NCBI GenBank assembly: GCA_009869945.1
Contig: WIXG01000052.1
Span: forward strand, 186,001-250,000
Length of the DNA: 64,000 nucleotides
Source of the DNA: Mesaphorura yosii
Taxonomy: Eukaryota; Arthropoda; Collembola; Poduromorpha; Tullbergiidae
Reading direction: 5' to 3'
Shown here: piece by piece, positions 1 through 64,000 of the stretch
How positions within the stretch are numbered: position 1 is the stretch's first letter
Layout: every line of letters starts with the position of its first letter
The notes under the pieces: model-generated
Told to the model about the DNA's origin: nothing
What the model saw: only the letters and a program-made list of their open reading frames with translations
Database searches by the model: none
Made by a program: the position numbers and the translations under genes

Positions 1-1916
1 GCACACAGATACGTAACTGTTGCTAGACACGGAAGAGCCCTTTCGACCAATTGAAAGCAAAATGGTTTTTCGAAGAAACTATCATGAAGTGGATACAAAT
101 ACGCGCAACCAAGATCGACAAGACCTTTTGGTTTTGTACGCTTTGGACTGTCGAAAATTAAGAGGTGCGTGTCTGAGCCATCCATTTGAAGAACGAAGAA
201 CATAGACTTCCATTTCTTATTCTTTTCGTTACGTTTGTACAAGTATCCAGATTTTTTGCAAACTGTAAGTGTAAAGAAGAAATCATTGCCAATGTAAGAC
301 AAATGCAGCACGCGCACGGCTTAAGCTGACCAAATACCTTCAGTCTTTTTAATTCCACACGTGTCACGACATTCTTGAAGCGTTGCGTAAATTTTCTCTG
401 GATTTTTTACCTCACTGGGTTTGTATGGAACATCCAATTCGTTTTCCACCTGGCACAAATTTAAGTCAGCTTCACTTTCATAAGACGCTCTATTTTCATT
501 AGAAGAAGCAGTTCTGGCGCCATTCTTATGCCTTTCTGCTTCCGAAATGTTTTTCTTACCTTTGAAACATGGTGGCCCAATGTGTGGCCCTCAACAATTT
601 GTTCAGTTTTGTACCGATTTATTACAGCGTCCAAGCAATCGAATGTTCTTCCCCCCATCAAGTATCTGACGCCTTTCTTTTCTATACGGAAGCGTTGAAT
701 TTGGTTGTTTATGTGGAAGAATAGGCTGTAATCTCCGGGAGAATTGTCGCTGGGTCGAACTAAAAAACTTCCAGGTCCAGCTATAAGCCACAGGAAATGT
801 ATGCAATTAGTCAGCGTCTGAGGGAGGAAATAACTTCACTAATTTTCGTATCCCCCCTACCGGCTACTAGCATATTGACAGCTTCGTCTTTTGTCACATT
901 CGAGTGAAACCAAGGGAAAACGCTGTTCGGGTCAATAGTATCGTCCAAGTCTTCAACCAAATCTCTAAAAATGAGTCCCTGCTCGCCAGTTCGATGAGCT
1001 GTCACCCATAACCAACCATCTCCCAAGTCGTTATGAACAAAGAATATGTCGCCTTTTTGAAAGCTCAACTCGTCAGTGTCGGGCATGCGAGTGTATGGCA
1101 GGATTGCCATAACTCTTTTCTTATCATTGACAGGTTCAGGTGGCGGAATGGGATACATTAATCTCTCTTTCTTGAGGAGATCTGAAACACTTGTATAGTA
1201 TCCAATCAAATCCATGAGTGAGTCAAATCTTCGTCCTCCAATATAAAAGTCCCCACACACCGCAGTAATACTAAATGCAAGTATCAATTATGGAAAATTG
1301 ATAATGAGTCTTAAGCAAGGCAAATGTAACTAATGTCGTTCTTTACCGAAAATGGTTGATGCCAGTTCGACCAAGGTACGATAGAACATACGATCCAGGT
1401 TTCCTGTCGCTTTCTCTGACTAAGTAGCTCCCAGGTTTTCCAGTAGCAACGAGTCTATCGTCAGTTGTATGTCGATCAAGCCTTCCATGATACCACCTGG
1501 ATATCGACACGTAATTAGACCATCCGACTCATTTAAATCGATCACAGATTCTTTCGTGTTTAGACCAATCGAAGTAAATAGTATAAGGCTAACTATTGAC
1601 TAACGTACTGTGTTTCAGGTGGAGCTAAAGGTGGCTGCTCAGTTGGGCTTGCGTCACCACCGTTGTTATTACCATTCATTTCTCCAGCACCATCGAACAG
1701 TCCAAGATGGTCCAGTTCTTCCACTAATAGCCTGCCACCAATATTGTCTTCAAGCATATTCAATGGTGGAGGTGGTAGTGGCAATGAATTCAACGTGCTC
1801 CTATTAACATAATTAATTTCAATGTCATGAATGTCACCCAACCAAAAGACGGCAGAAACTAACTACAGCTAAAATTAGAACGTAAACAAGCGTATTGCTC
1901 ACCTAATGAAATCCAT
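1..1916 (-). CDS. vap: RasGAP (RASA1 / vacuolar peduncle), 5' part; runs off the left edge
   Basis: Encodes the N-terminal ~453 residues of the cytosolic Ras GTPase-activating protein that couples receptor tyrosine kinases to Ras inactivation. Exons on the minus strand: 1916-1903 (start codon, only MDFI), 1800-1609, 1496-1347, 1270-861, 780-560, 449-338 and 262-1; every junction is GT..AG and in phase. Domain order: a Pro-rich stretch (LPLPPPPLN), SH2 with the phosphotyrosine-binding Arg (GSYLVRESDRKPGSY), a linker with CGDFYIGGRRF, SH3 (VMAILPYTRMPDTDELSF), a second SH2 (GSFLVRPSDNSPGDYSL), the KIYATLQECRD linker, then most of a PH domain (KSGYLYKRNEKNKKWK to DSFFEKPFCFQLVERA). This order is diagnostic of RASA1/vap. 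The C2 and GAP domains should lie outside the window. The gene is head-to-head with Zfr, with 2.6 kb between the start codons. Confidence 0.95.
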
Positions 1917-4516
1917 TGCTGAAAGTAGCAAGTTTGACTTCGACAAACTTCGTTGTAATTATGATACGTTGCACTGGAACTGTCGGCGTTGAACACTCAT
2001 GTGGAATTTGGAAAGAGTCACGGAAGACGGTCGCCAAAACACATGCGGCATCAACCTACAAATGTAAAACGTGAGAATCAATAATCTCGTCAATGTTCAA
2101 CGATTTCGATGCTTTGTTGAACGTACAGAATCCTGGCGACAAGCGGTCTGAACAGTAGAAGGTTATTTTATTGACCACGCCAGCAGGAAGGAAGAATCAA
2201 CGATCAGTAAATTGTACGAGTCATCGGACCCTGAAAGCTACGTGTCAATTGATTGTTTTTTGTAGAATGACTGATACTGTTTAATGACAATTGCCTGCAC
2301 TTACCAAAGGCGTTGGAGTATTAGAGCAGTATTTGCAGTATCCGTGATCCGTGATCCAAAAGACCAACCATCGGATTCAAAATGTTGACACTGTCTTCGT
2401 CAAAATAGTCGCACAGACCACATCGGATGGATGTTTTTGTTGTGAAAGTACAAATTATCGAAGCTAGACTCAGCTAGATAGAGACGAACTGTTGTGTTGG
2501 TTGGCTGAAGAGATGAATGATTCATAAACACCTCTCTCCCTTGCAAATGTAGTCTGTTTGCATAATAAACACAACTAAACCCACTTGTACACATGCTCAC
2601 AGAGCTTGTGTTGGTGTTTATACGTATTGGTTTTCCTCATAACCCTTTTTGTCAATGAAATGAATGAACGAGAGTTTCAGAATGAAATGGAATCAGTTCT
2701 TCGTTCTGCGCATTGGAAAATGGATTTTACCATCATGGTATACACCTCCATCACATACAAAGCTTTAAAAGTCTTATGAAGCACTGGATTCGTGGCTGGT
2801 CGTGGTGTCTAGCCAGCTAAAGCAAGTGTGACCTCGGATTCGGACGCTTCGGAAGAATCGTATGCAGTGCACGCTGCACGAGATTTGCAACAAAATGCTG
2901 TCGCGACGAACGAAGGGAACTCCCACGCATGCCACGGCCATAGACCATTTGCCCCGTCTAGTCCGCAACCTGTTGTGCTATTGGGATCGTTCTACTTGAA
3001 CCTTTGAGCTTTGCCCGTGACGAGTATTTTGGGAGCTTTGATCTGGAAACTATTCTAGCAATCCTGCCTGCATTTTTCAACGAAATCATGCGACACAAAT
3101 TGTGAGATATCATTTCATGAGTCCTGTGACCACTGACCACAAAAATCAATCCATTGATTCTCTATCATCTCACTGCGTGCCATACCGTATGAATTAACGC
3201 TCGCTTTCTCCGTGAACAATTGTCTGGGAACAATTTACCAGGAAAAATTGTCTTGGAGCTTTCTCTTACGCCGCGATATTCGCTGGTTTCTTTCCAGGAC
3301 CCTCAAATTCATTGGTGTGGATTCAATTAATTTCTAGACTTCGTAATGAGACTCCTAAGGAGGTTGTGTTGTTCGAGGACGCGAGAGGCCCTTCCTCATG
3401 AACTTATGAGACGCGCTCCAGCAAAAGGATCTTATCTTTTTATGACAGCGAATTGTTGGCGAGCAGGATAACTTAGAAGCCAAACTCGGATCTCTTTTAA
3501 ATGTAAAAATATTCCATGTAATTCTTCACATCGTAACCAACGTAATTCATGACTAATGATGATGGGAGATAAACTGGGCAAGAGGACTGGGAGAGGTGTG
3601 TCTGTTGTCTCATTTTCACAGGAAGCAAGTAGTGCAAGAAGTATCAGTCGTTGCATCTTAGCATTTGACTATTCAGCGAAGAATTTTGGACCAACCCAAA
3701 TTAGGCCTGATGGCGATTGATCAGTGCCCACGGATCAGTTTGCAGTACCTCTTTATCACCGTTAAAAGTTTTGCAAGTGTTCCGTGAACCGTGAGGTGCA
3801 GGAGCAGTGAATCAACAGCCATCGTCCGACAAATTCGCTTTTACGGCATTTGGAGCACACAAGCACAATACAAGCAAGTGTTAAACCCAGCGCAAGGTAC
3901 AAAGCATGTTGAGTGCTTCACTTTCCCAATGCTTTCTTTGAAGTAGACCCGGCTTGTTCGATTTTATTGCAGAAACCAAGAGTTATCTACTGTTACCGAA
4001 CTCGAGCAATTGAATTTAAACGTGAGAGTTATTAATTCACGCTATTCCAGAATTTATTGTTTGTGATCAAAGTGGTATGTTCTATACAATTAATTAGAGC
4101 TTCTATGTAAGAATTTACTACTATCCGAAATACCACCATTAACTCATCGGTGTCACTAGTGCCAGTATTTTTAGTAGAAGCGTGTCTGGAGTTATACGAC
4201 AGTTTAATTTCTTAGTTAGTGAATCATTCGTTCGTTCATGGCCGTGCTGATCCATAACTGCAAAATAAGAATTAATTATTGATCAAACAGTTGATGACGA
4301 GGAAGCACATTGAGCAAGGTATTAAACCCTTGATTATTATGGAGGAAAACTAAGTGCGATATCTTATTAATTCGCTTTGATTTGAACTAATCTGAGGTTA
4401 GTCAGGTGGGTTGGTGACTTCCGCTTCTGTCCTTCGCAGTGAACTTCTCCTATCCCTTCATTCCCACACCATAGAAAACCTGACCTTCCTCAGTTCATGA
4501 TCTGACCCGAATCGAA
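1917..4516. other. Shared upstream region of vap and Zfr
   Basis: This stretch separates the divergent start codons of vap and Zfr. It should hold both promoters and 5' UTRs, possibly with untranslated first exons. I see no recognisable coding exon. One short minus-strand frame (3656-3432, 74 codons) begins with a signal-peptide-like MQRLILLALLASC but has no other support. A small tandem of TGATCCG units lies near 2345. Confidence 0.6.
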
Positions 4517-10818
<6,302 letters not shown>

Positions 10819-11345
10819 AATGAAGTACTGTACTCCCAATTTATCCTGTAATGAAGTTGGGTGTTACATTTAGTTAAGATTTACGATATCTATTTATACT
10901 TAATAAGCGTAAGATTAGCTTTAGAAATCTTTGAATTACAGTTAGATGGCAAGTTTAAATTGATAACGGATTGGAATTTCGGATGTCTTCTTTTTTACTA
11001 AAAAGAACGTCACTTCAGTCACTTACCGTTTTTTAACAAGTCAAATTCCTCAGATAATATTATTATACTGGTAGAGACACTTAAATTGCAACTGACCGTG
11101 TGTGTATTAGTATTAGCTATTAGCTTTGAATCGGATGGGTTTTGAACTGGACGAATTGAGATGTTGCACTTTCAAATGCAAGCTGGCAAAATGTCTTCGA
11201 ATGACCGATTTTGTAGAAACTGTTGGAGAAAGGCTATCTATCTGAATAATTAAATGCCTCTCTTGTGAAGACAGGAATTGACTACTAAGTCCACTTTCAC
11301 ATTCAGTTCATTTAAAAGCTGGCGTATCAATTAACTGATTTTCTT
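10819..11345. other. Zfr 3' UTR and intergenic spacer
   Basis: AT-rich sequence following the Zfr stop codon, probably its 3' UTR. I see no canonical AATAAA close to the stop and no other gene. Confidence 0.5.
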
Positions 11346-11989
11346 ATGTCTGACCTCAAAAGAAAACGAGTAGGCAACGTGCCCGAATCTGTTAACCTCA
11401 TTGATCATTCATACAGACCGTTCTCTTGGACTGATAAGCGGTAAGAAACATCTTGGCGATTTTGTTGATGTTGATAGAAATGAATTACGGCTACGATCTG
11501 ACAGCTCGAAATAAAGAGCCCGATTTATATACAATTGACAATTCGTCGTTGCATGTTATTTGTATTCATTCTTCATCTGACATTTATTTCCGCAAAGAAA
11601 CCGGAAAATTGAACAAACGAGTGATGTGACATGAGATTATTTACAGTCAGCCGGTGGAATGAATAGAATAAGAGGAAAGGCCCGTGCTAAACAAAGTGAT
11701 AATAGAGGTAGAGTTTTGCATTTGTGCATTGCGTTTTCATTGTCGCAGGCAACATTTCTGCTCTTTCTACACCGAATTCAAATCTGATCTGGGAAAATGT
11801 TTCGTTCCACGAGTGAGAGCGATAAATCCTGAGGTTCACAAATTGAAATCGGTTCGAGCTCAAGACTCCGAAGTTTTGGAAGCGTGTTTCGTGTTTCATT
11901 TTATCAGCTTGTCAGCACCCGGAATCTCTTGGCACCAATGCCTTTATAACGTTATTTATCCGAAAGCCCCCTTCGAAGCCATGCCCTAG
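11346..11989 (+). CDS. Unassigned two-exon reading frame, 111 aa
   Basis: Not recognised. Exon 1 (11346-11440) opens with MSDLKRKRVGNVPES and ends at a strong CG|GTAAGA donor. A pyrimidine-containing acceptor at 11748 joins in phase to exon 2 (11749-11989), which ends in TAG. The joined frame gives 111 residues with a basic N-terminus, several Cys and Trp in the second half (CSFYTEFKSDLGKCFVP, SWHQCLYNVIY), no signal peptide and no evident membrane span. It sits in the 1.6 kb gap between Zfr and FMC1, on the same strand as both. Support is only the splice consensus and the open frame; a non-coding transcript or chance frame is possible. Confidence 0.3.
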
Positions 11990-12426
11990 CTGTGACACGG
12001 TCGAATTGGAATTAAAGGTGAGCAAAGTCCCACTTGCCCACTGTGCGTTCTATTGCACAATGTAACCTGTGTTGTGCTGGCGAACGCAGCGTAACCTAAC
12101 CTACCCCATGTAGTCCCGTGTGTGCTGGGACTTAGAATTTTCTCCTCACCCTTAATTCCAATCCATCCGTGACACTCGCCGCAGGAATCAAACTAATTCT
12201 TAGCTACTGCAATTGCTTATTCATTCGGTAAGCAATAATTGCGCAATTGAATTTTGAAGAAGGCCATCATTAAAAGCTTTCTTTCCACATTCACAGGGCG
12301 GGGCCTCGAGGTGTCTAGCTTCGAGCAGCTTGTGGATTTTAATTTCGACGCTTGTATGCAGGAGTTTTGACCAACTGAATTCAGTTGTCCCCCATCGCGC
12401 ACTCCCCAATCTGATCACAGTTGAAT
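11990..12426. other. Upstream region of FMC1
   Basis: Short intergenic region that should contain the FMC1 promoter and 5' UTR. No other feature seen. Confidence 0.5.
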
Positions 12427-12807
12427 ATGGACCGAAGCAAATCATTAAGCTTACTTCGAAATATTTATCGTGAACTTCGACCCGTACTTTCATCCAGTTT
12501 AGCGACGGAAACAAAGTCCGTGCGAAAGACTGCGACTTGGAGATACATCAGACACATAGCCTCGCCTTCGACATCATCGAACATGAGCCCCGTAGAAGTT
12601 GTCAATTTGCAGAATTTTGGACAGATTTATTTAACATACCTAAGAAGTACACGGCAATATCTCAAAATTTTAAATGAATTCAAAGGGAGGGGAGAGAGGA
12701 CAGTGCTAGATACAGCAAAATTAGTTGGCTTCAAACTGCCCGACACGTGCGATGCCAAATCCGAAACGGATTACAGCGTTAAAAACAGCAAGAAAGTATC
12801 ATCGTAG
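12427..12807 (+). CDS. Fmc1: FMC1, mitochondrial ATP synthase (complex V) assembly factor
   Basis: Single-exon gene of 126 residues for the small mitochondrial matrix LYR-like protein FMC1 (vertebrate C7orf55), which helps assemble or stabilise the F1 part of ATP synthase, in yeast together with the chaperone Atp12. Family hallmarks read straight off the frame: LLRNIYRELRP at the N-terminus, WRYIRHIA, a central YLTYLRSTRQYLKILNEF and the conserved GRGERTVLDTAKLVGFKLP. A TTG codon lies two codons upstream in the same frame, but the ATG at 12427 is the natural start. A poly(A) signal follows 38 bp after the stop. Length agrees with the family (about 110-130 aa). Confidence 0.9.
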   Translation: MDRSKSLSLLRNIYRELRPVLSSSLATETKSVRKTATWRYIRHIASPSTSSNMSPVEVVNLQNFGQIYLTYLRSTRQYLKILNEFKGRGERTVLDTAKLVGFKLPDTCDAKSETDYSVKNSKKVSS

Positions 12808-12844
12808 CATTTGGGTGTGAAATGTAATGGCTATTATAATTAAT

Positions 12845-12850
12845 AATAAA
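12845..12850 (+). terminator. Poly(A) signal of FMC1
   Basis: AATAAA 38 bp after the FMC1 stop codon. A second AATAAA-like site (GAAATAAATT) follows about 20 bp on. Confidence 0.7.
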
Positions 12851-13477
12851 TTGTGTGTTAGTCGTTCATGAAATAAATTAAGCACTGCTAGTCATAGTTG
12901 TAATGCAATTGCGTTTTTGTTTGATATTTCACTCGTTGTGAACCATCGACCATGGAGTACATTACCTATCGGGGGACTAATAATAAAACGAACAGCCATT
13001 CATTGGATTCTCACGAGCCACTGTAGATGTTTTAGGAGGAGAGGAGAAGATGATAGGAAAAAAATGCAAAGTATCCATCATGTACTTTTTGTTCTCTTGG
13101 CAATCAGTCGCCCTCGCTGTACGCTTACGTGTTGAGGTGGTGATGACAGAGGTGCTAAATATGGCCAATCGGTAGCGCCATGGGGCTCGCCATCAGCGTG
13201 GAGTCGTGTCCAGAGCCACATGTAGTTGGTTGTGTGCCAGCGCAGAAAGTCCTCGTGTTTGGAAACAGGTGGTCTTGACTCGGCAAGGTTGTTGATTTTA
13301 CAGGGCGATTAAACATTATGGTAACAGTATATGATGCGCTATAACTTTGAAGTGCCATATGCATCTGAGATACCATAAATGGTGACGCATTCAAACATTA
13401 ATTATGAATCTTTATTTTATATATTTGCCAAGAGATATTTTTCTTGTTACACCAATTTAGTACGATATAATCCCTTT

Positions 13478-14400
13478 TCATTTACAATATCGACTTAGTA
13501 TCAGCAAATCCGCATCAGATTCTGCAAATACAAGATTGCCATAATTAGACCTCCAGTCATGATATACTTTCCACTGTTCATACTGTCTTGCACATGCGTC
13601 ACAGTATTTATTGAGGAAATACAGGGTTACTTCTATATCAGCCCGTTTACCTGAACCTGGGAAGGACAATCTTCAAATTCTACCACTCCCAGTAAAGTCC
13701 TCCAAAGTGGTACTTCCTACCGCAATGGCGGCGGTCTTATAGCACCCATCCTGCTTGCAGTTAGTTTCCGATTCTACAATTCAATATCAAAAAGCGTGTT
13801 CACCATGACTAAATGCGTCAAGAAAATGCTTCCCCCGAACAAACACGTTTTTGCAGAGCCTCAAGCATGCTCCTAAAATTATCCGAAATGATTTTGTTTT
13901 TCGGCTGGAAGAAACTAAATTAGACAGCGTCGCAGAAACTCAGTAACTACGTTAACCAAATAATGCGATAATGGTAAGCAACAAATGAGTCGTTAAATAA
14001 ATACGCTGTTAAATGTCGTTATTTACGGACCTTTACTTTTATGGCTCGTTCCCGTTATCGGAATTATTAACAAAACCGGCAAGCGCCTGTATTGGTAGTG
14101 CCTGTCAAATGATTGTGGAATTGTAGACGATTGTGACTTCAGCGTAAGTTCTGAGCGTGAGCACTGCAGAGCTTTATGAAAAAAAGCTTCAAAAAGTTAA
14201 CATACCAGCAATGCCTGGATTTGTTGCTGCAGCTCCTGGATTAGTTCCTGTTGCTCCTGCACTTTCTTCTCCAAAGATGCAATTTTTATGCATGTTGCGT
14301 TTTTGCAGCCGTTGGGTGGGTGACAATCACTCCGACCCAACTCAGATTGCTGAGAGAAATTCTGGAGGTCCGCTCTCCATCCAGAGCCTTCAACGTTGAT
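13478..14400 (-). CDS. Unassigned minus-strand coiled-coil locus (tentative model)
   Basis: Not recognised. The best-supported exon (within 14400-14206) encodes a Cys-rich stretch (RSDCHPPNGCKNATC) followed by heptads typical of an oligomerising coil (SLEKKVQEQQELIQEL) and ends at a CTG|GTATGT donor. A pyrimidine-rich acceptor opens the next segment (CSRSELTLKSQSSTIPQ, about 14167-14035), whose CATAAAA|GTAAAGG donor is in phase with a third piece near 13785-13707 (ETNCKQDGCYKTAAIAV). A fourth (ADIEVTLYFLNKYCDAC, ending TAA near 13478) can be joined through a 66-bp intron. Phases are consistent, but the start exon was not found and no family matches. The look is of a small secreted or matricellular protein with Cys clusters and a coil. 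The opposite-strand frame at 14157-14399 is probably its shadow. Confidence 0.3.
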
Positions 14401-14869
14401 GCCACGTATTTAGCCACGGCCGCAGAACTCAACGGGCAGACATGAGAATGATATCCACAATATTGAATATGTCAGGCGTGAGCTTTGCCTAGAGATAAAT
14501 ATGAAATATCCGAATCTTCCGAATAATTATCCAAAATTTCCACAACGAACGGGCAGTCGAACGAACGAGAAAGAGCTGAACAAAGAAGTTACAGGAGTTT
14601 GTCAATCGTGTTTCTTATCATGAATAAATTGTTAACATCGGCATTTTGTCACAATCATTGGCTTGCAATATTTGCCCAGAAGTCTCCTGTCATGTCTCTG
14701 CAAGCGCTGAAGTGAATTCCGTCCGCCAGGAGCTTTGTCTGACAATTCCATCAGCATGTTCAAAATTAATTGACTGGATTGGAGTAAAGAAGACGTCGGA
14801 TATTCTATTCTTTGATTCGATTGTCATGTCTTTGGGGAAATTGAGACAGTTAGTGACGTTCGCATTCAG

Positions 14870-15173
14870 CTCTCAGCCACCCTAAGCGGTCCGCGGTCCA
14901 AGTTCGTGCATGCTGCATTGGTGCATACGAGGTATTGAGACAGAGCCTAAATGATGCGGCTGTGTAGGAAAGGAATATTTGACGTTGTAAGAGAGAGCTC
15001 GTGTTCCTCCATTTTCTTACATACGGCATAGGGCAAGCATCAGCTCTCATGAAGCATTGGCATATTGCATCGGCGAATTACCGGAGTCAGTAAAGTGTTT
15101 TTGGCTTAATTTTTTCCACCAGTTTAACTGCTAGATTGGGAAATCTGCTAAGAAGATTTAGGAAAATATCAAT
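14870..15173. other. Upstream region of RpS15
   Basis: Contains the RpS15 promoter and short leader. The pyrimidine run at about 15106-15118 (TTTTTTCC) resembles the TCT/TOP-type initiators of ribosomal protein genes; this is suggestive only. Confidence 0.35.
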
Positions 15174-16130
<957 letters not shown>

Positions 16131-16235
16131 ACATTCATCAAGTTCCATCGTCCGAAATTCTCTGGATAAAATTCTAAACTTTGTCCTGCAAGATGTTTGT
16201 TAACACTCGTTGTATTGTTTTTACTCAAAGGGAAG

Positions 16236-16241
16236 AATAAA
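16236..16241 (+). terminator. Poly(A) signal of RpS15
   Basis: AATAAA about 105 bp after the RpS15 stop codon. Confidence 0.7.
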
Positions 16242-16622
16242 ATGGTTTAATGTAGAAATTGTTTCAGATTTGGCTTTGATTTACTTGAAGGATTGCCTTT
16301 TGTTGAACTTCGAGAGTCATGAACAGGAGAGGCTCGCCGTTTTTCTAGGAAGTCGTGTTCACATTTCCCCTTCGACTGGTCGCTCTTATTTCTGTCATCA
16401 TGGCAATGCTGATGATCATTTTGTATGGAGCTGATATTCTGAGTTATCTGGATGCATGGAGTGCCAAATGACACAAAGTATTTCTATCACCCAGTTTATG
16501 TACGATGTCACCCAGGATGTACGCGATCTTGTACAAAATTCGGGCTTGAGTACAACTTCGAATTCATTAAAGTCCATTAGCTTCAAACCCAAGCAGCTGA
16601 ATGGACCATAAATCAATCAAAT

Positions 16623-19600
16623 ATGATGTCTGGGAAAGCTACCACCTCCGACCACGAGAATCAACTGCCCGGAAAATTCGGGTTGCATCGGGACTCCCAC
16701 AATATAACCCGTATGGTCATATTGTCAATGCCCCTTTATGAACGTAACGCAAAAATCGATAACGCCTTAATCACGATTGTTTTAACAGTGATGTCGAAGC
16801 CGAGGAAGTACGAGATTTGCGTAGCAGGAAGCTTCCTCTTCGTTACTTATTCCGCTATGCAAGCTGGAGTGATTATTGCCTCATGTTTGTGGGGCTGGTC
16901 GCTGCAGTTGCTTGCGCAGGGACATTTCCGATCCTAATTAACAGGTGACTTTCATATCAATGGTCCACTTGTCATAGAAGCATGAGTACATCATTTTCAG
17001 GCAGGGAGAAATTCTACACCGTGGTTTGGAAGTGCAGCGTTGCGCCAAGTTGACAAAGTACGAGTACAGTCGCAATCGACCCTTTTCGTTTGTTTGAAGT
17101 GCATTACTTAAATCGGTATTCTTCTGTTTAGTAATACTCGTTACGCCGACACAATTCCTGGGTATCCTGAGTCCATATTTTCCTGGTTCCTGACGACCGC
17201 GGAGCTGTTTTTGTTGTACCTGCTCACGAGCGTTCTATTTGTCATATGCTTCGCTTTGGCAGCGGAAAATCAGGTACGCTACAGAACGCAGAAGTTAATT
17301 AGGCTTAACTTTCAGTTGCCTTAATCTCAGATCAGCCAGTTGCGTATCACGTATTTCGAAGCGCTAGTCCGAAAGGATATGTCTTGGCTCGACAATTTCG
17401 TGGAAAGAGAATTTGGACGACACATGACGCAGTGAGTTTCTAATTTGATGATGAAGCACACGTTTGTGGACTCTCATGTCTCAAGAAGGTGGTTTCATTT
17501 TTAGCGACATAACCCAGATTCGTTCCGCGATTGGAGAGAAGCTTTCCTATGTTGTGTACGTGATAGTTGTAATTATTGGGCTCCTGGCAGCGGCAATTGT
17601 GCAACAATGGAAAATAACATTGATCGTGCTTGTGCTGGGACCAATTTTGTCATGTAAGCCAGAAAGCAGAACTGCAGGTTGTGCCTTAAGTTGTCAGATC
17701 CTTAATGTTTTGACTACGACCAGTTATTGGCTACATCAGCGCAGCGGCTGAGAATCGCGAAGCGAGGTATGTAGAAGGTGTAACCACGAATTCGAGTATC
17801 ATGGCAGAAGAAACGTTTGCAAATATCAAGACAGTTAAAGTGTACGAAGGCGAGAAGAAGGAAGTCGAGAAGTTTGAGAGCGCTTTGAACTCAGAGTTTG
17901 GGTGGAAATGGTTTCTGTTACCTGGAAGCGCTGGAATCACGAGCCTTGTGCTTTACGTGAGCTTCGCCATCATCTTTTATTTCGGGAGTAGCATTGTTTG
18001 GCTGGACTTGCAAGACGCCAGAGCATGCAACCAGCACGATACCATGGGATGGGATGGCCCAGAAGATCTGTTTGTGGTCTTTTTCTGCGTGTTCTATGCC
18101 TCGCTTCATATATACGAATTACCCACATTGGTCAGCCAGCTTCGGAACGCCACGAAGGTTGCGTCTGAAGTGTTCTTCATGATCGACTGGTAAATTCATC
18201 CATAATCATTTTTCGGATTTCTGTTTCCAGGTTTTTTATTAGAAGGGTATATTGTGAAGGAAACCTAGAATTGACAATATGGCGCTCACTGGAGACTTGC
18301 CCGACAGTGGCGTCATTGGAAAGATCGAGTTTGAGAACGTAAGCTTTCGGTATCCAAGAAAACCTGGACGCGCTGCACTCAACAACATTAAACTGGTCAT
18401 TCATCCGGGGCAAGTAAGAGTTTCTCTGCTTCAAAAGCTGGGACAAACTTAAACCCATGAGGATTCTTATGCGACGTTTGAATATGCGCAGGTCGTTGCG
18501 TTCGTTGGCCCGATGGCGTGTGGCAAAACCACGATTCTCCATTTGATTCAGAGGCTTTACGATCCGACTGCCGGAAACGTAAGGAACCAAAGGGGCATAT
18601 TGTGACTTAACAATGCGTACGGCTACCATAGCATCATTTAACGTGATCATGTTTTCTTGCTTCCAGGTGTACATCGATGGTCACAATATTGAGAATTTGA
18701 ACATCCAATGGCTGAGGATGCATACGGCAAAGGTGTCGCAAGAACCGGTACTATTTAACAAGTCGGTTGAAGAAAACGTGCGCTACGCCAAATGGTCAGC
18801 AAGTTCTGCGGAAGTTCAGCAAGCTTGCATCAAGGCTGGAATTCACGATGACATAATGCAACTCAAGAACGTGAGCCACGCATGATGTGCTTTTGTTTCC
18901 AAGAATCTGCGAGTTTTGTACGTAGTGAATTGTATTGCGCCAGGGCTACCAAACGATAGTTGGACAATCAGGCAGCCTCCTCAACACGAGTCAGAAGCGT
19001 CAATTGTCGTTCGCGCGTGCATACTTGCAAACCCCTAAGATTCTGCTTCTGGATGATCCGATAGCCGGCTGCGTGCCGGAATTCGAAGACTTGGTTCTTC
19101 GAGTCATCACACAATTGCGAGATCGCACAACAATCGTATTGGCCTCGTCGGTCATCAACTCACTTGTTCAACATTGTGATAGAATTTATTGCATGGAGAA
19201 AGGATCGGTAAATCTAAAAGATATTGCTGGCATTTGCCTTCATTTGACATTATGCAATTGTTGTTCTATGCTCAGATCCTAGAACACGGGAATCATGAAG
19301 AGTTAATGGCTCTTGGAGGTCACTACGTTGATTTGAAAAATAGCACGGGATCAGGAGTGGGTATGACAATCATCGGATGTCGTTTTAGAAAAACATGCGT
19401 GTGTGCGTCTCAAGCACGATCATAATTTCAGAACAAAGCAAGTTCATTTCCCAGCTCACGTCGTACCGGTTTGCCCAGTCGCTTCGTCGAATGCATTTGC
19501 GGAAGGCAAAAGCGTCACATCATGCCCGACAGAAGTCCCATGGAAATATTAACCCAAACGACGCTAGTTACGTGGAAGCGGGGAATCATGCACTGGTAAG

Positions 19601-22600
19601 AATGATAAGAAACAAAATTGCATAGTTTAATGCGAGATGCAACACTAAACTATGCACCTTTTGAAGCAACATGACAGACGTGTCAAAATAAACCAGGCAA
19701 TTGTTCTGAGAGTGGCTGGAGGCTTGCAACGTTGCAACTACACACGGACACAGACAAATACCATTGGTAAGAACTTCCACAAGTCTTTAAATTATGTTCA
19801 GCCCTATTATTTAAATTCTGTCATGCTTTTCCAGCAAACATTCGACGAAATCTTACCAAAGCTGTCAAGAAAGTGAAACATGAAATGGGTTCGTAATCAT
19901 GAAATTATGAGATCGTTATTGCTCTTTCGGAAAGGAAAGAATTAGTGTCATGATATTTTGCAGGGCTCCAGCATGAACTGCTGGACACTAACCAGACTGT
20001 TGCCTCTCTCTTTGCGACTAAAATGCGGCACCAAAGAGAGTCATTCTCAGTTCAGTATGACCATGTGGCACTTATGCGGCCGAGGTCAAGGGCTGGTTCA
20101 AAGAGTTCAAATGACTCAGGCGGTGTGCATTGTAAGTCTCGAATCTCTCTCTTCGATGACTCATAAATAAAATCTGGCGCATGTCCCACAGTAGTTGACG
20201 AAGATAGAAAGTCCATCGAATTGACCATTGCAAGTGTGAAGTCCGAAGATTCCTTAATTTTCTGGGCGGATTACGAGGAAATGTTGGATAATTTGGTATG
20301 ACAAACAATATGAATGCAATTCACTGTGTCGAGATTAGAAGTAATCGCATGCTTTTTCAGGAAGGCGCGCATTCGATGATTTCATGGAAAGACTTGTTCC
20401 GGTTAGGGCTGGCGGAGTGGAAGTTCGTGTTAGCATGCATGATAAGCTCGATTACTCTTGGTTGTTGTACACCCTTTTACTCCATTATCTTCGACGACAT
20501 ATTCGATGTGGGGCCAAGTTTATTTCTTTACTCACGTTCAATGACAACTTATTGTCGTTGTTGCTTAATTTGATCTTCTGTCGGCCCTTACAGGCGTTCA
20601 TAATTGAAAGGCAGAAGGATTCGGCAGAGAAAACATTACGGGACTGCACGTATTTGGTGATCTTGGGCGTGGTTTCTGGAGTATTCGCATTTATGCAGGT
20701 TGGAGTTTGTTTTCAAAGAATTTTACTTGGTCATTTTCGGTTCCTTTTCATTCGTCTTACTTTTGCACACAGGAACTAGTTTGCAGCTACGGCGGCTTCA
20801 AAATGGTTAAACACTTGCGCAGCAAATTATTTGCTCATATTTTGAAGCAAGACCAAGAATGGTTTGACAGGCCGGAGAACGATGTTAGCTTCCTTTGTGC
20901 AAGATTGTCAACCGACACGACATTGATTGGAAACGTAAGTTCGGTCGTGCTGCCTGTTGTGACTTTTGTTTCGAGGGATTCATTGAACTCCATCTCGTCA
21001 GGTTTTAATTTTGTCACTGGCATCGCTCACCCAAAGCTTTACCTCGTTAATTCTGGCAATTTATCTCGCCTTCCAACTGCAAGGAGTCCAAGTCGTTGCG
21101 GCATGTACATTGGGCATGGGACTCTTGTTACTCGTTATCATCTACGCTGACGCATGGTTCCAGAAAGAATTTGAATGGATCACGGACATCAAAGCGTTGG
21201 ATGATGCGACTGAAGTCGGTTCGCCAAGTATGTCACTCATTTATAATTAACGTTTATAATTGAAATTCTTAGATTGAAATCGATGTCATTACTAATGTCC
21301 GCACCGTCATCACGCTGGGGCTGGAAGCACATTTTCTGAAGCTGTTCAAGAAGGAAATCCGTAAATCCAAAAGGTAAGGGTGAGCTGTGAAAAATATTAA
21401 GTTGAACAAACCAACATACTAAAATCTTGTTCTTTGCTGTTCATACAGAAAATTATTTGGCATGAATGTATTGAGGTCACTCCTTTTTGGGTTGGCAAGT
21501 GCACTGCCCTACGGACTGTTCAGTGCTTCAGTGTACATCTTTTATCTGGAGAAAAAATTTGAACCAAGATTCGCTGAGATTTTAGCGTAAGGCCCGTGCA
21601 GTCAGGTGACTGTCACGACAACTTTGATGTACTCTTTACAAAATCTGTACTTCAGAGTGACGGGACTACTAATTTTCGGAATTATTCCAATTGGAACAGC
21701 CCTTGCTCTGTTACCCAACACATCGCTGAGTCTCGCAGCGGCCTACCGTGTTAATAAAATATTTTCATCTAAACCAAAGCCTGAACGTCTTGCACCATCA
21801 GGATCCGAAGTTCCAAAGCCGGTACTTGAAAACTATGGACGTTTAGCACTTTTCGGCCAGACTCTTCAACATAACGGAATTATTGCATTCACAGATGAAC
21901 TTCGAACTTGCTCCCAAAATCGAGCTCAAGGAAGTCCAATTCAATTTTAATTCCAATTCTAGTATTCAGTATTCCATGCTGCGCGGCATAAGTGTTATTG
22001 CGGATTCAGAGAATAAAATTGCCGTGATCGGACCTCCAGCATGTGGGAAATCTTCCGTGATTCAATTGCTGTTGGGCCTTTATGATCCCACCGGCGGAAC
22101 AATTGTAAGCCTGCGATGAACCTCGAAGAACTTAATTTTTAAAGCGTATGAATTGAATTCTAGCTCGTGGATGACACAGAGTTTAAGAAAATTGATATTA
22201 TGTCACTGCGGCGAATTACTTCATACGTTGAGCAGAACCCAGCCATTTTTGATTGCACAGTCACTGAAAATATTGCGTATGGAGATAATTCTCGAGAAGT
22301 GCCGATACATGAAATACATCAAGCTGCCAAGCTTGCCTATGCTCATGAAGAGATTATCCGTCTGCCAGAGGTACAGAATTTCTCGTGGCGCTGGGTTGTG
22401 AAAATGACGATATAACTGCTATTGCTATTTGCTTCACCGACTACAGGGCTACGACACACAAATATCTTCACTGGACTCATTTCAGGAACATTCGTTTGGT
22501 CTAAGGCAGCGAATTGTGTTCGCTCGTGCCATACTGCGAGATCCGAAAGTGATCCTCATTGATGAGTCCACAGCGTCCGTTGTAAGGCTCCGAAGTCCTA

Positions 22601-23438
22601 AATTGACGTCAAACAACATGTAACGTTAATGTTAATACGCATATCGTTCCAGGATCCTCAGTCGGACCTATTGCTGTTGAAGACACTGGACGAATGTTGT
22701 ATCGGGCGCACTACGATTATAGCCTCACAGCGAATTGAGCCTATCCGCAACGCTGACCTGATCATTGTGATCAAGAACGGGCAGATAATTGAGAAAGGCA
22801 CGGACCGCGAGCTCATTGAATACCGAGGCGAATACTTTCACATGTACATGACTCAGAGGGAGGCGGAGGGATTTTCAACTGAGCCAGAGGAGCTGGAATA
22901 CGGGAACGAAATAGAAAGATACTACCAGCGGGTGAGTACTCCTGCAACGCCAACTGATGCCGACGGAGGCACGGGTCGAAGAAAATCATCCCTGCAGTAC
23001 CTCAACTACCTGAAGAACAGACTAATTTACATACCACAACCTCGTCGGGGGTCCAACATTAGCATCAGCGACTTCCTTGGCCGGGAGACTAGTGTCACCA
23101 GTGAAATGATGGCGGAGTACAGCGACTTCATCACCGCAACTGAAAGAACAATGGACACCCCAAAGAAGGGTCAAACTAGTCAAGCACCAAAGCGTACCTC
23201 GCAAGGTCAGCGTTTCCTGAAGAGTCTCAAAACATTGAAATTAACGGATTCGGATTCTCATGAATCAGTGGACAGTGAACCTTCCATGTCACCCGAACAC
23301 TCGTTTGAGTTAAACCTCAACTCTGATGAACCCATGACAAATCTTGTCACTGGCAATTCTGCTACAGCACAGGCTCAGTCTGCGTTGGACAAGAAAAAGA
23401 AGAATGCTCACTCCAAATCACAGACTGCTAGGAAATGA
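16623..23438 (+). CDS. Divergent ABCB (P-glycoprotein-like) full transporter with degenerate nucleotide-binding domains
   Basis: Architecture TMD1-NBD1-linker-TMD2-NBD2-tail, about 1,600 residues against ~1,280 for usual P-glycoproteins. Core exons: 16789-16944, 17001-17057, 17132-17273, 17331-17431, 17505-17653, 17724-18189, 18260-18413, 18492-18578, 18667-18870, 18944-19207, 19276-19360, 19432-19595, 19697-19766, 19835-19888, 19964-20131, 20192-20295, 20361-20507, 20594-20698, 20773-20934, 21002-21214, 21273-21373, 21449-21586, 21656-21821, 21895-22104, 22164-22370, 22447-22581, 22653-23438; all phases agree. The first exon (start at 16623 or 16626) has an uncertain donor. TMDs are intact (TM1 DYCLMFVGLVAAVACAG; ICL motif HILKQDQEWFDRPEND). 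NBD1: Walker A GPMACGKTT, Q-loop SQEP, but LNTSQ for LSGGQ, LLLDDP for LLLDEA, Ser for the H-loop His. NBD2: Walker A GPPACGKSS, Walker B VILIDES intact, but HSFGL for LSGGQ and Gln for the H-loop His. The linker is ~187 aa and the tail ~185 aa. Membrane protein; substrate unknown, ATP hydrolysis doubtful. Confidence 0.92.
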
Positions 23439-23838
23439 ATGGTGTGATTGGGTACATTCAAGCAAAGATAATACATGACATCGATAACAATCCTTTACTG
23501 AAAACGTACAGTTTGCAAAGGCCTGCATTGTGTGAACTCCAAACATTTCTTGCAATTCATAACCGCATATTGGCACATACATCACTGTACTTTGACTTCG
23601 TTACTATTACTTAATCTGCGTGTGACTTAGAGGGTACTAGGCACTTTAATACTAACTAATTGCGGTCTTGGTCTACATATTAACATAATTGAATAATAGT
23701 ATAAAATTGTACGAAACGAGAAGATTTCAGATTTAAGTAAGCATTCCTTGATTTTAGCTCTATTATGTATTCAAAACCTATGTATAAAGCTGACGATACT
23801 TTCCTCTGTACGAAGACTAGTCACTAAGACTAGTTTGG
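23439..23838. other. Convergent 3' ends of the ABCB-like gene and PPP2R3
   Basis: 400 bp between the two facing stop codons, AT-rich, presumably both 3' UTRs. No other feature seen. Confidence 0.6.
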
Positions 23839-26800
23839 CTAAGGTGCATGACATCCAGGACTTCCTGGAGAATCTTCAAAGTCGGACACGGTATCATGTC
23901 TGTGAAATATAGGAATTTCAGTTAGACCGTAGCCCTGTAATTAAACTGAGATAGCACTCACGCTGCTTCCGATGGAGTCTCTTCAGCAATCAACAAATCG
24001 TATTCCATAGCCGCATACTTGTCCCAATCGGATTCCATCTCATGAGTGATGGTGCCAGATTCTCCAATCGAAAGATTCGGACCAGATCCTGCTGCTGAGA
24101 ATGGATCTCTTTGTTCGTGATCCAAATATTTGTCCAAATTGAACAACGTATTAAACATGTTTGAAGCAAGTTGCGGATTCTTCTTCAAGTCTTTCAGTCG
24201 AATTCCTGCAAAACGCAAAAATAAAAAGCCTCGATTTAGCAGGCTAGGGCTTCTTTCGTTCGAATTTTACGTCGAAGCAAAGCAAACACCAGGCAAGACA
24301 CTACAACGTGATGTTCCAAACGTAGTCATCACCTTGAATTTTACGATGCTAACAAAATAAAAGCGCAGTATTATTCTTACCAGTAGGGGAACATCGTAGC
24401 ATGTCAATGATTTGACAGTAAATGTTGGAGAAGTCTAATGGTTCAATCCCTAAGCACTCTATTCGTTTCTCTTGCTCGGAGTAAAAAAACTGCAATTCGT
24501 AAGGACTTAACATTCCATCTCCATCAATATCCAGACACCGGAACCAGTATTCTATAAAACATTAATAAAACGCATTGAAGTTCGAGATTCTCATCAAACG
24601 GTGTGCATTGCATGATGAGAAACGTGAGTTGTTCCTAACATACCAATCGCAGTTGGAGTTTTCTTATCTTCCTCAGATATAAGGAACCAAACGAAATCAC
24701 TGTATGTCATTTTTCCAGTAGAACACTTGGTTGTTGACGTCATGTCCCAACCACGAATAACTGCGCCGCTGAAGATCCGGTCGATTATTCGGCTGGATAA
24801 TGCTAAAAGAGGCCACATTCAAGTCAGTTTACTTTCTAGATTAAACTATCGCACCAACTCAACAACTCACCGTGTTCACTGTGTGCTGACAAATCGGTTT
24901 TATCTATCAAGAGATCATGGTCCTTATCCAACTCCCAAAACTTGCAATAAATGACATAGAAGTGTTCATATGAAAAATACTCCGTGATATTGTTTACATC
25001 AGTCTCTTCTTCAAGACGTTTTATGACGCGCAGAATGTTCGACCGTCTCAGCTCTTGCAACGTTATACGACCAGTCCAAGATCTATTAACCTGGAAATAA
25101 GGAATAATCTTTTAGTATCTTTAGTTCATCGCACGTCGCATCTTTGAAGTGGCCGCATTAATTTAGTACCATATAAAATATTCTTGATACAACGGTGGTT
25201 ACGTATCTGCTGTGAAATTCTGGAGCTTCTCGGAGGAAGCCAAGGCCTGAAAGAAGAAATAGCAAGGAAGGTGTTATTATTAAGATGGTGCTATCAATCA
25301 GACTAACCGAACTGCGTTCAAAAAATATTTTTAAAAAACGTGTCGCTTGAATGAATGAGATAAGAGAAATTTTGCCAAGAAAATGTCAAAAATTATTATC
25401 TAAGTTCGCAGGAATTGCATTTCTCTCGTTGCCCTACATGCAATGCGTGAATCTCTTTACCTGGATGAGTATCGATGATATCCTGAATCATTGGAATGAA
25501 GTCACTCATGCCAATATCGAGGCTTGATAGTTTTGGTGGCTCGTCGGTATCGCTAAACCTCAGCTGATCGTTTTTCAGACTTCCGTTCGAAGTGAATTGG
25601 AAATTATTTTTGTACTGATTGTTGCTGACACTGGTTTTCGCCACCCTGGCCTGAGTCCACAATATCCTAATGAATCTTGAGGCATCATCCGGACACTCCG
25701 AGACCAAGCGGTGGTAAAACTTCAAGAACGTTTCAAAATCCAAGCTGCTGTCTTGGGCCAGACCAAGCGCCAGCCAAAATGGTTTTTTCCAGTAAAGGGG
25801 AATGCCAAGAGAGGTGATGTACTGAAAAAGAGAATGTACCGCCATCACGATTAATTTTGGAATGTAATTTCAGCGTTGACATAAAGCAGAAACTGACGGT
25901 GACTACCAACTTCGAATAAATTGGCAAAGTCACCGATTGGTGATGTAATTACGAGTACGCGAATACTTCTAACACCTACATGCGTCATCTCTCACTTGAA
26001 ATCTTCGAGTAAAATTAAAAAGTATAGCACTTACTTGGCCAAACTCTGCTTCCATGACCTGAGGTGTAGTTTCCCTTAGCTTGCTGTATTCTTCCTGCGC
26101 TCTCGTGAGGACCTCTTTAACATATGAAGTTGGAGGAAGTTTACCTTCTGCCCAATAAAATCTTGGCAACGTGAATTGCTTGTTGTTATTTCCATCATCA
26201 ATTAGACCAATATTTTCAGAATTCAATGCTAGCCTTATTGAAGGCACTGTGCTTCGACTGCCAAACTTTTTACTCTTCGGACTGAGAGCGTCAGGCTGTG
26301 AACAAAAATGAGGCACGTAATTACGATCAAATTTTTCAACAGCAGCAAACAACAACTTATTCAAAGTAGCCATAAGCAAAGGTTAATTGATAGACCTGAA
26401 ATCAGAATTAGTACGCTCGGGAAAATAAATGCTTCAGAATATTTAAATCAAGCCTCAACTTTAAGATAAACGTTGTAGTGAGAGGCGCGAACAGATTCCA
26501 GTAAAATTCAATCTCAAGTCACATTTTAGCGTTAAGCATCTTCTGATTTGACAAGTAGTGCAACGCGCAAATGATTCGAAAATTTTAGTTATACGTCATG
26601 AGAATTCAAAGCTGTTTTAGTTCTTAACCTTTACTTGGTTCTGTTTCTGCGGAGTCAAATCGTGTTGAACGGTTGCGACAGTGTTGTGCCTCCACGGAGC
26701 TACCACTGGGTTTTCTGAGAGCATGGAATCACCGTGCGCATAACTGACGCTATGATTTGTCGGTTTAACAGCATTGCTGTTATGTAACTTAATTTCAGTC

Positions 26801-28710
26801 TGGACCGGATGCATCTTTCTCGAGGAATTCGCCGACATCGTTAAGTCTGGACTAGTTCTTATTGTGTGTGTGATTTCTCGCGGAGAATGCGGTGGTGACA
26901 AGGGCAAGGGTGAAGGGATCGAGACAGGAGAGGAAGGGCTGGTGTAGTACACTTCATTTTGATGCCGCGGATCCTTGATGTGAATTGAAAGGGGCTTGAT
27001 ATCATTAGGATGGCACTTGCTGCTGATTACCCTTCCACCACCAGTGTGATCGGAATTTGGGGAGTGCACGTATTCCAAGCTGCCGTCTCTGCACTGCGAA
27101 CGGAGATTACCCATAGGCGCAGGTGCCGGATATTTTTCAAATAACTGCACCCTTTCCGCAACACTGCTGGAACCACCTGGCCCGAACTTCAACATGTTTG
27201 ACACCCAATTCTGTCTTCCAGCGCCCGCACCATTTTCTCGTGAATCTTGATGCTCAACTCGGTGGTGGTGCTGATGGCTGTCTTCATGCGGCGGAAAATG
27301 GGGCTGGTGCTGGTGGTGACTTGTTGAGGACGGCTGAAACTTTATCTTTCCCTGCTGAACTGCTATAGCAGCTGCTAATGAACTTGAAGGCGAAGGTAAC
27401 TGTTTCTGAAGCTCGAGTCGTTGCTGGGTCAGAGGATGTTCTTGACAATGGCGGATTCTCTCTTTCGCAAATGCAATTCGGGAATTAGCATTATTTCCGT
27501 TCGTTAATGCATTATCATCATTAGTATCGATAATGATATGATTAGATGAGGTACCGTCTGCGTGAGTGTGATATGGTGATCCATCAACTTCAATTCGATG
27601 TATTCGGATTGGCGACTGTCTCCCGACGTTATGACTTTCAATGCTTGGGCCAGGGCTGTACCTGTTTTGTAAGTAGGACGGACTCTGTGGTGCGGGACTC
27701 CCGGGTGTCGTAATCTGACTAGTTCTGAGCGCGTTCACTAATTTCTCCTCTTCTCGCTCCAAATCATCTTTGATATTACTAAATTGATGCCTGGACGGTT
27801 TTCTGATGTCAGGAGCTGGGCTGCTTGACTTTCGTTCTACGAGTTTAGATCTTGCACCGTTCTCATCAATCCTCTCAATGGGAATATGAATTTCTCGCGA
27901 ACTACCATTGCCGCTGCTGACTGAGCTATTGCTATTTGACTTTCGTAATTGACGCTCATGAAAGAAGTTATTTGTCGAGCTAATTTGTTGCAAAGGCTGT
28001 GGGCTCGGGTCGCGTGCCTCGCTGTGGTGGTTATTGAGAATCGTTCTTATGGGAGATTTCAGTCTGTACGTTTTCTCCGACACGCGATTGCTCAGGCTGG
28101 ATTCGCCCTGGAGAACGTCACGCGAAATAGCACCGATTCCAGGCAGATTGACAGTGGGGGACGAATGGCTCGTTTTAATTCCTGATAAGGAACCGTCTGA
28201 TTGGGACCCTGATGCCACTTCAGAAGGTTCGAATCTTTGCACTGCGGCGAGAATGCTTTTTGGCAAAGGCTTCTTAGGATTTTGACCCTGGCCGATCCCA
28301 TTTATCATCACTCCATTTTCCTTCTGGATGGGTATCATTTTCACGGGGCTGGAACTTCTCCGACTCGAGGCGTTTGAAGGGGACGGCGACGGCGCATTGT
28401 GTTGGCGCTTCGCTTTATCTTTTCTCACAAAATTGGAGACCAAGTGCTCCAATTTGGGTGTCAAGCTGGGGTCAGCCAGCAGTTCTAGGGTGTCTTCCAT
28501 TCTCTTCAGAGCGATGATATCATAAAGCGGTCTCTCCACCTGCTGAATAATTGCTACTGGCGGTGGCCCGGCACTGAGCGACCTGTCTAAATTATTGTCT
28601 TTGCTCGTTCTCCACGATTCGTAGAGAACATCGGCGTGCGAATTTATGGCTTGGGCTAACTCAGCAACGTCTTGCTGCTCACCCGCTGAACTCATAACTT
28701 TCTGTTCGTT
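23839..28710 (-). CDS. PPP2R3A: PP2A regulatory subunit B'' (PPP2R3A / PR72-PR130; CG4733-like)
   Basis: Regulatory subunit that targets protein phosphatase 2A and binds calcium through EF-hands. Exons on the minus strand: 28710-26635 (ATG at 28695), 26295-26035, 25821-25461, 25246-25170, 25090-24871, 24802-24644, 24551-24381, 24205-23962, 23899-23839; phases agree and give 1,204 residues from this ATG. The first ~690 residues are disordered and Ser/Pro/His-rich. The conserved B'' core follows: LPRFYWAEGKLPP, GIPLYWKKPF, APEFHSRYVTTVVSRIFYM, NRSWTGRITLQELRRSN, YFSYEHFYVIYCKFWELD. EF-hand 1 is in ELDKDHDLLIDKTDL; then SSRIIDRIFSGAV, MTYSDFVWFLISEEDK and EF-hand 2 in CLDIDGDGMLSPYE. The end is LDKYLDHEQRDPF, DWDKYAAMEYDLLIAEE and a short acidic tail. 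An in-phase acceptor sits just upstream of this ATG, so the 28.7 kb exon can also be internal to a longer transcript. Confidence 0.95.
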
Positions 28711-31700
28711 CTGAATGAAGATGAAGACGCTGAATTCTACGGCGCTGTCGTACACGACGATAACTCCAACTCATTAGGGCTTGTGAGGTTCCATTTTTCA
28801 CTGGCGAAAGGCAACGCGAATGACATTAAAAAGAGTTTGATGACATGAATTTGTTTCAAAGTGGTCGGTTTTGTTTTCGCACCGTGTATTTTAATGGCCG
28901 CAAAGAGTTCGGGTTTCTTCTGACGGATTCAACCGAACTTTTGAATTGAATTATCACACTAAGTGGCACTCTCGAGTCCGCGTCCCTCGAACGAAAAACT
29001 TGAGGCAGAAGCATTAAAGTCATTTGTCACTTTGCCACTCGAGAATAATCTCCGCTTAATATTTGGCTCCGTTTCACTTTTTTGCGACGAATTTTATCAT
29101 TTTTTGCGCAAAACTTTGCTTTCTTGCATAGAAAAATGAGTTTCTCAGATGAAAACGTCGATTTTGTTACACAGGCACTTCTATTCCGGACTGGGGTTCA
29201 GGTATCACGACGCAACGTGCGTTACTCTACGCTTAATGGCAATTGCAACTAACTGACATCAAGAAATCTTAAACGCGTTCAAACTTTTCGTAGACGCAGA
29301 AGATTGTGGTAGAAGTTGAAGTTGGTTGTTGGCTGAATTCATTTGTCTTGCTCACTTTCACATTGCACACTGGCACTGGCACTGACGTAGACACCAAAAA
29401 GAAGTCTTGTCTTCTGACGGTGTAGTTTAGTTGAACAACTGGAACCGAATCCAACTTATAGAAGATGTAACGGCAAACTGGATATGCATGCCTACGCTGA
29501 AGAATTCCACGTATAGAGCAATTCAAGGAGAGGAAGGAGCTAGGAGAATGAAGGAATGAGAATTCAATCCGAAAATCGGATGCGCTGTTCGGTGATGCGA
29601 GCCAGTATGATGCATGTGGAGAATAATTATGTATACAAAAGATTACAAATTGTTTATAACAACTTTCACACGCGAGACGCGATTTTATAATGTCACTTCT
29701 GGTCTTTTACTCTTTCGTATGAGTTCTTTGATTCTATCGAGTCTAGAATCTCGCCATGCTACACCGCCACGGCCACATGCATTCTAGACTTCACTACACT
29801 TTTCATTCCAGTTCCACAGCAAAGCACAGCACAACAGTACTGAAAAATCAAAGTACATTAGAAAAATGTTGACTTTGTCTGCTAGCGTGTAGAATCCACG
29901 CCTGCACAGTGCACACGGAGGAGTTCGGACTCAAAGGTTTCAACGTTTTTCAGAGAAGATTTTAGAGATGATGTAAAAATTCTGTTCAATGGAAATGGAA
30001 ATACGAAATGCGAGTCGGAAGCAAAAGGAAAGTTATTTTTAAACTTTGTATATCATCATGGCTCATCATGGGTGAAGAATCTTGTGCACTGAGCACATTA
30101 GAGAATAGAGCGTGAGCGACGCATCGCAACATTGTATACAGAGTTAAAAAGTTTGGGCGAAATAAAATAATAGTGCACCAACACTCACATTCACGCTCCT
30201 GCTAAAGAAAGATCGACGGACGGAAGAGAAGGTCGGGCCAAAGACATAGTTTCCATTCTTCTATGCGCGACGCGTTGGTGGACGGAATTGCAAGTCAGAG
30301 TTGGAATTTATAAATAAAATGGTGTTGTACCGTTTTGTGCAATAATAAACGCAGGGGCACTAGCACGGTGTACTTTGCCAAGCTGCCAAACTCCGCGAGG
30401 CATGTGCACACTCTCGATTTTCATGAATTTGACATTACATGCTCTAATCAGGTTCTTTTATGTTAAGTGAACAATGGCTGATGGAAAGCTGTTTGCTTGT
30501 AGTGTCAGTCCTGTGTTCTCGACATCAACTCAGAATCAATTGTATTCAAATTTTAGCGTGTACGTACAGATTGTAATACGACCGTGACTCGTGCTCGAGC
30601 GTGCAAATCCGTGTTTGTGGAGCACTAATCGAGTTTAATATTCAGAAACTGCGTATCGCGATCGCCGTCGCATAGCTGTTTTGCTAATAAGAATCATATA
30701 CGATCGAACAGTTATCCAGCTAAATGAACTGCCGGGGTTCACACTGTCGTGCTTACCTCGAGCACCTACACGGTTGGTATCCCTACTATAGTGAAGATTC
30801 ATTGTTTCACATGGCGGTGATCGCTTCCCTTGGGAGCTCTAAATCCGCCATCGCTAGTCGTCGAAATAGCTTTTCCAGGAAGTTAAAGGTTATCAAGTTG
30901 TGTCTATTGTATTCGGATCAATTTAGCAACAGCCATATCATCCCAATGTGATACTTGACTTTAGAAATTGATATTTCTTCCTTTTTATGTTGTGTAAGAA
31001 TAAATGCTTATAGTTCTTTCAACCTATCAAACAGTGCGTGCGTACAAGTAGTACAAGATAAAAACGTGAGGAAGGAAACTTCTACCCGAACTTTTGCAAA
31101 ATGAAACCCATAAATTTGGGTACAAACTTCCGCCCCGATTCATTCATGCTAGAATGAGACATAAAGCACTAGCTAAAAAGCAAGTTGATGTCTTACAACT
31201 CATTTATCAGGCCTGGATGGGATTTCTACGGTAAATCAATGCATTAAAGCTCCAACGATCATGAATAATTTAGCAGTTTAGCAATGACAATAATATTGTG
31301 AGACTATTTTGCATTTAGTCGGATAATTAGACACAGTAGCGGGTTCACTTCACATTGTTCACATGAAAGGGAGAGTTTCGAGCTTTACTTGTGATTCTCA
31401 ACCTAAAGTTACACTCACATTCAATGTGGCTGGACATGGATTTAGATGGAAAGACCCGAGCAACACTGCGTGCCGAGCAACTCGATTCGGTAAAGGTCTG
31501 TCATCTGTCACGTACGACCTCCAAAGTTGGCTTTAATGGCAATGGCATTAGCTTGCAGCATGAAAAATTGGTTAAATATTGTCCGCTCGCCTAAATCCAT
31601 GCACGAATTTCGTCTGTTGTCCTGTCCTCAGCCATTTTTTACTCCCACAACCTCATACATAATGCCAGTACACCCAAGCACCTTGCGTTGCATAGAATGA

Positions 31701-34700
31701 CTCCGTTTGCTAACCTTCTCTGTTTGGACATTTAAGTACATTTAAAGCCGAATGCGTTCTACGAGTCGACAAAAACCAGATCACCCACGAATTACGCGAG
31801 AGCCGAATGGGATTCACTTGTTCAACAAAGTCCGTAGCTGCCAGCAATAATTATTCACACTATTTGGCATAAATCTAATTTATTGACACCGGACTCTTGT
31901 AAATGTGTAAATCACATCTCAAGTGCATCTGGTAACAGATAAACGAGATGCTGAGCCAAATATGAGACGAGGCGGGCAAGGGCGAGCTGAGAGAGCTCGA
32001 ACCTGCTCTTTGACGGAATCTCGGCCCTTTCAGATACAAGTTTGATCACACAAATTTAATTATTGCAGCCTGTGAAATTGCTAGCCGAAGGCAAGAATTG
32101 AAGAATTTAATAACGCGATTATTTTATTACGCTCCGATGATCACGCAAGAAACGCAAATGCTCTCAATCCAAATTCGGCCTGACAGACGCGTCACGCTTG
32201 GTTAGGCTAGACTCAGATCAGACGCAGGATTAAAGTGGAATAGTGGAACAAAAAACTGTGTTCCGATACCAATTGAAGAGCCTTTTAATAACCGCAACGA
32301 ATTTAATAGCCAACCTTGTTAGCGTTTATGCACACAGTGCTTGCGTAAGCTGATGCAAGTCTTTGCAACTGGTGGCGTTTAATAGCTTTGGTATTCAAAT
32401 CGAATAAATTCGACACACTGTGGAAAGAGTCTCAGCGTTGTATGTGCAATGAAATGACCATGGTCAACACTGAACAGTTTAACACGTGTGCATCAAAATC
32501 AAGTTTTGCATCATTCGTGCAATACGGGAGCTCAAATGGACACAAAATACGGAAGGAATGAGCAAAATATTTACGATACGCTGCTTCAATTTTTAAACTT
32601 CGGATCTCATGTGCTTTAATTTGAGTCAGGAGTCTGCGCGAGCACATTTTGTTTGTAATTCTTCATTCATTCACAGAGACTCTCTGACTCACTCTATAAA
32701 TTTGCGTGGCGAAACTGATAACGCTCAATTATATCTAAATCCGCAAATTCGTCATTCGCGTAAGCCCACCTTTAAAAATTTAATCTGTCATTGATATTTA
32801 AAACCTCAATGCCTAATCTACATTCACGCTGCATTTCCACTTTCATTGAATTTGTTTTGGTATCATTCGTACTCCCGTGCACTGTGCATGCTGAAATTTC
32901 CCGTGAGCCACGCTTCACACGACGTATTCATCGTGAACAAGAATATGAATCTCAGAGTCTCTAAAAAGAGACTAATTAACTCAGGGTATAGAATGAGGTT
33001 TACTTACACTTTTCTTTCCATTCAGTTTCACTTCTTAATCCTACGCAGTTTTTCATTTTTAGCGTGCATTGTTCACTTGATCACTGATACTTTGTGTAAG
33101 TATTGAATTGATTCGAATGCTCTGCACTACACTGCACCACGGCACCGTTCAAGAAGGTAACTTGACTCCTTGACTAGATGAGATCGAATGAACGAGTCGA
33201 GCGTGTATGAATAAATAATTTTTGATCATGACGGTGATTATAAGCACGGCGAAGTGTACGAACGATAGCAGCCAGCCAGCCGCGGCTCGCAAGTCGAAGA
33301 GGATGATGATGATGATGATTACATGGCTCATAATAAATATAGCATGTGCGTATAATTTTTTGTGTATGTATGTAATTTTCCTTTTAAGCCAAACCAGTGA
33401 GCGACGAAGAGCAGAGATCCTTCGGCGAGGCTGATCTTCCATACGTACAAAAGTCGCAGCACATTGTTGGACTGATGTGCTTGATTCTTGTATTTTTTCA
33501 TACAATCGTTTAAGTGCAGGATTCTTGCTCTATGAGGAAAAGAGACAAAATCATTCGTCCGCACAAAGCAAAGGCTTGTTGCGTGGTTAATGGGTTATGA
33601 GATGAGCTTTAGCATGAGTGACAACATCCGAACAAGACATTCAGCGTTTAGCAAAGGTGAATTAGTGAATTTGCGTCTTGGGTGCTTAAGGCATTGAGCC
33701 TGCAAGTTGAGTGAGGTGATCAGCAAACAAGAAGTCCACAATCTCATGAATTGCTTGTTGTTAATTTTACTCGAAAGGAGTTGTAATAGGGATATCCTAC
33801 GGTGTGGGTATAAGGACACCGATTGTTTCACAATGCTCATAAGAAGGCTGTGCTTTGGGCTAAATGAAGCATGTCAAAATAAATTCACACTTTCGATTTT
33901 TACACTCGCATCTCGAATTGCGATAAACTGCCGCAAAGCAATTCGCCGTCTCATTTTATGACAGTTTAACGTACAAAAGGGTTAACTTCCACATTAATGT
34001 ATTGACTCATGCGACGAGTACGCGAAGGCTAAAGAATCTTCAAGAAAAAGCGAAAGTTATTTTAGGCACCTACATGAATCTGAGTCTAGCACATTTTATA
34101 ACAAGATTTAAAACAGGCGATGATTATCCCGCATGTGCAGCTGATTTTCCTTCTAGCCATCTTTCGTACGATGCAGTCCCATTCTGCACTGCGTTTAATG
34201 CTCAGATTTAAAAATCATGAATATAAAATCTTGTGCCCATCCTTCTTAATGTGGTTCATCACGCTTTGCTATTTTGCACGATTCACAACTGCCTAAGACC
34301 AACGATGCAGTTAAAAATAATTTGAAATCAGTCCAGATTTGGGACTCAGGATTTCACAAGTGTGAAGTGTGAACTTCGGTTTACGATCTTGCTTGTGAAA
34401 AAAATCCTCATCGAGAAGCCCAACTTATATGAATATGAAGAATATGAAGCTGTACTACTCGAATTCGAATTCATTTTACGACATTTCGGCGTTTTGTAAG
34501 CGGAAGGACGAATCAATGCGAGTGTGGCTGTCGACATTCGATAAGCGCGCATGCGCTCTAGAAAAACACAAGCACCTTGTAGCTAGAGCGTTTCTCACAT
34601 TTGAAGATCCGAGTTACCGAACTCAAAATATTTATTGTCTCCCTGCCACATGATGAACGTAATTTAACGATGAGAAATTGAAAATGCATTTTGCTCTGGG

Positions 34701-36698
34701 CGGAGGCAGCTCGGCATTACATTATCCTGCCAATTACACGAACACGAACAATTCATTCTTCGCCCTGCAGTTCGCAAGTGAATCGAGATGTCAAAATATT
34801 TCATACGACCACAGAGTAGGAAGGCTTGACTTGATTTCGTGTTGTAAAAATAAACTCTCAAGATGCCTGATGGAGATGCATCATCATGCAACAGAATGAT
34901 GAGCTAATTTGAGATTGAGATTGTTTAAGCAAGCTTGTTAAGCTGAACAGACAACTCAGACAAGAGCGTAAGCGTCTTGAGTTTATGAAAATGTGAAGGT
35001 CTTTCATATTTATATTTGCACTTATAAGCAAGGAGAATTACTGAATTACATAAGCCAGAGAGAGAATTAATTTAATTTACCTGGGGGCAAGAGCAAGGCT
35101 TGATTGACTTCTTGACACCTACGACTTGAAATTGGATTGCCTTCATATTCTTATTACTACGAGGTATACCAATTGAAATGTAACTCCTCCGGAGATAAAT
35201 AGCAAAAAATGAAACAAGTAACAATGCAACTTTGTGAGCACACGTGGATCAAATTAAAGACCAAATGTACTAGCTATTATGTACGTACGTTAAACCGAAA
35301 CCGTTTATGCCCGAATTTAAGTAGGAAAGGTAGCGTTGATACGATACGATGTGGTGCGCTGATGATAATTCGTATTGCGTGTTAACCTTGTCAGTTATTA
35401 TTCGCCGTGTGTCAGTAAATAATGTAAACACAATATTTCTGTAATGCGTAGAATGAAATCATCCGCGTTCACCGAATTAACTGGCCATTGGCCATTCTCC
35501 GTGCTCGTTCGAGGATTATTAGGATAATTTCATCATAATATCATTATCGTTGATGCATGCATGCAAACCCAACACAAAACAACTCTCACAAAGCAGCAGA
35601 TGCATAAAGGCTTTGAGTCTCGAGTAATGAAATCCGCAGTTCACATTTGAATCCGTAGAAAATAACAAAATTCATTCGAAGAAGCCTCAATCAAATTCAA
35701 ATGTATCATCACTCGCCTAAACCCGTCGTAAACAAACTCATATTTGCGAGAAGAGGATGGCATCAGAATATTTCAGAAGAGTGCTACTTGTACGCCTTGC
35801 CATGTTTCTGTACACTAAAACCGGAATCTCACATTATTGTTGAACGTGTAGGTTGCAGAATGTAATGAAGCGAGCTCAAATTCATTAGCACGTACAAATT
35901 GACTTTTAATTCGCGGCAATTATTCTGAATTGTGCTGTTGTGTGTTGAGCTGATGCGCTCCTTGTACTTTGATAATTCGATGTTAAAAGTTGAAAGAGCA
36001 CAATACATCACCTTTATCAAAATTGCAATCTGACACTTTTTATGTTGTTCATGTCTCGGCTCTGGCTTTGTATGAATGCTTATTCTGAGTTTGATCTGAG
36101 CGAATAGGAAAATGCAATTCCACTTAAGTCTGTCACTCGCCTTAGAAAATGCATGCATATGCTGACGAATGGAGTTGATCTCAATCTGTATTGAAAAGTG
36201 TGTCCTTTTTGCTCGGCCACATCTGGATCAATGTTTCAAATTACGCCTTGCACTTGCGCTGCACGTTCACTTGTTCAGGTCATATTCTTAAGCTTGTGAC
36301 GCGCATGCATTTCACATTTTTATGGACCATCATGACCAATCCACCCAGTCAGTGGGTTGGTCATAAGGCAAATCTGTGCTATCTTTGCTAATAAGGCAAA
36401 TGCAAGTAATAAACTGCAAGCATGTATTTTACACTTTTACACGTGAAATTACTGATGCGACGGCTACAACTTTAGTGCAACGGCAGCTGTAAGCTTTAAC
36501 TCGATTTTGCATCCTTGCGAATTTTGGCAAGTTTATTGGCAAAGTTTAGTTCGAATTTATTCCGGATTGTTACTTCGACTCTTTAATCCTGTTGAATAGC
36601 TAGGATTAACTGAATAATAAGATAAGCTCTACGAGTGACGAGACTATGCTGGCGCTAAGTTGTGCTTGCTAAATGCATGCATGCGTTTAAAAGCTTAC
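28711..36698. other. 8 kb intron of the long PPP2R3 form, containing the short-form promoter region
   Basis: No convincing coding exon on either strand. If the 36.7 kb exon belongs to PPP2R3, this is its first intron, and 28.8-29.6 kb should hold the promoter and 5' UTR of the shorter transcript. The sequence is about 60% AT, with a short GAT microsatellite near 33300-33320 and many short chance frames. No transposon ends were recognised. Confidence 0.5.
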
Positions 36699-37301
36699 CG
36701 ACAGTGGTGGTCTGCCATTTCCTGATGCCAACACCATGCTCGGCGTGAACAATGATGTAGTTGATAGAGTGAGCATTCGGCGACTCCTGCGAAAAGTCGC
36801 CATTTTGACTTCACCCGGTCCCGCTCGAGTTGGCACTGATACATTGCCATTACTCGGCGCGTCTGGACTCCCATTTTCCTCGGGCAAGTTTGATGGATTC
36901 TGTTCACAGTCATCAGCCGAAATTTTTTTGTCAATTTTGACCTCAGCCAAAAGTTCAGTTAATTTGGTGTTGGGGTAGTATGACTTAATCCTTGGGCTGC
37001 TCTGCAGAAACTTGCCCATTAAATTGTGCAGTAATCGATTGCCATAACCTTGTACGTATAACAGAAGTGCAAAATTAATCTTACTCGAGGGACCTGGACC
37101 GGGATGATTTCCTTGTCCTGTGCTGTTATTACCTGCTTTAACTGTTCTCAAGTCAGCTTCCAATTGATCTGCGACTTTGGTTGACATGAACCACCGACCG
37201 AAATAGCCGTCACTTGTTAATTCGCGGTCGTGGTGGTTTCCATCATTTTCGACACTAATTTTAGTTTCAGTTCGCGACTCATTGAGACTAATGCTGGACA
37301 T
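36699..37301 (-). CDS. PPP2R3A: Probable alternative 5' coding exon of PPP2R3 (long isoform)
   Basis: Open frame of 201 codons from ATG 37301 (MSSISLNESRTETK) to a strong TCG|GTAAGC donor at 36699, followed two codons later by an in-frame stop. The donor is phase 0. The nearest downstream minus-strand acceptor with a good pyrimidine tract (CTTCATTCAG, just after 28711) is also phase 0 and opens directly into the long PPP2R3 exon (NEQKV before its internal ATG). Joined, they would give a 1,410-residue protein. The segment has no recognised domain: it is basic/Ser-rich, with one moderately hydrophobic patch (KINFALLLYVQGYG) and a hydrophobic run just upstream of the chosen ATG. Vertebrate PPP2R3A likewise has a long alternative N-terminus (PR130), but sequence similarity is not apparent. 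Assignment is by splice phase and strand only. Confidence 0.6.
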
Positions 37302-38532
37302 GATGATAAATGTGGACAGCAATTTGGCAAGAAAAAGAATCACTAAAATGTTAGACTGTAAACTGGCCTGAACCGATGCCTTGATGTTGATTTTGTTATT
37401 TGCTTGCTTCTGCCTCACTCATTGCGCTTCCCTTGACAATGAAACAAAACTGACCAACGGTACAGCCTTGCATTTTGTCTCAACACTATTATACGCAATT
37501 ACATGCAACGTTAACAATGACGAATTGATAGAGTAAGATTTTAATTCATTTGCATATCTTTTCAGGTGATAGTGACGGTGGTACGATTTTAATGTCTTCC
37601 GTTTTGGACTAATAATGCTACAACTCAGCAAACAAGTAACAAAGCACGGTCGCTTGGCGTCGACAACCACGACATAGACGACCGCAACAAGAAAAAGCAT
37701 TATTAACTTTGCACCAAACACAATAAATATGATTTATGAAAGCAGCAGTTAGATTGACTGAACTCGGGCATGGACGTGGGACGTGTAGTAAAAAAGAAGC
37801 AAGAAGAGCTCAAATTATATTCTTCTATCGCCGTTGACGCCGGAAGATTTCTTCAGAAAAGACTTCATATCTCCTCATGTAAGAAGCTTAATGAAACTGT
37901 ATTAAGATTCCTCATTTAATTATGATGTGGATAAATGCTTCTAAGATATTCGAACCACTTTCGATACTTTGTTGACTTTTGACAATGTTGAACAATGCAA
38001 CCTCTTTGTAATTAACCGCACCACCGTACTTCCGTATTAACCGTACTTCTTGAGTGCCTTTCCAATTAAAATACCCACTTTAATTGCTTGAGCGTGTCCT
38101 GGTGCGCTCTGATGTCAGTCGCTTGAGACAAAAGACTGTCGCGAACTTGTGAAACCTTAATTGAACTCGAGTGATCCTCAACTCTGCCTTTTGATGATTG
38201 CCTACACGCTTCGGACCCGAGCCGTGTTTGATCTTTATGATTAAGGAGCTCAGTGATCTGTACGATCAACGAAGCAGCATACTTTACTTAATTGAAAGGT
38301 ATCGAAGCTTTTACGGGAACGGGAACAAAACCATCTCAGGTTAATACCATTATAACTGTTAAGCGCTTCGTTCTTTGTGGCTTTTATTGATGACCACAAC
38401 AGGTGAATATGGAATACAAGTTGTTTTGTCCCAAACACGATTTTACTTTTAGAGGAAAGTGTGCACAGTATTATTCTTCAATGCTGAGAGTCAGAGTTTC
38501 CTGTCATGGCGTAAAATAGCTGAGACACAGAC
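37302..38532. other. Upstream region of the 36.7 kb exon
   Basis: No supported gene. A minus-strand frame at 37721-37419 begins with a hydrophobic MFGAKLIMLFLVAVVYVVVV stretch but lacks other support. The region probably contains the 5' UTR and promoter of the long PPP2R3 transcript. Confidence 0.4.
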
Positions 38533-39338
38533 TACCGTAAAGTAAGATTTATAAGCCCTGGTCTTGTATTGTTTCGAACCCGAAGTTTTGGCACGCTCAG
38601 GTCATAATATAGCCCTAAGGGCTTTTATTGTTTCAAACACAAATTACCATTGCTCCGACATACATAAATAGCGGGTTGATTTTTGTAAAACTACAATACA
38701 TTATGTTTCTCATTAGTACTACCTCTTTGGCTTCAGGCTTTAAATAAAAAATCTGGCGTAACACAAAAGTTGTTTCTGGACTTCTTGGACATTCTTTATT
38801 TCTTCAAGATGTCCCTAATTCTTCAACAATTCGAGACCTTCCTTGCAGGCTTCCCGTCATTCCCGGGACGGACAGAGAGTATCAGAGTCCTTAGTCCCAC
38901 TCAAGTCATTCGTTGTACCATACGTCTGGCAAAACTAATAGTTTTCGCGGTATTCAGTTTCAGGTTATTATCCAGGCGCAACTTCCAATGAGGATGACTT
39001 CGTGTATACATTTCCTAAGGTGTCACCCGGTTTAGACAATTTAAGGTGGAATCTTTCCTCAATAGCAATTAGCAAGCCATTCCTTGTACAATTCTCCAAT
39101 CTTGGCTTTGAAGGGCTTGTCACACTGAATGTCAGGATTTTAGGTTACCAAAGCTTATTATACAAACTACTACGCAATTTCCCCGCTCGTGTTTAGCTTT
39201 TCCATGTTTAGCCCATGGGCTTCTATATTGACCATGGACTAGTATTGTTTCGAAGACAAGATTTTAGTGTTTTCAACAGTAATAGAAGCTCATGGGCTTC
39301 TATTTTGACCATAGGTTAGTAAATCTTACTTTACGGTA
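38533..39338. mobile_element. 802-bp TA-flanked terminal-inverted-repeat element (MITE, Tc1/mariner type)
   Basis: A perfect 17-bp inverted repeat (CCGTAAAGTAAGATTTA at 38535-38551 and its reverse complement at 39320-39336) is bounded on both sides by the dinucleotide TA (38533-38534 and 39337-39338), the hallmark target duplication of Tc1/mariner transposition. Similarity between the ends continues imperfectly for about 13 bp more (CCTGGTC versus CTATGGTC). Inside are short diverged subrepeats: a TATTGTTTCGAA-like unit near 38568, 38628 and 39244, and GGGCTTCTATxTTGACCAT near 39227 and 39296. No transposase motif is found in any frame, so it is a non-autonomous element. It lies between the PPP2R3 5' region and the syntaxin gene, ending about 190 bp before the syntaxin start codon. 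Confidence 0.78.
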
Positions 39339-39530
39339 TGCACTTCGAAGTTTCCTACTGAAATCTTAGAATTCAGGAAGTGCGTCATTAATGCAATTGT
39401 TTTATGAATTTTACACTTTAGTAACACTTTAGTACATCAATTTTGACTGACACCTTTTCAGAATAAGAATTGTCCGAACGATTTTGTAATTGAATCTTAG
39501 ATCTTGCGAATCTAAATTGTGCTCACCAGA

Positions 39531-40541
39531 ATGGCGAGAGATAGGCTTATGTCCCTTCGACAAGTGCAACGAATTCTGGGTTCTCGTGCTACAACCTCAT
39601 ATCAATTCCGACCCCAGACTCAGGCCCTTACTCACTCACTACCATCATTGTGTGACGAATCGCATGTGGTGGAGTTGGATGAAGAAGAAAGCAGCGTTAA
39701 TGGGCTTACTCGTTACTTGAAGCAAGTGGAACAAATACGAAATGCCTTGAGGGAACTGGAAGAAGACGTGGAATCCGTAAAATTAAAGCACAGCGAAATT
39801 TTGGCGTCTCCAAACCCGACGCATGAACCTGCACACAAAGAACTGGATTCTCTCATGTCAGGAATTAAGATCAGCACGAAAGCAATAAAATCAAAGTTGA
39901 AGCATATTGAAGACGAAATTTTAAGAGAGGCTGAAGAGGCTTCAGAAGCGCATGGAGGGCACTACGAGGCTCAGGAAGCGTTGATGGGCAGCTCTCAGCA
40001 CCGCATAAAGAAGACTCAACACTCTGTTCTGCTTGCCCGATTCACGGACTCCATTAACACGTACTTGACTTCACAGGCCGACTATCAAGACCGACTGAAG
40101 GAGAAAATGAAGCGTCAGCTGGGCGTGGTGGGCCGCCACAGCATTACAAATGACGAGGATATTGAGAAGCTGATGGATGACCCTGAATCCTGGAACATAT
40201 TCGCGCGGGGCATAATTTCCGAACCAGCTGTGACGAAACAAATGATGGCAGATATTGAACAGCGACACGCAGACATTTTGAAGCTTGAGCAATCTATCAT
40301 TGAGCTGCATGACTTGTTTATCGAAATGTCTATACTCGTCGAGGTGCAAGGCGAGCACGTCGACAGAATCGAAAGCAAGGTTGCTTCGGCGCGGGATTGG
40401 GTCGAAGTGGCTGGCAAAGAGTTAAAAAAGGCGAGAGAGGTCCAGAAGTCTGTCCAGAAGAAGAAATTCATATTAATTGGAGGACTCGCAGTTATTGTGG
40501 TTATCATCATGATTGTAGTACTACGCATTGCCCTGAAATAA
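39531..40541 (+). CDS. Intronless syntaxin (Qa-SNARE, syntaxin-1/4 subfamily)
   Basis: 336-residue plasma-membrane-type Qa-SNARE for vesicle fusion. N-terminus MARDRLMSLR resembles the Sec1/Munc18-binding N-peptide. About 45 extra residues then precede the Habc bundle (YLKQVEQIRNALRELEEDVE, KLKHIEDEILREAEE, RIKKTQHSVLLARFTDSI). The SNARE motif runs from ADIEQRHADILKLEQSI through LHDLFIEMSILVEVQGEHV, with the ionic-layer Gln present (VQGEHVDRIE). It is followed by a basic juxtamembrane stretch (VQKKK) and a single C-terminal anchor (LIGGLAVIVVIIMIVVL). The usual length is about 290; the excess is the N-terminal insertion and a linker (EAHGGHYEAQEAL). The gene is one uninterrupted exon, unlike its intron-rich neighbours. 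A TTG 12 bp upstream is in frame, but the ATG at 39531 fits the family start. The exact paralogue (Syx1A versus Syx4) is unresolved. Confidence 0.94.
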   Translation: MARDRLMSLRQVQRILGSRATTSYQFRPQTQALTHSLPSLCDESHVVELDEEESSVNGLTRYLKQVEQIRNALRELEEDVESVKLKHSEILASPNPTHEPAHKELDSLMSGIKISTKAIKSKLKHIEDEILREAEEASEAHGGHYEAQEALMGSSQHRIKKTQHSVLLARFTDSINTYLTSQADYQDRLKEKMKRQLGVVGRHSITNDEDIEKLMDDPESWNIFARGIISEPAVTKQMMADIEQRHADILKLEQSIIELHDLFIEMSILVEVQGEHVDRIESKVASARDWVEVAGKELKKAREVQKSVQKKKFILIGGLAVIVVIIMIVVLRIALK

Positions 40542-40824
40542 GAAAAATCGTATTCATTTTAAACGTAGCATTCAATTTTTGTCCAGAAACTGCTGTCGAA
40601 AAGTGTGTGAATGGACTTGACAATTGGGAAGCATTAGCATTAGCACTTTGAACAATCATGTTATTGTCACGTGGCACAGTTATTCGATTGAAATTGAAGT
40701 TGAGCTCATGAAACGCAAAACTTTCCAAGTTAGATTAATGAAGTTTTCAAGCTCCTCTTGTTCGTTCAATATTCGAGCACAAGAAAGTTGGAAAGGTGAA
40801 AGGACAGGAACACAAAAGCTCTCA

Positions 40825-40830
40825 AATAAA
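40825..40830 (+). terminator. Possible poly(A) signal of the syntaxin gene
   Basis: AATAAA about 285 bp after the syntaxin stop. No genomic A-tract was seen that would mark a recent retrocopy. Confidence 0.45.
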
Positions 40831-43800
40831 AGAAGACACTTCGAGAAAGAAACACGGGGCTGCTCGAGTTTGTTCAACGCTTTGGTGTTAGCGTTGGTAG
40901 TTGAAGAGATGTGAATTTAAGTGGAAGAAAATCCTACTTGGAACACGAACGGGCATAGAAGGCTGACACTGCTGCAGCAGCAAGAAAATGGTCTCATCTG
41001 AAGCTGAAACTGAGTTCTGGAAAGAGAATTCGCAATGCGAAAGCATGCAGCGTTAGAGGAAAAAGTAAAGCAGAATCAACTTTCTCTTGTATGAGCCTCG
41101 GCTGTTGGAGCCGCATTAGATGCAGACCGTTCTGAAGAGAAAAGGATCGTGAATGCGGATTTTGGAGTCAGTTAGTGAATGGAAACCGGAGAGTGCTGTT
41201 CAACATTCTGGGACTGGCTCCTTGGTCCATCTTCAATACTCTTCGCTGGTTCACTCATTCGAACACCATACGAGTTAGTCCAAGTTCTTCGAAGGTAAGT
41301 AAATTTGCTAAGTATTTACTCTGGTTCACATTGATACCTAGTCAATTTATTGACGATCAGCCAAGCTGTGGCTAACTCAAGAAACTTGCAAAAGAAAAGT
41401 GGAAGGACTAACTCCATTTGGGCAGATGCGGTGCGGATTGGGGACGTCCAATTTCGTAGTTGTGGTTCAAATTATTTGTGGTTATTTGAGATCTGAAATT
41501 CCTCAGCAAGGAAAATTATTTCCTTTGATTTGGAATTAGTTAACGATGGCGAAAAATTGAAAAATCACAACCCTTGTTGACGAATTATGATGAAATGGAA
41601 TGACTCTTGTCTCATACAACTGCAAAATAGGTCGCCAAGCATTTTGCCGGGTGCTTTCTTTCAGGAAATAATTGTAAATTGGAAAAGGACACTATATTTA
41701 CAAAGAGTATTGAATCATAAGATGAAAGGAGTTGAGACTTCGGGACTTGGAACATTATTTGCATTTGCATTTCTGAAGTTGCACGATTCTGAGCCAAGAT
41801 AATAATAAAATGTAAATACACTTCGATTGATTCTCCATCAACAAAAACACGCGCATGCAGTTTACAGCGTTGAATGCAAGCTCATAAAAGGTTTCCAAGC
41901 ACTCTGGGATATTTCTGGAAATGGAATTGAAAGCAAGTAAATATGCAATAATAGGAAACGGTAGTTCTTGTTCCGTGTGCTTTTACTTTTAGGTTTGTTG
42001 TTACATTCACAATTGGATTAAATTGAACATTTCGTACGGCTCATGCGAAGAGAGAAATTTAATACGAGCAGAAAGGAAGCTCGAGTTCATTTCTTCCTCT
42101 GTTAACATAATGCAATGGAGAAAGGGATAAGCTTACATTTACTTTTGCATTTTGCTCATGCAACCCATCTTATCATCAGAGTGCGCAATAGCAGTAGGAG
42201 ATGACAGTCTAAATTAGATTTATAGCCTGCACAACAACAGGCGTAATTTAAATTAGGTAGCATCCTCTCATTTGTAGTTTATAAGGCGGATTCACAATCC
42301 TCAGTCCCCAATTCCATGAGACCAAAATATTCCTATGTAAATTACCCTTCCGGCAATGAATCTCGAAGCCTAATTACAATCAGGAAGGATTCGTGTTGAC
42401 TATTACAGTACAACCTGCAAGAAGACGCAGTTTAATTAACCGGGGAGTGACTTTTTTCCATCTTTCTAGTAAAAGTTTTGGTATCACTTCCGAGTCAGCC
42501 AACCAGGTGAAAGATTCACCTCAAATTCTTGTTATCTCGCGAGATTTCACACGACGATGGCAATGGTAGCGTTCTACAATAGAAGCAATGGGACCGCATT
42601 GGGTACTATTAAGTAGACTGATTAAATTCCAGGGTTGATACATTGCACCCAATGGACACATTTCCAATTTCTCTTGCCGCTTCCCCGTTTAATTTGATCT
42701 GTGCGGAAAGAGACAAAAACTCTTTCCTTTCCCGTGCCCCGTGCGATGCGCTTCGACTCGATTGGGACAATAGTACCGCACTGCCTTTTACGGTCCGGTT
42801 ACATGCTGCATCGTACTTATCTCATATTTTATTGCGTGTTAGTGTGAATCTCATATTTCGACAATTGCACATGCGACGCTGGAAGCTAGTGCAAGAATTT
42901 TACTGCTGACGCAGAATTAAATTTTGGGGCTTGTCATTGTCAGACACTTGCACGTGCAGCTGAGGTTCATTTGGAGTCGGAATATTGAAGAAACGTGTCA
43001 CATAGTAATGTCGAGCGTCTTTATACCAGCCATGTATTGCTGTTGAGTTGAGATAAGTTGCACATATCAGTTTGGTTCCTCACCCAACCTCATCATCTCG
43101 CTGTCTTGTACTCGTGATAAAATATGAGCCGCTGGAAAGTTACTTGGTTCAATATTTGCATGACTGGAAACTTGATACTGGAATACTGGATAGGGAGTTC
43201 GATGTATCAGTTCCTATGATGAAGTGGTACAAGTCGACTTCAAGGCAAAGTGAGAAGTTTTCTCTGCGAGCCAGCCTAGGCTGGCACGCAACTGAAACTG
43301 GATCATGAGAGCAGAGTAAAGGCTGGATGTGTTTGCCAAAAGTCATCTCATAGGCGTTGTCAGCACTCAGCTTTTGTTCTGTTTGTTTCATCGCAGGAAC
43401 TTGTACGCAGTTGACGACAGTCAGCTCTTACTTTCTGTTACTGAACGGGTCAATTTGCACGGAAACATTTATTTAATAGCGCAGCATATTTCTCAATTTG
43501 TGGTAATGGGATGGTTAAAGTATTGTTTCTGTCATTATATTGGGTATTGTATGCGCAATCGTTAGTAGACCACACCACCATCATTTCCCTGATCCTGTAA
43601 TCTTGAGTTACAGAATAAATGGCCCCGGCTTGCCAAGAATTTGTCTCCGAACTACACAGAAAGCAGTCACCAAGCCAAAATGAGTGCGAAGGCCATTCAG
43701 GAAGGAAGTCAATTCTAATGACCAATTCTGTATTCTCAACTTCAATTTGCAATTGGCACAAAGACGGTTGATTTTCTAAGAGTCACATGCGCTCAGGAAG

Positions 43801-46800
43801 ACCAAATTCCGAAACCTATTTTGCAAGCATTTGTTAGTAAACTTACAACCACAAGATACCTGACGGTTAGGGTTGTGTAGGATGCAGCAAAGAGACTAAA
43901 TTATGCACAGGACCAGTCGCATGCTTGTCTTATTACCAGAGTCGTTCTGTCTGGTGAATGTCTGTGCCTGCGATCTCTTTACGATCCGCTTTATGACATC
44001 TCATTGAATATTTGAGTGTTTTACAAAGTTTCCAGCACAAAATCAATAAGTATAACATTGAATATTCGGAATCCATTACCTCCTCCCTGCATTTTACATT
44101 CGGTAATGCACCTGCATAAATTCTAAAATGCCCGGCGTTTGTTCAAACCAATTTTATATTCTGGTATGGAAAGCAGAAAGAAATTAAGGCAAAGCAAACT
44201 CCTTCAACAGCGTGATATGTCTAAAATTATTTTTCAGGCGACAAGCATTCTCGCCTTTCGTATTTGATTGTGGCAACAACATGGCGAACTTTTTTCAGCG
44301 CAGACTAACGTTTGCGTTATTAATTCTGGTTCAAAATCATTGAAGACTTGCTTTCACCAACAATGACAAAATCATTGCTGGAGTTAATATTGAACCGTAA
44401 TAAATTTAGAAACAATTCACAGCAGGAATCCGTGAATGCGAATGAATCGCATATTGCGTGCGTGTCCTCATTTTCGTAGTTTCTCCGGCTGAATATCATT
44501 TTAGCATGCTAGCTGCCAGTTCATGAACTAAGCTGGATACCAGTATGAAAAATGGGTGAAATCCATGAACGGGTTAGAATATCAAACATGGGTCAAAACC
44601 GAAGAAAGAACTTACAAAACCTTGCTGCATGAATTTCGAATCCTGCAGTCTAAAGAATTTACAATCTGGCAATGACAATAGCAAGCCAATTACAGCAGCA
44701 ACAATTGTGTTGTGTTTTGTTAACGGCTACACGACGGCGCGGTCACAAGAGACCGCGATTCGTGATTGTGATTTGTGAAATAAATTACTCCTTGCCTTGT
44801 ATTTCTAACGCGCAATGAAGCAGAACGACGAGGCGAGGCACGAGCTAATAAAATGTAATCTCAGTTTAATGTAATTCTCAATGCCTGCTCAGTGGTAGCA
44901 GCAAAGCACAATGAATGACACAATTTAGTTGGGCAAAATAGACATTTTAATATCATTCGCATGGCATCGCCTCGCCACGCCGTGGCTCTTGTAAGCGAAT
45001 GCCGGTCCGAGTCTCATGTAAGCTGTGCGAGCGCAGTTAGAAGCTGTTTTATGATGTCTCTCGAGTACATTAGACAAATTCATGAAATAAAAAACAGAAG
45101 CGAGGCTACTTTCTTTGAGTTCACAATTCTGTGCAGTGTAGCAGCCGTGCCTGCAATTTATTTAGGAGATCTGAGAAAGAAACTGACGAGTTGAGTCAGA
45201 GCGTTGTAAAAGACAGAGCCGGTCACGAGATTTGCGTATCTCCTGTGGAATGACCAAAGATTTCTCTGCGACAATGCGAAAGCTCAGTGCGGAAGAAGTA
45301 AACGAGACTTGCTGCATTTAAATACGAGATGAACTACTCGAGCCTATTTTTCTCAATTTCTTTTGCTTTAGAGTGTCCGCGGACTGTTCGCTTCCATCAA
45401 AATTTCTTCTCCCACAATGCAAGCAGGGATTTGAATGTGCCTTGAAATTATGCCTGGAACTTTCTCTACTTTTCTCCAGCTGCGCTTTAGTTGTCGCAAC
45501 GTAGCTTAATGTGAGCAGGAGGCGAGAGCACTGTTCGTTTCTTAAATAAACTGAAGAATTTGGGATTTGAATTTTATATTTACTTTCCTTTCTACAGCGT
45601 GGCGCGTTTCACGTACTTTGTGAAGTTTCGATGAAGTGGAATTGCATCGCATTTGCATTGCTAACTCATGTAATTTCTTGTTGATTGCCTCCAGTCATCC
45701 GAGTCGATGATACGGCTTGTTGCTCCTCGCGACTGCGAGCGAGACGCCAATCCCAAGTAATAATGAACATTTCACTCGAGTGGTTCCGCAGCCAATTCTC
45801 CACGCACCACGCACATAATTTTAAGTTATGTTTTGTTGTAAAATAAATATCGGAGAAAAGAATAATGCTTCCTATAGTGGCTCTGACCACACGGTGCTTT
45901 GCTGCTGTATTTCCCACATGTCCTCTTCTTCATTCGGGATCCCAGTACCAACTTTTTTTCATGAGACAATTCCGTTCTTAGATGTGCACAGTCTGTGGAT
46001 TCAGCTGCAATCCAACGCAAAGAAAACAAGATTCTTCGTGTTTTCTTATTATGAGAATCGTGAAACTTTTGCCACGAGATTGAACAAAGAGAGAACGTGA
46101 CATGACTCGATGTATGCTGTTGCATGGCTGCCTACAGCAAAGAGAAGATGCGCTCGGAGGCTAAATACCTGTTAAAAAGTATTTCGAAACAGCCGGCAGC
46201 CGGCACGCTGGCAAGCAGCGAGAAACATGCAACAACCAAAGGTTGATACATGGGACCCATCGGTAACATTTATTTTACAACGCTTTCTGCATCCCAGTCG
46301 CGTGGCTGTGGCGTGTCGTTTTGCTTTCTCCCTGCTCAAGAGGCGAACGGTCTGATGCGACCCAGCTTTACCACTGCTGCACTGTTCGAAGCAAAATATA
46401 TTTCATTTCTGGTTTCCGTTACAGTAACGTCGGCTTCTCCTTCTCTTTTTTTGTTAATCGGCTCCTCCTGGCTGTTCTCTTTCGTGCAGGAATTTATCTC
46501 ATTCAGAACTTATTACCACCGGATCCCAATCTTCATTTTTCACAAGTCCAAAGTCCAAATCAGCACGGAACACGAAAGTAGTCGCAAGGCTTTTACACGT
46601 TGGCTTGAGTCGAAAATGAGATTAACTTTCCCACCGTGCCGGGCAGTGTGCACAGCAACATGTCAATGTCATCAGCATTTCGTGTGAAGACAGTAAACCT
46701 ATTACGAAGATTAACTTCGCTTTAAATTACAGAAAGAGTAAGAAGGTCGATGGATGGATCCCTTTCAGGTTCATTGATTTAGCTCTGAATGCTCCATTTC

Positions 46801-49800
46801 CGTAATGCAAGGCTTGTGTTCATTAAATTCAATTCTGTTGATACCATTCGCATCTTAGCTTTATAGATGTGAAATCAGGCGATGACAAACAGGGTCACTT
46901 TTTGCGCCTTCACAATATTTGCCCATGAAGGCCGATGTTGAAAGCACAGGCTTGAGCTTCTTTCTTTACGTTTATCGAGTATCCATGAAGCGCATCACTG
47001 CTCATAACTCATGCGATCCACATTTTTAAAACCTTAATTAGTTTAAGATTACTCGCACGCGCCACTTCTGTTCCTGGTGCTGCTGCTGAAGTCTTCCTTG
47101 AGCTCAATCCATGTGTTGTTTCATGCGCCTTGTGTCTAATTAAAATTCAAGAGATTACTTCCACTTGCTTTAGCAAACCAAACCAATTTCCCAGCCTTCA
47201 CTTAGGGCTTTTGTTGGGCTCACGGCGCAGCGTGAAATAATGGATTGGGGAGATTATACACGTGCATTACGGAATAATCTTTTGAAAGTGTAGAAAAAAC
47301 TTTTCTTTTAGTCATGCGAAAGAAACGCAAACGTAAAGGCTCGGAAATAATAATGCTATTTTGCACGACGATGCGACGACCCACAACCCTCAATTCCAGC
47401 ACTTTCTTCTTGCTCAGCGCCGGTCTTTCATTATCAATATTTCAATTCCTAGCCATTCCCTTTGTCAAATGGAAAAAGTTTCATTCGTGCTTGACTCTGT
47501 GCGGGAGCGTGAAAAACTTTTTCGTGCCAGTGCTCAAAGAAATCTCATAAGCTAACGCTCGGGCGTATTATGACAGAAATGTCAGTCGTGTTGAGTGAAT
47601 AATTGAATACGAAGACAGTGACGAGATCAACTTGGTCGTTGTCAGGTGCGAGTCGCAGAGTAAATATTTGGTTTATGCAAACAGTTCAAGGATTCATTGT
47701 GGTTAATGTATTCCATTTGCACATCTACACTCCCATTGTCACTCCCTCGCATGTCTAAATTAATAAGTTTCTGAGCGCAGTGTGGTTTCGACGCAAAATG
47801 TAAAGCACTGAACAAAGTAAAGTACGAAGTTAATTTCATTTAATCTCGTGTGTCGTACGTACGAGTTGCGTGTTGACAAAATCTTCCGAAGGCACGAGCA
47901 ACGGTAGCAGCTGCAGCGAATGGGGGACAAAACATCAAAGAAAGGGACAGGTGAAACTATTTCTGGGTCCTAATGTGATTAGAAAGCATTCGGCAAAGTA
48001 GCAAAGTTTGCTAATTCTAATGGATTCATGATGTTCGGGTAGAGCACAAGCGAAATACATACAAGAACAAGTAAGAACATGAACTTGTGAAGGTACAAGG
48101 CAAGCTGGCAGGCAACGAAGAGAGCATGAAAGTAATTCACAAGAACCTTGCGATTGTGGTTGCCACAATTTTCTCTTGCACTTGTTCTCTGTAATCAGAA
48201 AAGGCACTTTCTCTCGTTTCTTCTGTTGTCATTCACAGAACGAATTCACCCACGAAAGTACAGCATTACAGCACAAGTGGCTACTCGTCGTGTAAATTTT
48301 CTCAGATTAAGGTGAAAGCTGCACAATAGTGCTACACAATGAAGAGATACATGAGCGGAGTTGTTCAAATTATAGCTTAGACTTACCAAAATGTGGTGTC
48401 AGGATTAGTAGTCAGTGCAGTGCGGGGCAAGGACAAGTTCCGTTCTGCCGCTGTTCCATTCCTCCACACCGTGGTAGTTAATTTCATTACTTTTATTCTT
48501 CCGGCGAAACAAACGGAAGAGAAACATGAAAGGTTTAACATTGCTTTGCTATTGCCATTGCCATGTCCTCAGGCATACGCAGGTCTTTCCCTTATTAATT
48601 ATCTAGTACGCACCGACACTGTTGCGGTTTCAGACTTCCTGGGCTAAACACTAGCAAGGAAAATATGAGCAAGCACTCCACAATCCACTAACCGTGAATT
48701 CGTAAATCCTAAAATCTCCGCTTACTAAAGACAACGCCCAGCAAATGAATAAATCAACAAGGCAAGTGCAAATGCTGTTCCTGGATGCAGGAAGTATTGA
48801 ATGGGGCTACTTGTTTTATGGGTTTTGTATAAAGTTAGCAATGTCGTCGCAGTTTGGTACTGAAAGTGAGTTTCATGTTAAAGAGGCGTCCATTTTGTGA
48901 AAGCAAATGGAATTCTAAGAATTTCAGTCCATGCTCAAGCAGGTTGTAGCTTTAATATGAAAGTGTGTCCATTATTTGTGAGTACTCAAGCAATAAATCG
49001 GGGAACGCCTCTGGCTTTGTGAGAAACAGTGCTGAGACCCTCGCTTTATCGACGGATAGCTAACAAGATTAGTTTTGCACATATTTGGCGTTGTTGTTGC
49101 TACTGCTGGTTGCAGATTTTGACATTCACTGCCACCGCCGCAGCTTTTAACTTAGGAATGTATTGATAAAATTCAACTACGTTACAGTTGCAGCGTACAT
49201 GAGACATGAGGCATATGCGAGGCTTTGAGCCATATGTTGTTGGTTGTTGTGGTTGAAGGCTAATTCATTCTGAACGCAGAAACCCGTATCATTCATCGTG
49301 GAATTACGCATGCAACACTGAAACTCACAAGTAAGTACTATGCGAGCAGTTAGGCGTGGAGTCGGATTAAAAGTAATTATTTCATTCATTGACGCGGAAC
49401 GAGACTTGAACTAGAGACCTAGCATGTTTATTTCTACCATGTTGGGACGCTTGAGCTCTTTTGCACTCCGAAGAGTTCAGCAGTTCAGTTGACTTGTTAC
49501 GGAAAAATTGTGCCACAGAATTGGTCCAGGCGAAGCATGCGGCAAATGTTTGCGCTTAAGCTTCAGATTTTTAGCCAACGATAAGCCGTTGGCTAATTTT
49601 TAGTCATAAAATTTTATGCTAATGTCCTCTTGCCGTTGACTTTCCCTTTTGTGCTTGCTGAAAATACAGGATTAAGATTGTATCGAAATCAGGTCAACTC
49701 ATTTCGCAAAAAAATTGTGCTGGCTGTGAATGCGAATGTGAATGGCACGAAGAAAAAAGTTGGAAGTTGGCATTTTACTTTCTTTCCAATGACTCGTTAC

Positions 49801-51809
49801 TGCTCCTGTTACAAAATATTGAGTGAGTTTGGCATGCGGAAATAAAAAGAGAGCTCAATTCCAACTCTGCACTTTCCATAACCGTGCCATAATACTTGAA
49901 ATATGTCTATCGAGTCTCGTCCACCAGCAGCAGCAGCCTTTCCCAAAAGTCAAAATTCCATTTTCCTTTTTATGCCTTCGCAAATATTTGGCCTAGTTCA
50001 CTTTCCGTAATGATTTCACATTTCATCGGATTTGACAGTGCAAGAGGTCCAGTTTCATTGACTTCTGTGTCCATGTTCCCAGTCTCTATCCGTAGAAGTC
50101 CTGAGAAATGAGTCGAACTGATCCTACTTGAGATAAGATAATTTCATCTGACAAACAGAGATTTACGCTGCTCAAGAAATGATAATGTCGAGCCCAGTTC
50201 CATTAAAGTAGGATTTACAGAACAAACGCCAGGCTGCTTACGTGACAACTTTCAAAGGTTTACCATTTGGTTGGGGTTTTTTGATTTGCCAGGAAAGTGT
50301 AATCCGAGTTGACAATTCACTCAAGCACGTTCGCCAAGCCTTTGTGCTTTTTTACAGACGAGGCTTCAGGTTTTGTCGTATGAGTCGTGGCAAGGCTTCG
50401 ATTCAAATGCAAATGGCAATCTAAACAGCTGCGTCTTCATGCATACGATAGCAGATAGAATGCGTGAATGCGAATCTTGGAAAACAACAATAGTGCAAGA
50501 CAAGCGCCAGCACTATAAGTGCTTGTACTTGCAGATTTCGGCGATACCTGAAAAACTGCGGAGAAATTCCAGATGGAGGACGGCGACGTGGAGAAATCTT
50601 CATGTACAGAGTTAATTTCGTTAAAAAGTACGTGCTCCTGCTTCTAAGGAGCCTAGGCACCATTTCTCGTTATAAAAATATCATTCTCCTGAGATTTTAT
50701 TTATTTATTTTCCTTTGTGAAGTAAAAATACCTCATCTCTGCGATTTTGGTTCTTGCAAACTTTCTCGGCGAAATTTCTCCAGTGTCGACAGTCAATAAG
50801 CAAGAAATAGAGCTATTGGATTGGATAGAGGTTCGAAATAATTTCAAATCAGCTCACGAAAGGGACCAGGCGTGTCTGCTGACTCCATTATTTATTACAT
50901 TTTTCCTATAAATTCGCAGTTCGTCAACAATAAATTCAATTTACGAGTTTCTACATCAGAAATGTGATCGAGTGGCCGGGCGTTGCCTTCATTCGTGAAT
51001 ATTGACGCATAGGCACAAAAATTGGAAAATTGAACAGTTGCTTCAAAGTTTTCCGCCGTAATTAACAAGTTCGCGCAACAACCATCATAACTGAAAATTG
51101 GCTTAAATTCACGCATGCTACGTCGCCTTCATTTCAGCATTTTAGCAACTGCACGGTATTCTCAGAACTCTTGCCTTGAGATCGTTAGAAAAAACCCGGT
51201 TGTGTCAGACTAGTGCAGACTTAGAAAAGTTGAGATAAAATGGCGCAGGCACAACAATGCTTAGCTGTCCAATATTACTAAATAACTCGGTATCTTGTAT
51301 CTTCTCTTGTAACTCCTATACTTGGCCGGACTTGGCTCACTCACTGACTGCTGCAGTAATAATAGAGCAAGTGCGGAAAGGAAGTTTAATAATGCTACTT
51401 ACAAGTAGGAAGTGGAAAGATAACATTTATTTCCTTCTCTATTTTTTGGTCCGTTGCAAGTTAAACAAAACAGAAATATAGTACACAAGCGCGAGTGCAA
51501 GTGGCCGAGAGAAAACCGGGACGTGACTTGAAGGCTTAAATTGTTGGTGAAGAAAAGCCACTTGACTTAATATATTGGATGGCTTACTCTACTAATTCCG
51601 ATTCAGTTCCAATGCTGCACGGCACTTCTCGTTCTACGCTTGCTATTCCGGCGAAGGACTAACATTCAGGGCTGTGACTTCTATTTGGCTGATGTTGAAA
51701 CCACTCATAACTCGCTCATACTTTTGAATTAAGCCATGAAACTTGTGTCACACATCAATTAGACCCTCTTGATTAAAACAAGTGCGACTTCGTCGAGTAT
51801 TGGCCCAAG
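40831..51809. other. Gene-poor 11 kb intergenic block
   Basis: AT-rich sequence with only scattered short frames. The longest (46250-46687, 145 codons, plus) has low-complexity hydrophobic content, no splice context and no recognisable domain. Features seen are a 10-bp-arm hairpin at 49571-49596 and short GC-rich repeats of GCCGGCA near 46193-46207. It may contain upstream regulatory DNA or untranslated exons of Homer. No tRNA or rRNA seen. Confidence 0.45.
49571..49596. repeat. Perfect 10-bp inverted repeat (hairpin)
   Basis: TTAGCCAACG at 49571-49580 and its exact reverse complement CGTTGGCTAA at 49587-49596, separated by six bases and flanked by T-rich sequence. Function unknown; it could be chance or a transposon remnant. 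Confidence 0.5.
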
Positions 51810-52970
51810 ATGCCAAAGAAATATCCGAGAGAAGTCGAGGTAGTAGTAAAAGAACTTTCTAGGCAGGTGTTAGTCAAAATATCATGAAAGAGCAGGTCGA
51901 GGCACTTGGATTCACGATCAGTTCACGAACCATAACCCGTATGATCAATTACGATGGAAAAAGACACGAAGCAAAGGGTCAAGGTTACGCACCGCAAAAG
52001 CGTCAACCAAGAACAATGAGATCAAAAGCGGCCATATGCCAGGTCAAGCACCGACAAGTAGAACCCTCCTACCCAGTCCTACATGGCAGAACGCCTGGGA
52101 ACATCTAGAAGAACGGTTCAGGCCATAATTAAGGAAGATTTCAAGAAAAACGCCAGCAAGAAGACCAAGGTCCACGTCCTAGCTGAATCGCACAAAGCAA
52201 ACAGGCAAAGAAATGCCGGAAACTTTACGAGGAGCATCTCGCCGGCGATAAGTGGGAGTACATGGTCACGCTGGACGAAGCCTGGATATACTTGTCTACA
52301 TGCGATGGCCGAAGCAAGATTTGCTACGTCCGAGAAAGAGAGAGTGCCTGACGAGTTCGTGTACGAGAAGGACGGCTATGCCAACAACAATAAAAAGTTC
52401 ATGATCGTGACTGCAATAAGTGGTCGTGGCGTGCTGGGACTAATTCAGGTCCCCATAAAGGTGGAGATTAGTTCCACCTTCTATGTAGAGGAGTGCCTAA
52501 AACCACTATTGAAAGTCGAAGTCCCAAAGTCGTATGCAGGAGAATAGCACAAAGTCTACGTGCATCACGATAAAACCACGTCGCATAAGTCTAGGCAAAC
52601 AGATGCTTATGCAGCCGAGCTGGAGTCGAAATTTGGAATAAAAATAATCCCGAAGCAAGATATCCCTGTCAAGTATCCAGATATTAGCCTTCTTGAGTTT
52701 TTAGGGTTTGGATACCTCAAGCAGAAGCTCATCTCGCACCATGTCAATTCGCTTCGAGGATTATGGAAAGTCTTGCAACAGGAGTGGAACTCAATATCCG
52801 TCGAAACAATTCAAACCGAGTGCGACTCATGGAACGGACGTCTACGCATGGTAGACCAGATGGGTGGAGGTCATGTTGAACGAACTAAACTTATTCTCAA
52901 GCGTCGTTTGTACGATCTACTTCGATTAAAACCGATCAGCCAAATAGAGGTCGCAGCCCTAATATCTTGA
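51810..52970 (+). mobile_element. Decayed Tc1/mariner-superfamily transposase
   Basis: Reading begins with MPKKYPREVEVVVKEL at 51810 and continues through at least three frames: 51884-52108 (HTH-like, TISSRTITRMINYDGKR), 52083-52547 (AERLGTSRRTVQAIIKEDF, a second HTH-like helix) and 52560-52970. The first catalytic Asp lies in VTLDEAWIYL (about 52265-52294), in a different frame from the surrounding open frame. The second is in HHDKTTSH (Asp at 52569) and the third in VKYPDISLLEFLGFGYLKQ (Asp at 52680), giving 36 residues between the last two acidic residues. The signature and the C-terminal LK..L motif place it in the IS630-Tc1-mariner group of the DDD type. Stops and frameshifts make it non-functional. 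I could not find terminal inverted repeats, so the element's true ends are unknown. Confidence 0.85.
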
Positions 52971-53658
52971 AATAATATTTATCAGATCTGTTTCTTATTC
53001 TCACACTCTCGCCCCGGGCAGAGCTTTTGTCTTGGGCAGCGATGCCACATTACTGGTGCAAGTCTTTGTCAAATCCAACTCCGTGATATGATGTTGATTA
53101 TCTTGACCCAAAAAGTTTGTCCGTCGAGAGCGTCGAGTACGCCTTTGCTCTACTCTTTACTTTTGAGCCTTAATTACAGGACAGTCAGTTACAAATGGCA
53201 GAGATCTTGGAAACACTTGAATCGTTTTAAGGTTGGCAGTGTTGCTCATGTCCAAAGAGTTTTTAGAAGGATCAGGTTCCTGTCTTTCACAATGCAGTTT
53301 CAGTTTCAACGTGCAATTATGAAAGATTAACTTAGGGTTGCTTTTGTAATGTGGGTGACTGCTGAGCACGATTTGCTCATTATTAAAATGAATTTCTGAG
53401 TTTGAAATCGAAAATAGTTCAAAAGAAGCGTGACAGTAATTTGGCTAATTAAGCAACTTCTTCGTGTTTCACGTCGCTTTTGATATTTCTCCGTATTTAC
53501 TTCTAGTCTTCTAGTTCAACTTTAGTTTTAATTAATGAACTACTACATTGTCCATTAATTACCGAGCTTTTATTTTGGATTTCCAGATTTTAGATTCGGT
53601 ATTATTGTAGTCGGTTACCGAATTTTATCGATGTCAACTTGAGCTGAAAACATTCAAA
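52971..53658. other. Spacer between transposase relic and Homer
   Basis: Should include the remaining 3' end of the transposon and the Homer promoter and leader. No other feature seen. Confidence 0.5.
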
Positions 53659-56600
53659 ATGAATTCCGACCTGAACTCAACTGAACAGCCGACGTACAAC
53701 ATGAATACCGGCAATACGCCCTTAATCGGAATTCGGAAAAGGTAAGAATCATGATTTGGACTTTATTCTGCCCAACAGTTTCTGCTTGTTTGTTTGCATG
53801 CAATCGGATAGCATGAGCCATGAGTTTTCAACGACGGTTTCAGCCATGGCTCAGTATGTCAGAGCCATTGACGTTGAATATGATTAATCAAATACCACAA
53901 TGCTTGTGACTCACAAGATGTATGATGCAAATGAGATCTCACACTTTGCATTCCACAAACATAGGGGTATAAGCCAGTGTAGTAATGAAATAAATTACTC
54001 CTGAATTATTCACGATCATGATACCAGTAGGCCATAAAGCATAAAAATTTATGAAGACGATAAGACAACTTGATAAGCGGGGTTCTCGCACCAACACACG
54101 CCTGTGAATGCACGAGTGAGTGGTGAAAGTTGGTGAAAGAAATTAAGTCAGCCCATAACTCATGGCAATTACGGAAGGCTCTCGAGTTTCACTTCCCAGT
54201 CCACTTCTGCCAGTTCGCCTTGAGTTCACCGCGAGGAAATATTATTGCGAGTAATTTGATAACGGGTAACGACCACGATCAGCGGCACGATTCTACGTGC
54301 ACTATAAATCTACATAAATTTTGTGATCCTGTGAATATTTCTAATTTGTAGTTTGGAATTTCGAGTAAGACTGGACATTTTGACAAATTCAAACCAACGG
54401 AATATGCATTTAATGGAACGCGGAATTTGTATGGTTTTACGATAAATAAATAAAATAAAATTGAATTATATTCAAGCCCGTGCAATGTTACTCTTTTGCT
54501 GTTATCCACTTACATGCCGTATAATCGAATTATGGCTTATGTGCACGGCATTTGCAGATTTTGCATTTTTGATGAACAGTAGACCAAGTTCCTAATATGT
54601 GGAGCCAACACTCTGTTGTGGTTACAATTTTATAGCCATAATTAAGTACACATGTTATTCATTGTTTCATTTCCCGTCTATTTCCCACAGGCAGCAGCCG
54701 CTTCTGACTTGCACCGCACACGTATTCCAAATCGACCCAATTACAAAGAAATCTTGGATTCCATCATCAACCATCGCGCTACCAGTCTCGGTTTTCTACG
54801 ATGCCAGTCGTGGACTTTATCGCATTATTTGTACTGACGGCTCCAAAGTAAGTTGGCAGCATTATTATTTCCATTTCGGTAAAAACAAAAAGATACCTCG
54901 AGTAAAATATTGGCCGGTATAAGTCTCGAGGAGAAAGGAACCGGATGATAGCATGGGAAAGAGAACGACTGCAATTTCTTATTTCTTCGGTTTTCTTATT
55001 CCTCGAAATAATTTATGATGATATTTTTATTATGTTTTTGTGCACAAGTCAATGATAACAATAATGCAGTGTACGAAGGCAATAATAATCATAATGGCTG
55101 CTCCGAGTTGCAGTGAGCCAGTGAGAATAGAAACGAAAGTGAAAGGCAAAAGTCCAGTTCACTGTTCGCTGTCTGAGGATAAAGCAAGCAGGCATAGACA
55201 CGCGTTTTGAGTTTTCTGTTATTTTGTTGCAAAATGAAACACGGAAACACCAACTGAATGCCATTTCTACATTACAAGTGGCAGTGGCAAATGTTCCTTG
55301 GCATCTTGGGACTTTTTGGGTTACCAAGCTGGGCACTGAGCACTGAGAAAAGAAACATTTGTCAATGTGTCATATTTTATGTGATAAAAATAGAGTTTTG
55401 CTCCGCGTTACTACTACACTAAATGAAACTCAGAACTTGGAAGGGGGAATGAACGACTTTTGTTACCACCACGAAGTTCCCTCGAAGAAATGCTCAGTAA
55501 TTCGCAGTTTACTGGACATAAGTATTGGTCTTCGCCCGGGGACCCACAGTTAATTAATAAATTCAGATATCTGTCATGATGTCCGTAGTTCGATTCTTCC
55601 CGCGTATATTCCAATTACAAGAGGATCATAAATCATAAATTGGAACAAAAGACGGGGTGACGCGGCTATTGATGAGCTGAGAAGATTTGAACCAACGGTT
55701 TAATCGGGTTCTTGTATGAAGCGCCTGCTTTTTGTATTGTTAAGTGATTCTTTGGTGTCCAGCCGCGCGAATCGAGTTCGCTGCACTTGACTGGTCCCTA
55801 CAGACAAACCTTATTTTTTCTTCAGCTCATTTCCAGTGATTGTAGTCGCGTATTGCGAAATCATTTCTTAAAAAATACCCAAACAAAAGCGAGCAGTACT
55901 GGACGTTGATGACAACACGTTGGAGCCCACTGAGGTTGGATGCTTCTGACCAATAATTATTACCGTGATGGAAAAGGTGGGCTGCATTGAGTTGAGCAGC
56001 CTTCACAAGAAATATGTTTCCTGCAGATACGAATGCTCCATTCTTTTCTTTGAATTAACAATAGAATATTATTCCTGATTTCCAGACACTTGTGAATAGC
56101 ACCTTGCTCCCTGGAATGAACTTCACGAAAACATCGCAGAAATTCGGACAATGGTCGGATAAGCAAACAAACATTGTATACGGGTTGGGATTCTCAAGCG
56201 AAAATGAACTGGAGAAGGTAATTAATTCTCGGTCAGCGGCCACCGGAAGCCGGACACGTAATAAGGAATTATTATTAGACTGAATTGGACTCTTGACTTG
56301 ATGTTTCTAGTTTGATGAACAATTTCACGAAGTGGTTAAGGAAACATTCCGCAGCCCGCCTGGAACCGGCAGCTTATGCGTCAGCAGTCCCGCCAGACAC
56401 ATTTACAGTAATGGTGCGGGCACAATTAATGAAGTGTCGGCGAATAAGTCAGAAATTTGTGCATTTGACAACAATTATACCATCATCGGTGGGTCATCAG
56501 GTGGAGGAGCAATGGACATGAATGCCAACGCAGTCTCGTACCAAATAAACACGAGCAACAATACTTTGGTGAATGGAAACAAGAACAGCGCTAGTGTTGT

Positions 56601-57735
56601 GGCAAACAATTTGAACAACACCAAAGGTCAGGCTGCGTTCAACACGATAGGATACTTGAACTCGCCGGCAAAAGTGTTGCGATTCCAGCAACAGCAAGTG
56701 ATGAATGGAAATACGTCAAATAACAACGGGTCCGCCACGCTTCAAAATATTTACAACAGTCCAAAGCACATTGCGTATAATGCACCGTTGAACAAACTGA
56801 TTAATGAATCGATGGCGGTGGACTCAGCGATTGTGTCAAATGGGAAAATGACACCAGAAACAATGCAGTTGAAGTTTGAGAATGAAAAACTGAGGCAAGC
56901 TTTACAGCAGAGGTCAGTTTTGAAGCTTCTTACGAGGACAGTGGATGGCAAGGTTTTGTACTCTCGTTATTAGAGCTCTAATAATGAAGTGTGTATGACC
57001 TTGGTGAATGGCATTAACAATCGTAACGATTTTACACACTCTCTGATAATTGCAGCTCTGCGAATGCCAAGATGTGGGAGTACGAGCTCGCGACGCTGAA
57101 GCAAAATAATGCCAAACTGACCACTGCATTGCAGGAGTGCAACATAAACGTTGAAGATTGGAAACATCAGCTGCAGAGATACAAAGAGGAAAATCAGAGT
57201 CTGAGGCTAAAGATTCTTGATATTGAGGCTGACGTTGGAGGCAGTGCACCTGGGTATGCACAGCAACATAACGTCACTTCTCCTGGTGGAGACACTGAGC
57301 TCGGGAAACAGCTGGACGAACTACGGAACAAAGTTAATTACTACGGCAAGCTGTTGGATGACAAGGACGAGCAGATAAATTGCCTCCGAATCCGGACCGG
57401 CTGCATGGAGAATGGAATCGGATTGAAGCAAATGAATATTTGTGCGAATGGAAACGAGAAAGATTTACAGGTTCTCCAACTTCGGTCCAGAACATATTGA
57501 TTGCTGATTGGGTGTTAATAACATTTTGCCCGGCTTGTAGAATCAGAACGGCGGAGGCGATATTTTATGGGCGTCGATTCAGACTGTCCACTCGCAGCTG
57601 CAGACAACGGTGGAGACGCAAGATTTCCAAAAGAAAGTTCTCGATGCGTTGGCCATTCAGCTGAGTACCAAGCTGAGTGATCTGACGCTTATTCAAGACA
57701 AAATGAAGGAGGCTCTTGAAACATCATTGCGATAA
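53659..57735 (+). CDS. homer: Homer postsynaptic scaffold protein
   Basis: Complete gene of 527 residues. Homer binds PPxxF-type motifs of metabotropic glutamate receptors, IP3 receptors, ryanodine receptors and Shank through its EVH1 domain, and tetramerises through a C-terminal coil. Exons: 53659-53741, 54691-54847, 56086-56217, 56311-56912, 57056-57470, 57541-57735; all junctions are GT..AG and in phase. EVH1 (about residues 29-143) shows [46 protein letters not shown] and [16 protein letters not shown] long Asn/Ser-rich middle, mostly from the fourth exon, is followed by the conserved [19 protein letters not shown] that begins the coiled-coil half, ending [13 protein letters not shown]. 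The N-terminal 28 residues upstream of EVH1 ([14 protein letters not shown]) come from a separate exon 950 bp away, so alternative first exons are likely. Two of the introns are about 0.95 and 1.2 kb. Confidence 0.97.
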
Positions 57736-57866
57736 GCATCTCAGATGCGTGGAGGTTCGGAGGTTGTGGCTGTAGCTTATTGTATTGTAGTTCAAGTTCA
57801 AATTTCAACGCGATTTATGTTTGTTGATAACAAGCACTAATTTTCTGTAGTTCTGCTTTTTCGATA

Positions 57867-57872
57867 AATAAA
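57867..57872 (+). terminator. Poly(A) signal of Homer
   Basis: AATAAA about 130 bp after the Homer stop codon. Confidence 0.75.
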
Positions 57873-58784
57873 TGTACAAACTGTACGTTGTTGTCAATTT
57901 TGGTCTGATTTGTAAAGATAAACGCTGCTGTAAAAGCAATTAATTGTGGTATGCGGATCTCTCACCACCTGCCTTTACGATTTGTTAAGAAGGTCAGCCT
58001 AAAAAAGAAGTTCACAGTTTCTCAAAATTAGAGAATTATCTCACGTACACAAAATAATGAGAAATCGCGACTTGTTACTCATGACGAATGTGGGCAACCG
58101 GTTTTCGTTCACAAATTCGATTACAAGACATCATTTCAATGTGTATGCACCAAATTGGAACAACAGTGGCAAAAACAATCCGATGCATGACGGTCAGAGG
58201 GTATAAAAATATTTTCACGGTTTTACTACTTAGAAATAGTACCAATGAATACAAAAATTGAGTCATACATGAAGCACGTAAAGTTTAAAGCAGTAATTAC
58301 CAATTCTACGTTTATGTGTCGAAATTTACACTGGACACTTCAGAAACCACGGGCATGGATCGGTAACATGAAATATATTAAAACAGGGACATTCAACCAG
58401 TTAAAACATAAGTAGGGAAGAAGCACACGTATATACTAACTACCAGACACCCGAAACAGAACAGATAACTAATTTCAATAAATTAATTCGAATAAAGTAG
58501 GGCGTGAAGTCTTAAAATTCCTATCAAACCAATTCGCAATATGCATTTGGGATTCTCAAACTAAACATGGGTCGGGTCCTTAGTTTTTGGCATGGTTCAT
58601 TGTTTAATTGGATTAAAATCTAAGTTGCTTCAGTCAGTCTGTGTTTCCTAACAAGTATTGCATTGGCTCATTGGCTCATTGGCTACTCATTCCAGGAAAA
58701 TCATTGCATTCGTTTGCATTGCTCTCGTAATTCCAGAATAATTCGATCGAGGATTTGACTAAACCTAAAGAGCCTAACGCGTGC
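57873..58784. other. Convergent intergenic / 3' UTR region
   Basis: Lies between the 3' ends of Homer (plus) and the mucin-like gene (minus). It is AT-rich and probably mostly 3' UTR of the minus-strand gene. It contains a three-fold tandem repeat at 58661-58684. Confidence 0.5.
58661..58684. repeat. Three tandem copies of CATTGGCT
   Basis: An 8-9 bp unit (CATTGGCT) repeated three times in succession within the presumed 3' UTR of the mucin-like gene. Confidence 0.7.
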
Positions 58785-61700
58785 CTAGTTCTTGGTCACA
58801 ACTTCGCATTTTCCTCGAACACATACCGTCGTCTCAACCGCAACGCTTGACTCCATGCGAATCTGTTTCTTGGGTGCCTGCGCTGAACCCGCTCCGACAA
58901 CCACAGCCGACGAGGGACTGGCCGTCGATGGTGGCTCCGGCGTTGAAGCGGCAGGCACTGGCACAGACGCTGCTGCTGCCTCGAGCGGATTCACCGCAGC
59001 GACGCTTGCTGGCGCTGGTGCTGAAAGGGCTAAGGACTCAATGTTTGGAAGCGGGTACTGCTGGTACGGAATTGGTACACTATTCGCATTGCTACTACTG
59101 CTATAACTATTTTGGCTATTGTAATTATTGTTATTGTAATAATAGTCGCTGTTCGATGTGTCTGGATTATAATTATAACTATTATAATAAGGTTCGTTTG
59201 GATACGCGTTTGGTTGAGTCAGCTTCCACTGCGCTGTGTCACCGGTGCGTACAAGTTTTAATTTCCTGCGACCGGAAGAAGATGGGGATAACGACGAAGA
59301 CGCCGGACTCAATGGTGTTGGCTCAGGCGATGTGCCATTGATTTGATCAAGAACTTGGAGAGCGCCTAAAAGGATTCCACACGTATTAGTGTCAAGTCAT
59401 TACAAGTTTCTCACCCATATGAAGGTTTACCTGCAGCGTCCACTGCACCAATTCGCTTAGCCAAGCTATTGGATTCGAACAGATTCTCTAATGGAAGCTG
59501 CGAGCCAGCTGGTATTCCGGTGGCTGTGGCTGGATCGGTAACACCTGGACGCTTTCTACGAACTACTCTAATCTTTGTTTTGCCAGCCAACTTGACTGAC
59601 GGATTGAATGGCGAGCCCGCGCCGTTGTCCTCACTGAGGACAGTTCCGTTGTTCTTGAGAATCCGCCTTCGAACCCACAACGGCTTCTGCGGCACAACGA
59701 TTGGCTTCTTCGTGCCGAAAGTAGTTGTGTAGACTGGCGATGGTGGCAGGGTTGGCTGCTCACTTGTGGTCGCGACCGTAGCGCTTGTGGTGGGCACCGT
59801 TTCTTTGACCAGCGACTGAACTTGAGGCAAAACGTAAGTCACGGGCTTCATGGTTCTGATAGTTGGTCGGAAAGGCTTCCGAGTAGTCGGCGCCGCAGTG
59901 GTTGTTGTAATTTTAGTCGCATTCTTTGGGTTTGGTTTCAGAAATGGCTTGCCAGTTGGACGAGGTGTGAACTTATTAATCACGACAGGTTTTTTGGTTG
60001 TCGTCGTCGTGGGTTTAGTGATGGTTGGCCTCTGAAACTTATTCACTGGGGCCTTTGTGGGTGTGGGCTTGACCGGTTTCCTGGTTGTTGGTGTCACTTT
60101 GGGTTTCTGGTCCTTCGCAGCTGTCTTTACCGGCTTTGCAGTAGCTTTTGTTGAGGTCGCTGGATTTTTAGATTTCTTCTTGTCCTTCACACTGGTCTTA
60201 GAAGCCTTCTTCTTGCTGACCTTCTTGGGCTTCTTTGTCGTGGTCGTGGTTGATCTCGACTTCGTACGTAAGAACTCACCTGAGCCTGAGTCAAAGTAGT
60301 CGTCGTACAGTTCATCGGACGAGAATCGTGAAGACAATTTCTTGAGAAGTTGTTTCAGATCACTTATGTCGTAATCTTCCTCGTGAGATGTGGAGTTGGC
60401 AGTGTTGTTGGCTGTCGCGATCGAAGCCACTGTTGTTGTCACTGTGGTCGGTCTCGTTGTTGGTGCGGCTGTCGTTCTCCTGGTCGTGGTCGTAGTTGGC
60501 TTGGTCGTGGTCGTGAACACTTTCTTCGTAGGCTTTACGATCAGTGGCTTGAAAGTCTTCTTTGTTGTTGGTTTCTTTGTCATGCTGGTTGTAGTTGTTC
60601 TGACGGTGGTAGTCGGCACTGTCGCATCGTCGTCAACGAACCCAGTCTTCTTCACGACTGACTTGGAGTCGGTCAAGAATGAGCCGATGTTATCCTTCAG
60701 TTTGCTGTTTGTGTTTCCAAGCAGCGACATGCCGGCGAGTTTCTTGGACAGAAGTCCATTGGTAATGTGCCCAGCTCCGTTGCTTGAAGACCCTGCTCCA
60801 GCTATTACTCCTGTTTTGCGGAATGGATCTCTCACTTCAGATGAAATGAACTTCTTTTTCTGTTCGCGTTCATCCTCTTCATCGCTACCTTCGCCGGACA
60901 GCATGAACATGTCAGGGCTCATGTGATCTGGTCTTGGCAAGTTGTCATGAGCTTGAGCTTGACCGACGCCTGCACCGGCGTGCTCGTCGTGTTCAGCCTC
61001 CCCGTGCTCCTGCTCTGGTTCGTCTTCTGCCTCCTCTTGATCTTCATTTTCCTGGTCTTGAGTCTCCTCCGGGGAAGTCTCCTTCGATTGCTCTTTTGCC
61101 TGTGACGCATTTATATTGTTCGCATTGCCTGAGCTCACTTCTACTTTGGTAACAGACACCGAAGAAGTCGAAGTGACAGGATTCGCAGCTAGCGCCGGTG
61201 TCTGCGCGTTCTGAACCTGCTCAGTTGCACTTGCATTTTGTGACTGGAGTCCCACCTGACTAATTTTACTGCCTTGTTGCAACACTTGAGGAACCTGAAG
61301 TCCTTGTGGGCCTTGAATGGAGAAAGGCTGCTGCTGCATTTGTTGCATTTGATTCATCATATTCGGGTAGAATTGACCGCCGTTGTTCATGAACTGTCCC
61401 ATCATGGGCTGCTGCTGACTCTGGAACATGTTATTGCCCATGGAGTAGAATCCTTGGTTCGGATTGACAAATTGGGACTGTGCGTCCAATCCCTGCTGCT
61501 GATTTTGCATGGGATTCATGAGATTGTTCGGATAGTACTGTGGCTGGAAGGCATTGTTGTTACTGAATTGTCCTCCTTGCAAAATTCGGTTGCGGAACTG
61601 TGACTGCTGCATCTGCTGCTGTTGCTGGTCCATGCTCTGAGCCGCCTGGATGGCCTGCATCGTGTTGGGCTGAGCCTGGACAGCAATTGCCTGTGGTCGG

Positions 61701-64000
61701 TGAGGCAGGATTTGAGTCAGAATCGGCTGGAATCCGTGGATCATAATAGTTGCTGGAGGCTGAACTTGGGTGTCAGTCGAAGCAGCGGCTTGCTGGGCTA
61801 CTTGTTGTTGTTGCTGCTGCTGCTGTGGAATCTCGTTGACAAACTGAGACTGCATTACTTGACCTCCAAATGGCGTCTCAAACTGCCCTGGCTGAACTTC
61901 GAGCGAACTGAGGTCGACCATTTGCTGTTGGTACTGTTGCTGGTCAATGCTGGACTGCTCCGCATTTTCAGGGTACATTTCAGCTCCATTCGAGTCGAAC
62001 TCTTGACCGCCTGGATTTTGCACGTAGTTTGCATTGGTTTGGTCAACGACTCCGTCCGTGCCCATCTCCATCTGAGACCCGGTCGCGACTTGATCTGGAG
62101 GTTGTTGATACTGCTGCTGTTGTGACTGTGACTGTTCCTTACTGCTCGTGGCCCGTTGTTGAGGTTCACTTGCTTGCTGCTCCTGAGCCTGTTGTCCTTC
62201 CTCAACGGTGGCCTCCTCGCTGCTGCTCGTTTCGTACTCTGGAGTCTGGGTTGTTGTGGTGGTGGTTCTTCGTCTCAGTCCCTTTCGCTTCTTTTTAACT
62301 GGCAACTCGGTAGACGGAGTCGGTATAGTTGTTGTGGTGGTTGTGGGCTCGGGAGTGGTGGTAGTTGTAGTCGTCGTGGTTGTGGTCGTGCGTACACGTT
62401 TCCTCGTCTTGTAGTCCACTTGGAACATTGGCTTCAGTTCATAGTCCTCATCCTGCTCGTCGCTGGTGCTGGCGAACTTGTTAATCTTTCGTCTTCTCGC
62501 TGGTAGAGGCGATGAAGGACGCGGCGGCTCGGTGACTTCCTCCTTGGGCTTGAAGTCTTCCTGTGATTCCTCGGACGTGTCTTCGTCGTAATATGCCTTT
62601 GGCCTTTGAGTAGTCGTGGTGGTTGGGTCCGTCTGTACCGGACGCTGACGCCTGCGGTACGGTCGTCGTTCCTCAGGATAGTCCTCGTCTGGCACTCTGA
62701 ATTTCTTCTGGGGAACTCTTGGCTTTTGTCTGCCACGCTTTGGAGGCGAGAATGCTGGGTGGCTGTCGTCAATATCCTCAGGCAGCACCGATTTGGAAGG
62801 CTCTTTGCTTCTGTACGAATCTTCAATGTCGTCGTAGATTTCTTTCGTGATTGGCAGTCCGTCATCATCGTACTCTGAACTGGGCAGCTCGTCAACTGGC
62901 ATCGGCGTTGTAGTCGTGGTCGTTGGCCGTGTTCTGTACCTGTGTCGTCTGTTGAGCCCGCCCTTTTGCACGTAGATCGGGATCAATTTCTTCGAGTCAC
63001 CTTCCGCGTTGAAATTGGTTCCTGGTGGAATACGGAACTTGCTTCTGTAGCGGGGTCTGACCGGTCTGGCGCTGGTTGAGTCAACACCATCCAGCTGGTC
63101 GTGCTCATACTTATCTCGGTCATCAGCTGCGTTGTTCAACGACGCAGTACCATACCAGTGATCGTAGTAGCTCTTTTCGGTGGGTTTGAAGTAGGACGGA
63201 GTGACGGTCATGTATGGAGAGGATCCATGCAACGGCCCAGGCGTCACGTACATCGTGTTATGATGGTAGAGAGGCATCATTCCCGGTGGTGGTGGAGCAT
63301 GCATACCGCCGTTTGTCATGGCGTACAGCACAGACGCTCCCACGTCTTTCTGGGGCACGTGAGTGTTCTCAGGCCACCTGTGCGAAGGGTGATGTGGAAG
63401 TCCAGCCATCACGGCGTGCAGGGAATTGGCTCCAACGTTCGATGCCAGCACCCGTTCAGCTGAGGTCACGTAACTGGCCGGCTCAGGTTCAGTTGTCTTA
63501 GAGGATGGAGCCTTAGTAGGGCGCCATGTGATTGGCTTGTCTTCTGCGCTCACACTAACGCCTTCCGTCGTGCTTGTTCCTGCAGAAGACGGCTCAGTGC
63601 TTGCCCAAGTCGAAGTCGAAGTAACCGAAACTGGTGTGGTTGTCGGGCCCTCAGTCGATGATGTAGCTCCTACGGCACCTTCTTTTGAGCTTGGTTCCTT
63701 CTTTTCTGAGGACGAAGCAGGTCGTTTTGTGCTGTGAACGAATTGTTCCCACTGTGGGGCGGCTTCATGCTCGTGACCGTAGTCGCCTGCCTCGTGGTGG
63801 CTCTGCGGCTGAGACGCTTCCTTCTCGCCCAGACCCAAAATATCATGATGGCCCACGGGCGCCGGAGTTGAACTCGGGAAGAAGAGCAGACGCTCGTCGG
63901 TCAATACTGAATCTGGGTCGGATGCTACGGACTCTGAGAAACTGGTGCTCGTCGAGCTCGGGAAAAACATGAGTTTCTCTTCGCTGGACTTGCTGCGGGG
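58785..64000 (-). CDS. Long Thr/Gln-rich mucin-like protein, 3' part; runs off the right edge
   Basis: Not assigned to a named family. Two exons are visible, 64000-59431 and 59365-58785, joined by a 65-bp GT..AG intron in phase, giving about 1,716 residues with the N-terminus beyond the window (an in-frame ATG at 63970 is preceded by open codons). Order along the protein: an acidic/Ser region with a repeated FFPSST motif; Pro/His stretches; RRxRP-rich and PT-rich segments with long Thr runs; a Gln/Asn/Met-rich block (about 62.2-61.2 kb) with poly-Gln; an acidic Glu/Asp block (about 61.1 kb); a second Thr/Lys-rich block (about 60.6-59.8 kb, repeated TTTTTKKP-like units); and an Asn/Tyr-rich C-terminal exon (NYNPDTSNSDYYYNNNN) ending in a small Cys pair (VCVRGKCEVV). 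Composition fits an extracellular mucin or cuticle/apical-matrix protein; no chitin-binding or ZP domain is seen in this part. Confidence is high that it is coding, low on function. Confidence 0.85.

Follow-up and report, generated by a model that had tools for sequence, protein, structure and literature searches.

A P-glycoprotein-type ABCB gene altered at both ATP sites, probably encoding a non-pumping derivative, and its similarly changed relatives

Our analysis describes a full-length ABC transporter gene of the P-glycoprotein type in which both composite ATP sites depart from the canonical pattern. Judged from its sequence, we propose that the gene is probably a functional, lineage-specific derivative of the P-glycoprotein-type ABCBs, whose product would bind ATP, hydrolyze it poorly or not at all, and no longer act as a pump. 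The gene occupies 16601..23438 on the + strand of the window, the stretch of 64,000 nucleotides analyzed here (C52:186001-250000, from a genome of 93.0 Mb in 1127 contigs), and all features given below lie on that strand. A hand-built model, together with Pfam and the closest PDB chains, describes it as a full ABCB-type protein of 1634 amino acids encoded in 28 exons. Pfam recognizes two ABC_membrane and two ABC_tran stretches in the order TMD-NBD-TMD-NBD, which is that of a P-glycoprotein-type full ABCB. This agrees with an earlier sequence-only reading of the locus, which had recognized two transmembrane domains; by Pfam TMD1, in which six transmembrane segments were counted by eye, spans 16844..18260 and TMD2 20397..21764. 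Among the best 60 of 534 PDB matches, chains of ABCB4 and ABCB1 rank first and those of ABCB11 come next.

The protein lacks two features of canonical ABCBs in both of its nucleotide-binding domains, the LSGGQ signature and the H-loop His. A motif alignment of 11 genes shows that NBD1 retains its Walker A (GPMACGKT, 18507..18530) and Q-loop (VSQEP, 18733..18747), while its signature reads LNTSQ (18980..18994), its Walker B is ILLLDD with Asp in place of the catalytic Glu (19040..19057), its D-loop is replaced by IAGCVPE (19061..19081), and its H-loop, TTIVLASS (19127..19150), has Ser for His with two additional residues right after it. NBD2 likewise retains Walker A (GPPACGKS, 22030..22053) and Q-loop (VEQNP, 22227..22241), as well as the catalytic Glu of its Walker B (VILIDE, 22549..22566) and a near-normal D-loop, ASVD. 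Its signature, placed by the alignment and by a PDB match, is HSFGL (22489..22503), which keeps the Ser and one Gly and follows a 2-residue insertion just upstream; its H-loop, TTIIASQ (22710..22730), has Gln for His. The aromatic residue of the A-loop is Tyr in NBD1 and Phe in NBD2. The sequence-only reading had named the retained Walker A and Q-loop motifs of both domains, both signature changes, the Ser and Gln at the switch His positions, the Asp in NBD1 and the missing NBD1 D-loop, and on each of these points the alignment bears it out. NBS1, formed by the NBD1 Walker A and the NBD2 signature, combines Asp for Glu and Ser for His with HSFGL opposite; NBS2 retains Walker A and Glu, with Gln for His and LNTSQ opposite. 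The motifs thus support the earlier claim that both composite sites are compromised, with NBS1 altered more than NBS2.

The introns of the hand-built model are all GT-AG and 56-101 bases long, and its 1634 codons contain no stop. Re-modeling yielded 28 exons rather than the 27 counted previously; the end at 23438 stands, and the former start at 16623 is less favored than the ATG at 16601. From that ATG exon 1 reaches the donor 16710|GTATGG in the correct phase, which makes it the better start, whereas a start at 16623 would use a weaker donor at 16723 (GTCAAT). The remaining model is identical for either, and 16623 is a possible alternative start. A spliced aligner fed with the window protein returned the same 28 exons, which serves as a consistency check only. 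An intron was counted as shared if it agreed in phase, and within 2 alignment columns, with an intron of any of 10 paralogues; 14 of the 27 introns match at least one paralogue in this way, and 13 (introns 1-3, 6, 8, 12-17, 24 and 27) are common to none. Both introns flanking the exon that carries the NBD1 signature and H-loop are shared, as is the intron upstream of the NBD2 signature exon, but not the one downstream. Two donors are weak (GTGGGG at exon 18 and GTCGGT at exon 21), both at shared intron positions. Upstream of the gene lies a Ribosomal_S19 gene, and scanning the window against Rfam and for tRNA genes gave 0 matches each. The genome holds 66 matches to Chitin_bind_4, a family that marks arthropods and their kin, which fits an arthropod or a related animal such as a tardigrade.

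Two regions set the protein apart in length. The linker between NBD1 and TMD2 (19351..20396) extends over 202 amino acids, compared with 42-89 in the 10 paralogues, and the introns inside it (12-17) are common to no paralogue. Its best match in the PDB has an E-value of 0.053, which is not a good match, and a known domain was rejected; the basic kinase-type pattern [RK][RK]x[ST] occurs 0 times in its 202 residues. The C-terminal tail (22866..23435) is 190 amino acids long, against 4-15 in the five paralogues that were read to their first stop with introns disregarded, and it contains RRKSS, RRGS and KRTS. It has four matches to the same pattern, two of them overlapping, where 5000 shuffles gave a mean of 0.79 (p 0.0068). 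In codon preference both regions equal the remaining exons, with a mean of 0.25 log2 units alike in linker exons 13-17, in the tail and in those other exons, and of -0.11 log2 units in the best frame of the introns.

Among the 29 of 146 candidates scored in the genome there is no second copy of the window gene, and the matches at other loci are 21-43% identical to its protein. The set of P-glycoprotein-type ABCBs modeled comprises 11 genes, the window gene and 10 paralogues, drawn from genome searches in which 19 of 228, 76 of 137, 29 of 146, 99 of 99 and 70 of 132 candidates were scored, and part of the ABC loci is classified. Paralogue models are template-guided, with their ends cut where the template ends, and the half-transporter-like C37 locus was aligned and left out of the set. 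Five of the 11 have canonical signatures and H-loops (C512, C67, C149, C377 and C56d), one is part-way, and five have neither canonical signature (the window gene, C341, C820, C56a and C56b); both H-loop His are missing as well in four of the 11. In the model of C149, a slightly faulty member of the canonical group, a portion of the NBD1 Walker B and D-loop is missing, where the DNA itself reads LLLDE. The part-way gene, C56c, has LSTSQ with His in NBD1 and LTGGQ with Ser for His in NBD2. In C341 the signatures are LTREQ (NBD1) and LSIRE (NBD2) and the H-loop residues Asp and Arg; the NBD1 Glu is Ser, the NBD2 Glu is retained and the NBD2 Q-loop Gln is Lys. C820 has the signatures LSTSA and LPRGT, Asp and Ala for the two Glu, Asn at both H-loops, and an NBD2 Walker A with Gly for Lys plus an insertion. 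In C56a the NBD1 signature is unrecognizable and that of NBD2 is LSRGK, with Asp and Ser for Glu, Ser and Lys at the H-loops, and Gly for the NBD2 Walker A Lys. C56b carries PLNDR and LSRGK and retains Glu and His in NBD1; its NBD2 has Gly for the Walker A Lys, Ser for Glu and Arg for His. C56a, C56b, C56c and C56d form a tandem array near C56:268.4-292.2 kb.

The distribution of these losses over the gene tree points to repeated origin. The trees include ABCBs only, and the alignment freed of the NBDs has 793 columns; the five double-loss genes were grouped by motif before any tree was built, and the topology tests followed sight of the full tree. The window gene is sister to the canonical C377 in the full tree (support 97/97) and without the NBDs (95/97), and it remains beside C377 when C341 is also removed from the NBD-free tree (94/94); because this sister gene is canonical, the loss in the window gene is derived. 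In the NBD-free tree C56a, C56b and C820 form one clade (100/100), and C341 falls beside C56d, where the branching is open. Constraining the five double-loss genes to one origin in this tree costs 94 log units and was rejected (p-AU 0.0008), as were trees holding together the window gene and C341 (p-AU 0.0003) or the five and C56c (p-AU 5e-5). The fewest changes are 3 by signatures and 4 by signatures and H-loops, and at least three origins of the double loss are needed among the modeled ABCBs. The branch of the window gene measures 1.67-2.01 changes per column across the trees, with 1.91 in the NBD-free tree, where that of C341 is 1.76, and these long branches leave the exact places of both genes unsure.

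Within the clade of three, the loss of the NBD2 Walker A Lys and the alteration of both signatures are shared, so that the common ancestor very likely lacked these motifs; C56b retains the NBD1 His, so C820 and C56a may have lost that residue at a later stage. Pairs among these genes have pN 0.37-0.43, pS 0.75-0.81 and protein identities of 39-45%, and proteins still this similar at saturated synonymous sites argue that the genes were constrained after their shared losses. Because pS was at or near saturation in 9 of 9 pairs computed, we claim no dN/dS ratio for the window gene against its paralogues, and with no close relative in the genome the argument for selection on it is indirect. Of 242 columns invariant in the five canonical paralogues, it differs at 92, of which 71 belong to the 181 NBD columns and 21 to the 61 columns outside these domains. 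Neutral change at that rate over 1230 shared codons would bring about 588 missense changes and about 33 stops (P ~4e-15), which shows that most of the divergence happened with the frame intact; a short recent neutral phase may be included. Leaving out one canonical gene at a time served as the control for the NBDs; such a gene shows 7-34 differences over 188-215 columns, and over these columns the window gene shows 74-89. Outside the NBDs left-out canonical genes differ at as many as 37 of 98 (C377) and 46 of 107 columns (C56d), against 21 of 61 for the window gene; its excess change therefore sits in the NBDs, as its transmembrane columns are no more altered than those of some canonical genes. 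The sequence-only reading had argued from the open frame to selection for a non-canonical role. That argument gains from the roughly 33 stops expected under neutrality, from the equal codon preference and from the constraint on the sister genes, and its subject proves to be no isolated case, with 5 of 11 genes showing the double loss.

Two alternatives would take the altered motifs as signs of something other than a changed function. The gene might be recently dead or dying, with its frame still unbroken, which we consider quite unlikely. Its very long branch fits relaxed constraint as well as new function, and the many changed invariant sites and two weak donors would suit decay, but the count of changes lies far above what a neutral frame would survive, with about 33 stops expected. 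Codon preference is moreover retained in linker, tail and other exons, and the NBDs are better conserved than the remainder of the protein, with pN against C512 of 0.42 and 0.55, respectively. That wrong exons, which the sequence-only reading had allowed for, or a faulty assembly conceal canonical motifs is extremely improbable: a six-frame scan of 16501-23500 with loose LSGGQ-, AHR- and SALD-like patterns gave 0 matches, paralogues share the introns flanking the NBD1 motif exon and the intron preceding that of NBD2, and loci on other contigs are altered in a similar manner. The points on which such an error could rest are a model computed from DNA, the weak donors, and the 13 of 27 introns common to no paralogue.

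Other readings accept the gene and its motifs and differ in what the protein would do. A CFTR-like gated channel, a protein of ABC type that does not pump and whose NBD1 and TMD2 are separated by a regulatory stretch, is very unlikely. The long linker does lie at the position of CFTR's regulatory domain, and NBS1 of the window gene shares with CFTR NBD1 a Ser at the H-loop; against this, the nearest solved sequences are full ABCBs (best 60 of 534 matches), the linker is without basic kinase sites, and CFTR itself retains one working ATP site. Another unlikely role is that of a slow but active exporter with NBS2 as its one working site and an unusual signature, in the manner of the one-site-degenerate exporters. 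NBD2 still has its Walker A, Q-loop and Glu and a largely intact D-loop, which favors this role, but NBS2 lies opposite LNTSQ and its H-loop carries Gln instead of His, and C341, C820 and C56a are likewise changed at both sites. The LNVEQ of Pdr5, which LNTSQ resembles, is moreover that of its degenerate site (PMC7756269).

Our preferred reading, a derivative that binds ATP and does not pump, suggests a model for its activity. Each NBD would bind ATP singly through its retained Walker A, Q-loop, aromatic A-loop residue and Walker B Asp. With both composite sites impaired, ATP-driven dimer closure and hydrolysis are expected to be weak, probably too weak for a pump cycle; some hydrolysis is possible, as NBS2 retains Walker A, Gln and Glu. 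PMC7544095 describes the catalytic Glu and the H-loop His as necessary for efficient hydrolysis, and reports that ABCB1 given a degenerate, ABCB11-like NBS1 still transports. The protein would most likely serve in the membrane as a nucleotide sensor or a kind of scaffold, perhaps as a gated pathway, and its control may have shifted to its own additions, the 202-residue linker and the 190-residue tail with its basic kinase-type sites. The channel, regulator and scaffold roles suggested by the sequence-only reading are likewise putative. On this model the window gene would be one of several ABCBs here that went the same way independently.

The occurrence of five genes with double loss, the window gene and four others, suggests that old pumps were repeatedly put to other uses, and the case of the window gene is made more interesting by this repeated origin. 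If our reading is correct, these genes, with at least three origins and one group constrained afterwards, would show that an ABC exporter fold can serve a purpose in the absence of normal ATPase activity, and they offer natural material for asking what ATP binding alone does. Among the open-licence papers listed we found no description of a set of doubly degenerate full-length ABCBs, and nothing pertinent in the tardigrade ABC literature.

With the P-glycoprotein-type ABCBs (ABCB1, ABCB4, pgp-1) the window gene has in common its domain order, Walker A, Q-loop and Walker B Asp, and it differs from them in both signatures, both H-loop His, the long linker and the long tail. Like ABCB11, ABCC1, TAP and Pdr5 it has an NBS1 that has lost its Glu and faces an altered signature; unlike these proteins, which retain one working site, it is altered at NBS2 as well. 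In human full-length proteins with one degenerate site this is always NBS1, NBS2 being the active ATPase, according to the review PMC7756269. The canonical NBS2 that marks one-site-degenerate exporters is absent here, given the Gln at the NBD2 H-loop and LNTSQ as the NBD1 signature. The same paper describes CFTR as an ABC channel with a degenerate NBS1 and an insert between NBD1 and TMD2, and calls the regulatory domain unique to CFTR (PMC7756269). Like CFTR (ABCC7), the window protein has a stretch inserted between NBD1 and TMD2 and a degenerate NBS1; unlike CFTR, an ABCC protein whose insert is phosphorylated, it is of ABCB kin and has basic kinase-type sites in its tail only. Kinship with CFTR finds no support in the best 60 of 534 matches, where the name appears only as a depositor's label on Sav1866 (2hyd). 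A further parallel is SUR1 (ABCC8), the regulator of the KATP channel, in which an ABC protein is used as a nucleotide-sensing regulator. The role we propose is alike, and SUR1 differs in being an ABCC protein with an extra domain. A bolder and rather doubtful proposal is that full-length ABCBs of the drug-pump type repeatedly became pseudo-transporters in this animal lineage, their ATP sites both disabled, and that the window gene, having added a linker and a phospho-tail, would now either regulate by sensing nucleotides or form a gated pathway. It would then be an invention of the CFTR or SUR kind made a second time, independently and from an ABCB.

The M. yosii contig C56 carries four P-gp-type ABCB genes arranged in tandem on a common strand (approximately 268400-292200). 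One member of this array, C56d, has canonical ATP-site motifs, C56c displays a part-way state, and both signatures are altered in C56a and C56b; the array offers a natural series in which to study the loss of ATP sites.

Among the candidates scored in the genome search, ABC genes on contigs C328, C144, C704, C610 and C539 have open frames of 1149-1301 amino acids and therefore few introns, in contrast to the ABCBs modelled from the same genome, which have 9-28 exons. By eye, the C328 gene looks ABCC/MRP-like.

In the window itself, two stretches in one frame, separated by a stop, lie at 52062-52970; on inspection they look like a Tc1/mariner-type transposase, and Pfam returned only weak helix-turn-helix matches. 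Base composition shifts at 60000-64000 (GC 0.50-0.55, AT skew about -0.3), where long frames on both strands look, by eye, to be of low complexity.

In C56a, C56b and C820, a paralogue on another contig, the most broken site is NBS2 (Walker A of NBD2 with the signature of NBD1), and comparison of motifs across the modelled genes shows the NBD2 Walker A Lys replaced by Gly in all three. With NBS2 worst hit, these proteins reverse the human pattern. The NBS1 of C56b, which retains its Glu and His opposite an LSRGK signature, comes near to the changes described for ABCB11 in PMC7544095.
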